Source: Brachyspira aalborgi
GTDB taxonomy: Bacteria; Spirochaetota; Brachyspiria; Brachyspirales; Brachyspiraceae
DNA: 64,000 nt
Assembly: GCF_008016455.1 (NCBI RefSeq)
Contig: NZ_SAXU01000001.1
Span: forward strand, 2,190,423-2,254,422
Direction of reading: 5' to 3'
Below are positions 1-64,000 of this stretch, piece by piece. The translations under genes were made by a program, and so were the position numbers. The notes beneath the pieces are model-generated. The model did no database searches. It had not been told where the DNA came from and was given only the letters and a program-made list of their open reading frames with translations. Numbering within the stretch: position 1 is the stretch's first letter; every line of letters starts with the position of its first letter.

Positions 1-1
1 A

Positions 2-871
2 AATAAAAGACTCGATATTTTTGTAAGCGAAAAACTTAATATAACGCGCTCTCAAGTAAAAAACTATTTAAACTCTATAAAAGTAAACGGACAGAAAAAA
101 AAATTATCTTATTTATTAAAATTAAACGACATTATAATTATAGAAAATGAAAAAAAATTTATTAAAGAAAATTCTAAAGAAGAACCAAAAGCGGAAAATA
201 TTTCTTTAAATATAATATACGAAGATAAATATTTAATTATTATAAATAAGCCTAATAATATGAGTGTTCATTGTTCGGTGTCTGAAATGAGCGGAACTTT
301 AGTAAACGGTTTGCTTTATAATATAAAAGATTTTGATTTTACGGGAAATAAAAACAGAGCGGGCATAATTCATAGACTCGATAAAGATACTTCAGGGCTT
401 ATAATAGTTGGAAAAAACGCAAATATAGTTTCGTCTATTCAAGAGCAGTTTAAAAAAAGAACGATAAAAAAAATATATCATGCAATATTAGTAGGAATAT
501 TAAAAGAAAATTTTTTAGAGATTAATTTACCGATTGGACGACATAATTTATACAGAAAAAAAATGACGGTTAGAGAGGATGGAAAAGAAGCTTTAACTTA
601 TATAAAAGTTTTAAGAAGATTCAAAAATCATACTTTAGCCGAAATAAATTTAAAAACGGGAAGAACGCATCAAATAAGAGTTCACTCCTCTTATAAAGGT
701 TTTCCCATTGCGGGCGATAAAATTTATTCTAAAAGTTTTTCAAAATATAAAGGCTTAATGCTTTTGTCAAAAGAAATAGAATTTATGCATCCTATTACAA
801 AAGAGAAAATGAATTTTGAAATAGATTATCCTGAATATTTTAAAAATTTTTTGCATTCAAACGAAATATAA
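2..871 (+). CDS. RluA-family pseudouridine synthase, 5' partial
   Basis: The reading frame is open from the left window edge, so the true start lies outside. The first ~50 residues form an S4-type RNA-binding domain (RLDIFVSEKLNITRSQ...). The RluA catalytic domain follows, with HRLDKDTSG around nt 371-397, whose first Asp is the catalytic residue, and GRTHQIRVH around nt 660-686. The family isomerises uridine to pseudouridine in 23S rRNA or tRNA. An internal ATG at 260 is not the start, because it would remove the S4 domain and the start of the catalytic domain. Which RluA/RluD subtype and target apply cannot be decided from sequence alone. It faces aspS tail to tail. Confidence 0.9.
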   Translation, partial: NKRLDIFVSEKLNITRSQVKNYLNSIKVNGQKKKLSYLLKLNDIIIIENEKKFIKENSKEEPKAENISLNIIYEDKYLIIINKPNNMSVHCSVSEMSGTLVNGLLYNIKDFDFTGNKNRAGIIHRLDKDTSGLIIVGKNANIVSSIQEQFKKRTIKKIYHAILVGILKENFLEINLPIGRHNLYRKKMTVREDGKEALTYIKVLRRFKNHTLAEINLKTGRTHQIRVHSSYKGFPIAGDKIYSKSFSKYKGLMLLSKEIEFMHPITKEKMNFEIDYPEYFKNFLHSNEI

Positions 872-958
872 AAAACATTATAAAATTTAAAACTATTAAA
901 ATAATTTTAATTTTATGTTTTTATAATTTATAACAATTTAAATTTATTATAAAAATTA

Positions 959-2719
959 TTACTCTTCTATTTTCAAATGCAACTCTTCAAGCTGCTCCTC
1001 ATCCACAGTGGAAGGACATCCGCTCATTAAACATTGTCCTTTTTGAGTTTTAGGAAAAGCTATAACTTCTCTTATGCTGTCTTGTTTTTGTAAAAGCATT
1101 ACTACTCTGTCTATTCCGAAAGCCATTCCGCACATTGGAGGAGCGCCATATTTCAAAGCGTCAAGCAAGAATCCGAATCTCTCTTTCGCTTTTTCTTCGG
1201 ATATTCCAAGCAAATTAAATATTTTAGCTTGCACAGAACTATCGTAAATTCTCTGTCCGCCGCCGCCGATTTCATTTCCGTTTAAAACCAAATCGTAAGT
1301 GTCGCTTCTAACTTTCAAAGTATCGCTTTCAAGTATCTCCACATCTTCTGGAACTGGAGCGGTAAAAGGGTGATGAGTCGCAGAAATTCTTTTTTCTTTA
1401 TAATCGTATTCAAATAAAGGAAATTCTACAACCCATAAGAAATTTAATTTATCTTTATCGATTAAATTTAATTTTTCGGCTACTTTAATTCTCAAATTTC
1501 CCAAAGCGTCAAAAGTAATTTTCGGAGTATCAGCAACAAAAAATAATAAATCGCCTTTTTCGGCTTTCGTAGTTTCAAGTATTTTATTTTGATTTTCTTT
1601 TGAAAAGAATTTCACTATATTCGATTCTAATCCGTTTTCCGTTACTCTCATCCAAGCGAGTCCTTTAGCTCCGAATATTCCAACATATTTTGTAAAATCG
1701 TCAATATCTTTTCGGCTTAATTTTTCTCCGCCTTTTGCATTTAAACATCTTATTATAAATTTATTATCCAAAGCGTTTTTGAATACTGCAAAATCGCATC
1801 CTCTAACGGCATCTTCAACATTTATAAGTTTTAATTCAAATCTTGTGTCGGGTTTGTCGCTTCCGTAATTTTCCATAACTTCTTTATAAGATAATCGAGG
1901 CAAAGGCAAAGGCAAATCAAAATTATAAACCTCTTTTACGATATCGGCTATTACTTTTTCCATTATTGATAAAAATTCATCCGTGCTTAAAAAAGAAGTT
2001 TCAATATCGACTTGAGTAAATTCAGGCTGTCTGTCCGCTCTCAAATCTTCGTCTCTGAAACATTTCGCTATTTGATAATATCTATCGAATCCGCTTATCA
2101 TAAGTATTTGCTTAAAAATTTGAGGAGATTGAGGCAAGGCGTAAAAATCTCCCTCGGATAATCTTGAAGGCACTAAAAAATCTCTCGCTCCTTCGGGCGT
2201 GCTTTTATTTAGAATCGGCGTTTCAACATCAATAAAACCGTTTTCCGCCAAATGTTTTCTAAAAGCGTTTGTAATTAAAAATCTATAATATAAATTATTA
2301 AATATCTTAGGGCGTCTTAAATCTAAATATCTATATTTTAATCTTATCTCTTCGTTAGTGTCTATATCGTCTTCAAGCATAAACGGAGGAGTTTCTGAAG
2401 TATTTAATAATTCTAATTTTTCAACCATAACTTCAATTTCGCCCGTTGGAATTTTTGGATTAATCATTTCCTCGCTTCTCGCTCTAACTTTTCCTACAAC
2501 GCTTATAACGAATTCGCTTCTTAAATCTTGAGCTTTGTTATGAGCTTCTTCGTTTACTTGAGGATTAAAAACTATTTGAGCGAATCCCGTTCTGTCTCTC
2601 AAATCTACAAATATAACTCCGCCATGGTCTCGTCTTCTTAAAACCCATCCCGCTAATTTTACTTCTTTTCCTATATCGTTTTTTGTAAGTGTTCCATTAT
2701 AAGCGCTTTTAAACCTCAT
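959..2719 (-). CDS. aspS: Aspartyl-tRNA synthetase
   Basis: A 586-residue class IIb aminoacyl-tRNA synthetase that charges tRNA-Asp (possibly also tRNA-Asn, which sequence alone cannot settle). An N-terminal OB-fold anticodon-binding domain (GWVLRRRDHGG, FVDLRDRTG) is followed by the catalytic domain. That domain contains FRDEDLRADRQPEFTQ (class II motif 2) and GMAFGIDR near the C terminus (motif 3). The length is normal for a bacterial AspRS with the GAD insertion domain. The start is preceded by AAGGA about 8 nt upstream. It lies 131 bp downstream of the LUD-domain gene on the same strand, with an inverted repeat between them. Confidence 0.97.
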   Translation of the reverse strand: MRFKSAYNGTLTKNDIGKEVKLAGWVLRRRDHGGVIFVDLRDRTGFAQIVFNPQVNEEAHNKAQDLRSEFVISVVGKVRARSEEMINPKIPTGEIEVMVEKLELLNTSETPPFMLEDDIDTNEEIRLKYRYLDLRRPKIFNNLYYRFLITNAFRKHLAENGFIDVETPILNKSTPEGARDFLVPSRLSEGDFYALPQSPQIFKQILMISGFDRYYQIAKCFRDEDLRADRQPEFTQVDIETSFLSTDEFLSIMEKVIADIVKEVYNFDLPLPLPRLSYKEVMENYGSDKPDTRFELKLINVEDAVRGCDFAVFKNALDNKFIIRCLNAKGGEKLSRKDIDDFTKYVGIFGAKGLAWMRVTENGLESNIVKFFSKENQNKILETTKAEKGDLLFFVADTPKITFDALGNLRIKVAEKLNLIDKDKLNFLWVVEFPLFEYDYKEKRISATHHPFTAPVPEDVEILESDTLKVRSDTYDLVLNGNEIGGGGQRIYDSSVQAKIFNLLGISEEKAKERFGFLLDALKYGAPPMCGMAFGIDRVVMLLQKQDSIREVIAFPKTQKGQCLMSGCPSTVDEEQLEELHLKIEE

Positions 2720-2814
2720 TTTAAAATCCTTTTTTCTTTATATTATTTTTTACTTCAAATTTATTTTTAAATTGGATTAAATTATATTATGAATAGACAT
2801 AAAAATCAATTTCA

Positions 2815-2838
2815 AACAATGGGTTGCAACCCGTTGTT
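2815..2838. other. Inverted repeat between LUD gene and aspS
   Basis: A near-perfect 24-bp inverted repeat: AACAA, one mismatch, then the 12-bp palindrome GGGTTGCAACCC, then one mismatch and TTGTT. It lies 12 nt beyond the stop of the LUD gene and about 95 nt before aspS, both on the minus strand. It could be a weak terminator, but no immediate U-tract follows, or a dimeric operator site. The function is not determined. Confidence 0.5.
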
Positions 2839-2850
2839 AATCAAATTTTT

Positions 2851-3480
2851 TTAAAATCCCAATTCTTCGTTAATAAATATTATATGAATTCTATCTTTTA
2901 TATGGCATTTATTTATTATAACCGTATAAGCGCACATTCTTTTATCGATTTCGCAATTATCTTTGCAAATCATATCTCCAACCGCGCATGGATTATCCAC
3001 TTTAAATCTTATTGAATTTTGAGCCGCCGCAATATCTTTCGCTCTTTTCAAAGCTTCTTTTTCGGTATTTGCCAATTTATTTTTTCCAACAATTAAAAAT
3101 ACTTTTTTAGGTCCGTAAATAACCGCAGCCGTTCTATTTCCCGAACCGTCTATTTCAATAACATCTCCGTTTTTGCTTATAGCGTTTGCCGAACATAAAT
3201 AAACATCTGAACTAAAAGCCTTTATTTCCGCGTCCGTTTTTAATTCTTTTTTATTTCTATCGACAAAATTTTTATAGCCTTTCAAATCTTCCAATATTCC
3301 CATTTGATTAACAGAAGAACTTCCGCCGAATGTAATAATATCTTCTTTTTTTATTTTCGATAAGACAAATTTTTTAGCTTCTTCTTTATTTGAAAAACTA
3401 TTGAAAGCGAAACCTTTTCTTTTAAAATTCTTTCTTAAAATATCGCTTAAATTTTTAAAATATTCTTCTTGAACTGTCAT
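2851..3480 (-). CDS. LUD-domain protein (LutC/YkgG-like)
   Basis: About 209 residues with the LUD/DUF162 fold: GGSSSVNQMGI in the first half and a Gly-rich EIDGSGNRTAAVIYGP segment in the second. This family includes LutC, a subunit of the L-lactate-oxidising LutABC system. No lutA or lutB is adjacent, so the substrate is unknown. The C-terminal part is Cys-rich (CAVGDMICKDNCEIDKRMC), as in stand-alone LUD proteins. An ATG at 3495 is possible, but the ATG at 3480 has a clear AAGGA Shine-Dalgarno 7 nt upstream, so that start is preferred. Confidence 0.8.
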   Translation of the reverse strand: MTVQEEYFKNLSDILRKNFKRKGFAFNSFSNKEEAKKFVLSKIKKEDIITFGGSSSVNQMGILEDLKGYKNFVDRNKKELKTDAEIKAFSSDVYLCSANAISKNGDVIEIDGSGNRTAAVIYGPKKVFLIVGKNKLANTEKEALKRAKDIAAAQNSIRFKVDNPCAVGDMICKDNCEIDKRMCAYTVIINKCHIKDRIHIIFINEELGF

Positions 3481-3689
3481 AATATAATCCTTCATTTAAT
3501 AATTAATTATAATTTATGATATTATAAATAATTAAAAATTCAATATAAAAAAGCGTTGTCATTTAAAAAGACTTGTAAAGGGGCAAATAGCAAAAGTCAT
3601 ATTGTTATTAAAATTTTTTGTCATTACGATAAAGCATATTTAAAAAATTTAATTTTAAAAATTTGATTTCTTTAATAAATTTTTTAATA

Positions 3690-3740
3690 GCGGATTGATT
3701 GTCTTCTAACCGACTTGTCGCGCTATCGCTAGCAATGACG
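3690..3740 (-). repeat. Dispersed GTCATTGC...CAATCC repeat copy
   Basis: Read on the minus strand it begins CGTCATTGCTAGCGATAG and ends CAATCAATCCGC. The copy near 33659 shares the start CGTCATTGCTA, a central CGACAAGT and the CAATCC end. It lies in the 347-bp gap between the LUD and VWA genes, in which no gene was found. A further degenerate GTCATTACGATAAAGC occurs at about 3620. Confidence 0.6.
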
Positions 3741-3827
3741 ATTTTTAGAAAGAAACAGAAAATTTTGAATTTCTTTATAATAAAGAATTAACTTCTATCT
3801 TTTACCGCAGACAAGCATTATTTTTTA

Positions 3828-4814
3828 TTAAGGTATAATCAAAAACCTTGTGCTTGAAAGGATTATACTTAAACATAAACATATTAAAGCGATTATTATA
3901 AAAGGTTTATACAATTCTTTGTATTGAATTAAATTATCGTCTAATATCGGTTTTTTTTCTATTCTGTCTATCGTGTTATAAACATTTTCAAGCGCCGCTC
4001 CCGTTTTGGCGTTAAAATATTTTCCGCCCGTTAAGGATGCGATATTTATTAAAGCTTCTTCGTTTAAAGTAAAATCCGCTCTTATTCTTCTTCTGCCGTA
4101 ATCGGGGTCATTATATGTAACCCAAGCGCTACTTCCAGCCGCATCTCCAATTCCTATTGTATATATTTTTATGTTGAAATTTGACGCTATCTCGGAAGCT
4201 AATTTTGGGTCAATTTCGCCCGAATTATTTTCTCCGTCAGTTAAAAGTATAATAATTTTTTCGTTATCGTTTTTAATATTTCTCAACATATCTACTGCGG
4301 TTGCAATTCCAAGTCCGATTGAAGTCGAACCTTCTTCGTCTATTTCTATTTTTTTAATTTCATTTTCTAAAGCGTTATAATCAAAAGTCGCGGGAAGTAA
4401 AACCGAAGCCCTTAAAGCAAAAGCGACTAAACTTATTTTATCGAAATTTCTTTTTTTTATAAAATCAATCATAGTTCTTTTTGAAGCTTCTAATCTTGTA
4501 GGACTCATATCTTCCGCCATCATTGAAGGCGAAACATCGACAACTAAAGAAATATATATTCCTTCTCCATTTATATCTGACAAATGCTCAACTTTAACGG
4601 GTCTTGCCAAAGCTATGATACTTAAAAAAAGAGCGATTATTATTAAAGCGAAAGGGATATCTTTAACATAGTATTTAGATTTTAAAACTTTAGACATACT
4701 AACTCTCGGATGTTTTATAGAATACGAATGATTTTTTCTAGTTTTTATATATAAGAAAATTATAACGGGAATTGCAAATAATATAAATAAAAATTTTGGA
4801 TTGACAAATATCAT
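3828..4814 (-). CDS. VWA-domain membrane protein, BatA-like
   Basis: 328 residues. An N-terminal membrane segment (about residues 7-24) and a second one near 55-70 precede a von Willebrand factor A domain. The intact MIDAS metal site is DVSPS at about residue 93, with TDGEN further on. A last membrane segment sits at the C terminus (about 305-322). This order matches BatA-type proteins of the aerotolerance (Bat) group, usually encoded beside a MoxR ATPase and BatB/C/D. None of these partners is seen here, so the assignment is to family only. The start codon directly abuts the stop of the small membrane gene upstream, indicating co-transcription. Confidence 0.82.
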   Translation of the reverse strand: MIFVNPKFLFILFAIPVIIFLYIKTRKNHSYSIKHPRVSMSKVLKSKYYVKDIPFALIIIALFLSIIALARPVKVEHLSDINGEGIYISLVVDVSPSMMAEDMSPTRLEASKRTMIDFIKKRNFDKISLVAFALRASVLLPATFDYNALENEIKKIEIDEEGSTSIGLGIATAVDMLRNIKNDNEKIIILLTDGENNSGEIDPKLASEIASNFNIKIYTIGIGDAAGSSAWVTYNDPDYGRRRIRADFTLNEEALINIASLTGGKYFNAKTGAALENVYNTIDRIEKKPILDDNLIQYKELYKPFIIIALICLCLSIILSSTRFLIIP

Positions 4815-5015
4815 TTAAGAATCCGCTTTATATAAAAATCCTATAACTATTAATATAATTCCAACTAACATTGTGAAAGGAGCTAAAAATCCCATAAAAC
4901 CTTCGGGACTTTTTCCAACCATAAATATAAAAAGAAAACTTAAAGCGAATATAATAAGTCCTATCGCTAAAATAATGCCGTTCTTTTTTGAAATTTTATC
5001 GCTATTATTTACCAT
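4815..5015 (-). CDS. Small two-helix membrane protein
   Basis: 66 residues with two hydrophobic segments (about 13-32 and 41-60) joined by a short loop. No family was recognised. It is the first gene after tRNA-Leu on the same strand (31 nt), with no terminator between them, and it abuts the BatA-like gene. No Shine-Dalgarno sequence is visible before the ATG. Translation is therefore less certain than for its neighbour. Confidence 0.6.
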   Translation of the reverse strand: MVNNSDKISKKNGIILAIGLIIFALSFLFIFMVGKSPEGFMGFLAPFTMLVGIILIVIGFLYKADS

Positions 5016-5046
5016 ATTTTTTTAATGATTTTTATATTTTATTTTT

Positions 5047-5131
5047 TGCTCGGAGCCGGAATCGAACCGGCACGGTCGCAAGGACCAGCAGATTTTAAAT
5101 CTGCTATGTCTACCAATTCCATCATCCGAGC
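5047..5131 (-). tRNA. tRNA-Leu (anticodon TAA)
   Basis: Read on the minus strand, the acceptor arms GCTCGGA and TCCGAGC pair, the D arm has GGTAGAC, and the anticodon stem GCAGA/TCTGC encloses loop TTTAAAA (anticodon TAA, reading UUA). A long variable arm (GGTCCTTGCGACC) is typical of class II tRNAs, and the T arm is GCCGG-TTCGATT-CCGGC. The 3' CCA is not encoded. Confidence 0.95.
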
Positions 5132-5145
5132 CAATCAATTAAAAA

Positions 5146-5174
5146 ATTATACAATGTTATTATAAAAAAAGCAA
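5146..5174 (-). promoter_or_regulatory. Promoter of tRNA-Leu
   Basis: On the minus strand, TTGCTT, 17 bp, TATAAT. The -10 box lies 14 nt before the mature tRNA 5' end, as expected for a tRNA promoter. It probably also serves the two membrane-protein genes downstream. Confidence 0.7.
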
Positions 5175-5314
5175 ATTTATTTTATCATAATTCATATAAT
5201 AATTAATAAATTTTAAAATAATAATTTCATATTCAAATTTTATGGATTAATAAAGTTATCATAATTTTTATTAAATTATATCTTTCAAAAAAGAAAGGAA
5301 ATATTTTTATATCT

Positions 5315-5642
5315 TTGCCGATAATGAACAAATCTTTTATTCAGTATAACGCTCATAGAGTATATACATTTGATATGATAAAAAGCTATTTTAAAGGATG
5401 CACTTTACATCAATTTTCAAGATTGAATTTACAAAATAAGCCAATTAGTAATGCATCCGATATAGAAGAAAATCATTTTTCAGAAGGGCTTTTTTGGTTC
5501 ATAAAAAATTAAAAATACTTTTAAACCGTTTTTAAATAATAAATTCAAAAAATATCTTAAATTTGGAAGATATGTAAAATTCACTGATAGAGGCGATACT
5601 ACTTGGTGTCATTTCTTGTTTATACCAGCAAGTAGAAATTAA
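5315..5642 (+). pseudogene. Decayed gene, DUF268-like remnant with frameshift
   Basis: Positions 5315-5512 encode 65 residues containing YNAHRVYTFDMIKSYF, LHQFSRLN and EGLFWFIKN. This resembles the C-terminal end of DUF268-type proteins. The frame then breaks in an A-rich run. A second open frame continues to 5642 (KYLKFGRYVKFTDRGD, then WCHFLFIPASRN). No start signal or complete domain is present, and the flanks are non-coding. Best read as the 3' remnant of a lost gene, possibly of two genes. The DUF268 match is from memory of the motif and is tentative. 5643-5812 holds nothing recognisable. Confidence 0.45.
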
Positions 5643-5812
5643 GTTAATAAATTTGTAAAATTTTGTATATTCTAAAAAGGAATTCTTTCAAATTGAGTGA
5701 GCGCCTTTGTTTTATTAGGCTTTTAGAAAAGCGAGAAAAAATTTCTGTTCTTTGTTCTAACAAGAAAAAAGAACCATTAATCTTGCTTTATTTATAGAAA
5801 AAAACAAAGATT

Positions 5813-5840
5813 TTGACAAATAAAAATATTCTATTATAAT
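5813..5840 (+). promoter_or_regulatory. Promoter of rsmD, near-leaderless
   Basis: TTGACA, 16 bp, TATAAT. The -10 box ends only 9 nt before the rsmD ATG, so transcription would start within 0-3 nt of the start codon, leaving no room for a Shine-Dalgarno sequence. Confidence 0.8.
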
Positions 5841-5849
5841 TTACTCATT

Positions 5850-6398
5850 ATGCATATTATTTCAGGTTATAAAAAAAATAAAAAAATAATTACTCCGAAA
5901 AGAGATTTTAGACCTACTCAAAGCAAAGTTAGAGAGGCTTTATTTAATATAATCGAAGTTAAAGATAAAATATTTTTAGATTTATGTTCGGGTAGCGGCG
6001 CTATAGGTTTTGAGGCTTTAAGCAGAGAGGCAAAATATTGCATTTTTATCGAGATAGACAGAGAAGCTATTAAAAATATATTTACTAACGCGAAAAATAT
6101 TTTTGAAGATGAAAGTAAAAAATATAAAATAAAAAGAATCTCCGCCGAAGATTTTGCAAAAAGAACAAATGAAAAATTTGATATAATTTATTTTGACCCG
6201 CCTTATAATTCAAAAATTTACAATTCTGTAATATCGTTAATAATAGAAAGAAATTTATTAAACGAAAACGGATATTTAATAGTAGAATTGGGATACGAAT
6301 ATTATAAAAAATTTGTGGAAAATTTTAATAATATAAAATGCGATATAAAAATCTATGGCGAGACAGTTTTAATAATTTTTGAGAAAAGAAATTTATAA
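5850..6398 (+). CDS. rsmD: 16S rRNA (guanine(966)-N(2))-methyltransferase RsmD
   Basis: 182 residues with a class I SAM-methyltransferase fold. The SAM-binding motif LDLCSGSGAIGFEALSR is near residue 46 and the N2-guanine catalytic motif DPPY is near residue 116. The N-terminal MHIISGYKKNKKI aligns with the usual RsmD start, supporting the ATG at 5850. It methylates G966 of 16S rRNA during 30S assembly. It appears to be transcribed without a leader and is the first of three collinear genes. Confidence 0.92.
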   Translation: MHIISGYKKNKKIITPKRDFRPTQSKVREALFNIIEVKDKIFLDLCSGSGAIGFEALSREAKYCIFIEIDREAIKNIFTNAKNIFEDESKKYKIKRISAEDFAKRTNEKFDIIYFDPPYNSKIYNSVISLIIERNLLNENGYLIVELGYEYYKKFVENFNNIKCDIKIYGETVLIIFEKRNL

Positions 6399-6427
6399 TT
6401 GATATTATATTAAAATAATGATATACT
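6399..6427 (+). promoter_or_regulatory. Promoter of the SLBB-like gene, leaderless arrangement
   Basis: TTGATA, 17 bp, TATACT. The -10 box ends 6 nt before the ATG at 6434, so the predicted transcription start coincides with the start codon. No Shine-Dalgarno sequence is present. Confidence 0.55.
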
Positions 6428-6433
6428 AAAATT

Positions 6434-6751
6434 ATGCGGGAGAGACTAATTTGTTTATGTTTTATTTTATTTGTATTCTTATTTGGAATTGCAATTAAAA
6501 TATTTCGGATTAATACAAATGCGGAAGAAAAGTATATTAATATTACCGTTAAAGGAGCGGTTATGAATTCTGGAACATACTTTTGCAAATACGGAATATC
6601 GTTCGCTGAAGTTTTAGAAACTGCGGGCGGAATTAAAGACGGCGGATATTTGCCCGAAGGCTTTGATTATAATATGCCAATAACCGAAGATATTATAATT
6701 AATATACCGAATAGATATTCAATCATAAGAAAGAATTTTGAAGAGAAGTAA
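6434..6751 (+). CDS. Small membrane-anchored SLBB-like protein
   Basis: 105 residues. One N-terminal membrane segment or uncleaved signal (about residues 4-22) is followed by a short beta-rich domain: ITVKGAVMNSGTY, then LETAGGIKDGGYLP. This is the pattern of the SLBB/ComEA N-terminal domain, which binds ligands outside the membrane. The helix-hairpin-helix DNA-binding part of ComEA is absent, so a role in DNA uptake should not be assumed. It ends 3 nt before the next gene and is probably co-transcribed with it. Confidence 0.6.
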   Translation: MRERLICLCFILFVFLFGIAIKIFRINTNAEEKYINITVKGAVMNSGTYFCKYGISFAEVLETAGGIKDGGYLPEGFDYNMPITEDIIINIPNRYSIIRKNFEEK

Positions 6752-6754
6752 ATT

Positions 6755-9487
6755 ATGAAAAAAGATTTTGAGAGCGTTTTTGATAAAAATATTTCAATAG
6801 ACGAATATAAACTTGATAATCTGCTAAATAAAAATATTGAAATTAACGAAAAGGAATTTCCTGCAATTTTGATTGATAAGAACGATGATATAAATAAATA
6901 TATAAATATAAATAATATTAATTCAAACGAAATAGTTGATAAACAAAATGAAAATATTGATATTAATGAAATTATTGAAAATAATGCGATTAACGAAACG
7001 GAAAATATAGCGGATAATGAAAATAATTTAAACGATGCATATACTGAAGAAGAAAATAATTTATATGGAGATTTGGAAGAAACTGTAGCCTTAAAAGATA
7101 GCGATTTAATTGGTATTGAAGACATAGATGATTTTAATTTGGAAGATGCCATTTTTGAAAATAAAAAAAATAACGAGAGTGAAGAAATTTATAAAATTAA
7201 TTCCGAAAATTCTAATATAGAGAATAATGAAGAATTAGATAATATAGAAAAAGAATTTGAAAAATCGGATTACGATAAAGTTAAAGAAATTGATTTACTA
7301 GAAGAGGATAATTTAAAAAAAGAAAATGAAATTTTAGAGTATAACGATAAGGAGGTTATTGTGCCTTCAATAGACAGTATAGATTATATAGACGAGAGCA
7401 ATTACATTAACGAAAGCGATAGCGAGGATGAGATAATAGAGTTATCAGGAAACGAATTAGATTTGATAACTAAAGATAATGATATAAGCGAGGATATAAA
7501 TTATTCCGTTTCGATTTCTGAAATGGATAATGAAAAAAAAAACAATGAAAATGAAGAAAATATTATAAAAGTATCGGATGAAAATATGAGAAAAGATAAT
7601 TTTTTCTTAGAAGAACAACCAATAGAAAATAGTTCTGAAAATATAAACGATATAAATAATAATATAAATGCAGAAGAGGAAGAGCAGAAAAGAACGGATT
7701 ATTATATAAATAAATATAAGAAGTTGCATGAAGATTATATAAAGTCTATTGAAGAAGAAAATAATAAAATTAAAGAAGAGAATAAACAAGAAGAATTAAA
7801 TGATAAATTAATTTCTAAAGAAAAAGAAGAGGAAACAAAAAACGATAACGAAATTATTGAAAATATAACGGAAGATATAAAAGAAGAAGATAAAACTAAT
7901 TATTATATAAATAAATATAAGAAGTTACATGAAGATTATATAAAGTCTATCGAAGAAGAAAATAATAAAATTAAAGAAGAGAATAAACAAGAAGAAATAG
8001 TTGAGAATAAAATTGAAAATATAGAAACTTCAAAAGAAAATGTCGCCCCTGTAATTGAAGAAGCAATTCAAGAAAATATTGAAAATAAATCTGCATTAAA
8101 TGATTTAGATATATCGGATAAATTAAGCGCCGAAGAAGAGGAAATGTATAAAAATTATTTAGGCGAAGATTTAAATTTAGTTGAAAATGAAAACGATACA
8201 AAAGAAGAGGAAATAAAAAAAAACGATAACGAAATTATTGAAAATATAACGGAGGATATAAAAGAAGAAGAGAAAACTAATTATTATATAAATAAATATA
8301 AGAAATTACATGAAGATTATATAAAATCTATCGAAGAAGAAAATAATAAAATTAAAGAAGAGAATAAACAAGAAGAAATAATTGAGAATAAAATTGAAAA
8401 TATAGAAATTGCAAAAGAAAATATTGCTCCTATAATTGAAGAAGAAATAAACTATAAATTAAGCGCCGAAGAAGAGGAAATGTATAAAAGTTATTTAGGC
8501 GAAGATTTAAATTTGATTGAAGATACGGGCGATTTAATAATTGAAGAAGAAATTTTAGAAGAAAATATTGAAAATGAATTTCCATTAAATAATTTAGAAA
8601 TAACCGATAAATTAAGCGTTGAAGAAGAGGAAATGTATAAAGCTTATTTGGGCGAAGATTTAGAATTGATTGACGATATTGAAGATAGTGAAAATATAGC
8701 TAAAAGTTTAATGGACGAATACAAAAAAGAAATGCTTTCAAATAAAGTGGAAATAAGCGGAGAATTAAGCGAAGAAGAAGAAAATATTGTAGACGATATA
8801 TTAAAAAAAAATAAAAATCAATATTATGAAGATACGATAGATTATGACAGCATTATATTAAAAGAATTAAACTTAAACGATATTGAAGAAATTGACGAGA
8901 ATGATTTTAATATATTAGAAAATTTTATTTTAGGAAAAGAACAAGAGAAAGGAATTGAACTTATCTCTATAAATAACGAAAACATATTAAAAAAAAACGA
9001 CTTTAATGTAAATAACGATTCAAAATCTGTAGATTCTTTCGATTCTATAGACGATGATGAACTTTTAAAAGTCAAGGAGAATACAATGTCTGAAGAAAAA
9101 GAATTATACGAATCTGAAAAAAAAAACATTGATTTAAATGTTAAAGTTGAAGAGGAGTTTAGCTTGAATAAAGACGATAACGAATCCGTTTTAATTAGCG
9201 AGCAAGTTAATAAATCGGTTAGCAAAGACGATTTTGACGGCGAGATAACTCAAATGGATTTGGATTTAGCCGAAAAATTATTTGAAAACGAAGACCAACT
9301 TAATAATGAAGAATATTCTTTAAAACATGATTTGCTTTTATCCGAAAGCGATATTGGTAAATTTAGAAAATTATTTTCGTATTTTAAAAATATAGTCGAT
9401 AAATTGCCTCAAGATAATTTAAATGAATTTTCTAAAACGGAATTTTACGATATTTATTCTGCTCTTTTTAGAAAATTCGGCGAATAA
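6755..9487 (+). CDS. Large acidic repeat protein, function unknown
   Basis: 910 residues, extremely rich in Glu, Asp, Asn, Lys and Ile, with no signal peptide or membrane segment. The central part carries three copies of a ~33-residue coiled-coil-like unit (NYYINKYKKLHEDYIKSI...) and three copies of a ~22-residue unit (KLSAEEEEMYKNYLGEDL...). The last ~45 residues are different and look folded (FRKLFSYFKNIVDKLP). No enzyme motif was recognised. The composition suggests an extended cytoplasmic scaffold or spacer protein. The start is 3 nt after the upstream stop, with only a weak ribosome site. Confidence 0.75.
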   Translation: MKKDFESVFDKNISIDEYKLDNLLNKNIEINEKEFPAILIDKNDDINKYININNINSNEIVDKQNENIDINEIIENNAINETENIADNENNLNDAYTEEENNLYGDLEETVALKDSDLIGIEDIDDFNLEDAIFENKKNNESEEIYKINSENSNIENNEELDNIEKEFEKSDYDKVKEIDLLEEDNLKKENEILEYNDKEVIVPSIDSIDYIDESNYINESDSEDEIIELSGNELDLITKDNDISEDINYSVSISEMDNEKKNNENEENIIKVSDENMRKDNFFLEEQPIENSSENINDINNNINAEEEEQKRTDYYINKYKKLHEDYIKSIEEENNKIKEENKQEELNDKLISKEKEEETKNDNEIIENITEDIKEEDKTNYYINKYKKLHEDYIKSIEEENNKIKEENKQEEIVENKIENIETSKENVAPVIEEAIQENIENKSALNDLDISDKLSAEEEEMYKNYLGEDLNLVENENDTKEEEIKKNDNEIIENITEDIKEEEKTNYYINKYKKLHEDYIKSIEEENNKIKEENKQEEIIENKIENIEIAKENIAPIIEEEINYKLSAEEEEMYKSYLGEDLNLIEDTGDLIIEEEILEENIENEFPLNNLEITDKLSVEEEEMYKAYLGEDLELIDDIEDSENIAKSLMDEYKKEMLSNKVEISGELSEEEENIVDDILKKNKNQYYEDTIDYDSIILKELNLNDIEEIDENDFNILENFILGKEQEKGIELISINNENILKKNDFNVNNDSKSVDSFDSIDDDELLKVKENTMSEEKELYESEKKNIDLNVKVEEEFSLNKDDNESVLISEQVNKSVSKDDFDGEITQMDLDLAEKLFENEDQLNNEEYSLKHDLLLSESDIGKFRKLFSYFKNIVDKLPQDNLNEFSKTEFYDIYSALFRKFGE
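7690..8410 (+). repeat. Internal direct repeats in the acidic protein gene
   Basis: Near-identical ~100-bp units begin at about 7696, 7899 and 8278. The second and third sit within a longer ~190-bp repeat (about 7840-8032 and 8221-8408). A second family of ~65-bp units begins at about 8119, 8454 and 8608. The high nucleotide identity indicates recent duplication and makes recombination-driven length change likely. Confidence 0.8.
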
Positions 9488-9491
9488 TAAA

Positions 9492-10019
9492 TTAATTTCT
9501 GTCCTTTAACAGAACTATATCCTCTCCTTCCAATTCTTTTATTCTAACGGAGATATATTGGTCTTCAGGCACATTTAAAGCCAAGCCCGTATAATTTGAA
9601 GATATCGGCAATTCTCTTCCAAATCTATCAACCAAAACGAGCAAAGAAACTCTTTTAGGTCTTCCATAATCAAATAACGCGTTCAAAGCCGCTCTTATAG
9701 TTCTTCCCGTATATAGAACATCGTCAACTAATAAAATACTTTTTCCCGTTATATCAAATGGAATGTCGGTTTCTTTTATTTCGGGAAATTCCGAAAGCGT
9801 AGATAAATCGTCTCTATATAAATTAATATCTATAGCTCCAATCGGCAAATCTATATTAACTTTTTCTTCTATAAGTTTTTTTAATCTTATTCCCAAATAA
9901 TCGCCTCTTCTTCTTATTCCTATAATTGCCAATTTGTCAATATTTTCTTTTTCTATAACTTCCGCAGCCAATCTTGGAAGAACTTTATCATACTCTTCCG
10001 ATTTCAGTAAAACTCTCAT
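9492..10019 (-). CDS. pyrR: PyrR-type bifunctional regulator/uracil phosphoribosyltransferase
   Basis: 175 residues with a type I phosphoribosyltransferase fold. The PRPP loop SILLVDDVLYTGRTIRAAL is at about residue 95-113, and DRFGRELPI and the ending EGEDIVLL are also characteristic of PyrR. PyrR binds pyr-operon leader RNA in many bacteria and has uracil phosphoribosyltransferase activity. No pyr gene is adjacent, so any target is elsewhere. It faces the acidic-repeat gene tail to tail with a 4-nt gap. Confidence 0.9.
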   Translation of the reverse strand: MRVLLKSEEYDKVLPRLAAEVIEKENIDKLAIIGIRRRGDYLGIRLKKLIEEKVNIDLPIGAIDINLYRDDLSTLSEFPEIKETDIPFDITGKSILLVDDVLYTGRTIRAALNALFDYGRPKRVSLLVLVDRFGRELPISSNYTGLALNVPEDQYISVRIKELEGEDIVLLKDRN

Positions 10020-10099
10020 TATTTATTTCTCCTTAAAAATTTATATAACATTTTTGATTATAATTTTTAAAGATAAAAAAATCAATATGATATTAAAAA

Positions 10100-10127
10100 T
10101 TAACAATCTAAATTCCGAAAATATAAT
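10100..10127 (+). promoter_or_regulatory. Candidate promoter of the alcohol-dehydrogenase-like gene
   Basis: TTAACA, 16 bp, TATAAT, with the -10 box ending 30 nt before the ATG at 10158. The resulting short leader shows no Shine-Dalgarno sequence. Confidence 0.45.
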
Positions 10128-10157
10128 ATATTATATAAATAAAGATTGTTTTTGAAA

Positions 10158-11309
10158 ATGGATATAATAGAATTTAAAATACCGACTAAAATAATATTCG
10201 GCGCTAATTCGCTTGACTCTTTGTCTGAAGTTATAAAGAAATACGGAGGCAGAGTTATAATAGCTACAGACGGAAATTCTTTTAATCAAATAGGTTTGAT
10301 AGACCAAATAGTAAATAAATTAAACGATAATTTTATTAACTCTATGGTTTATTCTGAAATAACTTCTACTAATTCAAGCGATGCAGCCGATATAATTGCA
10401 AATTTAGTTAGATACAGCAAAGCGGATTGCATAGTCGCGGTTGGCGGTTTTAAGGTGCAAAATGCCGCTAAAGGAGCTTCCGTAGTCGTAACAAATAGCG
10501 GAGAATCTTCCGATTATGTGAACGGACAACCCGTATATCATAAACCTTTGCCTATAATATCAATTCCTACAATATTAGGTTCTTTATCCGAAATGACTTT
10601 AGGAATGTATTTATATGACAAATATGACGAAGTTTATAAAGAATGCGCAGATTCAAATATTTATGTTAAAGATTGCATTATAGACCCGACTCTTTATGAA
10701 ACCGTTCCCGTAAAATATTCTATAAGCAGCGCATTATCGGTTTTTGCATTATCTTTCGATGTTTATATGAGCAATAGTTTAAATATTATAAACGAGCCTT
10801 TAATAAAATACGCAATGAAAACAAGCATATCGGGAATAAATAAATTAATAACGGACAGTGCAAATGTCGACAATATAGGTTATATGGCTATATCGAATAT
10901 TACATGCGCAGCCGCTTCTTGTAATGGAAATTTCGGAGCTATGAGGGCTTTATCGATAGCGATTAATAGCGTTTATTCTGTAAATAAATCTATAGTTTGC
11001 TCTATACTTCTTCCTTATGTTATGGAATATTATATGGCATCCGCTCCTAAAAAATATAATGTATTGGCGGATTTTATAGAAAATATCGATAAAGAAATGA
11101 CGCCTATAGAAATAGGAATTCAAGCTGGACAATATATAAAGAGAATACAACAAGATATTAATCTACCAATGAAGTTAAACGAACTTAATATAGACAGAAA
11201 TAAATTCGATAAAGTGGCGGAACTTGCTTTAACTTATAGCGGTATGGATAAATTGCCAAGAGCTATGAGTAAAGAATCTATAATAAATATATTAGAACAA
11301 GCTTATTAA
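10158..11309 (+). CDS. Iron-alcohol-dehydrogenase-fold protein lacking the metal site
   Basis: 383 residues aligning along their length with Fe-dependent alcohol/glycerol dehydrogenases: IPTKIIFGANSLDSL at the start, then PLPIISIPTILGSLSEMT, IIDPTLYETVP and SILLPYVMEYYM. The usual ligand block DALTH is replaced by SVFAL (Ser194, Leu198). The VHxxxH block is changed to MRALSI (Arg263, Ile267), and the IPHG His becomes Lys277. The nucleotide loop GGGSxxDxAK reads GGFKVQNAAK. All four metal ligands are therefore missing. A non-catalytic or re-purposed protein is inferred. A TTG at 10146 is an alternative start, but the ATG at 10158 begins at the conserved N terminus. Confidence 0.75.
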   Translation: MDIIEFKIPTKIIFGANSLDSLSEVIKKYGGRVIIATDGNSFNQIGLIDQIVNKLNDNFINSMVYSEITSTNSSDAADIIANLVRYSKADCIVAVGGFKVQNAAKGASVVVTNSGESSDYVNGQPVYHKPLPIISIPTILGSLSEMTLGMYLYDKYDEVYKECADSNIYVKDCIIDPTLYETVPVKYSISSALSVFALSFDVYMSNSLNIINEPLIKYAMKTSISGINKLITDSANVDNIGYMAISNITCAAASCNGNFGAMRALSIAINSVYSVNKSIVCSILLPYVMEYYMASAPKKYNVLADFIENIDKEMTPIEIGIQAGQYIKRIQQDINLPMKLNELNIDRNKFDKVAELALTYSGMDKLPRAMSKESIINILEQAY

Positions 11310-12173
11310 TTAACTTTCGCTTTTAGGCGCGTATTTGTATGGATTTTTATGCAAATAATCTATAAGTTTTTTATTCGGTTTATAGCTTTCTATAATCGGT
11401 AAAGTTCTATATTCTAAAAGTTTAGTTTTATACATATCGGCATATTTATTATAAGCGAGACATAAAAGATGCTCCAAATTAATTGTGTCTAAAAGGTTAT
11501 AATGAATTAAAGAATCTATAGCCGTTTTATCTTTTGTATCTTTATAATAATTCCAAAGCAAAACCGCCGTGTAGCCGTTTACTCCTTCCATATCGTCTCC
11601 TCTAGAAAGCCCGACATCATGCTCTATCTTTTTTAATCCTCCGCTATAACCAAGCTCTTTAAGTAAAAAACGCAAATCTATTTGAGCGCAGTTTATATTT
11701 GTTTCAAAATATCTTTCCAAAAAAGGAATATCAAAACAAGAACCGTTAAAAGTAACAATTATAGAATAATCTTTAATATAATCTAAAAATTCCTTTTCGT
11801 TTATTCCATGAACAAAAACTTTCATTTCTTTTCCGTCATAACAACCGATAACAGTAATATGAGCGTTTGAAGGTTTTATTCCCGTAGTTTCTATATCTAA
11901 AAAAACGGTTTCATTTGAAAGCAAAGGATATAATCTATAAATGATTGAAGGAGGAAATTTTTTTATAAAATAATTATAATTTTTAGAATTAAAATTATAT
12001 ATCGATTCGGGCAATTCTTCTTTTAAAGATTCTTTTATGCTTTTAGGCATAGCGTAATAATCTATTTTTTCAATAGCGTCCTGCCAATCAAAAACGCCTT
12101 CTTCCCATAATAATTTTTCTTTTTTCGGATTTATTCCTTTTATATGTTGAAATGTTCTCTTTATCAAATCCAT
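11310..12173 (-). CDS. RNase H-like exonuclease-domain protein (YprB type)
   Basis: 287 residues. The first ~80 residues are a helical region of unknown role. A DEDD-type 3'-5' exonuclease domain follows: VFLDIETTG (Asp93, Glu95), FNGSCFDIPFLERYF and LIHYNLLDTINLEHL supply the acidic residues. This resembles the YprB / RNase_H_2 family. The substrate is unknown. It lies 10 nt downstream of cysS on the same strand, so the two are probably one transcript, and its stop abuts the end of the converging dehydrogenase-like gene. Confidence 0.78.
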   Translation of the reverse strand: MDLIKRTFQHIKGINPKKEKLLWEEGVFDWQDAIEKIDYYAMPKSIKESLKEELPESIYNFNSKNYNYFIKKFPPSIIYRLYPLLSNETVFLDIETTGIKPSNAHITVIGCYDGKEMKVFVHGINEKEFLDYIKDYSIIVTFNGSCFDIPFLERYFETNINCAQIDLRFLLKELGYSGGLKKIEHDVGLSRGDDMEGVNGYTAVLLWNYYKDTKDKTAIDSLIHYNLLDTINLEHLLCLAYNKYADMYKTKLLEYRTLPIIESYKPNKKLIDYLHKNPYKYAPKSES

Positions 12174-12183
12174 TACTTATATT

Positions 12184-13605
12184 TTATTTCCTTTTCCATT
12201 TAACCCCTTGAGGAGTATCCATTATTTCTATACCCATAGACAAAAGATTATTTCTTATTTCATCAGCTTTTTTATAATTTTTTTCTTTTTTAGCGGCGCT
12301 TCTCTCTTCAATAAGTTTATTAATTTCTTCTTCGTACATATTTGAAACTTCGCTTTCGCCTTTCATATTAAAGCAGTTTATTATATTATTAACTCTTTCT
12401 ATAAATTTAATTATTCTATTCCTAGATTCGTTATTTATAAAATAAAAAGAAGTGTTTATATTTTTAACTAAAGTAAAAAATATTCCTAAAGCCTCTGAAA
12501 TATTCAAATCGTTATATATCGCTTCTGAAAATTTTTCATTACTTTCTTCAATTTCTTTTAATATATTTTTATTTATTTCATTATCGTTTGAATTATCAAT
12601 ATCTTTCAATCTAAAAATTAAATCATTAACTCTGTTGATTGCATTTTGAGATTGATTTATTCCTTCGATTGTAAAATTTAATTGTTTTCTATAATGCGCG
12701 CTCATAAGCGAATATCTTATCGCTTCGGGAGATAAACCTTTATCAAGCAAATCTCTTAAAGTGTAGAAATTTCCTTTCGATTTTGACATTTTCTCTCCAT
12801 CAACTACCAAATGTTCGCAATGAAGCCAATAATTAACAAATTTTTCTTTAAAAGCCGCTTCATTTTGAGCAATCTCGTTTTCATGGTGCGGAAATTTATT
12901 GTCGATTCCTCCAGTGTGAATATCGAAATGCTTTCCCAAATATTTACTGCTCATAGCCGAACATTCTATATGCCAACCAGGTCTTCCTTTTCCAAACGGA
13001 GAATCCCAATAAACATCGCCGTCTTCTTTAGTATAAGCTTTCCATAAAACAAAATCGCTAGCGTTTTCTTTATCGTATTCGTCAGTAGAAACTCTTCCCG
13101 AAGCTCCTTCAAGCAATTCTTGTTTATCTAAATTTGCAAGCTCTCCGTATTTATTAAATGTGCTAATCTTAAAATAAGTAGAACCGTCCGCCTCGTAAGT
13201 ATGTCCGTTTTCTTTCAATAATTCTATAATCTCTATCATTTCTTTTATATGTTCGGTAGCGGAAGGATAAAAATTTGCAGGTTTTATTTTCAAAGTTTTA
13301 ATATCTTCAAAAAAAGCGTCTTTATATTTTTTTGTATATTCGTTTAACGAAATATTATTTTCTTTTGAGTTTTTAATAGTTTTATCGTCAACATCGGTTA
13401 AATTCATAGCCAATTTTACTTCGTAGCCAAAATCTTCCAATACTCTTCTAACCAAATCGCTAAAAATATAAGCTCTAAAATTTCCTATATGAGCGTAATT
13501 ATAAACCGTGGGACCGCAAGAATACATGCCAACTTTTTTATCGTTTATAGGTTTAAATAATTCTTTTTTTCTCGTTAATGAATTATAAAATATTATTTCA
13601 TGCAT
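12184..13605 (-). CDS. cysS: Cysteinyl-tRNA synthetase
   Basis: 473 residues, class I synthetase. It has the zinc-site Cys in [20 protein letters not shown], which includes the HIGH-equivalent HIGN, the [18 protein letters not shown] zinc/active-site stretch, and KMSKSKGN. The length is normal. It charges tRNA-Cys. 13606-13801 upstream has no gene; a promoter there was not clear enough to call. Confidence 0.97.
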
Positions 13606-13801
13606 ATAAATTATTCCGTTTAATAAATAGAAATTTAATATTCTTTATATTTTACTTAAAAGGCTTTATTTGTCAATATAGAAATTAATAATCTTTTGAT
13701 ATTTTTAAATAAATTTATTTTCTATTTCTATTGCTATTTTAAGTAATGTTTTGTAATTATTGATATTAAAATTATTGATTTATTTTAGTTTATTAAATTT
13801 T

Positions 13802-13834
13802 AAAAAGAGGCTTCGATTATTGAAACCTCTTTTT
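13802..13834 (-). terminator. Rho-independent terminator after the cyclase gene
   Basis: Stem AGAGG-TTTC / GAAG-CCTCT (one C-A or G-U position) with a 7-nt loop, flanked by A-tract and T-tract. It lies 13 nt beyond the cyclase-family gene stop on the minus strand, and its symmetry could let it work in both directions. Confidence 0.8.
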
Positions 13835-13846
13835 ATTTTTCATTTA

Positions 13847-14584
13847 TTAATTAGGAATTATAGCAAAAGCTCTAACGGGGAAACCAGGAAGTTTATCAAA
13901 TTTAGGAACGCCTATAAAAATAACTCCGCCTTTTGCAGGCAGAAGATTAAGATTATTTAAAACTTCAACTTGATATTTATTTGTATCTAAAACAAATTTT
14001 TCGCTTAAAAGAAAATTATTTTTTATAATGTCTATACTCGCATCGGTATCCAAAGTTTCATGTCCTATAGCTAAAGCTCCTCTTTTATTTAGAATTAAAT
14101 CTAAAGCTTCTATACTCCAACCTGGCGTATGAGCTACTCCGTTTGAATCTTTATTATAGAAATCGGATTTTCCCCATCTCTTACTCCAACCGCTTGCAAA
14201 CGCTACAAAAGAATCTTTTTCTATTTTTCCGTTTTCTTTCTCCCAATTTAAAATATCTTCGGCGGTTAAAATAAAATCTGGATTATTTTCAACCTCTTTT
14301 TCTTTATTTATAACAAAAAGCGGTAAAACCAATTCCTTTAATCCTAACTGTTCCAAAGTTCTTTTATTTTCGCTAAAATGAATCGGAGCGTCAATATGCG
14401 TTCCGTATTGAGTAACAAAAGAAACTCTGCCTACAAAAAAACCGTCCTTTTCAATCGTATAAAGAGTTTCAATATTTAAATTTGGAAAAGCGCCGAATTT
14501 AGGAATAGATGAATTAACATTATGAGTTAAATCTATCCATTTATTTTCTTTTAAAGTTTCTAAAGCTTTTATAATATCGCTCAT
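13847..14584 (-). CDS. Cyclase-family metal-dependent hydrolase
   Basis: 245 residues of the cyclase / kynurenine-formamidase-like family. The metal-binding motif QYGTHIDAPIHF (HxGTHxDxPxHF type) is at about residue 80, with WIDLTHNVNSSIP at the start and AIGHETLDTDAS further on. Members hydrolyse amide or cyclic substrates; the substrate here is unknown. It follows metY on the same strand after 147 bp that contain a repeat. A good ribosome site (AAGGAGAAAAA) precedes the ATG. Confidence 0.82.
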   Translation of the reverse strand: MSDIIKALETLKENKWIDLTHNVNSSIPKFGAFPNLNIETLYTIEKDGFFVGRVSFVTQYGTHIDAPIHFSENKRTLEQLGLKELVLPLFVINKEKEVENNPDFILTAEDILNWEKENGKIEKDSFVAFASGWSKRWGKSDFYNKDSNGVAHTPGWSIEALDLILNKRGALAIGHETLDTDASIDIIKNNFLLSEKFVLDTNKYQVEVLNNLNLLPAKGGVIFIGVPKFDKLPGFPVRAFAIIPN

Positions 14585-14634
14585 AATTTTTTCTCCTTTT
14601 TTTATTTAGTTTAATTAAAATTTAATTATAAATC

Positions 14635-14708
14635 GTCATTGCAAGATAAAGTCGAAAAAATCAATTTATAGCTGATTATAATGCATTCTTATTAAATCTC
14701 GCAATGAC
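14635..14708. repeat. Inverted pair of the dispersed GTCATTGC repeat
   Basis: GTCATTGCAAG at 14635-14645 and its near-complement CTCGCAATGAC at 14698-14708 bracket about 52 bp and could fold into a hairpin. It lies in the gap between metY and the cyclase gene. Confidence 0.6.
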
Positions 14709-14731
14709 TAATTCTTAAATATTTTTTTTGT

Positions 14732-16021
14732 TTACTTTTCAATAGCTTTTTTCAAATCCGCTATCAAGTCTGAAACGGTTTCCAAACCTATGCTCAAACG
14801 AACTGTATTCGGCGTTATTCCCGCAGATTTCAACTCCGACTCGCTTAATTGAGAATGCGTAGTTGAAGCTGGATGAATAACTAAAGATTTTGAATCGCCA
14901 ATATTCGCCGTTATTGAATATAGAGTCAAACTGTTGCATATCTTTTTAGCCTCTTCATAACTTTGAGCCTCGAAACTTAAAAGTCCGCTCGCTCTTGAAT
15001 CCTTAAAATATTTTTTCAAAAGATTATGATAAGGACTCGAAGTTAAACCTGGATAGTTAACCTCTTTAACTTTTTTATGAGATTCCAAAAATTTTGCTAT
15101 TTCCAAAGCACTGTCGCTATGTTTTTGAATTCTCAATTCCAAAGTTTCCAAACCTTGAAAATGAATCCAAGCGTTTTGCGGGCTTAAAGAAGCTCCGATA
15201 TTTCTAAGCCATTCTATTAATATTCTTATACTAAAAATAGGAAGAGGAAGATTTGCATAAATCAAACCATGATAACTTTCATCTGGAGTGTTAAAAGCTG
15301 GATAACGAGAATTATCCTTAATAAGTTCGTTTAATCCTTCTCTTTCTATAACCGCTCCTCCGAGTCCGCTTCCATGTCCGTTTATATATTTAGTTAAGCT
15401 ATGAACGGAAACATCTACTCCGAAATCGAAAGGACGAAATAATATAGGCGTTGCAACAGTGTTATCGCAAATTGTAACTATTTTATGTTTTTTCGCTATA
15501 TCAGTTATGGTTTCAACATCCGCTATCGCTATTTGAGGATTTGAAAGACTTTCAAAGAATATAGCTTTAGTTTTATCGTCTATAATTTTTTCAAGACTGC
15601 TTAAATTGTCTATATCAAAAACTCTTCCTTCTATTCCGAATCTTTTCAAAACATGAACGAGCAAAGTTTGAGAGCCTCCGTAAATTTTATTTGAATAGGC
15701 TATATTATCTCCGTTTTGCGCAAGATTAACTAAAGAATAGAATACAGCCGAACTTCCGCTTGCAGTAGCGACTCCGAAAGCCCCGCCTTCTACAGCCGCA
15801 ATTCTTTTTGCAAGCATATCTACGGTTGGATTGGTAAGACGGGAATATATATTTCCCAATTCCTCTAAACTGAACCTAGCCGCAGCTTGTTCGGCGTTTT
15901 CAAAACTATAAGCCGTGCTTTGATAGATTGGAACGCTTAAAGTTCTCTGTCTATCGTATTCGTATCCCGCATGAAGCGATAAAGTATTTGTCGTAAAATT
16001 ATTGTTTGGTAAATTTGCCAT
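14732..16021 (-). CDS. metY: O-acetylhomoserine sulfhydrylase
   Basis: 429 residues, PLP-dependent Cys/Met metabolism family. TATASGSSAVFYSL-type substrate region, DNTVATP, and the PLP-lysine motif SVHSLTKYINGHGSGLGG are present. The length (about 430) and FDFGVDVSVHS favour MetY, which makes homocysteine from O-acetylhomoserine and sulfide, over cystathionine gamma-synthase (about 380). It begins with a good ribosome site (AAGGAGAAAAACA). A candidate leader peptide rich in Met codons precedes it by 108 nt on the same transcript, pointing to amino-acid-responsive control. Confidence 0.9.
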   Translation of the reverse strand: MANLPNNNFTTNTLSLHAGYEYDRQRTLSVPIYQSTAYSFENAEQAAARFSLEELGNIYSRLTNPTVDMLAKRIAAVEGGAFGVATASGSSAVFYSLVNLAQNGDNIAYSNKIYGGSQTLLVHVLKRFGIEGRVFDIDNLSSLEKIIDDKTKAIFFESLSNPQIAIADVETITDIAKKHKIVTICDNTVATPILFRPFDFGVDVSVHSLTKYINGHGSGLGGAVIEREGLNELIKDNSRYPAFNTPDESYHGLIYANLPLPIFSIRILIEWLRNIGASLSPQNAWIHFQGLETLELRIQKHSDSALEIAKFLESHKKVKEVNYPGLTSSPYHNLLKKYFKDSRASGLLSFEAQSYEEAKKICNSLTLYSITANIGDSKSLVIHPASTTHSQLSESELKSAGITPNTVRLSIGLETVSDLIADLKKAIEK

Positions 16022-16129
16022 TGTTTTTCTCCTTAAAATTTTAAAATTATAAATTAATGAACCAAAGAGATTTAAATTAAAATCTCAACTTAAAGCCTTT
16101 AAATATATAAAAATTGTTAAAATAGAATA

Positions 16130-16225
16130 TTAGCGCGCAACAACGCGCATCATCATAGAAAAAGCGAAAGAAAAATAAAATTTGCAGGATGCAATATTTG
16201 ATAAATTAAACAAATTTTTAATCAT
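16130..16225 (-). CDS. Candidate regulatory leader peptide of metY
   Basis: A 31-residue open frame (MIKNLFNLSNIASCK..., ending MMMRVVAR, stop) on the minus strand. It has a consensus Shine-Dalgarno AAGGAGG 7 nt before its ATG and lies about 50 nt downstream of a consensus promoter. Three consecutive Met codons sit 5 codons before the stop, and one Cys codon is at position 14. The last codons form a GC hairpin (GCGCG-TTGTTG-CGCGC), unusual in this AT-rich DNA. This is the architecture of translation-coupled attenuation of metY, either by Met availability or by a nascent-peptide mechanism. The function is inferred. Confidence 0.65.
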   Translation of the reverse strand: MIKNLFNLSNIASCKFYFSFAFSMMMRVVAR

Positions 16226-16278
16226 AAATATTCCTCCTTCTTTTATATTTTTCTTTGATTGATTAATTAATTGGATAA

Positions 16279-16306
16279 ATTATACATTATTTAAAAAAAA
16301 TGTCAA
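16279..16306 (-). promoter_or_regulatory. Promoter of the leader peptide and metY
   Basis: On the minus strand, TTGACA, 16 bp, TATAAT: a full consensus. It predicts a transcript starting near 16272 and a ~250-nt leader before metY. Confidence 0.85.
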
Positions 16307-16349
16307 CGATTTATTTTAAAAAAATTTAATTAATATCTATAAAATTTAC

Positions 16350-16378
16350 TTGAAATAAATTTATTAAAATGATATAAT
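16350..16378 (+). promoter_or_regulatory. Promoter of the small mS38-like gene
   Basis: TTGAAA, 17 bp, TATAAT, with the -10 ending 37 nt before the ATG at 16416. It diverges from the metY promoter. Confidence 0.75.
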
Positions 16379-16415
16379 AAAAATCCAAATTAAAATTAGA
16401 AAATCAGGAGTGTAT

Positions 16416-16505
16416 ATGCCTTCAGGAAGAAAAAGACTTCGTCAAAAGATGGCTACGCATAAACGAAAAAAGCGTTTACGCAAAAATAGGCATAAAAAGA
16501 AATAA
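16416..16505 (+). CDS. AURKAIP1/COX24-domain (mS38-like) small basic protein
   Basis: 29 residues, MPSGRKRLRQKMATHKRK and onward, over half Lys or Arg. The sequence matches the short bacterial proteins with an AURKAIP1/COX24 domain, related to mitochondrial ribosomal protein mS38 and thought to bind the small ribosomal subunit. It has a consensus promoter and a good ribosome site (AGGAG, 6 nt before the ATG), which supports real expression. It is easily missed because of its length. Confidence 0.85.
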   Translation: MPSGRKRLRQKMATHKRKKRLRKNRHKKK

Positions 16506-16560
16506 TATATTTCTTAAAATAATTTTCATCTCTTATTTAGAGTTTTTATATTTTGGTTTT

Positions 16561-16833
16561 ATGGAAACAAATAATATGCAAACGGTAATAGAAGTATGCG
16601 TGGGGCTTCATTGTTGTATGAAAGGTTCTTATGCAATTTTAGAATCTATAAGAAAACATTATGATTTGAAAATTGGAATCCCATCGTTTGACGGTATGCT
16701 CTTAAAAGAGGTAGAATGTATGCATAATTGCAAAAATGCAGTTTCGGTAATAATTAACGGAATGGAATTTAATAACTGTTCTTTTGATAATATCGTTAAA
16801 TATATAGAAGCGATACATATAAGAAAAAGATGA
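16561..16833 (+). CDS. NuoE-like [2Fe-2S] thioredoxin-fold protein
   Basis: 90 residues. Cys13, Cys18, Cys53 and Cys57 (CVGLHC and CMHNC) form the C-x4-C...C-x3-C signature of the [2Fe-2S] domain of NuoE. The N-terminal helical half of a normal ~160-residue NuoE is missing. The stop overlaps the next gene by 4 nt. No Shine-Dalgarno sequence precedes the ATG at 16561. The ATG at 16576 is an alternative. It forms a tight cluster with the NuoF-like and NuoG-like genes that follow. Confidence 0.8.
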   Translation: METNNMQTVIEVCVGLHCCMKGSYAILESIRKHYDLKIGIPSFDGMLLKEVECMHNCKNAVSVIINGMEFNNCSFDNIVKYIEAIHIRKR

Positions 16834-18017
16834 AAAGATATGTTCTTTATAACGAAAATATTATAGATAATATTCAAACATTTAAAGATTATTTCGGAGA
16901 CTTTCTTTATTCTAAAATTAAAATTGAAAATTATAATAATATAATTTCAGATTTAAAAGAATATCCGATATTTACAAGAGACGCTTATCAAAAATCGCTT
17001 TATGATATTATTATTTCTAAAAAAGAAAACGAAGAAACTTTAATAATAAACGGTTATTCAATCGATTATCTAGTATTCAAAGATAAATTTTTACTTAAAA
17101 ATAATCCTTATCTTATTTTAGATTCTGCAATATTTTTATCAAAAATTTTAAATATAAAAAATATCGATATAATATTGAGAAGTTATTATAACGAAGAAAA
17201 AAATATTTTAATAAAAGCTTTAGCCGAAATTGAAGATATTTATTATATTAACAATGAAATTAACATAAACATATACGATGAAAATTCTTATTATGATAAT
17301 TATAAAGAAAAAATAACTATTCCATTTTTAGAAAATAAAAATTATATTTTTGATTTGGAAACTATAACTCAATTTGGATATTTTACGCATATTGGAAAAG
17401 ATAATTTTAAAAAATATGGCGAAGGAAATTTTAAAGGCTCTATTTTGCTTTCGCTTTCTGGAGATATTAACATTCCTAATTTATACGAATTTGAATTATC
17501 GAATTCATTTAACGATATTATAAGAATTGCAGGAAATGCGCCTAAAGATTATGATATAAAATGCGTATTTACAAACGGTTTTTTGAATCCGCCAATGGAT
17601 ATTGAAAGTTTATTAAATATCTCTTTGGATTATAACGACTTTAATAATTTAAATATAAAAATCGGAAACGGAGGAATATGTTTTATAAGCGAGAATAGAT
17701 GCATTATAAGAGTTTCGCTTAAAATAATTCAATTTGCTAAAAATATATCATGCAAAAAATGTATGCCTTGCGGTTTCGGTTTTAATTTATGCGAATATTA
17801 TTTAAATAAAATAATTTTAGGCAAGTCCGATAATTCCGATTTAATAGATTTAAAAAATACTTTAAATATGATAATAAAAGGTTCTTCATGTTTATATATA
17901 AGAAATCTTACAAATTGCATATTGCAAACTATAGAAAAATTTAATTATGAGTTTTTATACGCTATAGAAAAAAAAATTACTTTATATAGCTTTATAAATA
18001 AAACGGATATTATATGA
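16830..18017 (+). CDS. Degenerate NuoF-like iron-sulfur protein
   Basis: 395 residues. The C-terminal part matches NuoF: NGGICFISENRC and ISCKKCMPCGFG with Cys308, Cys311 and Cys314, and a fourth Cys354, the ligands of the N3 [4Fe-4S] cluster. The N-terminal half shows no GRGGAGFPTG NADH/FMN loop (the region reads EYPIFTRDAYQKS) and no GEETAL motif. Electron transfer through the FeS cluster seems possible, but direct NADH oxidation with FMN does not. Residue-level homology in the N-terminal half is weak. It overlaps both neighbours by 4 nt, so translation is coupled. Confidence 0.72.
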   Translation: MKRYVLYNENIIDNIQTFKDYFGDFLYSKIKIENYNNIISDLKEYPIFTRDAYQKSLYDIIISKKENEETLIINGYSIDYLVFKDKFLLKNNPYLILDSAIFLSKILNIKNIDIILRSYYNEEKNILIKALAEIEDIYYINNEININIYDENSYYDNYKEKITIPFLENKNYIFDLETITQFGYFTHIGKDNFKKYGEGNFKGSILLSLSGDINIPNLYEFELSNSFNDIIRIAGNAPKDYDIKCVFTNGFLNPPMDIESLLNISLDYNDFNNLNIKIGNGGICFISENRCIIRVSLKIIQFAKNISCKKCMPCGFGFNLCEYYLNKIILGKSDNSDLIDLKNTLNMIIKGSSCLYIRNLTNCILQTIEKFNYEFLYAIEKKITLYSFINKTDII

Positions 18018-19429
18018 TTATAAAAATTACTGTTGACGGAAAAGATATATATTCGCAAAAAGGTTGGACGATACTTAAAGCATTATCGTATTTGAAAATA
18101 GATATTCCTAATTTATGCGACTTTCGATTTGACAATATAAATAACGCGGAAAATAAAAATTTATCTTTCATAACGGAAGAAAATAAATTAAATTGCAAAT
18201 TATGTATTGTAAAGATAAAAAGAAAAAATGAAGATTCTTATAGTTTCAAATATGCATGCAATGAAATAGTTGAAAACGGAATGGATATTATAAGCGAAGA
18301 TGAAGAGATTATTTCTTATAGAAAATCGCTTTTAAATTCAATATCATATAGCCATAAACCTATATGTTCAAATTGCGAAGTAGATTATAAATGCAAGTTA
18401 AAAAAATATTTTGATTTATATAATATAAACGAAAAAAATAATTTAGAAAATAACGAAGAAAAAATTATTGATAATAAATTTATTGAAGAAATAAAAAATA
18501 TAGTTAAAACTTTTAATTTGCCCGATTATATAAAAGCCGATTATGACAGATGCATTTATTGCGGACTATGCGATAATTATAAAACAATAAACGGATATAA
18601 TTCTATAATAACCGATTTATGTCCAACAAATGTGTTTTATGCGGAAAGAAAAAATAAAATAAATTCTAATAATAATTCTATAGAAAGCGTTCAAAGTTTT
18701 TGTATTGGATGCAATTCTTTATGCGATATAGAATATTTGCATAATAAAGAAAATATAAACGATATAAAATCAATTTCGGGAAAAAAATTTGGTTTATGCG
18801 ATTATGGAAGAAAAATGGATTATTATTCAAACGATAAATTAAAATATCCATTAATAAACGGAGTTGAAAACGATTTTGAAAAAGCTAAAGAATTATATAG
18901 AGAATTTATAAGCGATATTAACGACAATTCTTATTTGGCTATAGCGTCCTCTTTGTATCCGCTTGAAGATATAAAAGCTTTTAACGAACTAGCAAGTTAT
19001 TTGGGAATAACAAAATTATATTATAAAAAAAATCGTATAGCCACAGATTCAAATGTTATAAAAGATAATTATACAAATATAAATAAATATTCAATAGAAG
19101 AATTAAAAAGAGAATTAAAATATATTAACGGAGAAAATATAGATTTTAATTATTATAAAAAGTTTATTATTTTAGGAGATTCTTTAGACGACAATAACGA
19201 AGAGATAATATCTTTCATTCAAAAAAATAAAAGAAATTATATATTATTTACTCCAACCTTATCGGCTTTGGCTTATAATTCTTATATAGCTTTTCCGATA
19301 GCGGGGCTTGGAGAATTTAGCGGAAATTATATCGATAAATACGGAAAATTAAAAGAAATTAACTCTTTTTTGAATAAAGATAAGAACAGACTTAACTTAA
19401 GAGATTTAATAAAGTATTTGTATTTATAA
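18014..19429 (+). CDS. NuoG/hydrogenase-type multi-FeS protein, truncated
   Basis: 471 residues. An N-terminal [2Fe-2S] ferredoxin domain (Cys35, Cys61, Cys64, Cys82) is followed by an HxxxCxxCxxxxxC cluster (His114, Cys118, Cys121, Cys127). Then come a [4Fe-4S] site (Cys180, Cys183, Cys186, Cys203-Pro) and a further CxxCxxxC...C site (Cys230, Cys233, Cys237, Cys262). This is the NuoG-type order. The remaining ~200 residues are a shortened, divergent molybdopterin-like domain (PIAGLGEFSGNY). Normal NuoG is 700 residues or more. It is the third gene of the NuoE/F/G-like set, and the GlpD-like gene follows after 54 nt. Confidence 0.75.
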   Translation: MIIKITVDGKDIYSQKGWTILKALSYLKIDIPNLCDFRFDNINNAENKNLSFITEENKLNCKLCIVKIKRKNEDSYSFKYACNEIVENGMDIISEDEEIISYRKSLLNSISYSHKPICSNCEVDYKCKLKKYFDLYNINEKNNLENNEEKIIDNKFIEEIKNIVKTFNLPDYIKADYDRCIYCGLCDNYKTINGYNSIITDLCPTNVFYAERKNKINSNNNSIESVQSFCIGCNSLCDIEYLHNKENINDIKSISGKKFGLCDYGRKMDYYSNDKLKYPLINGVENDFEKAKELYREFISDINDNSYLAIASSLYPLEDIKAFNELASYLGITKLYYKKNRIATDSNVIKDNYTNINKYSIEELKRELKYINGENIDFNYYKKFIILGDSLDDNNEEIISFIQKNKRNYILFTPTLSALAYNSYIAFPIAGLGEFSGNYIDKYGKLKEINSFLNKDKNRLNLRDLIKYLYL

Positions 19430-19483
19430 TAATTTCGTATATAATAATATATAGATTAATTATATTTTAGTAAGGAGTCGTTT

Positions 19484-21040
19484 ATGCGAAAAACGAGAGA
19501 CGAGATACTTTCTAATATCGGTAATAATCGTTATGATATAATTATTATAGGCGGCGGAGTAATCGGAGCTACCATAGCTTTTAAGACTTCAAGAGTAGGA
19601 CTTTCTACTCTTTTATTAGAAAAGCATGATTTTTCTTTCGGCGCTTCTTCTCGCACGGGAAAAATACTTAACGGAGGCTATAACGATTTAACTACAAAAA
19701 ATATAATTTCTACTATTTATAAAGTTAGAGAAAGAAATAATTTAATATATAAAAGTTCCGCAAGCCAAACGGGAATATTATATCCAATATACGAATATGG
19801 AAAATCTGGAATATTCGGACAAGAATTAAAAAGCAATTTTTACGATTTACTTTCAATATTTTCTCAAATAAAAAGACATACATCTCATAGCAGAAATTCC
19901 GCTTTAGAATGTTTGCCCGATTTAATCAATAACGATGTAATAGCTGGAATAGAATATAACGAAGGAATGCTTGACGATTCAAGATATGTTATGGAACTTC
20001 TTTTAAAAGCGGAAGAAAACGGAGCGGATATTTTAAATTATGCTGAAGTAAAAATTTTTGAATATAATAATAAAGAAATACAAAAAGTTATTTTATCCGA
20101 TAAAATCACGGGAAGAATATACGAAACGAGCGCTAAAGATATAGTAATTTCTGCTGGCGCTTGGGGACATGAATTAAGCTCAACTCTTCCAAATGGCAGT
20201 TTTGATAATAAGGTTCAATATATAAAAGCGTCTCATTTAATAGTCAATAGCGATATTATTCATATTAATAAATCTGTAGTTTTGCCAAAAATAAAAGATA
20301 GACCGAATGTATTTTTAATGAAATGGAAAGACACTTTAATTATAGGACCGACAATAAAAAAATATAATGGAAATTTAGATTGCATATACGCTACAAGCGA
20401 TGAGATAGAATATTTACTTGATATATATAATACTTATTTTAGTTCTATAGTAAATAAAAATCATATTATAACGACTCAATCTGGTATGATGCCCGTTGAT
20501 TCTACAGATATTAAAATTCATTCTCATCCTAATTATAGATTATTTTTGGTTGAAGGCGGAAACTTTACCTTATCTTCATTAATAGCCGTAAAAACTTTAT
20601 TAAAAATATACGGAAAGCCGCATAAATGGTTTAGCGTTGGCAAATTTATGAATAATAAAATCGATAAAAAAATAGAATGGGTATTAAAAAAAGAGACTAT
20701 CGATTTTCTTATAAATTATTTTAATTCTGTTGATTTGGCGATTCGATTAAACGAGTTCTGCAAAAACGATTCTTCTCTGCTTGTAAATGTAGGACTTGAC
20801 GAAAGAATCCCAAGAGGTTTAATAAAATATTTTGTAGAAGTTGAACATGCTTTGCATTTAGACGATATTATGATTAGAAGATTAAGATTTATATTAACCG
20901 AAAACGACTGCGGAACTTTGCTGGCTGAACATATAGCGGAAGAAATGGCTAATATATTGGGCTGGAATCAAAAAAGAATAGAATGGGAAATTAAAAGATA
21001 CAGAACGGAAATAAAGAGAGCGAGAGTTTCTTTATATTGA
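19484..21040 (+). CDS. GlpD-like FAD-dependent glycerol-3-phosphate dehydrogenase
   Basis: 518 residues. The N-terminal FAD-binding Rossmann motif is IIIGGGVIGATIAF. It is followed by LLLEKHDFSFGASSRTGKILNGGY, which is the GlpD/GlpA signature region. A C-terminal helical domain resembles GlpD. This family oxidises glycerol-3-phosphate to dihydroxyacetone phosphate and passes electrons to a membrane or iron-sulfur carrier. It has its own ribosome site (AAGGAG). Its position after the NuoE/F/G-like genes suggests, but does not prove, that these carry its electrons. Confidence 0.82.
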   Translation: MRKTRDEILSNIGNNRYDIIIIGGGVIGATIAFKTSRVGLSTLLLEKHDFSFGASSRTGKILNGGYNDLTTKNIISTIYKVRERNNLIYKSSASQTGILYPIYEYGKSGIFGQELKSNFYDLLSIFSQIKRHTSHSRNSALECLPDLINNDVIAGIEYNEGMLDDSRYVMELLLKAEENGADILNYAEVKIFEYNNKEIQKVILSDKITGRIYETSAKDIVISAGAWGHELSSTLPNGSFDNKVQYIKASHLIVNSDIIHINKSVVLPKIKDRPNVFLMKWKDTLIIGPTIKKYNGNLDCIYATSDEIEYLLDIYNTYFSSIVNKNHIITTQSGMMPVDSTDIKIHSHPNYRLFLVEGGNFTLSSLIAVKTLLKIYGKPHKWFSVGKFMNNKIDKKIEWVLKKETIDFLINYFNSVDLAIRLNEFCKNDSSLLVNVGLDERIPRGLIKYFVEVEHALHLDDIMIRRLRFILTENDCGTLLAEHIAEEMANILGWNQKRIEWEIKRYRTEIKRARVSLY

Positions 21041-21354
21041 GTTTTATTGGTTTGAAAGTAAAAATTTATGTTATTTTTTGCATATTAGTCATTGCAAGCT
21101 TTCGTTACTAAAGGGATGCAGAGTGGAAGGCGTGGCAGTTCAGATTTAATAAAGTTAATTTCAAAATTTAGTTCTATTAATAAATAAATTTTATTAAAAG
21201 TGTATTGATTCAGTAGAGTTTCGTGATAACGGAAAGAATAATTGCTAGACATATGCGCGTGTAATAGGACTTTCTTTAATGAAGAAAAGAATTAATTTTT
21301 AACGCAATCTACACAACATAAAATAAGTCCATAAATTTTTTATGTTTTTATAAA
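21041..21354. other. Gene-free stretch with one degenerate repeat
   Basis: 314 bp between the convergent GlpD-like and recF genes. A GTCATTGCAAG element lies at 21088-21098, followed by degenerate sequence. No coding region or clear terminator was seen. Confidence 0.6.
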
Positions 21355-22416
21355 CTAACAATTAACTATATCAAAAATTTTTCCTCTTTCAAAATTTTTC
21401 ACTTTTTCTTTTTCAGTCACGGTTATAAATACCTGTCCTAAAGTTTTTATATATTCCAATATGCTATCTCTTTTTATATTGTCAAGTTCAAGCATAGCAT
21501 CGTCTATTAAAAGAATAGGTTTTTTATTTCTATATTCTAAAAATATTTTTTCGCTTGCAAGTTTCATTATAAGCGCAAACATTCTTTTTTCGCCTTGAGA
21601 AGAAAATTTTCTTGAAAGCGAATCTTTATAATAAAATTGATATTCCGCTCTATGCACTCCAAAATATGTCGTTTTAAGTTTTATTTGCTCTTGTAAAGTG
21701 TCTTCAAGTTTTTTTATATAATCGTTTTCGTTTTCAATATTTTCTATAGTCGATAAATATTTAATTGAATAAGGATTTTCATTTTTAAATATCGTTTCGT
21801 AAGTTTCGTTCATTTTATCTTCCAATATTTTTGAATATTTAATATTTTCTTTCGATATATATAAAGAAAGTTTCGCTATATCTTCATTGTAAATATGAGC
21901 TTCGTTGGGTTTATTTATCAAGCAAATATTTCGCATTTTTAAAAGTTTATTATATTTTATCAAAGAAGATAAATATTCAATCGATATTGTTGAAATAAGC
22001 ATATTAAAATAGTCTCTTCTCAATTTAGGCTCGCCCATAACTAAATCGGTATCGTTTGGAAGAAATATAATATAAAGTATTTTTCCAATTAAATCTTTTC
22101 TTGAAGAGATTTCTTTTTTGTCCATAAAAACTTTTTTAGATTTTTTTTGATAAACTATTTCTATATTTGTGTCGTAAGATAAATTATCTTCTCTAAATAT
22201 TCCTCTTATAAAATAATTATCGTTTTTATATTTTACGATTTCTCTATCTAAACGAGTTCTAAAAGATATTCCGTTTCCAAGCATATATATAGCTTCCAAA
22301 ATATTTGTTTTTCCAAAGCCGTTATTTCCGTATAAAACATTTATTTTATCAGAAAAATCAAATACGCTTTCATCATAGTTTCTAAAAGAACGCAGAGTTA
22401 ACTCTTTGAGTATCAT
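21355..22416 (-). CDS. recF: DNA replication/repair protein RecF
   Basis: 353 residues, SMC-like ABC ATPase. Walker A is YGNNGFGKTNILEAIYML at about residue 29-46. The RecF signature SSQGEKRMFALIMKLA is near residue 275, and Walker B is ILLIDDAMLELD. It loads RecA at gaps during repair. It stands alone, away from dnaA/dnaN/gyrB. The upstream 214 bp (22417-22630) separate it from a divergent ABC gene and hold only AT-rich promoter-like sequence. Confidence 0.93.
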   Translation of the reverse strand: MILKELTLRSFRNYDESVFDFSDKINVLYGNNGFGKTNILEAIYMLGNGISFRTRLDREIVKYKNDNYFIRGIFREDNLSYDTNIEIVYQKKSKKVFMDKKEISSRKDLIGKILYIIFLPNDTDLVMGEPKLRRDYFNMLISTISIEYLSSLIKYNKLLKMRNICLINKPNEAHIYNEDIAKLSLYISKENIKYSKILEDKMNETYETIFKNENPYSIKYLSTIENIENENDYIKKLEDTLQEQIKLKTTYFGVHRAEYQFYYKDSLSRKFSSQGEKRMFALIMKLASEKIFLEYRNKKPILLIDDAMLELDNIKRDSILEYIKTLGQVFITVTEKEKVKNFERGKIFDIVNC

Positions 22417-22630
22417 TTATCTTGCCCTTAATTTTATTATATAAATTATTTATTATATATTAAATTTTTCTTTTTAGATACAAAATTAATACAAAATTTT
22501 TATATTTTAAAAGTTAAATTTATTTCTTAAAATAACCGAATTTTTAAATTTTCAACGCTTGATAAAATTGCTTTTTACTGTTATATTATTCAATTATATC
22601 TATTAAATATTTTTATTTTAAGGATTATCA

Positions 22631-23734
22631 ATGATAAGAGTCGATAACATTGTTAAATATTACGGCGAACATTTGGCTTTAAAAGGAATTTCATACACGA
22701 TAAACAAAGGCGAAATTGTCGGATTTTTAGGACCAAACGGAGCGGGAAAAAGCACTATGATGAGAATTATTACGGGTTATTTGCCCGCGACAAGCGGATT
22801 CGTTTATTTGGACGATTATGAGATTTACGATAATCCGATAGAATTAAAAAGAAAAATCGGATATATGCCCGAAAATATTTCTTTATATACCGAAATGACG
22901 GTTATCGATTATCTGAAATTTGCCGCAAAATTGAAAGGAATAGAAAGAAAGCATATTAAAAACGCTTTAGAAAATACTATTGAAATAACGGGACTTACAA
23001 AATATAAAGATAGAATAATAGGACATTTATCTAAAGGTTATAAACAGAGAACGGGAATAGCTCAAGCGATAATACATGACCCAGAAGTTTTAATATTAGA
23101 CGAGCCTACAAGCGGACTTGACCCAAATCAATTAATTGAAGTTCGTTCTTTAATAAAAAGTTTAGGCGGAACTAGAACCGTTATATTGTCGACTCATATA
23201 TTAAGCGAAGTCGAAGATACATGCGAAAGAGCTTTAATTATAGACAATGGAGAGCTGATAGCCGAAGACACTATTGAAGGCTTAAAAACAGCGATGGACA
23301 GAGAGATATTAGGAGGCAATATAGAATTAAAAGTCGCGGGAAAAGTTGAAGACGCGCTTATTCGCGTGAGAGAAGTTCAAGGAGTTATTCAAGCTGAAAC
23401 TGATAATTTCGGTTCTATTATAATAGAATGCGAAAGAGGAAACGATATAAGAGCTTCGATAGTTAAGCATTTGGTTCAAGGCGATTTTGAAGTTTTGGAA
23501 ATTAGAGCAAAAGAAAGAAGTTTAGAAGAAGTCTTTATATATTTTACCGATAAAAAGAAAAGCGAAGATTTTGATAAATCTAAATATATAAAAGACGAAA
23601 TTATTTCAAAAGATTCAAATAAAAAAGAAGATGAAAATAAAAATTCGGACAATGAAGAAAATAAAGATTTAAACGAAAATTTAGATAAAAATTCAAATGA
23701 AGAATTAAACGATAAAAAAGAAGAAAATAATTAA
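22631..23734 (+). CDS. ABC transporter ATPase, GldA/ABC-2 type
   Basis: 367 residues. Walker A is GPNGAGKST, the signature motif LSKGYKQR, and Walker B VLILDEPTSGLDP. About 305 residues form the ATPase domain plus a C-terminal accessory domain typical of ABC-2 ATPases. The last ~55 residues are a low-complexity Lys/Glu/Asn tail unlike the family. The permease gene follows after 12 nt. The pair resembles GldA-GldF, but the usual third component (GldG-type) is absent, so the substrate is unknown. Confidence 0.85.
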   Translation: MIRVDNIVKYYGEHLALKGISYTINKGEIVGFLGPNGAGKSTMMRIITGYLPATSGFVYLDDYEIYDNPIELKRKIGYMPENISLYTEMTVIDYLKFAAKLKGIERKHIKNALENTIEITGLTKYKDRIIGHLSKGYKQRTGIAQAIIHDPEVLILDEPTSGLDPNQLIEVRSLIKSLGGTRTVILSTHILSEVEDTCERALIIDNGELIAEDTIEGLKTAMDREILGGNIELKVAGKVEDALIRVREVQGVIQAETDNFGSIIIECERGNDIRASIVKHLVQGDFEVLEIRAKERSLEEVFIYFTDKKKSEDFDKSKYIKDEIISKDSNKKEDENKNSDNEENKDLNENLDKNSNEELNDKKEENN

Positions 23735-23746
23735 GAGGTAAAAATA

Positions 23747-24454
23747 ATGAAAAATATTTATGTTATATTTGCAAGAGAAATTCAATCTTTTTATGTGTCG
23801 CCTTTATATTATATCTTGGGATTTATTTATTTGGCGCTTACGGGTTATTTTTTCACTATAGAAATTTATTATAGCAGATTAGCCGTTATGGAAAACACAA
23901 TGTATAATATAGGTTTTTTTACGATATTATTTTTATCAATATTATGCATGAAATTAATTGCCGAAGAGAGAGATTCGGGAACTTTTGAATTAATAATGAC
24001 AGCTCCAATAACTTCTTTGCAATATGTAATCGGAAAATATTTATCGGTTTTGGTAGTTTACGCTTCTTTGCTTATAATGACTTTCGTTTATCCAATTCTT
24101 CTTATGATATTTGGAAAGCCCGATATGGGAGTTATATTTAGCGGTTATTTGGGATTATTTCTACTTGGCACTGCAATTTTAGGACTTGGATTAATATCGA
24201 CAAGCGTTTCAAAAAGTCAGTTGGTTGCGGCGATACTTGGAGTTTCAATGGGAATATTCGCTTATATTATAAATTGGCTTAGCGAAATGTTTACGGGAGC
24301 GAGCAAATTATTAAACGCTATTTCAATAACTACATATTTTGCGGATTTTACAAAAGGAATGATTGATATTCAAAATGTTATATTCTTTTTAATTTGGGCA
24401 ATCGCCTGCATTTCAATATCGACTATGTTTGTAGAATCTTATAAATGGCAATAA
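23747..24454 (+). CDS. ABC-2 type transporter permease (GldF-like)
   Basis: 235 residues with six predicted membrane segments and the ABC-2 landmark LIAEERDSGTFELIMTAPI. Partner of the preceding ATPase. A proper ribosome site (AAGAGG) precedes the ATG. The next gene, an ankyrin protein, starts 12 nt downstream, suggesting one transcript. Confidence 0.85.
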   Translation: MKNIYVIFAREIQSFYVSPLYYILGFIYLALTGYFFTIEIYYSRLAVMENTMYNIGFFTILFLSILCMKLIAEERDSGTFELIMTAPITSLQYVIGKYLSVLVVYASLLIMTFVYPILLMIFGKPDMGVIFSGYLGLFLLGTAILGLGLISTSVSKSQLVAAILGVSMGIFAYIINWLSEMFTGASKLLNAISITTYFADFTKGMIDIQNVIFFLIWAIACISISTMFVESYKWQ

Positions 24455-24466
24455 CGAGGCTATAAA

Positions 24467-25042
24467 ATGCTTGATATAGTCGAATATATTAAAAATAACG
24501 ATTTAGAAAAAGCAAAACAATGCATAGAAAAAGATAATTCTTTAGTAGATGCGAGAGACGAAGAATCAAGATTTACTTTATTAATGATTTGCGCCAAAAA
24601 AGGATATTTTGAAATGACAAAATTATTAGTTGAAAACGGAGCAAATTTAAATAGCAGAAGTAAAACGGGATTAACGGCTTTAATGTTTGCATGCGCCGAA
24701 AAACAAATTGAAATTGCAAAATATTTAATAGATTGCGGAGCGGATGTTAATTTAAGAGACAGACCTATGTTTAGCGCTTTGCTTTACGGTTCGCTTACAA
24801 AAGAGCATTCTATAATAAATTATTTGATTGAAAACGGAGCGGATGTTAATGCAAAAAATTTTAAACTTGTAACTTCTCTTATGTTTGCCGCTGGAATTGG
24901 CGATTTAGAAACGGTTAAAATTTTAATAGAAAATGGAGCGGATATAAATTTAAAAAATAAAGACGGAGAGAGCGCTTTAGATATTGCGATAAATAAAGGA
25001 CAAAAAGAAACTGCGGAGTTTTTAAAAAAATTATATGAATAA
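24467..25042 (+). CDS. Ankyrin-repeat protein
   Basis: 191 residues made of about five ankyrin repeats (for example LLVENGANLNSRSKTGLTAL, YLIDCGADVNLRD, ILIENGADINLKNKDGESAL). No signal peptide is present, so it is likely cytoplasmic. The repeats mediate protein contacts; the partner is unknown. It overlaps the next gene by 8 nt. Confidence 0.9.
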   Translation: MLDIVEYIKNNDLEKAKQCIEKDNSLVDARDEESRFTLLMICAKKGYFEMTKLLVENGANLNSRSKTGLTALMFACAEKQIEIAKYLIDCGADVNLRDRPMFSALLYGSLTKEHSIINYLIENGADVNAKNFKLVTSLMFAAGIGDLETVKILIENGADINLKNKDGESALDIAINKGQKETAEFLKKLYE

Positions 25043-25514
25043 AAAAATATTAAATATTGAAGAATTAAAAGAAGTTTTAAATATTATAAGAAATAAAAAA
25101 AATGAAAACCAAAAAATAGTTTTTACAAACGGATGCTTTGATATACTTCATCGCGGGCATGTGGAATATTTAAAAAAAGCAAGAGAACTTGGCAATTTAT
25201 TAATATTAGGATTAAATAGCGACTTATCGGTTAAAAAATTAAAAGGAGAAAATCGTCCGATAAATAACGAAGAAGACAGAGCGATAGTTTTATCCGCTTT
25301 AGAATGCATAGATTATATAACAATATTTAACGAAGATACGCCTTTTGAATTGATAAAAATCGTTAAACCCGATATACTTGTTAAAGGCGGAGATTATAAA
25401 ATAGAAAATGTGGTTGGAAGAGAGTTTGCAAAAGAAACAATATTAATAGATTTTGTCGATGGCTATTCCACAACAAAAACTATAAAAAATATAAATAAAA
25501 ATATAAATAATTAA
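25035..25514 (+). CDS. rfaE2: D-beta-D-heptose 1-phosphate adenylyltransferase
   Basis: 159 residues, nucleotidyltransferase (cytidylyltransferase-like) domain with FTNGCFDILHRGHVEYL (HxGH motif) and DILVKGGDY. It corresponds to the C-terminal half of HldE. The kinase half is not in this gene. It makes ADP-heptose for lipooligosaccharide core, and hldD directly follows, which fits the pathway. Confidence 0.92.
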   Translation: MNKKILNIEELKEVLNIIRNKKNENQKIVFTNGCFDILHRGHVEYLKKARELGNLLILGLNSDLSVKKLKGENRPINNEEDRAIVLSALECIDYITIFNEDTPFELIKIVKPDILVKGGDYKIENVVGREFAKETILIDFVDGYSTTKTIKNINKNINN

Positions 25515-25528
25515 ATAAAGGAGTTTTT

Positions 25529-26476
25529 ATGATTATAGTGACAGGCGGAGCGGGATTTATAGGCTCGAATATCGTTAGAGGATTAAATAATTTAGGAATT
25601 GACGATATAATTATAATTGACGATTTAAAAAACGGTTCAAAACATAAAAATTTAAATAGAATAAAATTTAAAGATTATATTGATAAAGAATTTTCGATTG
25701 ATTTTATAAACAAATGTAGAGATAAAATAGATGCAATTTTTCATCAAGGCGCTTGTTCCGACACTATGGAGATGGACGGAAATTATATGATGAAAAATAA
25801 TTATGAGACGAGTAAAAATATTTTGCATATTTGTTTAGAAAATAAAATTAGATTATTTTACGCGTCAAGCGCTTCGGTTTATGGAAACGGAGAAAAAGGT
25901 TTTGCGGAAAAAGAAGAAAACGAATATCCTTTAAATGTTTACGCTTTTTCAAAATATCAATTTGATAGATATGTCAATAAACTTGCAAAAGAGAAAAAAA
26001 TTAACAGTCAAGTAGTCGGATTAAGATATTTCAATGTTTATGGACCGCAGGAAAATCATAAAGGCAGAATGGCGTCAGTCGCTTTTCATTTATTTAATCA
26101 GATAAAATCGGGCGAGAGCATGAAAATTTTTGAAGGAAGCGAAACTTTTTTAAGAGATTTTATTTATATTGACGATGTAGTTTCGGTTAATAATTACTTT
26201 TTTGAAAACGAAAAAATAAGAGGAATATTTAATTGCGGAACGGGATGTGCCGAAAGTTTTTTAGAGATTGCAAAAGCGTTAAAAGAAGTTTATCCAAAAT
26301 CGAATATAGAATATATACCTTTTCCCGAAGCATTAAAAGGAAAATATCAGAAATTTACTCAAGCCGATTTAACGCTTTTAAGAGAAGCGGGATATAATAA
26401 AAGTTTTATGAATGTAAACTCTGGAGTTAAAAAATACGCTCAAGTTTTAGAAGAAAGCGAAGGTTATTGGAGGTGA
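25529..26476 (+). CDS. hldD: ADP-L-glycero-D-manno-heptose-6-epimerase
   Basis: 315 residues, extended short-chain dehydrogenase. NAD(P)-binding VTGGAGFIGSNI is at the start. The catalytic Tyr-x-x-x-Lys lies in YAFSKYQFD, preceded by YASSASVYG, with GLRYFNVYGP downstream. It converts ADP-D-glycero- to ADP-L-glycero-manno-heptose. It follows the adenylyltransferase by 14 nt, with an AAAGGAG ribosome site. Confidence 0.93.
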   Translation: MIIVTGGAGFIGSNIVRGLNNLGIDDIIIIDDLKNGSKHKNLNRIKFKDYIDKEFSIDFINKCRDKIDAIFHQGACSDTMEMDGNYMMKNNYETSKNILHICLENKIRLFYASSASVYGNGEKGFAEKEENEYPLNVYAFSKYQFDRYVNKLAKEKKINSQVVGLRYFNVYGPQENHKGRMASVAFHLFNQIKSGESMKIFEGSETFLRDFIYIDDVVSVNNYFFENEKIRGIFNCGTGCAESFLEIAKALKEVYPKSNIEYIPFPEALKGKYQKFTQADLTLLREAGYNKSFMNVNSGVKKYAQVLEESEGYWR

Positions 26477-26488
26477 TTATTTATGTAA
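26469..26488 (+). promoter_or_regulatory. Ribosome site followed by a start-stop codon pair
   Basis: A long Shine-Dalgarno match (GGAGGTGAT) is ideally spaced from an ATG at 26483 that is followed at once by TAA. The next in-frame ATG, three codons on at 26492, begins the TM2 protein. Either initiation at the minimal ORF controls re-initiation at 26492, or a nonsense change has trimmed the start. Confidence 0.6.
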
Positions 26489-26491
26489 GAA

Positions 26492-26689
26492 ATGTCAGAT
26501 AGAAGTTGGATTGCGACTCTACTTCTTGCAATATTTTTGCCCGTTCATAGATTTTATGTTGGCAAAATAGGAACGGGAATTTTATTCTGGCTTACCGCTG
26601 GAGGTTTCGGAATTTGGTATATAATAGATATAGTTATGATTTTATTGGATGTATTTACCGACAAAAACGGAAGAAAATTAAGAAAATAA
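26492..26689 (+). CDS. TM2-domain membrane protein
   Basis: 65 residues with the TM2 pattern: one helix (about 6-17), HRFYVGKIGTGILFWLTAGG, then a second helix ending in a charged tail. Proteins of this type are small inner-membrane proteins of unknown role. The first Shine-Dalgarno sequence serves an ATG-TAA pair nine bases upstream rather than this start. It lies just after hldD. Confidence 0.82.
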   Translation: MSDRSWIATLLLAIFLPVHRFYVGKIGTGILFWLTAGGFGIWYIIDIVMILLDVFTDKNGRKLRK

Positions 26690-26702
26690 AATATTTAATA
26701 AA

Positions 26703-27611
26703 TCAAATATAATTAAATAAATTAGTTTCGTTTTCAATATAAACTTTGTCAAAATTATTAGAATCGTAATTAATATTATATTTTTCCTCTAAAAATTTTA
26801 TCTTTTTGTAAATTTTATTTTTGTATTCTTCTTTTAATTCGCCGTTATTATTGTAAATATAAAGATATTTTTTATAATTTTGCGGGAAATTTTTTCTAAC
26901 GAAATTTAAATATATTTTTCTGCATTCTCCTTTTAAATTTAAAACTTCGCAAATAATATAATCTAAATTATTTTCTTTAGTTTTTATAAATAAATTTTCT
27001 AATCCGTCTTCGGTTATAAAAGGCATAATGGGAATTGTATGAACTCCGACTATCGCTTTAGTTTTTTTAAATTCTTTAAGCGTTTCAAATCTTTTTAACG
27101 GACTTATAACATTTGGCTCGATTAAAGAAGATAATTTTTCGCAAGCGGTTGTTATAGTTGAAGCGATTCTAACGGGAACGATATTTGAAAGTTTGTCTAT
27201 CAATTCAAAATCCCTCAATATTAAATTGCTTTTTGTCGAAATGCACATTGGAGTTTTATATTTTATTAAAAGTTTTAATATATCGGGCATTATCTTATAA
27301 TCTTCTTCCGCTTTCTGATAACTGTCGGTTACGCTTCCCAAATTTATAGTTTCTCTTTTCCAACTTTTTGAAGATAATTCTTTTTCTAAAACTTCCGCTA
27401 TATTTTTCTTTACAAAAATCTCGTTGAAAAAATCTCTCGAATTAATATATTTATGCGAATAAACGGCATAACAATAATAACATTTATGCAAACAACCTCT
27501 ATAAATATTTAAATCGTTGCAAAAACCGAATTTATTTTTTATTTTGTTTATTGCCGATTTACAATTTATTTCTCTATATATTATTTTTGGTTTTATTTCC
27601 GTTTCAAACAT
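26703..27611 (-). CDS. Radical SAM protein (SplB-like/Rv2578c-like)
   Basis: 302 residues. CLHKCYYC (Cys40, Cys44, Cys47) is the C-x3-C-x2-C cluster that binds the SAM-reducing [4Fe-4S], preceded by NIYRGC. Later stretches INLGSVTDSYQKAEE and ISTKSNLILRD match the spore-photoproduct-lyase-like branch. The reaction is not known. It is transcribed alone, away from the lipoprotein gene. Confidence 0.85.
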   Translation of the reverse strand: MFETEIKPKIIYREINCKSAINKIKNKFGFCNDLNIYRGCLHKCYYCYAVYSHKYINSRDFFNEIFVKKNIAEVLEKELSSKSWKRETINLGSVTDSYQKAEEDYKIMPDILKLLIKYKTPMCISTKSNLILRDFELIDKLSNIVPVRIASTITTACEKLSSLIEPNVISPLKRFETLKEFKKTKAIVGVHTIPIMPFITEDGLENLFIKTKENNLDYIICEVLNLKGECRKIYLNFVRKNFPQNYKKYLYIYNNNGELKEEYKNKIYKKIKFLEEKYNINYDSNNFDKVYIENETNLFNYI

Positions 27612-27678
27612 AGCCTTACTATATTAATATACATTAAGATTTTTAGCAATATTTTTTATATTTTTTTAAAATAAATGA

Positions 27679-27706
27679 TTGACATATTTTTTTAATATTG
27701 TATAAT
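27679..27706 (+). promoter_or_regulatory. Promoter of the lipoprotein gene
   Basis: TTGACA, 16 bp, TATAAT, full consensus. The transcript leader contains a small hairpin (CCGAAA...TTTCGG at 27721-27738) before the ribosome site and ATG at 27768. Confidence 0.85.
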
Positions 27707-27767
27707 CTAATTAATAAAAACCGAAAGAAAATTTTCGGAATATACTAGTTTAACGAGGTAAATTCTC

Positions 27768-28214
27768 ATGACAAAACAAAACAAAACAAAACAAAACAAA
27801 ACAAAACAAAGCTATCACTATCTCTTAACTAATCTTTTTTCATTCAAATTATTTATTGTAGTATTTTCTTTAATACTATTTTCAGTAAGTTGCGATAATA
27901 AGAATAAGACAGGAACAGAAGAAAGAACATTATCTTATTATGCGGGTAATTGGTGGGGAAAACCAGATGGGAAAACTGAAACGAATATACTTACAATAAA
28001 TACTGACGGTTCTGTTACTTTAAAAGGCGCTAAAGATGACGCGATAATTCCTTCGTCTTCTGTAACAAGAGTTAGCGATATAATTTATACCGCTTCGCAT
28101 ACCATTTCTGGTAAAAGCGCAAAATCGACTTTTATTTTTAGTAGCGATACTCAAGGGAAATTTACAATGGAACTTGAAGGGAAATCAGAGACTGTAGATA
28201 TTACTAAAAAATAA
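27768..28214 (+). CDS. Putative phase-variable lipoprotein
   Basis: 148 residues. The first 14 residues (Thr, Lys, Gln, Asn) are encoded by the CAAAA repeat. A hydrophobic signal segment (about 27-40) ends in a relaxed lipobox, FSVSC, with Cys42 as the lipidation site. The ~105-residue mature part is beta-rich with no recognised family (YYAGNWWGKPDGKTETN). It is read in frame at the present repeat number. Surface exposure is inferred. It is a single-gene transcript with its own promoter and terminator. Confidence 0.8.
   Translation: MTKQNKTKQNKTKQSYHYLLTNLFSFKLFIVVFSLILFSVSCDNKNKTGTEERTLSYYAGNWWGKPDGKTETNILTINTDGSVTLKGAKDDAIIPSSSVTRVSDIIYTASHTISGKSAKSTFIFSSDTQGKFTMELEGKSETVDITKK
27772..27810 (+). 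repeat. CAAAA pentanucleotide tandem repeat at the lipoprotein start
   Basis: Seven full copies of CAAAA plus CAAA, directly after the ATG and one base. A change of one unit shifts the frame. Both other frames stop within about seven codons of the repeat. Confidence 0.95.
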
Positions 28215-28241
28215 TTGAAATTAATAATAGATAAAATAATT

Positions 28242-28273
28242 AAAAGGCATCGCTTAATTGCGGTGTCTTTTTT
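28242..28273 (+). terminator. Terminator of the lipoprotein gene
   Basis: Stem GGCATCGC / GCGGTGTC (with G-U pairs), 6-nt loop, then six T. It starts 27 nt after the stop codon. Confidence 0.85.
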
Positions 28274-28391
28274 ATTAATTTTTTAGTATTAAATAATAAA
28301 TAAATTTACAAAATTATACACTATCTATTTTTATAAAAAAATATATAATTTATTTGTATAATTTTTTAAGTAAAAATGTGGGAATAAAGCT

Positions 28392-30884
28392 ATGAGTCTA
28401 AAAATCGAAGAAACAGGATTATTAAAAATAAATTCAAATACCGTGATTTTTAACGAGGGAGAAAAAATAGAAAATCTTCTAGTTATTACAAAAGGAGATA
28501 TAGATGTTTATATATCTTCTAAAGATTTAATTAATACGGAAAATAAAGAAGATATAATTCAAAATAGTTGTAAATTATTTAGCATACCAAGAAATATTAT
28601 AATAGGAATCGGCGGATATAGAGAAAATTCAAATTATATGTTTTCATTAAAATCAAATTCTGAAAACGAAGTATATATTGTAAAAACTTCAAATAAAGAA
28701 GAGATTAAAGATTTCTTTAATAAAAATAAACCTTATTTAACTAATATGTATCATTCCACTTCATATTTATCGCTTAAATTTTACGAAGAATATATAAAAA
28801 TAAAAAATATAAATAACGAATTAAAAACAATATCTACAAATTCGGGAATTGCATATTTCAATATTAATAGCAAGAATAAACATTTAAAATCGGAATCGTT
28901 CTTAAAAATAAAAGAAATATTTGAAAGCGCTACGAAATCGGGTTTTTATATTCCGCATTCTTTCGATGTAGATTTTGTAAAGTCGAATCATAAAGAATTG
29001 AGCGATTATAATAAAGATTTGTCGAAAGAAGAAAACGATAATAAACTTAATGTTGAAATGGAATATATAAGAAGATTTTTAACTATGCCTAAAAATATTA
29101 AAGACTCTTTTTTTACTTACGATACAAATATGAGTTTATCTGCGGCAAATATGCTTTATAATAATTTAGTTGACATAATAAATTTACTAAAAAAAGAATT
29201 TGCAGAAACTATAGAAAATATATTTTTTATATATTCGCCCGAAAAAGAATCTTTATTTTACGAATATTCAAAAATAGCTTTTGAATTTGAAAAAGAAGGA
29301 AAAGATAACGAAGTATTGGCAAAATATACGGAATATTTAGGAAATATAACAAAAAGATTCTATAATTTAATAAAAGAAGAATACGAATTAGATTTAAATA
29401 TAAACGAAGAAGAAATTGATTCTATAATTAAAAAATTATTAAAAAAATCTGATAATGCCGAAAGCGAAACTGAAAACGCTAATAGAGTAAAAGTTATTAT
29501 TGGAGCTGAGCAAATTCCAGAAGAGATTAAAAATCCCGCTAAAAGAATTATTGAAATTTCGGGAATAGAAGAAGAAAGAGCTAAAACATTATTAAAAGGT
29601 TTGGATGCGTTTAGAAAACTTAAAGATAAATTCGACACGGAAGACGAAGCAAGAAAAATAAGGCGTTCGGTTACAAATGTATTTTTTGAAGTATTTAAAG
29701 AAATTGCAAAAAAATTGATTATAGACGGAAAAGATTCTAAATTATTAAAAATGTTTTTAAATTACGGATATATGGATGACGGTTTATTAACGCCTAATCA
29801 AATAATGGATTTATACGAAGTTGAAGATAAAACAAAGGCTAAAAATTTTAATGTTTTCTATATAGACGAATGGCTTAAAAAAATATACGATAAAGAAGAA
29901 TTGCCTTCCGTTAATGGATTCGGACAAGATTATAAAGAAGCTTTAAGAGAAATGAAAAAAAGAGGAATTATAAGCGATAAAGAAGCGGAAGAGCATTTTG
30001 AAAGTCAATCAAAAAGATTGGAATACGAAATAGAGAATATGGTTGCAACTACTCAAAGATTATGCTATGGACAGGTAAGCGTTTATTTTCCTATAATTCA
30101 TAGCGATATGGTGATAAAAGATTTTAAAGACGCTTTGATAAAAAGAGCGACTATAGAATCGGTAATTGAGTCGATAAAGAAAGTTGATTTTTCCGCATTT
30201 TATAGAGAGGTTTTATATAAAAATAGCCAATTAAATATAACAAAAGAGTTGGTTATGAAAGAAGTTTTGCCAAATATAATATTAATGCCAACTTTCGGCT
30301 CAAGAGCGATAATGTGGGAAGAGCTTTCAAGCAGACAAAAAGACAGCACGGGAAGATTTTTATTTCCAATATTTACTTCGGAGGATTTGGAATCTTTAGC
30401 TATTCCAACTATAGGAGCTTTCAGATGGGAATTATGCAAAACTATGTTAGGTCCAGCTTGGAATGATATTACTCAAATGTCTTTAACATCTTCGTATAGC
30501 GATTATATTCAATTCTATAAAAAGAATAGAGATTTATCGGACGATTCAAAAGAAAAAATTAAAATACAAATTAAAAAATGTAGAAATAATTTAAGAGAAG
30601 TTTTTGTATCCGATTATTTTATATGGATAAAATACGAAAGCAAAGGAATAATGAGATTAAACAGAGTTAACAGAAATATATTATTTAGAGAAGTTCCTTT
30701 ATCAAAAAATATAAGAGACGAACTTGAAAAACAGCCTATGTTCTCCGATATTGCAAATAGATTTAGAAATATTAGAATGAAAAAAGCCACAGAATTAGAA
30801 AATAGATATTTTAAATTTACAAAAACGGGAAATCCTTTGCCTGAAGAACTTGCTAATCATATAAATTTTTATAAGAGTATGTAA
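28392..30884 (+). CDS. Large protein with cNMP-binding-like N terminus, unknown function
   Basis: 830 residues, no signal peptide. The first ~110 residues look like a cyclic-nucleotide-binding-type beta barrel (VIFNEGEKIENLLVITKGDIDVYI). A long, mainly helical region follows with no motif recognised. The C-terminal third has conserved-looking stretches such as GPAWNDITQMSLTSSYSD. There is no HTH. A cytoplasmic sensor or structural protein is possible. No function is proposed. Confidence 0.7.
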   Translation: MSLKIEETGLLKINSNTVIFNEGEKIENLLVITKGDIDVYISSKDLINTENKEDIIQNSCKLFSIPRNIIIGIGGYRENSNYMFSLKSNSENEVYIVKTSNKEEIKDFFNKNKPYLTNMYHSTSYLSLKFYEEYIKIKNINNELKTISTNSGIAYFNINSKNKHLKSESFLKIKEIFESATKSGFYIPHSFDVDFVKSNHKELSDYNKDLSKEENDNKLNVEMEYIRRFLTMPKNIKDSFFTYDTNMSLSAANMLYNNLVDIINLLKKEFAETIENIFFIYSPEKESLFYEYSKIAFEFEKEGKDNEVLAKYTEYLGNITKRFYNLIKEEYELDLNINEEEIDSIIKKLLKKSDNAESETENANRVKVIIGAEQIPEEIKNPAKRIIEISGIEEERAKTLLKGLDAFRKLKDKFDTEDEARKIRRSVTNVFFEVFKEIAKKLIIDGKDSKLLKMFLNYGYMDDGLLTPNQIMDLYEVEDKTKAKNFNVFYIDEWLKKIYDKEELPSVNGFGQDYKEALREMKKRGIISDKEAEEHFESQSKRLEYEIENMVATTQRLCYGQVSVYFPIIHSDMVIKDFKDALIKRATIESVIESIKKVDFSAFYREVLYKNSQLNITKELVMKEVLPNIILMPTFGSRAIMWEELSSRQKDSTGRFLFPIFTSEDLESLAIPTIGAFRWELCKTMLGPAWNDITQMSLTSSYSDYIQFYKKNRDLSDDSKEKIKIQIKKCRNNLREVFVSDYFIWIKYESKGIMRLNRVNRNILFREVPLSKNIRDELEKQPMFSDIANRFRNIRMKKATELENRYFKFTKTGNPLPEELANHINFYKSM

Positions 30885-31015
30885 ATTGTAGAGAAATATT
30901 AAAGAAAGTAAAAATTCTTATTCTTTTTTGATAACAAGCTATGCTAAAAAGCCAACTCCTAAGCGAAGCGGGTAGAAAACAAGCAAAATTTTTCAAATTA
31001 ACTTTAATCTATTAA

Positions 31016-31044
31016 TAAAAAAGAGAGACTAAAAAAGCCTCTCT
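31016..31044 (-). terminator. Terminator after pgk
   Basis: On the minus strand, stem AGAGAGGCT / AGTCTCTCT (one G-U pair), 5-nt loop, then a T-tract. It lies about 32 nt beyond the pgk stop. Confidence 0.85.
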
Positions 31045-31075
31045 AAAATATCATACAAAATAAAATTATTAAAAA

Positions 31076-32275
31076 TTATTTATCTTGTAAAACCTTTATG
31101 CCGGGCAATTCTATTCCCTCTAAAAACTCTAAAGAAGCGCCGCCACCTGTAGATATATGAGTCATTTTATCGGCAACTCCAGATTTATTAACGGCAGAAA
31201 CGCTATCTCCTCCTCCGATTATGCTAACCGCTCCAGAATTCGCTATAAATTTAGCGGTTTCAAAAGTTCCTTTTGCAAAGTTAGACATTTCAAATACTCC
31301 CAAAGGTCCGTTCCAAACTATAGTTTTTGCGCTTTTAAGAATATTTTCAATCTCTTTAAGAGTTTTATCTCCGACATCCATTCCCATCCATCCTGAAGGT
31401 ATAGCGTTGCAATCTACAATTTTTTTGTTTGCATCGTTATCGAATTTATCCGCTACAACATTGTCGATTGGCAAATATAGAGTTTTATTTAATTCTTTAG
31501 CTTTATCCATAATTTCTTTAGCCGTTTGAATATAATCGTCTTCGCATAAAGAAGTTCCTATTTCATAACCTTTAGCTTTAAAGAATGTATAAGCCATTCC
31601 TCCGACTACGATTAATGTGTCCACTTTATTAAGAAGATTTTTAAGAACGGAAATTTTACTTGAAACTTTCGCTCCTCCGATAATTGCTACAAAAGGTCTT
31701 TTAGGCTCGGCAACGGCATCTCCCAAATATTTAATTTCTTTTTCCATTAAAAATCCCGCAACGGCAGGCATAGAAGGTTTAGCCGCTACAATTCCCGCTG
31801 TTGAAGCATGCGCCCTGTGAGCAGTTCCGAACGCGTCATTAACATAAACATCCGCCAAATCCGCAAGCTGTTTTGAAAAATTTGCATCGTTTTTTTCTTC
31901 TTCTGCATGATAGCGAAGATTTTCCAAAAGCAAAACATCTCCCGCATTTAAAGACCCCGCAGTTTTTTTAACTTCCTCTCCTATGCAATCGTTAGCGAAA
32001 ATAACTTTATTATTCGGAAGTTTTGTTTTCAAATAATCGTAAACGGGCTTTAGAGAATATTTAGGATTTACTTCTCCTTTAGGTCTTCCCAAATGGCTCA
32101 TTAATATTAACGAAGCTCCTTGAGAGAGTATATACTCTATTGTCGGCATAGCCGCGTCAACTCTTGTAGTATCCGTTATTTTAGAGTTGGTTTCTTTATC
32201 GAGAGGAACATTAAAATCCACTCTCATTATTACTTTTTTACCTTTAATGTCTATATCTTTTACTGTCTTTTTCAT
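31076..32275 (-). CDS. pgk: Phosphoglycerate kinase
   Basis: 399 residues. The N-terminal substrate domain has RVDFNVPLD and LILMSHLGRPKG, then LLENLRYHAEEE. The nucleotide domain has IIGGAKVSSKI and the Gly-rich IIGGGDSVSAV near the C terminus, the usual order. It makes ATP and 3-phosphoglycerate from 1,3-bisphosphoglycerate. It is downstream of gap on the same strand, separated by a hairpin-forming 98 bp. Confidence 0.97.
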   Translation of the reverse strand: MKKTVKDIDIKGKKVIMRVDFNVPLDKETNSKITDTTRVDAAMPTIEYILSQGASLILMSHLGRPKGEVNPKYSLKPVYDYLKTKLPNNKVIFANDCIGEEVKKTAGSLNAGDVLLLENLRYHAEEEKNDANFSKQLADLADVYVNDAFGTAHRAHASTAGIVAAKPSMPAVAGFLMEKEIKYLGDAVAEPKRPFVAIIGGAKVSSKISVLKNLLNKVDTLIVVGGMAYTFFKAKGYEIGTSLCEDDYIQTAKEIMDKAKELNKTLYLPIDNVVADKFDNDANKKIVDCNAIPSGWMGMDVGDKTLKEIENILKSAKTIVWNGPLGVFEMSNFAKGTFETAKFIANSGAVSIIGGGDSVSAVNKSGVADKMTHISTGGGASLEFLEGIELPGIKVLQDK

Positions 32276-32312
32276 TTTTTATCCTTTTAGAATTTTTACA
32301 TAAAATATAAAT

Positions 32313-32347
32313 AGAGGACGACAATAATTAAAAATTATGCGCCCTCT
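32313..32347 (-). other. Hairpin between gap and pgk
   Basis: On the minus strand, AGAGGGCG... pairs with ...CGTCCTCT, and an inner AATT/AATT stem lengthens it. It is followed by ATTTATATTT rather than a clean T-tract. It is more likely an attenuator or processing/stability element that sets different gap and pgk levels than a full stop. Confidence 0.45.
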
Positions 32348-32373
32348 TATTTTTTATTTAAGCCTTAATAAAA

Positions 32374-33438
<1,065 letters not shown>

Positions 33439-33480
33439 TTAATATAATATTCTATATACGAACATATAAAACTTATACTT

Positions 33481-33509
33481 ATAATAACATATATATACAA
33501 TTAAGTCAA
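33481..33509 (-). promoter_or_regulatory. Promoter of gap-pgk
   Basis: On the minus strand, TTGACT, 17 bp, TATTAT, about 58 nt before the gap ATG. Confidence 0.7.
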
Positions 33510-33658
33510 TAGTATTTTTAAATATTTGATAATTTATTTTAAAATTACTAACTCTATTTTTTAATTTTAAATTTTATTTTAAGTAAGCAACGGGAATTAT
33601 ATTCACTTAACTATAAAATTTATTAAATTTATTTAATTTTTTACTTTATAAAAATATC

Positions 33659-33711
33659 GTCATTGCTATGGATTTAATACGACAAGTTGGACAAAAGCCA
33701 AACAATCCATA
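33659..33711 (+). repeat. Dispersed GTCATTGC...CAATCC repeat copy
   Basis: Starts GTCATTGCTATGG, has CGACAAGTTGG in the middle and ends ACAATCCAT. It matches the copy at 3690-3740 in landmark order. The surrounding 33510-34122 holds no convincing gene. Confidence 0.65.
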
Positions 33712-33790
33712 AAAACCTTTTACTTTTTTAATATAAATTTTTTAATATAAATAAAAACCTCTAAAACCCTAAACTAACAAACAACAAAAA

Positions 33791-33821
33791 AAGAAGCTCG
33801 CCCATTTCAGACAAGCCTCTT
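33791..33821 (-). terminator. Orphan terminator on the minus strand
   Basis: On the minus strand, stem AAGAGGCTTGTC pairs over 12 positions with GGGCGAGCTTCTT using three G-U pairs, followed by a T-tract. The G-U pairs work only in minus-strand RNA. No confident minus-strand gene lies directly upstream. Confidence 0.7.
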
Positions 33822-34122
33822 AATATAAAAAAAGATTTTTCTAACCGCAATCTTAAAACCGCAACTTAAACCCTCAAATTTTCTAACTCACTTTATCAAA
33901 CTCTCACTGCAAGCAAAAACTACTTACAATGAGGAGTTTAACAAAATTTATTTAATATATGATGGATTGACTTATATTTTACAATTATTATTGAAAATAT
34001 TTTGTTTTTTTGAGACATAATTGCCCCTCCTTTTAATAAGAATTTTTTTTATGAATAAAAAGCCGAAGGTTCGACTTAATATTTGCAATAGAAATTTTTT
34101 CGCAAAAAAATTCGCGAAACTC

Positions 34123-34151
34123 TTGACATAAATATTGTTTTGTGTTATAAT
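34123..34151 (+). promoter_or_regulatory. Orphan consensus promoter reading into the heptamer repeat
   Basis: TTGACA, 17 bp, TATAAT, full consensus. The predicted start is 2-3 nt before the heptanucleotide array. No open reading frame follows. Confidence 0.8.
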
Positions 34152-34160
34152 TAGAAAGAG

Positions 34161-34215
34161 GCTTTCTGCTTTCTGCTTTCTGCTTTCTGCTTTCTGCTTT
34201 CTGCTTTCTGCTTTC
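34161..34215. repeat. GCTTTCT heptanucleotide tandem repeat
   Basis: Seven full copies of GCTTTCT plus six bases (55 bp) with no mismatches, 9 bp after the -10 box of the orphan promoter. On the minus strand it encodes the period-7 peptide KAESRKQ within a doubtful 108-codon frame. Confidence 0.95.
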
Positions 34216-34489
34216 ATTATATAGAATAAACTTGAAATTATATTAGAAATAATCCCAAATATAAAATTATCATTTGTTAAATTTAATTTCATTGCCATAA
34301 AATCTTTTTCCCTTTTTCTCCGTCATTGCAAAGCAATTCAACATTCACAACAACCAACTATATTATAAATCGGAACATAAAATTATAAACTTTAATTCCT
34401 TTTACTATCTACTAATAAGATAACAAACTTTTTAAAAAAAGTCAACTATTTTTTTATATAAAATTCATTACTAACTTTTTTACTAATCC

Positions 34490-34538
34490 GTCATTGCAAC
34501 TTTACCAATTTGTCATTGCGAACGAAGTGAAGCAATCC
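34490..34538 (+). repeat. Two adjacent copies of the dispersed repeat
   Basis: GTCATTGCAA at 34490 and GTCATTGCGAACGAAGTGAAGCAATCC at 34512-34538, the most complete copy in the window. Another start, GTCATTGCAAAGCAATTC, is at about 34322. Confidence 0.75.
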
Positions 34539-34616
34539 ACTTTTTCCACTTCATAAAAATTTATATTTGTCAATGCAACTTTTTACTCTATTATCTTAAT
34601 CAAAAATAATTAGATA

Positions 34617-34689
<73 letters not shown>

Positions 34690-34853
34690 GTTATCAAATT
34701 TTCTAGGAGTTGTATTTATTATAACAATTATAAATTATTTGTCAATTCTTTTATAAAAGAATTTTTTATTGACATTATTAAATATGGTTATAAAATATTA
34801 TATATTTTAGTTTAATTTTTTGATTTTGAATATTTTTTAAGGAAAATAAATAT

Positions 34854-36596
34854 ATGATAAATAAAAGATTAATCGCTCTAATGGGAAACGCTAAAAAATT
34901 TATAGGTTTTCATGTATTCTTTCAATTAATAAATCTTGCGCTTAATATAACGGCAATATTTTTATTAGCCGATTTTTTGCAAAAAATTTACGAAAAAAAT
35001 ATTTCAAACGCCGATATAATAAAAGTTTCTTTTGGAATTATAATCGTTATAATATTAAGATTTATATCAAATATTCTTATAGCTAAAATGTCTTATTGCG
35101 CTTCAGGCAAAGTAAAGCAAACTTTAAGAGAAAAAATTTATTCCAAACTTTTAAATCTTGGAATTTCTTATAGAGAAAAGTTTTCAACAAGCGAAGTAGT
35201 TCAAATTTCTATGGAAGGAGTAGACCAACTTGAAGTTTATTTTGGAAGATATTTGCCACAGTTTTTTTATAGCGTCATATCGCCGATTATTTTATTTGCA
35301 GTTTTATCGACTATAAGCGTAAAAGCGTCATTAATACTTATTTTATGCGTTCCTTTAATTCCAATATCTATAATTTTAATAGTGAAAATCGCTAAAAAAA
35401 TATTAAAAAAATATTGGGGAAGCTATAGCAATTTGGGAGAATTATTTTTAGAGAATTTGCAGGGACTTACGACTTTAAAAATATATCAAGCGGATGAAAT
35501 AAAAAATAAAGAAATGAATATTCAAGCTGAAAATTTTAGAATCGCTACTATGAATGTTCTTAAAATGCAGCTTAATTCTATTACAGTAATGGATATAATA
35601 GCTTACGGAGGAGCTGCGCTTGGAATAATAATTTCGGTTAAAGAATTTATAAACGGAAATATAGACTTTGCTGGCGCTTTTTCAATTATAATGCTTTCTG
35701 CCGAATTTTTTATTCCTTTAAGACTTCTTGGTTCTTTCTTTCATATCGCTATGAACGGAATCGCTGCAAGCGAGAAAATGTTTGAAATACTTGATTTGAA
35801 AGAAGACGATAAAAGAATAAATAAAATTGATTCTAAAAACGAAAACATTATAATAAGTAATCTTAATTTCGGATATAACGAAGATAAAACTATTTTAAAA
35901 AATATAAATATGACTATAAAAGAAAAAAGTTTTATTTCAATAGTAGGACAATCTGGTTCTGGCAAAAGCACATTAGCGGGACTTATATCTTTAAGAAACG
36001 AAAATTATTCTGGTTCTATAAAAATAGGCGAAATAGAACTTTCTTCAATAGACAAAAACGATTTGAATAAAAAAATTGTAGTAGTCGACCATAACGGCTA
36101 TTTATTTGAAGGAAATGTTTACGAAAATTTGAAAATGGCTGGAGAAAATATAACCGAAGAGAAAATGAATGAAGTATTAAAACGAGTAGGATTATACGAT
36201 TTTTTACAATCTGAAAACGGACTTCAAACAAAAATAACCGAAAAAGCTTCAAATTTATCGGGCGGACAAAAACAAAGACTCGCTATTGCAAGAGCTATAC
36301 TTTATGACGGAGACATATATATTTTTGACGAAGCTACTTCAAATGTAGATGTCGATAGCGAAGAGAATATTATAAATATAATAAAAGAAATCTCAAAAAC
36401 AAAAACGGTAATATTAATTTCGCATAGATTATATAATTGTCGATTTTCAGATATAATTTATTTTTTGAAAGATGGAACTATAAAAGAAGAAGGCTCGCAT
36501 GAAGAACTTATAAAATTAAACGGAGAATACGCAAATATTTATAACGAACAAATTAAACTTGAAAGCATAACTAAAGGAGCTACAGAAAATGCGTAG
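34854..36596 (+). CDS. ABC exporter half-transporter, CydD-like
   Basis: 580 residues. Six membrane segments in the first ~300 residues are followed by an ATPase domain with Walker A GQSGSGKST, signature LSGGQKQRLAIARAI, Walker B IYIFDEATSNVD and the switch His in LISHR. The layout and pairing with the next gene fit a heterodimeric exporter of the CydDC (thiol export) family, but cydAB are absent here, so the substrate is unproven. The stop overlaps the next start by 8 nt. Confidence 0.82.
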   Translation: MINKRLIALMGNAKKFIGFHVFFQLINLALNITAIFLLADFLQKIYEKNISNADIIKVSFGIIIVIILRFISNILIAKMSYCASGKVKQTLREKIYSKLLNLGISYREKFSTSEVVQISMEGVDQLEVYFGRYLPQFFYSVISPIILFAVLSTISVKASLILILCVPLIPISIILIVKIAKKILKKYWGSYSNLGELFLENLQGLTTLKIYQADEIKNKEMNIQAENFRIATMNVLKMQLNSITVMDIIAYGGAALGIIISVKEFINGNIDFAGAFSIIMLSAEFFIPLRLLGSFFHIAMNGIAASEKMFEILDLKEDDKRINKIDSKNENIIISNLNFGYNEDKTILKNINMTIKEKSFISIVGQSGSGKSTLAGLISLRNENYSGSIKIGEIELSSIDKNDLNKKIVVVDHNGYLFEGNVYENLKMAGENITEEKMNEVLKRVGLYDFLQSENGLQTKITEKASNLSGGQKQRLAIARAILYDGDIYIFDEATSNVDVDSEENIINIIKEISKTKTVILISHRLYNCRFSDIIYFLKDGTIKEEGSHEELIKLNGEYANIYNEQIKLESITKGATENA

Positions 36597-38232
36597 AAGC
36601 GGAATTAAAATTATGGTGGAACTTATAGGTTTGATAGCGCCTCTTATTCATATTATGATACTTGCTATTATAACGGGAGTTTTAGGATTTTTATGCGCGA
36701 TATTTATAACTATACTTGGCGGATACGGAATAATAAATTTTATAGAATCCAATTTCAATTTGAAAAATATATTTATTTTGATTTTTATTATAGCTATTTT
36801 GAGAGGATTTTTTCATTATATAGAACAGCTTAGCAATCATTATATAGCTTTTAAACTTTTGGCTTTAATAAGAGATAAAATATTTATAGCTTTAAGAAAA
36901 CTCTCTCCCGCGAAACTCGAAGGGAGAGATAAAGGAAATTTAATAGCTTTGATAACGAGCGATATAGAATTGCTTGAAGTATTTTACGCTCATACGATAT
37001 CTCCAATTGCCATAGGAATTTTAACTTCTCTTATAATGACAATATTCATTGGAAGTTTTAATATAATTTTAGGAATTGTCGCATTTTTAGGTTATTTGAC
37101 GGTTGGATTTTTTATTCCTTATTTTTCTTCAAAATATGGAAAAAAAGACGGAATGGAATATAGAGATAATTTTGGAAAATTAAACAGTTATTTTTTAGAC
37201 AGTTTATGGGGAATAAAAGAAATTCTGCAATTTGGATTTGGAGAAAAACGAAATAAAGAAATAGAAAATAAAACTGACGATTTAATGAATATAAATAAAA
37301 AATTAAAAAACTATGAAGGAATAATTGGCGGTTTAACAAATTCGGCAATTTTAATATTTACTTTGGCTATTTTAATAATAAGTTATTTAGTTGTTAAGGA
37401 CGGAGATTTTAAAAATATAATAATTCCCGTAATAGCTATGGCAAGCTCTTTCGGTCCCGTTATAGCTTTAAGCAATTTGTCGAATAATTTATTTTTAACG
37501 CTTGCAAGCGGCGAGCGAGTCCTTAATTTGCTATCAGAAAAGCCTATAGTTGAAGAAGTTTACAACGGAAAAGATTTAAAATTTAAAGGAGTCGAATGCA
37601 AAAATATTTATTTCGATTACGGAGGAGAGGAAATATTGAAAGATTATAATTTGAATATAGAAACGAATAAAATAATAGGAATAAAAGGAAAAAGCGGAAG
37701 CGGTAAGTCTACTTTATTAAAATTATTAATGCGTTTTTGGGATATAAAAAGCGGAGATTTAAAAATATCGAATGCCGACATAAAAGAAATAAATACAAAC
37801 TCTTTGCGAAATATGGAGAGCTACGCCACTCAAGATACTTCAATATTTAAAGATACAATAGAAAACAATATAAAAATTGCCGATTATAACGCGACAAGAG
37901 AAGAAGTGATAGAAGCCTGCAAAAAAGCGTCTTTGCATGATTTTATAATGACTTTGCCTAAAAATTACGACACGGAAGTAGGCGAGCTTGGGGACACTTT
38001 ATCTGGAGGAGAGAAACAGAGAATAAGCATCGCAAGAAGTTTTTTGCATAAAGCTCCGTTTATACTTTTAGACGAGCCGACAAGCAATTTGGACAGCTTA
38101 AACGAAGCGATTATATTAAAATCTATAAAAGACAATAAAGAAAATAGAACCGTAATTTTAGTTTCGCATAGAGAATCGACTTTAAATATTGCAGATAAAA
38201 TTTATCAAATGAAAAACGATAGAGCGAGTTAA
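36589..38232 (+). CDS. ABC exporter half-transporter, CydC-like
   Basis: 547 residues. The membrane domain has six segments. The ATPase domain has GKSGSGKST, LSGGEKQRISIARSF, FILLDEPTSNLD and LVSHR, so both subunits appear to carry intact ATPase motifs. It is the partner of the preceding gene, with which it is translationally coupled. The pair shares no strand with the small secreted protein downstream. Confidence 0.82.
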   Translation: MRRSGIKIMVELIGLIAPLIHIMILAIITGVLGFLCAIFITILGGYGIINFIESNFNLKNIFILIFIIAILRGFFHYIEQLSNHYIAFKLLALIRDKIFIALRKLSPAKLEGRDKGNLIALITSDIELLEVFYAHTISPIAIGILTSLIMTIFIGSFNIILGIVAFLGYLTVGFFIPYFSSKYGKKDGMEYRDNFGKLNSYFLDSLWGIKEILQFGFGEKRNKEIENKTDDLMNINKKLKNYEGIIGGLTNSAILIFTLAILIISYLVVKDGDFKNIIIPVIAMASSFGPVIALSNLSNNLFLTLASGERVLNLLSEKPIVEEVYNGKDLKFKGVECKNIYFDYGGEEILKDYNLNIETNKIIGIKGKSGSGKSTLLKLLMRFWDIKSGDLKISNADIKEINTNSLRNMESYATQDTSIFKDTIENNIKIADYNATREEVIEACKKASLHDFIMTLPKNYDTEVGELGDTLSGGEKQRISIARSFLHKAPFILLDEPTSNLDSLNEAIILKSIKDNKENRTVILVSHRESTLNIADKIYQMKNDRAS

Positions 38233-38250
38233 TAATTATTTTAATATAAA

Positions 38251-38862
38251 CTAATTAATATAATATCTTCCTCCTAAACTTATTCTTCCAAAACCAGCCT
38301 TATTTATTTTTGAAGGATAACCTAAATTTTTTCCATCGACTACGATATGCAAGCCTCCGCCGAATTCTAAAATTATTGCTACATGCCTGTTTACATTTAT
38401 ATTGAATCCAGCTCCGCCTCCAACTTCGCAATAAAAAGGTTTTGAAAATAAGACTTTAGCGCTTTTATCGTAATCGAAAGATAAAACGCCAAAACTTATA
38501 AAAGCGAATCCGTATCTTCCAACGCTTATTTTGTCTTTATATTCGTCAACTCCGCCGAAAGTCAATTTTTCCATAAAACCCAATTCATACATTTTAGGAT
38601 TATCATCGTATATTTTTGAGCCTACTATTGAAGTATAGCTTTTCATTTCAAAATTATTGAATTTAAATAACTTAAAGCCAAATTCCAAATTAACGCTTGT
38701 TTTAATAGAATCCGCGCTGCTAAATAAACCTATCGAAAAAAATCTATTATCCAAAGGAGATTTTAATCCTTTTTTATTGTTTCCGTTAGTTTCCTCGCAA
38801 TATAATTTTGAAAAACAACTTAAAAATATTACGCTTATTATTAAAAATTTATTTATTTTCAT
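38251..38862 (-). CDS. Small secreted, probably outer-membrane beta-barrel protein
   Basis: 203 residues with a signal peptide (MKINKFLIISVIFLSCFS...). The mature part alternates polar and hydrophobic residues with many Gly and aromatic residues (YGFAFISFGVLSFDYDK, CEVGGGAGFNINVNRHVA) and ends YYIN. This is the pattern of a small outer-membrane beta barrel. No named family was recognised. A Cys in the signal region (LSCFS) leaves lipoprotein processing as an alternative. Confidence 0.65.
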   Translation of the reverse strand: MKINKFLIISVIFLSCFSKLYCEETNGNNKKGLKSPLDNRFFSIGLFSSADSIKTSVNLEFGFKLFKFNNFEMKSYTSIVGSKIYDDNPKMYELGFMEKLTFGGVDEYKDKISVGRYGFAFISFGVLSFDYDKSAKVLFSKPFYCEVGGGAGFNINVNRHVAIILEFGGGLHIVVDGKNLGYPSKINKAGFGRISLGGRYYIN

Positions 38863-38917
38863 TTTGTTATCCTTCTATTCTTTATTTTATTTTTTATTAA
38901 TCGTTTAATTAGTTTAA

Positions 38918-39340
38918 TTATTCTAAATTTCCGTTTTCTTTTGCAATGTCTCTATTCTTTTTAAGCTCCGACTCTTCCTCTTCCGTTATGGTTCTTATTT
39001 GAGTGAAAAAATATAAATACTTTCCAATAAACAAAATTACCAAAACTATTCTCGCATGCAAATTATTTACAAATATGAAAGTAATTATAAGCATGCAACT
39101 TACGGGCAAAAGTATCGTAAATTTATTTTTTAAAGTCATAGCTTTTGATTGAACAAAACTCTCCAAATATTTTTTGTAAATTTTTGTAGAGATAAACCAA
39201 TCGTGAAATCTTTTCGAGCCTTTTGCAAAAAAGAAAGAAGCCAAAAGTAAAAACGGCGTAGTCGGCAAAATCGGAACTACTATTCCGATAATTCCTATTC
39301 CCATAGAAATAAAACCTAAAATTATTAATACAACTTTCAA
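38918..39340 (-). CDS. DUF454/YbaN-family membrane protein
   Basis: 140 residues. The family hallmark is the N-terminal GFISMGIGIIGIVVPILPTTPFLLLASFFFA helix-loop-helix, followed by the SKRFHDWFISTKIYKKYL segment, then two more helices. It is an inner-membrane protein of unknown function. It starts 2 nt after the YgbA_NO gene, so the two form an operon. Confidence 0.85.
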   Translation of the reverse strand: MKVVLIILGFISMGIGIIGIVVPILPTTPFLLLASFFFAKGSKRFHDWFISTKIYKKYLESFVQSKAMTLKNKFTILLPVSCMLIITFIFVNNLHARIVLVILFIGKYLYFFTQIRTITEEEESELKKNRDIAKENGNLE

Positions 39341-39342
39341 TT

Positions 39343-39708
39343 TTAATTACTCCTTTGTTTTTTTAATTTTCTTTTACTTTTTAAAATTATAAATATATGT
39401 TTCAAGGTCAATATAGGATGATAAAAAATCATTCTTTTGCCAGAAAAAATCATAACCTCTCTTATTTTTTCACGCATATCTTTTTTATAACAATGCGAAG
39501 GACAAGCGCTACAAAAAGTTTTAGTTTCCATAAATCTGCATCTATTAATTTGCATTGAAGCGTAATTATATAATTCTATACACTCTTTGCATAAATTATT
39601 ATTTTTATGATTTGACTTGCAAAATATTTTTATCATAAGAAAAACCAGACTTTTTTCTTTTTCTATTTTTTCTTTTATTTTTTTAGTCTTATAGTTTTTA
39701 CTTTTCAT
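39343..39708 (-). CDS. YgbA_NO-family protein (nitrous-oxide-stimulated promoter family)
   Basis: 121 residues. The family core RCRFMETKTFCSACPSHCYK, with four Cys and a His, is followed by MREKIREVMIFSGKRMIFYHPI, which matches the YgbA_NO domain. In enteric bacteria ygbA is under nitrosative-stress control. The function and any metal or cluster are not settled. It is upstream of, and coupled to, the DUF454 gene. The 39709-40052 region is AT-rich with no gene seen. Confidence 0.8.
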   Translation of the reverse strand: MKSKNYKTKKIKEKIEKEKSLVFLMIKIFCKSNHKNNNLCKECIELYNYASMQINRCRFMETKTFCSACPSHCYKKDMREKIREVMIFSGKRMIFYHPILTLKHIFIILKSKRKLKKQRSN

Positions 39709-40052
39709 TAATTAATCCGATTGAAAAATTTAATTATTGGACATGCTAAAATAAACATGCCCAATAATCCCAAAAATCAATAATTTATTAAAATTTAAGT
39801 ATTATCAATTTAATTGTTAGTATATTCTAACATATAAAATAAAAAATAGCAAGCTCTTACATTAAGAAATTTTTTAATTTAATAAATATTTATTTAAATA
39901 ATCAACCAATGATTTATAATATATTTTTTGTTTTTTATTTATTTTTTATATATGTTTTTTTAAATTTATGATTAAAATGTAGTATTTTTATCTTATTTTC
40001 ATATTGATAGCCTAAATTTATTAAAAAAATTTAAAAAATATTGAAAAAACGC

Positions 40053-40081
40053 TTGACAAATTTTTTAAAGTGTTGTATAAT
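40053..40081 (+). promoter_or_regulatory. Upstream promoter of the ribosomal supercluster (P1)
   Basis: TTGACA, 17 bp, TATAAT, full consensus, about 230 nt before the rpsL ATG. Confidence 0.85.
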
Positions 40082-40136
40082 TTTCTCACTTTCGTTAAAA
40101 CGATTAAAGCGTTTAGTATAATTTTTAAGTAATACT

Positions 40137-40184
40137 AATTGCTCGATATTAAAGATATCGTTTCGTATTTAGTGATTAGCAATT
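40137..40184 (+). promoter_or_regulatory. Foldable rpsL leader element
   Basis: AATTGCT at 40137-40143 pairs with AGCAATT at 40178-40184. Inside it, CGATAT pairs with ATATCG. It lies between the two promoters and would be present only in RNA from P1. A regulatory role is inferred. Confidence 0.4.
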
Positions 40185-40208
40185 TAATATATTTCCAATT
40201 ATTTGGGC

Positions 40209-40237
40209 TTGACTTAAATTAATTTTTATTTTATAAT
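40209..40237 (+). promoter_or_regulatory. Proximal promoter of the ribosomal supercluster (P2)
   Basis: TTGACT, 17 bp, TATAAT, about 70 nt before the rpsL ATG. Tandem to P1. Confidence 0.65.
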
Positions 40238-40309
40238 TTTAGATTATATAAAATAAAAAATTAATTTAATGATAATTAAAAAATAAAGAGGTTAGAGGTT
40301 TTATATTAT

Positions 40310-40684
40310 ATGCCTACAATTAATCAGTTAATAAGGAAAGGTAGAAAGCGAATATTGAATAAGACAAAGTCGCCCGCACTAATGAAATGTCCTCAAAGAG
40401 AAGGCGTTTGCACTCGCGTGACTACGACTACTCCGAAAAAACCTAATTCGGCAATGCGTAAGATAGCTCGCGTTAGAATAACGAACGGAATAGAAGTTAC
40501 GGCTTATATTCCAGGTATAGACCATACTTTGCAAGAACATAACCGCGTTTTGATAAGAGGCGGAAGAGTTAAGGATTTGCCAGGATGTCGTTATCATATA
40601 GTTAGAGGAAGTCGTGAAGCTACGGGCGTTGAGAAGAGAATGAAAGCCAGAAGTAAATATGGAACTAAAAAACCTAAAGCTTAA
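40310..40684 (+). CDS. rpsL: 30S ribosomal protein S12
   Basis: 124 residues, normal length. [19 protein letters not shown] and [17 protein letters not shown] are present. The lysines whose loss gives streptomycin resistance (here Lys43/Lys44 and Lys88) are retained. First gene of the str group, preceded by two promoters and a leader. Confidence 0.98.
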
Positions 40685-40698
40685 TGGAGTAATATAAA

Positions 40699-41169
40699 AT
40701 GGCAAGAAGAAGAAGAGCGCAAACAAGAAAGATAAACGCCGACCCTATTTACGGAAGCGATATTATAAGTAAATTTATAAATAAACTTATGTATGACGGT
40801 AAAAAGAGTAAGGCTGAAAATATATTTTATAAAGCTATGGATTTAGTTAAAGATAAAACGGGAAAAGAAGGGCTTGACGCTTTTAACGAAGCTATAGGAA
40901 ATATTAAACCTAGAGTCGAAGTAAAATCAAGAAGAGTAGGCGGTTCTACTTATCAAGTTCCCGTTGATGTTCGTCCCGATAGACAAAATTCATTGGCATT
41001 TAAATGGTTAATAAACGCGTCAAGGAAGAGAAGCGGAAAAAGTATGATTGAAAGATTATCAAATGAAATAGTTGACGCTATTGAAGGTAAAGGCGCAGCG
41101 GTTGCTCAAAAAGAAACCGTTCATAGAATGGCAGAAGGCAATAAAGCGTTCGCTCATTTTAGGTGGTAA
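40699..41169 (+). CDS. rpsG: 30S ribosomal protein S7
   Basis: 156 residues with [20 protein letters not shown] and the ending NKAFAHFRW, typical of S7, which nucleates assembly of the 30S head on 16S rRNA. It follows rpsL by 14 nt and precedes fusA by 17 nt. Confidence 0.98.
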
Positions 41170-41186
41170 TTTTAGGAGAAAATTAA

Positions 41187-43268
41187 GTGGCAAGGCAAAT
41201 TTCTTTGGAAAATACTCGTAATATCGGCATTATGGCTCATATAGACGCTGGAAAAACCACTTTAAGCGAAAGAATATTATATTTTACGGGAAAAACTCAT
41301 AAAATTGGAGAAGTTCATGAAGGCGCAGCAGAGATGGATTGGATGGAACAAGAAAGAGAAAGAGGAATTACGATTACATCGGCGGCAACGACATGTTTTT
41401 GGAATAACAATCGTATTAATTTGATAGATACTCCTGGTCATGTTGACTTTACGGCGGAGGTTGAAAGGTCTTTAAGAGTTTTAGATAGCGCAGTCGGAGT
41501 TTTTTGTTCGGTTGGCGGAGTTCAGCCTCAAAGCGAAACGGTTTGGAGACAGGCGAGCAATTATAAAATTCCGAGAGCGATTTTTGTAAATAAAATGGAT
41601 AGAATAGGCGCTAATTTCTTTTCTGTTTTGGAACAGACGAGAAATAGGCTTAAAGCTAATAGTCATCCTGTTGTTATTCCTATAGGCTCGGAAAGTCATT
41701 TTGAAGGCGTTATCGATTTGGTAAAAATGAAAGAAATTATTTGGACTTCGGAAGACGGCATGAAAATGGAAGAAAAAGATATTAGAGCCGAATTAAAAGA
41801 GGAAGCCGAAAAATACAGAAATGAATTATTGGAAGCGATAGTAGAATATGACGATGACGCTATGAATAAGTTTTTTGAAGGAGAGGAAATAGATATTCCA
41901 ACTATAAAAAAACTTATAAGAAAGGCTACTTTATCGGCTGATTTCTTTCCTATGTTTTGCGGGACTGCTTTCAAAAATAAAGGAATACAGGTTTTAATAG
42001 ACGCTGTTGTGGATTATTTACCTTCCCCAATGGATAGAGGAGAGATAGAAGGAACTGATTTGGAAGGACATGAGATAGTTAGAAAAAGTTCGGACGATGA
42101 AAAATTCAGCGCTTTGGCATTTAAAATAATGACGGACCCGCATGTTGGAAAAATTGCATTTTTTAGAGTTTATTCTGGAAAACTTGAAGCTGGTTCTTAT
42201 GTTTATAACGCCACTAAAGGCAAGAGAGAGAGAATTGGAAGAATACTTCAAATGCATGCTAATAAGAGAGAGGAAATTGAAACGGTTTATTCGGGCGATA
42301 TAGCGGCTGCGGTTGGACTTAAAGATACTACTACAGGCGATACTTTATGTCCTGAAAACGCTCCTATAATACTTGAAGCGATTAATTTTCCTGAACCTGT
42401 TATTAATGTTGCGATAGAGCCTAAAACTAAAGGCGATAGAGATAAAATGTCAATCGCTTTGTCGAGGCTTGCTGAAGAAGACCCGACTTTTAGAGTTAGC
42501 TTTAATGAAGAAACGGGACAAACTATTATCGCTGGTATGGGAGAGTTGCATTTAGAGATAATATGCGATAGAATGAAGAGAGAATATAAGGTTGATGCGA
42601 ATGTTGGGCGTCCTCAAGTTTCTTATAGAGAAGGTATTAAGAAAACGGTTGAAGTTCAAGGTAAATTTGTTCGTCAATCGGGCGGTAAAGGACAGTATGG
42701 CGATGTTTGGTTGAGAGTAGGTCCTAACGAAGCTAACGCTGGATTTAAATTTAATAACGAGATAGTCGGAGGAGTCGTTCCGAGAGAATATATACCTGCG
42801 GTTGAAAAAGGATGCTTGGAAGCTATGAATACGGGAGTTTTGGCTAATTATCCAATGCTTGATGTGATAGTTTCCGCTTTTGACGGCTCTTTTCACCCTG
42901 TGGATTCTTCCGAAATGGCATTTAAAATAGCAGCATCCATGGGCTTTAAGGATGGTTGTAAGAAAGCGGACCCTTATTTGTTAGAGCCTATGATGAGCGT
43001 TGAGGTTATGACTCCTGAAGATTATATGGGAGATATTATAGGAGATTTGGCTTCAAGGAGAGGACAAGTTCATGGATTTACGGATAAATCTGGTTATAAA
43101 TCCATAAACGCCACAGTGCCTCTTGCAGAAATGTTCGGTTATACTACGAGTATAAGAAATGTTTCGCAAGGAAGGGCAAGCTATACGATGCAGTTCTCTC
43201 ATTATGAAGAAGTGCCTAAAAATGTGGCGGAAGAGATTATAGGCGCAAGAATGGGTAATGCTAAATAA
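41187..43268 (+). CDS. fusA: Elongation factor G
   Basis: 693 residues. GTPase motifs: G1 [10 protein letters not shown]3 DTPGH, G4 NKMD. Five-domain layout at normal length, with domain [15 protein letters not shown]. It drives translocation and ribosome recycling. It starts with GTG, preceded by TAGGAG. Confidence 0.98.
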
Positions 43269-43331
43269 TAAAATTAAAATAAATAAAAAAATAAAATTCC
43301 TAAAATAATAGGGATAAATTGGAGGATAAAA

Positions 43332-44555
43332 ATGGCAGGAACTTATGACGGTAAAAAGGTGCATGTAAATGTTGGAACTATTGGGCATGTTGACCATGGT
43401 AAAACTACATTAACATCGGCAATAACGGCTGTATCATCGGCTATGTTTCCAGATACGGTTCAAAAAGTAGCTTACGATTCGGTTGCTAAAGCTTCCGAAA
43501 GTCAAGGTAGAAGAGACCCTACGAAAATTTTAACAATAGCGACTTCGCATGTCGAATACGAATCTGATAACAGGCACTATGCCCATGTGGATTGTCCTGG
43601 ACACGCAGACTATATTAAAAACATGATAACGGGTGCAGCTCAAATGGATGGAGCGATTTTAGTTGTTTCAGCGGAAGACGGAGTTATGCCTCAAACTAAA
43701 GAACATGTTCTTTTGTCAAGGCAAGTAGGCGTTAATTATATAGTTGTATTCTTAAATAAATGCGATAAATTGGACGACCCTGAAATGGCTGAAATAGTAG
43801 AAGCGGAAGTTGTGGATGTTTTAGACCATTACGGTTTTGATGGAAGTAAAACTCCTATTATTAGAGGAAGCGCAATTAAGGCAATTCAAGCTATAGAAGC
43901 TGGAAAAAATCCAAGAGAAGACGCGGATTGCAAATGTATAATAGACCTTTTAAACGCTTTAGATACTTATATTCCAGACCCTGTTAGAGAAGTTGATAAA
44001 GATTTCTTAATGTCAATAGAAGATGTTTATTCAATTCCTGGAAGAGGAACTGTTGTTACGGGCAGAATTGAAAGAGGTAAAATCACTAAAGGAGACGAAG
44101 TTGAAATAGTAGGTTTGAGAGATACTCAAAAAACTACTTGCACAGGCGTTGAGATGTTTAAGAAAGAGGTTGTGGGAATCGCTGGTTATAATGTCGGTTG
44201 TCTTTTAAGAGGTATTGAAAGAAAAGCCGTTGAAAGAGGACAGGTATTGGCTAAACCTGGAACTATAACGCCTCATAAGAAATTTGAAGCCGAAGTTTAT
44301 ATTCTTAAAAAAGAAGAAGGCGGAAGACATAGCGGTTTTGTAACAGGTTATAGACCGCAAATGTATTTTAGAACTACGGATGTTACGGGAGTAATAAATT
44401 TACCTGAAGGTTCTCAAATGATAATGCCAGGCGATAACGCTAATTTAACTATAGAGTTAATAAGTCAAATCGCTATGGAAGAGAAACAGAGATTCGCTAT
44501 AAGAGAAGGCGGTAAAACCGTAGGTAACGGCGTTGTGACTAAAATTTTGGAGTAA
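43332..44555 (+). CDS. tuf: Elongation factor Tu
   Basis: 407 residues, slightly longer than the common ~395. G1 GHVDHGKT, G3 DCPGH and G4 NKCD are intact. The sequence between G4 and domain II contains [17 protein letters not shown], an insertion that accounts for the extra length. It delivers aminoacyl-tRNA to the ribosome. Strong ribosome site (GGAGG). Confidence 0.98.
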
Positions 44556-44567
44556 AGGATTTAATTT

Positions 44568-44594
44568 AAGGGTATAAAATAAAATTATGCCCTT
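44568..44594 (+). other. Hairpin between tuf and rpsJ
   Basis: AAGGGTATAA pairs with TTATGCCCTT over ten positions (one T-G), 7-nt loop, followed by TATAAT. It could attenuate transcription between the str and S10 parts or be an RNA processing site. It covers an upstream in-frame ATG at 44587, arguing against that ATG as the rpsJ start. Confidence 0.5.
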
Positions 44595-44628
44595 TATAAT
44601 AAATGAGATTAAGCGAGTAATTCAAGCT

Positions 44629-44934
44629 ATGAAAGAACAGAAAATACGAGTTAAACTAAAAGCCTTTGATATTGAGCTTATTGACCAATCGGCTCAATCG
44701 ATAGTTGAAAGCGTTAAGAAGACAGGAGCGAGAGTGTCGGGACCTATACCTTTGCCTACAAGCATACGAAAGGTGACGGTTATAAGAAGCCCGCATGTTA
44801 ATATTAAATCTAGAGAACAGTTTGAGATGCGTATCTATAAAAGGCTTATAGATATTTTTGAGGTAACTCCTCAAACCACTGAATCTCTAAAAAAATTAGC
44901 GCTTCCAGCTGGAGTTGATGTTCAGTTGAAATAA
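44629..44934 (+). CDS. rpsJ: 30S ribosomal protein S10
   Basis: 101 residues beginning [14 protein letters not shown], exactly where other S10 proteins begin. An in-frame ATG at 44587 would add 14 residues absent from S10 and lies within a hairpin. [20 protein letters not shown] is the conserved core. S10 is also the NusG/NusB partner in antitermination. First gene of the S10 group. Confidence 0.96.
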
Positions 44935-45038
44935 GCGTTTATTAAAGATAAAGCTTTACTACGATTTATCTGTAATAGTTTGATATTTAGAATATTTGAA
45001 TATAAAAAAGTAGTAAAATCATTATAGAGGATTCGCCG

Positions 45039-45692
45039 ATGGTAGGAATAATTGGCAAAAAATTGGGCATGACTACGGTTTTTGATGAAACGGGAAACGC
45101 TATAGCAGTAACGGTTGTAGAAGCCGGGCCATGCACGGTAATGCAGATAAGAGATAATGAGAAAGACGGTTATAGCGCTATTCAGTTGGGCTATGGCTCA
45201 ATAAAAGAAAAGCATTTGAAAAAACCGCAAATAGGACAATTTAAAAAAATGAATTTAGAGCCTAAAAAATATTTGAAAGAATTTAGAATCGATAATACGA
45301 GTTCTTATTCCGTTGGACAAGAGCTTAAAGTCGATATATTTCAAGCGGGCGATTTTATAGATGTTAGTTCTTTAAGTAAAGGACGAGGTTTTGCGGGAGT
45401 TATGAAAAGGCATAATTATGACGGCGGACCTATGAGTCATGGCTCTAATTTTAGAAGAAGAGCGGGTTCTATAGGCTGCAATAGTTATCCTTCGAGAGTA
45501 TGGAAGGGTAAAGGTATGCCGGGGCATATGGGAAATGCGCTAACCACTATACAGAATTTAAAAGTTATCGATATAAGAGCGGAAGATAATTTAATTATGA
45601 TAAAAGGCGCTATACCAGGAGCTGTTAATAGCATAGTAAAATTAACTTCGGCGGTTAAAAAGATTAACAAAAAAAAGAATTCTATGGTATAA
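45039..45692 (+). CDS. rplC: 50S ribosomal protein L3
   Basis: 217 residues with SKGRGFAGVMKRHNYDGGP and SHGSNFRRRAGSIG, the loop that reaches toward the peptidyl-transferase centre. The 104 bp before it contain a possible stem (AGATAAA/TTTATCT), and the gene has a GAGG ribosome site. Confidence 0.97.
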   Translation: MVGIIGKKLGMTTVFDETGNAIAVTVVEAGPCTVMQIRDNEKDGYSAIQLGYGSIKEKHLKKPQIGQFKKMNLEPKKYLKEFRIDNTSSYSVGQELKVDIFQAGDFIDVSSLSKGRGFAGVMKRHNYDGGPMSHGSNFRRRAGSIGCNSYPSRVWKGKGMPGHMGNALTTIQNLKVIDIRAEDNLIMIKGAIPGAVNSIVKLTSAVKKINKKKNSMV

Positions 45693-45719
45693 TGGATATA
45701 ATTAAGCAGGATAATAAAG

Positions 45720-46367
45720 ATGGAAGTAGTAATACTAAATGAAAACGGAGATAATGCGGGCAATTTAGAAATTGTTGATGAGATTTTTAAATCTGAAGTC
45801 AATAATAATCTGCTTTATGAAGCTATAAAAAACGAGCTTGCAAATAAAAGGCAGGGAACTCATTCTACGAAAACTAGAGGAGAAGTTTCAGGAGGCGGTA
45901 AAAAGCCTTGGAGACAGAAAGGAACGGGAAGAGCGAGAGCGGGTTCTACAAGGTCGCCAGTATGGGTTGGAGGCGGAAAAGCGCATACTCCAAAACCGAG
46001 AGATTATAGTTATAGATTGCCTAAAAAAGTTAAAAGAAAAGCTTTGTTGTCGGTTTTATCTTTAAAATATGGCAATAATGTTCTTAAGGTTTTTGAAGAT
46101 TTTACTTTTGACGCTCCGAAAACTAAAAGAATGGCAAGTTTTATAAGCAAGGTTAAAGAACCTAAAAGTAGGAAAGTTGCTTTTGTGGTTGGAAAAGACG
46201 AAGCTTTAGGAGATAATTATAATAAATTATTATTATCTTTGAGAAATATTAAGGATTTGAAACTTGTAAATGCCGATAGTATGGCTATTCATCCTTTATA
46301 TTATGCCGATGAAGTGTATTTTACTAAAACGGCTTTGTCTAAATTAAACAATAGGATTAAGGGTTAA
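45720..46367 (+). CDS. rplD: 50S ribosomal protein L4
   Basis: 215 residues. The extended-loop signature GGGKKPWRQKGTGRARAGSTRSP is present. L4 lines the exit tunnel and in some bacteria represses the S10 operon. The position after rplC is canonical. Confidence 0.97.
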   Translation: MEVVILNENGDNAGNLEIVDEIFKSEVNNNLLYEAIKNELANKRQGTHSTKTRGEVSGGGKKPWRQKGTGRARAGSTRSPVWVGGGKAHTPKPRDYSYRLPKKVKRKALLSVLSLKYGNNVLKVFEDFTFDAPKTKRMASFISKVKEPKSRKVAFVVGKDEALGDNYNKLLLSLRNIKDLKLVNADSMAIHPLYYADEVYFTKTALSKLNNRIKG

Positions 46368-46372
46368 AAATT

Positions 46373-46672
46373 ATGAGTATGTATTCGCTTTTAATTGAAC
46401 CTATACTTACCGAAAAGAGTAATATTTTAAGAACCGAGCCAAAAGGAACGGAAAAGAGATATTATGTATTTAAAGTAAGGCAGGATGCTAATAAATCAGA
46501 ATTAATGAAAGCGGTTGAAAAGATATTTAATGTGCATCCGCTTGATTGTAAGATAATAAATGTTAAGCCTAAAAAGAAAAATCGTAGAATGAGCAAGAGA
46601 GGATATACTCGAAGCTATAAGAAAGCGATAATAGTTCTTGATGGTAAAGAGAAAATAGATATAGTAAAATAA
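46373..46672 (+). CDS. rplW: 50S ribosomal protein L23
   Basis: 99 residues with LIEPILTEKSN at the start and INVKPKKKNRRMSKRGY. L23 sits at the tunnel exit and is a docking site for trigger factor and SRP. It starts 5 nt after rplD. Confidence 0.96.
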   Translation: MSMYSLLIEPILTEKSNILRTEPKGTEKRYYVFKVRQDANKSELMKAVEKIFNVHPLDCKIINVKPKKKNRRMSKRGYTRSYKKAIIVLDGKEKIDIVK

Positions 46673-46685
46673 TTGAGGAATAACG

Positions 46686-47522
46686 ATGGCTATTAAGAAA
46701 TTTAAACCGACAACTCCAAGTTTGCGTTATCGAACCGTAGTTGATTTTTCGGATATTACAACAAACGAGCCTTGTAAATCTTTGGTATATGGCAAAAAGC
46801 GTATAAGCGGACGCTCTTCAAACGGTCGTATAACAATGCGTCGAAGAGGTGGCGGACATAAAAAACTTTTTAGACTTATTGATTTTAGAAGAGATAAACA
46901 TGATATAGAGGCTAAAGTAATTTCGGTAGAATACGACCCAAATAGAAGCGCTTATATATCTCTTTTAAACTATACGGACGGAGAGAAAAGATATATAATT
47001 TATCCTTTAGGTTTAAACATCGGAGATAAAGTTATAAGCGGAGAGAACGCTAAAGTAAGAGTAGGTTGCAGTTTGCCTTTAAGAAAAATTCCTTTGGGAA
47101 CTATAATACATAATATAGAATTAACTCCTGGCAAAGGCGGACAGTTAGTTAGAGCGGCTGGAGGCGGAGCACAAATAACGGCTAAAAGCGGAGGTTATTG
47201 CGTAATAAGACTTCGCTCGGGAGAAGAGAGAAGAATATTAGAAAATTGTTACGCTACGATAGGACAGATTGGCAATTTAGACCATTTTAATATTACAGAT
47301 GGAAAAGCGGGAACTACAAGGCATAAAGGCAGAAGACCTAAAGTTAGAGGAGTAGTGATGAATCCAGTTGACCATCCGCATGGAGGAGGCGAAGGCAAGA
47401 GCGGACAAGGTAATCCTCATCCAGTTTCTCCTACGGGCGTTCCTACTAAAGGATATAAAACAAGAAAGAAAAATAAATATTCGGATAGATTAATAATTAA
47501 GAAAAGAGGAGGTAAAAAATAA
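46686..47522 (+). CDS. rplB: 50S ribosomal protein L2
   Basis: 278 residues with [19 protein letters not shown] and the ending segment [14 protein letters not shown], including the functionally important His. It is required for subunit joining and peptidyl transfer. The stop overlaps the rpsS start by one base. Confidence 0.98.
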
Positions 47523-47791
47523 TGTCTCGTTCCATTAAAAAAGGACCTTTTGTTGATAAAAATCTATTTAAGAAAATACAGGCTGGGGATAATAAGCATC
47601 AAATAAAAACTTATAGTAGAGCTTCGACTATTATTCCCGAAATGATAGGTTATACTATAAATGTGCATAACGGTAAAACTTTTGTAGCCGTTTATATACA
47701 AGAAAATATGATTGGGCATAAATTGGGCGAATTTGCTCCTACTAGAACATTTCGTTCTCATGCGGGCGCCTCTAAAGTTGCTAAAAAGTAA
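47522..47791 (+). CDS. rpsS: 30S ribosomal protein S19
   Basis: 89 residues, [12 protein letters not shown] at the start and [17 protein letters not shown] near the end, both S19 hallmarks. It is a 30S head protein near the decoding site. Overlaps the rplB stop by one base. Confidence 0.97.
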
Positions 47792-47803
47792 GGATTTAAG
47801 ATT

Positions 47804-48208
47804 ATGGATTATAATGTAAGAGTTCGTTATTTGCGTATAGGACGCAGAAAAATTGCAAGATTGCTTCCTTTTATAAAAGGAGAATATGTTAATCATGCGA
47901 TAGCCAATTTGACGGTAATGCCTCAAATGTCTTCTATCGTTTTGAGAAAAGCGATTAAAAGCGGAATAGCAAATGCAATATTTCAATCGAGAAATATTAA
48001 TCCCGATACTTTATGGGTTAAATCGGCTTTTGTGGATAAAGCGCCAATGCTTAAAAGAATAAGAGCGGCAAGTAGAGGAAGCGCCGACCCCATATTAAAG
48101 AGACTTTCGCATATTACTATAGTATTAAGCGATGATAAAAAACCTGAAAAGAAAAAAATAAAATCTGCGGCTAAAAAAGAAGAAAGCCCAAAAACGGCGG
48201 AGGTATAA
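47804..48208 (+). CDS. rplV: 50S ribosomal protein L22
   Basis: 134 residues with RYLRIGRRKIARLLPFIKG and LKRIRAASRGSADPILKR, the tunnel-loop hairpin region. A short Lys-rich tail (KKPEKKKIKSAAKKEES) makes it about 20 residues longer than the usual L22. Confidence 0.95.
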   Translation: MDYNVRVRYLRIGRRKIARLLPFIKGEYVNHAIANLTVMPQMSSIVLRKAIKSGIANAIFQSRNINPDTLWVKSAFVDKAPMLKRIRAASRGSADPILKRLSHITIVLSDDKKPEKKKIKSAAKKEESPKTAEV

Positions 48209-48209
48209 A

Positions 48210-48947
48210 ATGGGTCAAAAGGTTAGTCCTATAGGTTTAAGACTTGGAATAAATAAAACTTGGTCAAGTAGATGGTTTGAAGACAGTAGAAGTTACGCTG
48301 ATAGTTTGCATGAAGATTTATCTATAAGACGATATATAATGAATTATTATTATAAAACTTTAAAAGAAGAGCATAAAAAAATTGGCGGCAAAAAAGACGC
48401 TTTTGACCCTGCGATATCCAATATAGAGATAGTTCGTTTTCCCGATAGAATAAATGTTTTTATAGCTACGGCAAGGGCGGGAATAGTTATAGGACCTAAA
48501 GGGCAGAGAGTCGAAATAGTTAAAAATGTTATACAGAAAATGGTAAAAAAGCCTGTTCAAGTTTCTATAAAGGAAATTAAAGACGCAGAATTAGATGCCA
48601 CTTTAGCAGCTCAAAATGTAGCTCGTCAATTAGAAATGCGCGTAGCTTTTAGAAGAGCTATGAAAGGCGTTATAACTCAAGCAATGAAAAAAGGTGCTAA
48701 AGGTATTAAAGTCATGTGTTCGGGCAGATTGGCTGGAGCGGATATAGCAAGAACGGAACAATATAAAAACGGCTCAGTGCCTTTGCATACTTTAAGAGCG
48801 AATATAGATTATGGAACGGCTGAAGCTTCCACAACTTTCGGCATAATTGGAGTGAAAGTTTGGATATATAAAGGCGAAATTCTTGATAAAAGAGAACAGA
48901 AACAGGATGACGCAGGCGAAGTTATCAGTTCTAAAGGAGATAGATAA
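48210..48947 (+). CDS. rpsC: 30S ribosomal protein S3
   Basis: 245 residues with a KH domain ([20 protein letters not shown] loop) and a C-terminal domain with [12 protein letters not shown]. It forms part of the mRNA entry channel. It starts one base after the rplV stop. Confidence 0.97.
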
Positions 48948-49360
48948 TGTTACAACCTTCAAGAACGAAGTATAGAAAACAACATAGAGGCAGAATGAAA
49001 GGAAACTCTAAAAGAGGAAGTAATTTAACTTTTGGAGATTACGGTTTAATGGCTTTAGAGCCAGTATGGTTAACGGATAGACAGATTGAAGCGGCTCGTA
49101 TAGCGATTTCAAGGCATGTAAAACGAGTCGGTAAAATGTGGATAAAAGTTTTTCCCGATAAACCTTATACTAAAAAACCAGCGGAAACAAGAATGGGAAA
49201 GGGCAAAGGAAATGTCGAATATTGGGTAGCCGTTGTAAAACCTGGAAAGGTTATATTTGAAATAGCGGGAGTTCCCGAAGAATTAGCTCAATCGGCTTTT
49301 AGATTGGCTGGATTTAAACTTCCAATAAAAACGAAGTTTATTAAGAGGGAGGCTATATAA
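48947..49360 (+). CDS. rplP: 50S ribosomal protein L16
   Basis: 137 residues with [19 protein letters not shown] and [19 protein letters not shown], characteristic of L16, which contacts the A-site tRNA. Start and stop overlap both neighbours by one base. Confidence 0.97.
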
Positions 49361-49563
49361 TGGCTAAAAATAAAGATTATAAGTCGTTAGGTTTGGAAGA
49401 ACTTAAAAGCGAACTTTTAAAATTAGAGAAGGAATATCAAGAACATAGATTTGAAAAAGTTGTAGGCGATGCAAGACAAACTCATCAGCTAAAAAAATCT
49501 CGTAAGGATATAGCTAAAGTTAAAACTTTTATTCGCCAATATGAACTTGGTATTAAAAAATAG
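49360..49563 (+). CDS. rpmC: 50S ribosomal protein L29
   Basis: 67 residues, helical, with LGLEELKSELLKLEKEYQEHRF and the C-terminal IAKVKTFIRQ pattern of L29. It sits near the tunnel exit with L23. Overlaps rplP by one base. Confidence 0.95.
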   Translation: MAKNKDYKSLGLEELKSELLKLEKEYQEHRFEKVVGDARQTHQLKKSRKDIAKVKTFIRQYELGIKK

Positions 49564-49577
49564 TAGAGGGTATTATT

Positions 49578-49940
49578 GTGGAAAGCAAAACAAAAAAATA
49601 TAAAAGAGAGCTTGAAGGAATCGTAGTTTCTGATAAAATGGATAAAACGGTAGTTATCAAAGTTGAAATAAGGCAGAAACATCCTCTTTACGGCAAAACG
49701 ATAAGCAAAAATAAACGCTATAAAGTTCATGATGAAAAGAACGAATGCGCCGAAGGAGATTTGATTAGAGTGATAGAATGCAGACCTATAAGCAAAGATA
49801 AAAAATTTAGATTGATAAAGATATTAAAGAAAGCCGAACGCGTGGAAAAAGATTCTATGGATAGCGAAGTAGAGAGCGTTCTAAAAAGAGAAAAGCATGC
49901 TCCAGAAATGAGTATGGCTCAAACGGTTGAAGGAGAGTAA
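49578..49940 (+). CDS. rpsQ: 30S ribosomal protein S17, C-terminally extended
   Basis: 120 residues starting at GTG. The OB-fold core has [17 protein letters not shown], the [10 protein letters not shown] segment and [16 protein letters not shown]. The core ends near residue 85. A further ~30 charged residues ([18 protein letters not shown]...) extend beyond the usual S17. Confidence 0.95.
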
Positions 49941-49942
49941 AT

Positions 49943-50311
49943 ATGATACAAACGCCAACCACTCTTAATGTAGCCGATAATACCGGCGTAAAGAAATTAA
50001 AATGTATTAAAGTTTTGGGCGGAAGCAGACGCAGATACGCCACTTTGGGAGATATAATAGTTTGTTCCGTTACAGATATTATACCGACTTGTTCTATAGA
50101 AAAAGGAAAAGTTGTAAAAGCCGTTATAGTTAGAGTAAAAAAAGAAGTTAGAAGAAATGACGGTTCATACATACGATTTGACGAGAATGCGGCGGTTATA
50201 GTGGACGATAAAAAAGAACCAAGAGGCAAACGCATATTTGGTCCCGTAGCGCGAGAGTTGAGAGATAAAGGCTTTATGAAAATAGTATCGCTTGCTCCTG
50301 AAGTAATATAA
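49943..50311 (+). CDS. rplN: 50S ribosomal protein L14
   Basis: 122 residues, [19 protein letters not shown] at the start and [16 protein letters not shown] in the middle, both L14 signatures. It lies at the subunit interface. Starts 2 nt after rpsQ. Confidence 0.97.
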
Positions 50312-50334
50312 ATGGTATGTAGAGGTTAATTATA

Positions 50335-50676
50335 ATGATAAAGAAATTGAATTTAAGCAATACAAAATATAGAGTTAAAAAAGGAGATACGGTTGAGGTT
50401 ATAACGGGAGAGCATAGCGGAAAAAGAGGCGAAGTTCTTTCAATCGATAGAGCAGCGGGCAGAGTTCTTGTAAAAGATGTAAATATGATAAAAAAAACGA
50501 TGCCTAAATCTCAAGAAAACCAAAAAGGCGGCATAGTGGAAAGAGAGGCTTCTATACATATATCAAATGTAATGGTAGTCGATAAATCTGGAAAAGCTTC
50601 AAGAATAGGTATGAAAAATGTAGATGGAAAATTAAAAAGATATTCCAAAAAATCGGGAGAGGTTCTTGATAAATAG
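50335..50676 (+). CDS. rplX: 50S ribosomal protein L24
   Basis: 113 residues with the KOW motif [20 protein letters not shown] and later [16 protein letters not shown]. It is an early 50S assembly protein. Confidence 0.96.
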
Positions 50677-50687
50677 AGGTAATAATT

Positions 50688-51251
50688 ATGTCAGTATTAA
50701 AAGATAGATACGAAAAAGAAATTAAACAGTCTATGTTAAAAGATATGAATCTTAATTCTATTATGGCTGTTCCTAAAATAGAAAAGATAATTATCAATAT
50801 GGGAATAAGCATGGCTGTTTCGGATAAAAAATATGTCGATTCCGCGGTTGAAGAACTTACTCAAATAGCGGGGCAGAGAGCGATTATTACGAGGGCAAAA
50901 AAATCCATAGCAAATTTTAAATTGCGACAGGGAATGCCGATTGGATGCAGAGTAACTTTAAGAGGCGAGAGAATGTATGATTTTTTAGAAAGACTCATAT
51001 TTATAGCTTTGCCTAGAGTTAGAGACTTTCAAGGAATTCCAAGAAGAGGATTTGATGGAAACGGTAATTATAATTTGGGTATAAAAGAGCATATTATATT
51101 CCCAGAGATAAGTTTTGATAAAACGGATGCCGTAAAAGGCTTAAATATAACTATAGTAACCACCGCAGATAATGACGATATGGCAAGAGTTCTATTAGAA
51201 AGAGTAGGTTTGCCGTTTCGCGCTGCGCCTAAAAGTCAGGAGAATAAATAA
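50688..51251 (+). CDS. rplE: 50S ribosomal protein L5
   Basis: 187 residues with [32 protein letters not shown] and the [18 protein letters not shown] segment. It binds 5S rRNA and P-site tRNA. It overlaps rpsN by one base. Confidence 0.97.
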
Positions 51252-51436
51252 TGGCTAGATTAGCGCTTAAAGTTAAAGCTACAAAAAAACAAAAATATAA
51301 AACGAGACAATATAATCGTTGTCCTATATGCGGAAGACCGCGAGCTTATATAAGACAATATAAAATGTGCAGAATATGTTTTAGAGATTTAGCTAATAAA
51401 GGTTTAATTCCAGGCGTGACTAAATCGAGTTGGTAA
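51251..51436 (+). CDS. rpsN: 30S ribosomal protein S14, zinc-binding type
   Basis: 61 residues with two CxxC pairs (CPICGRP and CRICF), the zinc-binding short form of S14 (type Z), and the ending [10 protein letters not shown]. Zinc binding is known for this form. Confidence 0.96.
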
Positions 51437-51460
51437 TTTTTGGAGTTAAGGAGATTATAA

Positions 51461-51862
51461 ATGAGTGTGCATGACCCTATAGCGGACGCTTTAACCGTTA
51501 TCAGAAACGGTTGCAGAGCTAAAAAAGAAAATGTGACTATACCGTTTTCTAAAAAAATGGAAAATATACTTGAAATTTTGAAGAAAGAAGGTTATATTAA
51601 CGACTTTAATAAAGTTGAAGTAAAGAATAAGAATTTCTTTCGTATTGAAATAGACTTAAAATATTATGAAGGAAGTTCTGTAATAGAAGGAATACAAAGA
51701 GTATCAACGCCGGGACTTAGAGTTTATACTTCGGTAGATACAATACCTCAAGTAAAAAACGGTTTTGGAATATCCGTAATATCAACAAGCAAAGGAGTTA
51801 TGACGGATAAACAGGCGAGAAAAGAAAATGTCGGCGGCGAAGTTTTATGCTATGTATGGTAA
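51461..51862 (+). CDS. rpsH: 30S ribosomal protein S8
   Basis: 133 residues with HDPIADALTVIRNG and the C-terminal ISTSKGVMTDKQARKENVGGE plus CYVW ending. It binds the central domain of 16S rRNA and is the classical repressor of the spc operon in enteric bacteria. Confidence 0.97.
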   Translation: MSVHDPIADALTVIRNGCRAKKENVTIPFSKKMENILEILKKEGYINDFNKVEVKNKNFFRIEIDLKYYEGSSVIEGIQRVSTPGLRVYTSVDTIPQVKNGFGISVISTSKGVMTDKQARKENVGGEVLCYVW

Positions 51863-51877
51863 TGAGAGGATATTATA

Positions 51878-52450
51878 ATGAGTAGATTGGCAAATAAACC
51901 TATACAGATTCCAGCGGGAGTCGATGTTAAAATTAACGGACATAAAATAACCGTTAAAGGCAAAAGAGGGGAGTTGACAAAAGATTTTTTTGATTATATA
52001 ATATTTGAACTTGAAGGCAACGCTCTTTGGATTAAACCTCCTAAAATTGAAAGCGATAATGAAAAAGCCATTAAAGAAAATAAGGCTAAATATTCCGCTC
52101 AATTAGGTTTGGTATGGAAACTTATATATAATATGATTGAAGGCGTTAATTCGGGTTATAAAAAGGTTTTGCAATTAGAAGGCACAGGATATCGTTCTAA
52201 TGTTCAGGGTAATATTATAACTCTGCAATTAGGTTTTTCAAACGATGTTAAAATGAAAATACCCGAAGGCATAAAAGTTACTGTAGAAAAGGATACAAAA
52301 ATTATTATAGAAGGAAACGATAAAGAACAAGTTGGGGAGCTTGCTATGAATATTAAAAAGAAAAGACCTGTCGAGCCTTATAAAGGAAAAGGCGTTAGAT
52401 TTGAAGGCGAATATATAAAACATAAAGAAAGCAAAAAAGCCGCTAAATAA
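51878..52450 (+). CDS. rplF: 50S ribosomal protein L6
   Basis: 190 residues with [16 protein letters not shown] at the start and [19 protein letters not shown] near the end, the L6 signature. It lies near the factor-binding site. Confidence 0.96.
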
Positions 52451-52460
52451 GGGAGAAATT

Positions 52461-52817
52461 ATGGGTTTAAGAGAAAAGATTAAATCTCAAAGAGAAAGAA
52501 GAAAGAGAAGCATTCGCATAAAGATAGAGGGAACTGCAGAGCGTCCAAGACTTACGGTTTATAAGAGCCTTAAATATATATCGGCTCAAATCGTAGACGA
52601 TAGCAAAGGCATAACATTAGCGTCCGCTTCTTCGCAAGAAAAAGATATTAAAAGCGGTAAAAATATAGATGTGGCAAAAGAAATAGGCAAAACTTTAGCT
52701 TCAAGGGCGAAAGATAAAAATATAAACGAAGTCGTATTTGACAGAAACGGATATATATATCATGGAAAAGTAAAATCTTTAGCCGATGGAGCTAGAGAAG
52801 CGGGATTAAAATTTTAA
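52461..52817 (+). CDS. rplR: 50S ribosomal protein L18
   Basis: 118 residues with [19 protein letters not shown] and [24 protein letters not shown]. It binds 5S rRNA with L5 and L25-type proteins. Confidence 0.96.
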
Positions 52818-52831
52818 GGAGCGGATTTTTA

Positions 52832-53347
52832 ATGAGCAATAATCATCATAACGAAGAAAAAAATATGTATGAAGAGCGTCTTATAACTCTTAACAGAGTC
52901 GCTAAAGTTATGAAAGGCGGAAGAAGATTTAGATTTGCCGCTTTGATGGTTTTGGGAGATAAAAAAGGACATGTAGGATTGGGATATGGTAAAGCTAACG
53001 AAGTTCCAGACGCTATTAGAAAAGCTATAGAACAGGCTAAAAAAAATATGATAGAAGTTAATTTGAAAGGCGAGACTATACCTCATAACACCGTTGGAAT
53101 ATTTAGAAGCAGTAGAATAATTATGAAACCAGCATCTAAAGGAACGGGAGTTATTTCAGGCGGTCCCGCTAGAGCGGTATTTGAATTGGTTGGAGTTAAA
53201 AATATACTTTCAAAATCTCTTGGAAATAATAACGCTATGAATTTGGCTAAAGCCGCTTTTGAAGGACTTAAATCTTTGAAAACCGTAGAGCAGATGGCTA
53301 ATAAGAGAGGCGTTAGTATAGAACAAATTTATGGGAAGGTGGAATAA
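52832..53347 (+). CDS. rpsE: 30S ribosomal protein S5
   Basis: 171 residues with [19 protein letters not shown] and [18 protein letters not shown] (dsRNA-binding-like domain), then [16 protein letters not shown]. It is important for decoding accuracy. Its stop is directly followed by rpmD. Confidence 0.97.
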
Positions 53348-53527
53348 ATGTCTAAAGTTATTATAAAATTAGTTAAATCTCCCATAGGGTATGAAAAATC
53401 TCAAAGAGATACAGTTGTAGCTTTGGGATTTAAAAAGAGAAGAAGAATAGTCGAGCATGAAGCCACTCCTCAAATAAAAGGAATGATAAATAAAATTTCG
53501 CATCTTCTTAAAGTGGAATATAAGTGA
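53348..53527 (+). CDS. rpmD: 50S ribosomal protein L30
   Basis: 59 residues, [19 protein letters not shown] at the start, then [19 protein letters not shown] and [12 protein letters not shown], the L30 pattern. The ATG directly follows the rpsE stop, so translation is coupled. It is easy to miss because of its length. Confidence 0.96.
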
Positions 53528-53538
53528 GGTTTGTATAA

Positions 53539-54030
53539 ATGGCACAGGAAAATACAAAAATATTAAGCGCTCCAAAAGGCTCAAGCAAGAAAAAGCATAG
53601 GGTAGGACGCGGACAAGGTTCTGGTTGGGGATGCACGGCAGGAAGAGGAGATAAAGGCGCTCAATCTCGAGCTGGTTATAGCAGAAGAGCGGGTTTTGAA
53701 GGTGGACAGATGCCTTTGCATAGAAGAATTCCAAAAAGCGGTTTTAATAATTCGGCTTTTAAAAAGTCGGTAAATATTATTAATGTAGGCGAATTGGATT
53801 CTATAGGCTCTAATGAAATATCGCGAGAGACTTTATTAAAGTTGGGTTATTTATCTTCTAAAAGAGATTATATAAAACTTCTCTCTATGGGAGAGGTTAA
53901 AAACGCCGTTAATATTACCGTTGATATAGCAAGTAAAAAGGCTATAGAAAAGATTGAAAAATCGGGCGGTAAGGTTATAATAAACGAGCGTAAAAAATAT
54001 GTTAGAGAGAAAAAAGATATTAAATCTTAA
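53539..54030 (+). CDS. rplO: 50S ribosomal protein L15
   Basis: 163 residues. The N-terminal Gly/Arg-rich RNA-binding segment has KKKHRVGRGQGSGWG, then GFEGGQMPLHRRIPKSGF, and a globular C-terminal part with an 18-residue Lys-rich tail. The position before secY is canonical. Confidence 0.96.
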   Translation: MAQENTKILSAPKGSSKKKHRVGRGQGSGWGCTAGRGDKGAQSRAGYSRRAGFEGGQMPLHRRIPKSGFNNSAFKKSVNIINVGELDSIGSNEISRETLLKLGYLSSKRDYIKLLSMGEVKNAVNITVDIASKKAIEKIEKSGGKVIINERKKYVREKKDIKS

Positions 54031-54042
54031 TAGGGTAATTAA

Positions 54043-55383
54043 ATGTTTAAATCATTAACTAATATATTTAGAGTGCAGGAATTAAGAGACAGAATTTTAT
54101 ATACTGTTATGGCTATTTTGGTTTATAGAATAGGAAGCCATATACCTACTCCTGGAATAGACCCGACTGCTCTTTTAGAATTTCTATCTTCAGCTCAAGG
54201 CGGAGGCGGACTCTTGACTATTATGGATTTATTTTCAGGCGGAGCTTTATTTAGATTTTCAATATTAGCTTTGGGAATTATGCCTTATATATCCGCTTCT
54301 ATTATTATGCAACTTCTTGGAGTAGTTATTCCCGCTTTAGAGAGAATGCAAAAAGAAGGAGAAAGCGGAAGAAAGAAAATAAATCAATATGTTAGATATT
54401 TAGCTTTAGTTCTTTGTATAATACAATCGGCTGCTATGGCAAGTTGGATTCAGAGCATAAATGAAGGCGCTATGATATATATGAATCCTGGATTAGGTTT
54501 TGTTCTTATAGTTGTCGCTACCGCTACCGCTGGAACTATGTTTTTAATGTGGCTTGGAGACCAAATTACAGAAAGAGGACTTGGAAACGGAATTTCGGTT
54601 ATAATATTTGCTGGAATTGTCGCTCGTATTCCCGCTGGCGTTTACGATATGATTCAGAAAAAAGATAGCGAATATTTGAATTCTTTAGTTATAGTTCTTT
54701 TCTTTATAATATTTGCCATAGTTATTTTTTGCGTAGTTTATGAAGAAAGCGGACAGAGAAGGATTCCTGTTCAATACGCTAAAAGAGTGGTTGGAAGAAA
54801 GGTTTTTGGCGCTCAATCAACTCATATACCTTTTAAGATTAATCCATCTGGAGTTATACCTATAATATTTGCTTCGGCGTTAATGGCAATTCCCGCTCAA
54901 ATAGCGAGTTTGACTAGAGGAATTCAATGGAGATGGCTTGATGCTTTGCTTAGATTTTTCTCTTATGGAAGTTGGGCTTATATAATTTTGTATTGTTTGC
55001 TCGTTATAATGTTCGCTTATGTATATACTTCGGTGCAATTTAATCCAGACGATATAGCGGAAAATTTGAAAAAGCAAGGCGGTTTTATACCGGGTTATAG
55101 ACCTGGAACTCAAACGGCAGAATATCTTAAAACGGTATTGGGAAGAATAACTATAGGAGGCTCTATATTTTTAGCTGCTATAGCGGTATTTCCTGACCTT
55201 ATGTCGAAGATTCCGATATTTGCTCCTTTTAAGGGAAGTAATAATTCATTGGTTTATTTAATGGGCGGAACTTCCGTAATGATTAGCGTAAGCGTTGCTG
55301 TTGAGTTATTAAAACAAATTGAGTCATATTTGCAAATGCATAATTATGACGGAATATTAAAAAAATCTAAAGTGCGAAGGTAA
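54043..55383 (+). CDS. secY: Preprotein translocase subunit SecY
   Basis: 446 residues with ten membrane segments. RIGSHIPTPGID near the start, GGALFRFSILALGIMPYISASI and GYRPGTQTAEYL are SecY landmarks. It forms the Sec channel in the inner membrane. infA begins 3 nt after it. The adk and map genes often found at this point are absent. Confidence 0.97.
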   Translation: MFKSLTNIFRVQELRDRILYTVMAILVYRIGSHIPTPGIDPTALLEFLSSAQGGGGLLTIMDLFSGGALFRFSILALGIMPYISASIIMQLLGVVIPALERMQKEGESGRKKINQYVRYLALVLCIIQSAAMASWIQSINEGAMIYMNPGLGFVLIVVATATAGTMFLMWLGDQITERGLGNGISVIIFAGIVARIPAGVYDMIQKKDSEYLNSLVIVLFFIIFAIVIFCVVYEESGQRRIPVQYAKRVVGRKVFGAQSTHIPFKINPSGVIPIIFASALMAIPAQIASLTRGIQWRWLDALLRFFSYGSWAYIILYCLLVIMFAYVYTSVQFNPDDIAENLKKQGGFIPGYRPGTQTAEYLKTVLGRITIGGSIFLAAIAVFPDLMSKIPIFAPFKGSNNSLVYLMGGTSVMISVSVAVELLKQIESYLQMHNYDGILKKSKVRR

Positions 55384-55386
55384 ATT

Positions 55387-55605
55387 ATGGCTGAAAAAGA
55401 AACTATTGAAGTTGAGGGAATTGTAGTAGAGCCTTTGCCAAACGCTACTTTTAGAGTTGAGCTTGAAAACGGGCATAAAATATTGGCTCATATATCTGGG
55501 AAAATGCGTATGAATTTTATTCGTATTCTTCCAGGCGATAAGGTGACTATAGAGATGTCTCCCTATGATTTAACAAAGGGAAGAATAATTTATCGTTATA
55601 AGTAA
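55387..55605 (+). CDS. infA: Translation initiation factor IF-1
   Basis: 72 residues, S1-type OB fold: [38 protein letters not shown] and the ending [12 protein letters not shown]. It blocks the A site during initiation. It directly follows secY. Confidence 0.97.
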
Positions 55606-55625
55606 ATAAACGGAGAATAATTATA

Positions 55626-55742
55626 ATGAAAGTAAAAAGTTCGATAAAAAAACGATGTAATGATTGCCAAATTGTTAAGAGAAAAGGCATTATTAGAGTT
55701 ATATGTAAAAAAAATCCAAGACATAAACAAAAACAAAAATAA
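55626..55742 (+). CDS. rpmJ: 50S ribosomal protein L36
   Basis: 38 residues with the zinc-type pattern [10 protein letters not shown], then [13 protein letters not shown] (C-x2-C...C-x4-H). The usual place, between infA and rpsM. It has a good ribosome site (GGAG). Confidence 0.95.
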
Positions 55743-55775
55743 TTTTTAAGGAAGTTTTTAATAAGGAGAAAATAA

Positions 55776-56165
55776 ATGGCTCGATTAATGGGTGTTGAAA
55801 TAAGAAATAATAAAAGAATAGAGATAGCGCTTACCGACATATACGGAATAGGAAGAACTTTAGCTCATGTAATATGCGATAAGGCTAATATAGATTATTC
55901 CGTTAAGGCTAAAGATTTGACTGACGCTCAAATTACAGCTTTAAGAGATGCTATAGAATCGACTACTAAAGTTGAAGGCGATTTGAGAACGGAATTATTT
56001 AATAATATAAAACGATTAAAAGATATTCACTCTTATAGAGGAATGCGACATATTAAGAGGCTTCCCGTAAGAGGACAGAGGACGAGAACAAATTCAAGAA
56101 ATGCAAGAGGCGGAGGAGCCAGAAAAGCTATAGCGGGCAAGAAAAAAGCTCCTGGTAAGAAATAA
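55776..56165 (+). CDS. rpsM: 30S ribosomal protein S13
   Basis: 129 residues with MARLMGVEIRNNKRIEIALT, YGIGRTLAHVI and the basic tail RGMRHIKRLPVRGQRTRTNS. It makes inter-subunit bridges. Good ribosome site (AAGGAG). Confidence 0.97.
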   Translation: MARLMGVEIRNNKRIEIALTDIYGIGRTLAHVICDKANIDYSVKAKDLTDAQITALRDAIESTTKVEGDLRTELFNNIKRLKDIHSYRGMRHIKRLPVRGQRTRTNSRNARGGGARKAIAGKKKAPGKK

Positions 56166-56186
56166 TTTTAATGGAGGAACAATTTA

Positions 56187-56597
56187 GTGGCAACTCAAAG
56201 AGTTAAAAAAACTGTAAAAGATAAAAAAGTTAAAAGAGATAAAAAGGTAGAGGCTTTTGGAATAGTGCATATAAAAGCTAGTTTTAATAATACTATAGTT
56301 ACAATAACCGACCGTAATGGCAATACTTTATCATGGGCAAGCGCTGGTTTGGATGGAGATTATAAAAGCAGTAAAAAATCCACTCCGTTTGCCGCTCAAA
56401 TTGCAAGCGAAAAAGCTTCTAAAAAAGCTTTTGAAATGGGCGTTCGCGAGGTTGATGTGTATGTAAAAGGTCCTGGTATGGGCAGAGAAAGTTCTATAAG
56501 AGCCGTTGAATCTTCGGGTTTAAAGGTCAAACTTATTAAAGATGTTACTCCGATGCCTCATAACGGATGTCGTCCGAAAAAGAGAAGAAGAATATAA
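56187..56597 (+). CDS. rpsK: 30S ribosomal protein S11
   Basis: 136 residues, GTG start. [56 protein letters not shown] and the ending [15 protein letters not shown] are S11 signatures. It lines the mRNA exit. Confidence 0.97.
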
Positions 56598-56625
56598 TTG
56601 CGCTATAAATAGGAGTTAATAAATT

Positions 56626-57252
56626 ATGGCAAGATACAGAGATGCAAGCTGCAGATTATGCCGCAGGGAACGAATGAAACTTATGTTAAAAGGCGATAGA
56701 TGCGTTACTGCAAAATGCGCTATAACTAAAAGAAGAGAAGTTCCAGGTCCCGTTAATCGTAAAATGAAACAATTATCGGAATACGGCGTTCAGATGAGAG
56801 AAAAACAAAAAGTTAAAAGAATATACGGTATTTTAGAAAAGCAATTTAGAAATTACTATCAAGAAGCTACTCGTATAAGCGGGGTTTCAGGCGAAAATTT
56901 ACTTAGATTATTAGAATTGCGTTTGGATAATGTCGTTTATAGATTAGGACTTGCTAAAAGCAGGTCTCAAGCTAGGCAATTTGTCTATCATGGATTTATT
57001 TCCGTTAATGGCAAGAGAATGACAATTCCTTCTTATTGCGTAAAAGTCGGAGATAAAATTTCAATTACCGATAGAGGAAACGCTATAGGACAAGTTAAAG
57101 AGATAGTAGAGGATTTAAAAAGCGAATATGTTCCCGCTTGGCTTAGTTTAGATTTGTCTAATAAAACGGGCGAAATTGTAACTTTGCCTATAAGAGAGCA
57201 TATAGAATATCCTATTAACGAACAGCTCATAATTGAGTATTATTCTAAATAA
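56626..57252 (+). CDS. rpsD: 30S ribosomal protein S4, zinc-binding type
   Basis: 208 residues. An N-terminal Cys motif (CRLCRRE, then CVTAKC) marks the zinc-containing form. An S4 RNA-binding domain follows (LELRLDNVVYRLGLAKSRSQ and HGFISVNGKRMTIPSY). It is a primary 16S binder and often an autoregulator of the alpha operon. Confidence 0.97.
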   Translation: MARYRDASCRLCRRERMKLMLKGDRCVTAKCAITKRREVPGPVNRKMKQLSEYGVQMREKQKVKRIYGILEKQFRNYYQEATRISGVSGENLLRLLELRLDNVVYRLGLAKSRSQARQFVYHGFISVNGKRMTIPSYCVKVGDKISITDRGNAIGQVKEIVEDLKSEYVPAWLSLDLSNKTGEIVTLPIREHIEYPINEQLIIEYYSK

Positions 57253-57275
57253 ACGGCATAAGAGGTATTATAAGA

Positions 57276-58256
57276 ATGGCATTAAAAGAAATATTGGAAT
57301 CTATAAGGCATCCGCATAAAGTCACTTTTGAAGCTAAAGATTTGACTTCTAATTATGGCAAATTTATAGCTCAACCTTTTGAAAGAGGATATGCCGTTAC
57401 TATAGGTAACGCTTTAAGAAGAGTATTATTATCTTCGATACCAGGATACGCCATCACGGCTATTAAAATAAAAGATGTAAGCAATGAATTTGAAAATGTG
57501 GAAGGTATGAAAGAAGACACGATAGTTATGATAATGCATCTTAAAAATGTCGTTGTTTCTCTTCCCGACCATATAGAGAGTAAAACTATTCATGTAAAAA
57601 AAGAAGGTCCTTGTATTATAACGGCTAAAGATTTGGTTGAATCCGACTCTGAAGTAAAAGTTTATAATCCAGATTATTATATAGCGACAATATCCGAAGG
57701 TTATAGTTTTGAAATGGATATTCAAATAGACGGAGGCTATAGTTATGTGCCAGCCGAAGTATCCGCAGAATTGATAAGCGATATTAACGCTATAGTAATA
57801 GACGCTATATATTCTCCTATAGTAAGCGTAAATTATAATGTGGAAGATATAAGAGTAGGGCAGAGAATAGATTATGGAAGGCTCACTTTAGAAATAGAAA
57901 CTAAAGGAAATATAGCTCCAGATAAGGCGCTATCTTGGGCAGCTAAAATATTGAAAGATAATTTGCTTTGTTTTATGTTGCCAGAAGAAGCAAATGAAGA
58001 TGATGAAAAATTAGAAGAAGCTCCAAAGGATTCTATTTTAGATGTTTTGAAAGATAAACATGTTGAAGAAGTAGAATTCTCAATAAGAACCGCTAATTTT
58101 TTAATTTCATCCGATTTGAAAACTCTCGATAAAGTGGCTTTAAAATCCGATAGCGATTTATTAAGACTTACGGGAGCTAATGAAATGATTATCGAAGAGA
58201 TTAAAGAAAAACTTGAAGAATACGGCGCTCATCTTGGAATGAGAAGAATGATATAA
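57276..58256 (+). CDS. rpoA: RNA polymerase alpha subunit
   Basis: 326 residues. The N-terminal dimerisation domain has RGYAVTIGNALRRVLLSSIPG. The linker is acidic (EEANEDDEKLEE). The C-terminal domain has the helix-hairpin-helix region that binds UP elements and activators. The position between rpsD and rplQ is canonical. Confidence 0.98.
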   Translation: MALKEILESIRHPHKVTFEAKDLTSNYGKFIAQPFERGYAVTIGNALRRVLLSSIPGYAITAIKIKDVSNEFENVEGMKEDTIVMIMHLKNVVVSLPDHIESKTIHVKKEGPCIITAKDLVESDSEVKVYNPDYYIATISEGYSFEMDIQIDGGYSYVPAEVSAELISDINAIVIDAIYSPIVSVNYNVEDIRVGQRIDYGRLTLEIETKGNIAPDKALSWAAKILKDNLLCFMLPEEANEDDEKLEEAPKDSILDVLKDKHVEEVEFSIRTANFLISSDLKTLDKVALKSDSDLLRLTGANEMIIEEIKEKLEEYGAHLGMRRMI

Positions 58257-58284
58257 AATAAATAATTAAATTAAGGATAATAAA

Positions 58285-58668
58285 ATGAGACATAGAGTAA
58301 GCGTTAAAAAATTTAATAGAACAAGCGCCCATAGAAAAGCTATGCTTTCAAATATGCTAACTTCTCTTTTAAAATATGAGAAAATAGAAACTACTAAAGA
58401 AAAGGGCAGAGCTATAAAACAATTAGCCGACAAAATTATTTATAGAGCAAAAACCGATAATATTCATAATAGAAGAATAATAGCAAGATATGTAAAAGAC
58501 GAAACTATATTGAGGAAATTATTTAAAGATATTGCCCCAAGATATTTAGATAGAAACGGCGGTTTTGTGAGAAAAATTTTGTCGTATAAAAGATTTGGAG
58601 ACGCTGCCGATATGTGCGTGGTTATGCTTTGCGATGGTTCGTCTAATAAAACTGAAATAAAAAAATAG
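58285..58668 (+). CDS. rplQ: 50S ribosomal protein L17
   Basis: 127 residues, MRHRVSVKKFNRTSAHRKAM at the start, then KYEKIETTKEKGRAIKQLAD and GGFVRKILSYKRFGDAADM. Last ribosomal protein of the block. The 92 bp to rho show no clear terminator. Confidence 0.97.
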   Translation: MRHRVSVKKFNRTSAHRKAMLSNMLTSLLKYEKIETTKEKGRAIKQLADKIIYRAKTDNIHNRRIIARYVKDETILRKLFKDIAPRYLDRNGGFVRKILSYKRFGDAADMCVVMLCDGSSNKTEIKK

Positions 58669-58760
58669 AAAAATAAATATAATGAATACTAATTTATAAA
58701 TCTAATATAAATATATAATGTTTATATGCTTTAAAAGTATATTATTATTGAGGAGCGCTT

Positions 58761-60251
58761 ATGTCTATAAACGAAGCAAATACAATTGAAGAAAATATTG
58801 AGGCTAATGCGGCGGATAATACGGAAGCTAAACCCGTTAAAGTTAGGAGTGTTAGAAAAAAAGTCGTAAAAGCTATTTCCGTTAATACTGAAAATATTTC
58901 TAATAACGAAGAGAATGCAATTTCGCAGGAAGATAATAATATTGAATATGAAGAGGTTCAAAGTATAAAAAGACCTCAAGATATTATTTATATAAATAAA
59001 TTAAGCGGTTTGACATTTGAAGAATTATTAGAATTTGCAAACGGCTATGGCGTAAGAAGAGATACTAATGTTCGCCGTCAGGAATTAATGCATTTAATAT
59101 TGAGAGCGCATCTTAACTCGGGCGGAAAAATTGAAGCGGAAGGAACTTTAGAAGTTTTGCCAGACGGTTTTGGTTTTTTAAGGTCTAAAAATACAAATTA
59201 TTTATCGGGGCATGACGATATATATATAGCTCCAACTCAAATAAGATTATTCGGATTAAGAACGGGAGATGTAGTCGGCGGAGAAGTTCGTCCTCCTAAA
59301 GATAATAGCCCAGAAAAATTTTTTGGACTTTTAAGAATAGAGAGAGTAAACGGAGATAAGCCAGAGAATTTATATAAAAGACCTATATTTGATAAGCTAA
59401 CGCCGATATTTCCAAACGAAAGAATAAATTTAGAATTTGCGCCAAATAAAATTTCAACTCGAATAATAAATTTAGTCTCTCCTATAGGAAAAGGACAGAG
59501 AGGTTTAATTGTCTCGCCTCCAAAAGCGGGAAAAACTATGATGCTTCAAGAGATTGCAAACGCTATTTGCAGAAATTATCCCGATATAAAACTTTTTATA
59601 CTTCTTATAGACGAAAGACCAGAAGAAGTTACCGATATGAAGAGAAATGTTCCAGAAGCTGAAGTTATAGCTTCAACTTTTGACGAACCGCCAGAAAAAC
59701 ATTGTCAAGTTTCTGAAATGGTTTTAGAGAAAGCTAAACGGTTGGTTGAAAATAAACATGATGTTGTTATTATATTAGATTCTATAACCAGACTTTCAAG
59801 AGCTTATAACTTAACCGTTCCAGCAAGCGGAAAGATACTTACAGGCGGAGTCGATTCAAACGCTTTGCATAAACCAAAAAGATTTTTCGGAGCCGCTCGT
59901 AATATAGAAGACGGAGGTTCTTTGACAATAATCGCGTCCGCTTTAGTCGATACGGGAAGTAGAATGGACGATTATATTTACGAAGAGTTTAAAGGCACGG
60001 GAAATATGGAACTTCATTTAGACAGAAAATTTGCAAATAGAAGATTATTCCCAGCGATAGATATAGATTCTTCTTCCACTCGAAGAGACGATTTGCTTTT
60101 AAGCGATGAAGAGCTTGCTAAAATGCGACTTATAAGAAACGCTCAAAGTATTAACGGCAATGTTGACGAATACGGAATTATAGAAAAAGTTATTGATAAA
60201 ATGAGTTCCACTAAAAATAATTTTGAATTTCTTAAATTATTAAATTCATAA
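58761..60251 (+). CDS. rho: Transcription termination factor Rho
   Basis: 496 residues. An N-terminal low-complexity extension (about 1-70) is followed by the RNA-binding OB domain ([16 protein letters not shown]). The RecA-like ATPase domain has Walker A SPPKAGKT and [16 protein letters not shown]. It unwinds RNA-DNA hybrids to end transcription. Directly downstream of the ribosomal block, with good ribosome site (GAGGAG). Confidence 0.97.
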
Positions 60252-60266
60252 TTTTAAGGATTTAAT

Positions 60267-60881
60267 ATGTCCGAAGACTCGCATAAGAATTCTAAAGATA
60301 AAGAATTATTCGAGTTTTATTTAGAGCATGGATATTTTCCTGAAGATTTAAATAATAAATTTCAAAAAAAATTAAAAGAGAATTCTAAAAATCAAAAAGT
60401 AAATCAAAATAAAAAAAATATTAATCTCAATAAAAATAATTTAAAAAATAAAAATAATTATGATAAAGATAATAATTATAGCGAAAAAGATAAAGAAATA
60501 TTTTTAAATGCGATTAAAAATCTTGATTGCTCAAATCATATAAAAAATACTAATAATATTGAAAAAAAATATCCAAAATTTAAACCTAATTTAAAAAATG
60601 TAATTCCTCAAGATACTTTGGATTTGCATGGGCTTACGCGCGAAAGAGCATTGCATAGCGTAAAGAAATTTATTTTTGAAGCTAAAAGAAATAAATTAAA
60701 AGTAATTCTTATAATACATGGAAAAGGATTTAGAAGCGAAAATAAAATTTCTGTTTTGAAAGATTTGGTAGAATATTATATAGCGACAGAAGGAAAATAT
60801 TATATAAAATATTCTACAGAAGCCCCCGCTCGACTTGGAGGAGGCGGCGCAAAATTAATTTATCTTCATAGCAATGATTAA
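60267..60881 (+). CDS. Smr-domain protein
   Basis: 204 residues. The first ~115 residues are Lys/Asn-rich and probably disordered. The C-terminal Smr (MutS2-like) nuclease domain has LDLHGLTRERALHSVKKF, LIIHGKGFRS and the last segment GGGGAKLIYLH. Smr domains nick nucleic acid, recently often linked to ribosome rescue. It is 15 nt after rho, and its end overlaps the converging minus-strand gene by 4 nt. Confidence 0.85.
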   Translation: MSEDSHKNSKDKELFEFYLEHGYFPEDLNNKFQKKLKENSKNQKVNQNKKNINLNKNNLKNKNNYDKDNNYSEKDKEIFLNAIKNLDCSNHIKNTNNIEKKYPKFKPNLKNVIPQDTLDLHGLTRERALHSVKKFIFEAKRNKLKVILIIHGKGFRSENKISVLKDLVEYYIATEGKYYIKYSTEAPARLGGGGAKLIYLHSND

Positions 60882-61831
60882 TTAGTATTTGTTAATATAT
60901 CTTCAAGTTTTTTGTTTGTATAAAAATCCGATTTTACTTTTGAAACTATATCTATAGTAGTTTTTTTAGATATTTTTAAAGTTTTTTCCGTAAATAAATC
61001 GTAATTATTTTTTAGAAGTTTTAAGGTTTCATGTCCCATTAATACCGAAACTAAACAGAATCGTCTATAACCTTGAGCTTTTTTTTCTATGCTCATAATA
61101 TATTCTATTGAAGATTTAAATTCATTATTTGCGCTTTCTATCATTTTATTTAAAACTTCAAGCGATTTATCCATATAAGCTTTATCTTCAAAATAAGGAG
61201 CGGGATTTTCATTATCGAAAAGAGAAGAGGGCCAGAATATTCTTTTTTCTTTGTAATCAATTTTAGCGTCTTTTATTATATTAATTTTTTGTAAAAATAT
61301 TCCAAGCCTTTTTGCTTTTTCTTTGTCTAAATTTAATCCGTCTAATAACCTTGTTATTTCGGTTAAATATAATCCGACAGTTCCCGCGACATAATAGCAG
61401 TAATCGTTTAAGTCGTCAAAGCTTGAAATTATATGGTCTTGATAATAAATCATTCCATAGCCCATTTCTTTTAAGTATGATATAGATATATTTCTTATAT
61501 CCAAAGGAAAATTGAAAAAAACTTTAAGAACAATATCTATATTTTCTATAAGAATTTTATCGTTTTCGTTTATTGTTTTGCTTATCACTACTTTTTTAAA
61601 ATTCTCTATATTTTCCATATTTGCAGTTTTTAATATATTTATAAATCCCGTTATCAAAGTTTCTTTATCTTTAATTTCATGCATAGAATCTTCAATAGTG
61701 TCAATTATTCTTGCAAGCAAATATTGAACTTCGACTTTTATTTTTTTATTTTTATCAAGAAGAGGAATCGCCAAAGCAAAACTTCTTGAAACTAAATCGA
61801 GTAAATATTTTGTAGTAATTTTATTTGCCAT
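60878..61831 (-). CDS. Squalene/phytoene-synthase-family protein
   Basis: 317 residues of the trans-prenyl head-to-head synthase fold. SRSFALAIPLL at the start, the first Asp motif DTIED (Asp44, Asp48), then YCYYVAGTVGLYLTEI and the second motif LQKINIIKDAKID (Asp188, Asp192) followed by RIFWP. All catalytic acidic residues are intact. The FWP ending resembles squalene synthases. The product, squalene or another C30 compound, is inferred, not shown. It is 8 nt downstream of ispF, linking it to isoprenoid precursor supply. Confidence 0.85.
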   Translation of the reverse strand: MANKITTKYLLDLVSRSFALAIPLLDKNKKIKVEVQYLLARIIDTIEDSMHEIKDKETLITGFINILKTANMENIENFKKVVISKTINENDKILIENIDIVLKVFFNFPLDIRNISISYLKEMGYGMIYYQDHIISSFDDLNDYCYYVAGTVGLYLTEITRLLDGLNLDKEKAKRLGIFLQKINIIKDAKIDYKEKRIFWPSSLFDNENPAPYFEDKAYMDKSLEVLNKMIESANNEFKSSIEYIMSIEKKAQGYRRFCLVSVLMGHETLKLLKNNYDLFTEKTLKISKKTTIDIVSKVKSDFYTNKKLEDILTNTN

Positions 61832-61839
61832 ATTAATTC

Positions 61840-62319
61840 CTATTCGTCAATTTTTTTTAATAAAGAAACGCAATGAACGGCTATTCCTTCTCCTCTTCCT
61901 ATCGCGTCCATTCTTTCGTTTGTTTTAGCTTTTATTGAAACATTTTCTATTTTAGTTTTTAAGGCTTTAGATAAATTTTCTCTCATAGAATCTATATAAT
62001 CTCTTAATTTTGGTTTTTCAAGTATAATTGTAATATCCGTATTTGAAATCATATATTCTTTTTCTTCCATTAATTTAATTGTCTCTTCTAATAATTTTAT
62101 TGAAGAAATATCTTTATATTTATTATCGTTATCGGGAAAATGGCTTCCTATATCGCCAAGCGCCAAAGCTCCAAATATAGAATCTATCAAAGCATGCGAG
62201 ATAACATCCGCATCGGAATGTCCTTTTAATCCTAATTCGTAAGGAATTTCTATTCCCGCCAAAATTAATTTTCTGTTTTTTTCAAATATATGAGAATCAT
62301 AACCGTATCCTATTATCAT
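61840..62319 (-). CDS. ispF: 2-C-methyl-D-erythritol 2,4-cyclodiphosphate synthase
   Basis: 159 residues. MIIGYGYDSHIF (Asp-x-His metal ligands), AGIEIPYELGLKGHSDADVISHAL and ALGDIGSHFPDND match IspF, the MEP-pathway enzyme. So the organism makes isoprenoids by this route. First gene of a two-gene operon. Confidence 0.95.
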   Translation of the reverse strand: MIIGYGYDSHIFEKNRKLILAGIEIPYELGLKGHSDADVISHALIDSIFGALALGDIGSHFPDNDNKYKDISSIKLLEETIKLMEEKEYMISNTDITIILEKPKLRDYIDSMRENLSKALKTKIENVSIKAKTNERMDAIGRGEGIAVHCVSLLKKIDE

Positions 62320-62487
62320 TGTATTATCCTAATATTTATAATATAAAAATTATACTAAAATGATTATATTTGTCAAATAAATATTATAAAGCCGTAAAAT
62401 TAGATTTTTTATAATTTTGAACTATTGATATATTTTTTAATCAATGTTAAAAATTTCTATAAATTAAAAAAATTTAAATTAATTATA

Positions 62488-62515
62488 TTGACTTTATTTT
62501 AAAAGATTGTATAAT
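62488..62515 (+). promoter_or_regulatory. Surface-protein promoter element A
   Basis: TTGACT, 16 bp, TATAAT. First of four tandem elements before the outer-membrane protein gene. Confidence 0.65.
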
Positions 62516-62544
62516 AATAGTTAATAAATATTTAAATTATTTTG

Positions 62545-62573
62545 TTGACAAAAATTTTTAAATGCTTTATAAT
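62545..62573 (+). promoter_or_regulatory. Surface-protein promoter element B
   Basis: TTGACA, 17 bp, TATAAT, full consensus. It shares its flank (AATATTTAAATT) with element D. Confidence 0.75.
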
Positions 62574-62622
62574 ATTGTTAAATTAAATTAATCAATATTG
62601 AAAAAAAAATTAAAATAAACTA

Positions 62623-62651
62623 TTGACTAATTTTTAAACTTATTGTATAAA
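62623..62651 (+). promoter_or_regulatory. Surface-protein promoter element C
   Basis: TTGACT, 17 bp, TATAAA. The weakest of the four. Confidence 0.55.
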
Positions 62652-62684
62652 TTAAAAGTTAGTTAAAAAATATTTAAATTGTTA

Positions 62685-62713
62685 TTGACAAAATTTTTTA
62701 GATATTGTATAAT
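62685..62713 (+). promoter_or_regulatory. Surface-protein promoter element D
   Basis: TTGACA, 17 bp, TATAAT, full consensus, the closest to the gene; the predicted start is near 62720. Flank AATATTTAAATT as in element B. Confidence 0.8.
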
Positions 62714-62749
62714 TTAAAATATAAATAAAAAAAGTGATGGAAAATTTAT

Positions 62750-62812
62750 ATGAGATTTAAAAACATTGTAAGTATGTTGAACAGTACAGTACAGTACAGT
62801 ACAGTACCATAA
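62750..62812 (+). CDS. Candidate switch ORF upstream of the outer-membrane protein
   Basis: A 20-codon frame (MRFKNIVSMLNSTVQ...VP, stop) that contains the ACAGT repeat. At the present repeat number it stops at 62812. One extra repeat unit would join it, with no stop, to the frame of the outer-membrane protein. The ribosome site is weak (GTGAT 11 nt upstream), so translation is not certain. Confidence 0.4.
   Translation: MRFKNIVSMLNSTVQYSTVP
62781..62807 (+). repeat. ACAGT pentanucleotide tandem repeat
   Basis: Five copies of ACAGT plus AC, without mismatch, between promoter element D and the outer-membrane protein gene. Confidence 0.95.
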
Positions 62813-62887
62813 GTTTAAACTTTTCAAAAATAAATCAATCGAAAAAATTATTAAAATTTTGTCCGTTTCTTTCGGATACATTAATCG

Positions 62888-62918
62888 CGATAACTTATCG
62901 GGAGAGAAGAAACCCGAT
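62888..62918 (+). promoter_or_regulatory. Two mutually exclusive hairpins before the outer-membrane protein
   Basis: CGAT...ATCG (62888-62900) and ATCGGG...CCCGAT (62897-62918) share ATCG, so only one can form. The second is followed by TTTTGTTATAAAT. An attenuation-type or ribosome-access switch is possible. Inferred only. Confidence 0.35.
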
Positions 62919-62960
62919 TTTGTTATAAATAAAAAATTTTTCATAAAAGGAGATAACAAA

Positions 62961-63665
62961 ATGAAAAAAATTAAAAAATTTCTTCTAACAATTGCAATGA
63001 CGATGATTTTTAGCGTATCGGCATTTGCGGCAAGTGGGTTCGAGTTTTTATTGAATGTGCCTTTCGGGTTGAATGTTGGACTTCCTACTAAAGAAACTAA
63101 AGATATGTTTGGAAGTGACAATCTCACTCATATGGGCGCTGATGTTGGTGTTGACGCTCAAATCGGCTATATGATTTCAGTTAAAGAAGGTTTCGGAATA
63201 AGCCTATTGGCTGAATTGGGCTATAGTTTTGATTCGTATGGTTATGGATACAAAACAATCACACCAGAAGCTAAAGCTAGTTATTGGCAATACTATCATA
63301 GTTTCAAATTGGGACTACTTCCTAAATTCAATATTGGTGTTGGCAAAGGAGCGATAGCCATAGGAATTGGAGGAGGAGCTAAAATCCCTCTTGCTGGAAA
63401 ATCAAAAATAACTGCTACTATAGGAGGTGTAGAAGCAAAAACTGAGGTTGACCTTAAAAGACAAGATATAGTTGATTTATTCTCTCCTTCAGTTATCGGC
63501 TATTTGAAAGTGACTTTCGATTATTATTTGTTCTTTACCGATAATATAGGAATGAATTTCGGCTTATATTTGGGCGGAGATTTTGCACCAAAATCTCAAA
63601 GAATTGGAGTCAATGCATTTGACTTTGGGCTTCAATTAGGATTTAGATTTGGTCCGAAAGTTTAA
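62961..63665 (+). CDS. Predicted outer-membrane beta-barrel surface protein
   Basis: 234 residues. A clean signal peptide (MKKIKKFLLTIAMTMIFSVSAFA, cut after Ala) is followed by Gly- and aromatic-rich alternating strands (GFEFLLNVPFGLNVGLP, IGVGKGAIAIGIGGGAK, FDFGLQLGFRFGP) ending in a Phe-containing strand, as in barrels. It resembles Brachyspira surface proteins (Vsp-like) in style, a tentative comparison. The start at 62961 has AAAAGGAGATAAC before it. The frame is open further upstream, into the ACAGT repeat. Confidence 0.8.
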   Translation: MKKIKKFLLTIAMTMIFSVSAFAASGFEFLLNVPFGLNVGLPTKETKDMFGSDNLTHMGADVGVDAQIGYMISVKEGFGISLLAELGYSFDSYGYGYKTITPEAKASYWQYYHSFKLGLLPKFNIGVGKGAIAIGIGGGAKIPLAGKSKITATIGGVEAKTEVDLKRQDIVDLFSPSVIGYLKVTFDYYLFFTDNIGMNFGLYLGGDFAPKSQRIGVNAFDFGLQLGFRFGPKV

Positions 63666-63712
63666 AAATCTTTTTCAAAATTTTTCATATAAATTCTAAA
63701 ACACTTGATTTG

Positions 63713-63744
63713 CGGTTTATACTTAATTGTATAAACCGTTTTTT
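63713..63744 (+). terminator. Terminator of the outer-membrane protein gene
   Basis: Perfect 10-bp stem CGGTTTATAC / GTATAAACCG, 6-nt loop, six T. Starts 48 nt after the stop. Confidence 0.92.
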
Positions 63745-63797
63745 ATTGAATAATGACAAAGAGTAAGATAAATTTTAACTTTCTTTTAATAAAAGAA

Positions 63798-64000
63798 TTA
63801 ATATTTGTCGTTGACATAAAATAGATTTATCAATCCCAATGCAGTTGTATTATCTTTGTAATTTTCTGACAATTTTTTTAATTCGTTTATTGAGTTTTCT
63901 ATATTATCAATTTTCATTATATCAAAAATTCCTTCTTCAACAGAATTATATTTTTTTGATAAAAGTTCGCACATAGAATTTGTGGCGATAAAATAATTAT
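63798..64000 (-). CDS. C-terminal end of an unidentified protein
   Basis: A frame entering from the right window edge on the minus strand and stopping at 63798. About 67 residues are visible, mostly helical and charged (YNSVEEGIFDIMKIDNIENS, then NTTALGLINLFYVNDKY). No family was recognised. A small palindrome (TTCTTTTAATAAAAGAA, 63781-63797) follows the stop. Confidence 0.6.
   Translation of the reverse strand, partial: NYFIATNSMCELLSKKYNSVEEGIFDIMKIDNIENSINELKKLSENYKDNTTALGLINLFYVNDKY

Follow-up and report, generated by a model that had tools for sequence, protein, structure and literature searches.

The window, that is, the whole stretch of 64,000 nucleotides of Brachyspira aalborgi DNA that was analyzed, carries on its minus strand metY (14732-16021), which encodes an O-acetylhomoserine aminocarboxypropyltransferase of 429 aa matching TIGR01326 with 570.7 bits (cut-off 495.1). 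Its ATG is found at 16021, behind the Shine-Dalgarno sequence AAGGAG (16029-16034). A putative cyclase gene (PF04199; 13847-14584, minus strand) follows directly 3' of metY, ahead of cysS. The upstream region contains, on the same strand, a promoter, a further Shine-Dalgarno sequence, and a 31-codon open reading frame (ORF) ending in MMMRVVAR and a stop. The promoter is made up of a -35 element TTGACA (16306-16301) and a -10 element TATAAT (16284-16279), with a 16-nt spacer. The Shine-Dalgarno sequence AGGAGG (16233-16238) precedes the leader ORF (16130-16225; MIKNLFNLSNIASCKFYFSFAFSMMMRVVAR, stop codon TAA), and a gap of 108 nt separates the ORF from metY. An earlier note on this DNA had already listed this promoter, a consensus Shine-Dalgarno sequence, and the 31-codon frame at this distance, and all of them can be read off the sequence. 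Divergent from the leader promoter, the plus strand encodes a very basic protein of 31 aa, MYMPSGRKRLRQKMATHKRKKRLRKNRHKKK (16410-16505), which we take to resemble the small AURKAIP1/COX24-type proteins.

Three Met control codons, ATGATGATG (16148-16156, minus strand), run directly into hairpin 1, GCGCGU-UGUU-GCGCGC (16133-16148), which starts from the G of the third and last Met codon and abuts the stop codon. A GC hairpin over the last codons had been announced in the earlier note, and one is present, but its stem has 6 bp, counting one U·G pair (-10.6 kcal/mol), and not 5 bp of GC only. On its 3' side, the stop codon and a pyrimidine-rich, G-poor tract, UAAUAUUCUAUUUU (16119-16132), form the counterpart of a tract richer in C than in G in Campylobacter. 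Hairpin 2, GAGAUUU-UAAUUU-AAAUCUC, also exists as the note had it, although at 16067-16086 instead of 16070-16089.

The sequence made of the Met triplet and hairpin 1 is unique in the 2.5 Mb genome, even with three mismatches allowed, and GCGCG-N6-CGCGC has a single exact occurrence in this genome, which is the leader site. CGC is a rare codon here, with 1 CGC for 72 AGA among the Arg codons of seven neighbouring genes. Being unique, containing rare CGC codons, and having been kept in B. catarrhinii amid diverged DNA, the leader block is beyond chance. Searches of the leader region with the Rfam covariance models gave no match to a SAM riboswitch, a T-box, or any other element, so that the absence of a SAM riboswitch proposed earlier holds, and the leader has no match among the NCBIfam leader peptide families. 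Two other matches to MMMRVVAR in the genus (L004, L005) were discarded, as they belong to transporter-permease-like coding sequence.

Among 29 Brachyspiraceae genomes, one other, that of B. catarrhinii Z12, has the gene (93% identity) together with its leader, and this brings the Brachyspira members of this leader type to two in the sets searched. The B. catarrhinii leader, MSSFISLNLLNNASCVFSFSLSMMMRVCAR, has 30 codons, and both frame and length are kept despite indels. Its -35 element TTGACA is similarly placed, its -10 element reads TATAAC, and its Met codons are identical. Alignment of the two DNAs reveals four conserved blocks: the leader Shine-Dalgarno sequence (GGAGGAA); a block reading ATGATGATGCGCGTT..TGCGCGCTAATAT.TCTATTT; hairpin 2, identical at 20 of 20 positions; and the metY Shine-Dalgarno sequence.

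Nearly all other Brachyspira possess another metY, the product of which is only 43-45% identical to the window MetY. The leader of these native genes is also rich in Met and Cys codons (e.g., MKTIIVMNKMFCLMQMCMFNNDGCK), as found at 22 loci, where it comes with a classical set of helices: 1:2 of 8-10 bp, 2:3 of 7-10 bp, and a 3:4 terminator of 8-10 bp with its U-run. Two native subclades have unlike 1:2 sequences (UCAUCGUUAU/AUAAUGAUGG versus AUGCAGUU/GGCUGCAU), with the pairing kept. The genus, the enzyme function, and the presence of a Met-rich leader ORF are thus common to the native loci and the window locus, but the leaders are unrelated, and the window locus has none of the 1:2, 2:3, and 3:4 helices. 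Judging from these sequences, control of metY by Met through a leader peptide appears to exist twice in one genus, by unrelated means. The earlier note had considered that a lack of the ORF in related genomes would speak against its reading. Most of the genus does lack it, but these species carry a different metY preceded by another Met-rich attenuator, and this second, unrelated leader is an argument for Met being the signal at the window locus too.

Outside Brachyspira, the best matches of the window MetY are from Helicobacter and Campylobacter, with identities from 81% down to 71%. A maximum-likelihood tree places the two proteins from Brachyspira as sister to that of Helicobacter sp. MIT 00-7814 (support 99/91), and the pair is nested inside the Campylobacter/Helicobacter clade, apart from native Brachyspira MetY. 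Judged by this placement and these identities, the window metY is not native to Brachyspira and was acquired from Campylobacterota. The upstream region of metY in Helicobacter MIT 00-7814, the nearest relative, has no leader; the donor itself would therefore be unsampled, or the leader would have been lost there. Several of the Helicobacter metY loci without a leader (among L040-L050 and L056) have palindromes, such as AATACAATATGTATT, near the promoter, each of which is perhaps a repressor site.

A leader of comparable position is known from Campylobacter jejuni. MetL, a peptide of 20 aa with 3 Met, was predicted in 2013 before metBA (cj1727c-1726c); according to the main text of that study, it is carried by a short RNA whose end lies past the leader stop codon, attenuation was proposed, and it is reported in C. 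jejuni, C. coli, and C. doylei only (Porcelli et al., PMC3847290). Passages of this main text on MetL contain no description of the hairpin. Translation of metL has since been detected as an initiation peak in retapamulin Ribo-seq in 2025 (PMC11955535). In addition, Term-seq of a C. jejuni strain without RNase Y located 3' ends 233 and 273 nt behind the 5' end of CJnc230 (PMC11187230); mapping on a related genome, with an uncertainty of about 10 nt, puts these ends (T2, T3) in the final codons of metL and 20-40 nt past the stop.

Comparison with Campylobacter loci extends this leader considerably. At 19 Campylobacter metY loci, a short ORF with a Shine-Dalgarno sequence lies upstream, a GC hairpin comes directly after its last Met codon, and the stop codon stands within this hairpin or shortly 3' of it. 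At a further Campylobacter locus (L137), the module is found about 340 nt upstream, after an apparent insertion. More distant MetY loci, with identities of 60% or less (L140-L151), have no leader. The window locus shares the features of this type, namely a short ORF with a ribosome binding site before metY/metB, several Met codons, and a MetY belonging to the same clade as Campylobacter metB/metY. C. jejuni-type genomes (L131-L134) likewise show the Met-rich ORF directly before the orthologous gene and the passage from the last Met codon to a 6-bp GC hairpin and stop. The Brachyspira leader differs from C. jejuni MetL by its occurrence in another phylum, its three consecutive Met codons, its peptide body, its stem sequence, and a following tract that is less C-rich.

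The register of the hairpin was examined by fixing the last Met codon of each ORF before looking at the stem. A 6-bp stem begins at the G of this codon in all 21 MetL-type metY leaders (19 from Campylobacter and 2 from Brachyspira), a number larger than that of independent events, as several of these leaders are close relatives; by comparison, such stems begin at 2.4% of other positions. Among the 21 leaders, 13 different hairpins can be told apart; their stems fall into 6 arm pairs that differ from one another on both sides, for example, GCGUGC/GCACGC, GCACGC/GCGUGC, GCACAC/GUGUGC, and GCGCGU/GCGCGC. The ends of the peptides differ at the same time (MRVVAR, MRAWHA, MHTLVC, MCALCA). Since the stems covary while the encoded residues change, the features that are kept are the RNA structure and Met. 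MetL, so far tied to the C. jejuni group, thereby becomes a leader type of wide occurrence, and gains a signature that can be tested, that is, a stem beginning at the last control codon. The likeness in position and structure to the Campylobacter leaders suggests that leader and metY were transferred jointly, so that a leader-peptide control element would apparently have crossed phyla with its gene, a non-homologous Met attenuator serving the native gene of the sister species.

We consider it rather probable that a MetL-type leader-peptide attenuator entered Brachyspira together with the Campylobacterota metY, and that the ribosome at the Met codons decides on hairpin 1 and on read-through. 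In the transcript from this promoter, the first ORF would close with three Met codons, and the GC hairpin and the stop would come directly after them. When Met-tRNA is ample, the ribosome would complete the peptide and leave, hairpin 1 would fold, and most transcripts would stop in or soon after the leader, leaving metY off. When Met-tRNA is scarce, the ribosome would stall at ATGATGATG; its footprint, covering the 5' arm, would keep hairpin 1 from folding, and transcription would read on into metY, providing homocysteine for methionine. Given the fixed register of the stem, this 5' arm must be covered by any ribosome held at the Met codon or codons. Met sensing by the leader is well supported by the comparison of sequences, and control of metY through the position of the ribosome relative to a hairpin, as first put forward from the sequence of the window, is strongly supported by the comparison with Campylobacter, B. 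catarrhinii, and C. jejuni MetL. We further infer that the ribosome stalls at Met, that transcription in Brachyspira terminates prematurely, and that hairpin 1 is the deciding element; how the hairpin works is likewise a deduction, since a conserved antiterminator and a U-run were both looked for and not seen. As no member of the MetL-type family has a U-run 3' of hairpin 1, its identification as a canonical intrinsic terminator was rejected. Hairpin 1 would rather be a sensor-coupled element, termination being due to the hairpin itself or to Rho.

Rho-dependent attenuation is a sub-variant of leader-peptide control, and a serious possibility, although we hold it for somewhat less than even. 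Once the ribosome has gone, Rho would load on the C-rich, G-poor RNA behind hairpin 1 and end transcription, and the hairpin would merely pause the polymerase or shield a trimmed 3' end. The missing U-run fits this model, as do the 136 C and 30 G counted in the 40 nt 3' of hairpin 1 over the 21 loci. The 3' ends of C. jejuni, within the approximation of their mapping, appear inside the C-rich tract, and the short RNA of this species could equally be a trimming product. Nevertheless, the tract is C-poor in the two Brachyspira (8 C, 3 G), and Rho loading alone leaves the start of the stem exactly at the last Met codon unexplained. Translational control, in which leader translation would expose a metY Shine-Dalgarno sequence otherwise hidden by the post-leader stretch or by hairpin 2 through its 3' arm, is quite improbable. 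In the window, a pairing of UCUCUUU, on the 3' side of hairpin 2, with AAGGAGA of metY is indeed feasible and would compete with this hairpin, but the partner lies elsewhere in B. catarrhinii and the pairing is not conserved; moreover, such masking would hardly tell a stalled ribosome from one that has finished.

The trp, his, and leu leaders resemble the MetL type in having a short ORF of the translated type, control codons for the pathway product, and a hairpin over the end of the ORF, but the MetL type has neither a conserved, mutually exclusive antiterminator nor a U-run terminator at the hairpin. The his/trp-like RNA switching suggested in the earlier note is, thus, not borne out. In its three-way form, the terminator would be hairpin 2, and the antiterminator would arise by pairing of the tract behind the stop (UAAUAUYUCU) with the 5' arm of this hairpin (GAGAUUUUA). 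The identity of hairpin 2 in the two Brachyspira amid diverged DNA speaks for this unlikely arrangement. So does the fact that about half of the loci show, 27-45 nt ahead of metY, a hairpin that has some U-run. Several loci, however, have no convincing hairpin 2; in B. catarrhinii, it is followed by AUAAGG instead of U, and in the window by a weak tail, UUUGGUUC (shuffle p 0.06). The predicted probability of hairpin 2 is equal in the stall and stop states at most loci; that in the window is 0.71 with the ribosome stalled and 0.63 with the ribosome at the stop, and there is no consistent shift across the family. A classical antiterminator was rejected on the ground that ribosome position does not consistently change hairpin 2 formation. 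Finally, an ORF and hairpin without any regulatory role, as chance features of the upstream region, could draw on the small number of Brachyspira members (two), but the register found in 21 of 21 leaders, the covariation, and the counterpart detected independently by Ribo-seq in C. jejuni (PMC11955535) make this extremely improbable.

The leader-peptide attenuator may serve other genes as well. The pattern ATGCACAC-N3-6-GTGTGC was scanned, along with controls, over 153 Campylobacteraceae genomes; it yielded 8 matches, every one at the end of a leader ORF, while the controls yielded 0. Of these matches, four belong to the metY leaders counted above, the remaining four standing ahead of other genes. 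In one genome (G167), leaders ending in SMMMHTLVC precede a Bac_luciferase-type monooxygenase (L185:460) and an MFS transporter (L186:433), which suggests a wider sulfur regulon in Campylobacter. In two others (G169 and G030; L189 and L190), a leader ending in TMSCCMHTFVCKNS precedes a Sulf_transp (YeeE/YedE) protein identified with Pfam, with a TusA gene behind. These loci suggest a regulon of sulfur genes with both Met and Cys control codons. A broader proposal is held more tentatively, at close to an even chance but short of it: the whole switch would be one covarying hairpin in fixed register with the last Met control codon, next to which some leaders have Cys codons; this attenuator would control several Campylobacter sulfur genes, and would have moved with metY across phyla into Brachyspira, whose related species use an unrelated, classical Met attenuator.

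Other Campylobacter matches (L187, L188, L191-L195) were rejected as leaders, since they lie within or beside ordinary coding sequence. The MetL-type hairpin is absent from Campylobacter LeuL leaders (L196, L199, and L200, upstream of leuA), which have a Leu-rich codon end, no hairpin, and then U-rich RNA; because of this, the LeuL mechanism probably differs from that of MetL. Another Met-rich mini-ORF, CJsORF19 (MMYQMR), is located before Cj0772c in C. jejuni (PMC11955535), and thus resembles the MetL type in preceding a gene related to methionine, here its uptake; a pattern search of ten Campylobacter genomes for a similar metQ leader gave no match. At L189 and L190, which are on the minus strand, the leader end reads MSCCMHTFVCKNS, the motif lies some 410-425 nt into the reversed stretch, and Cys codons stand just 5' of the hairpin. 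The spacer of about 100 nt between leader and gene is nearly identical at these two loci, whereas the leader bodies differ.
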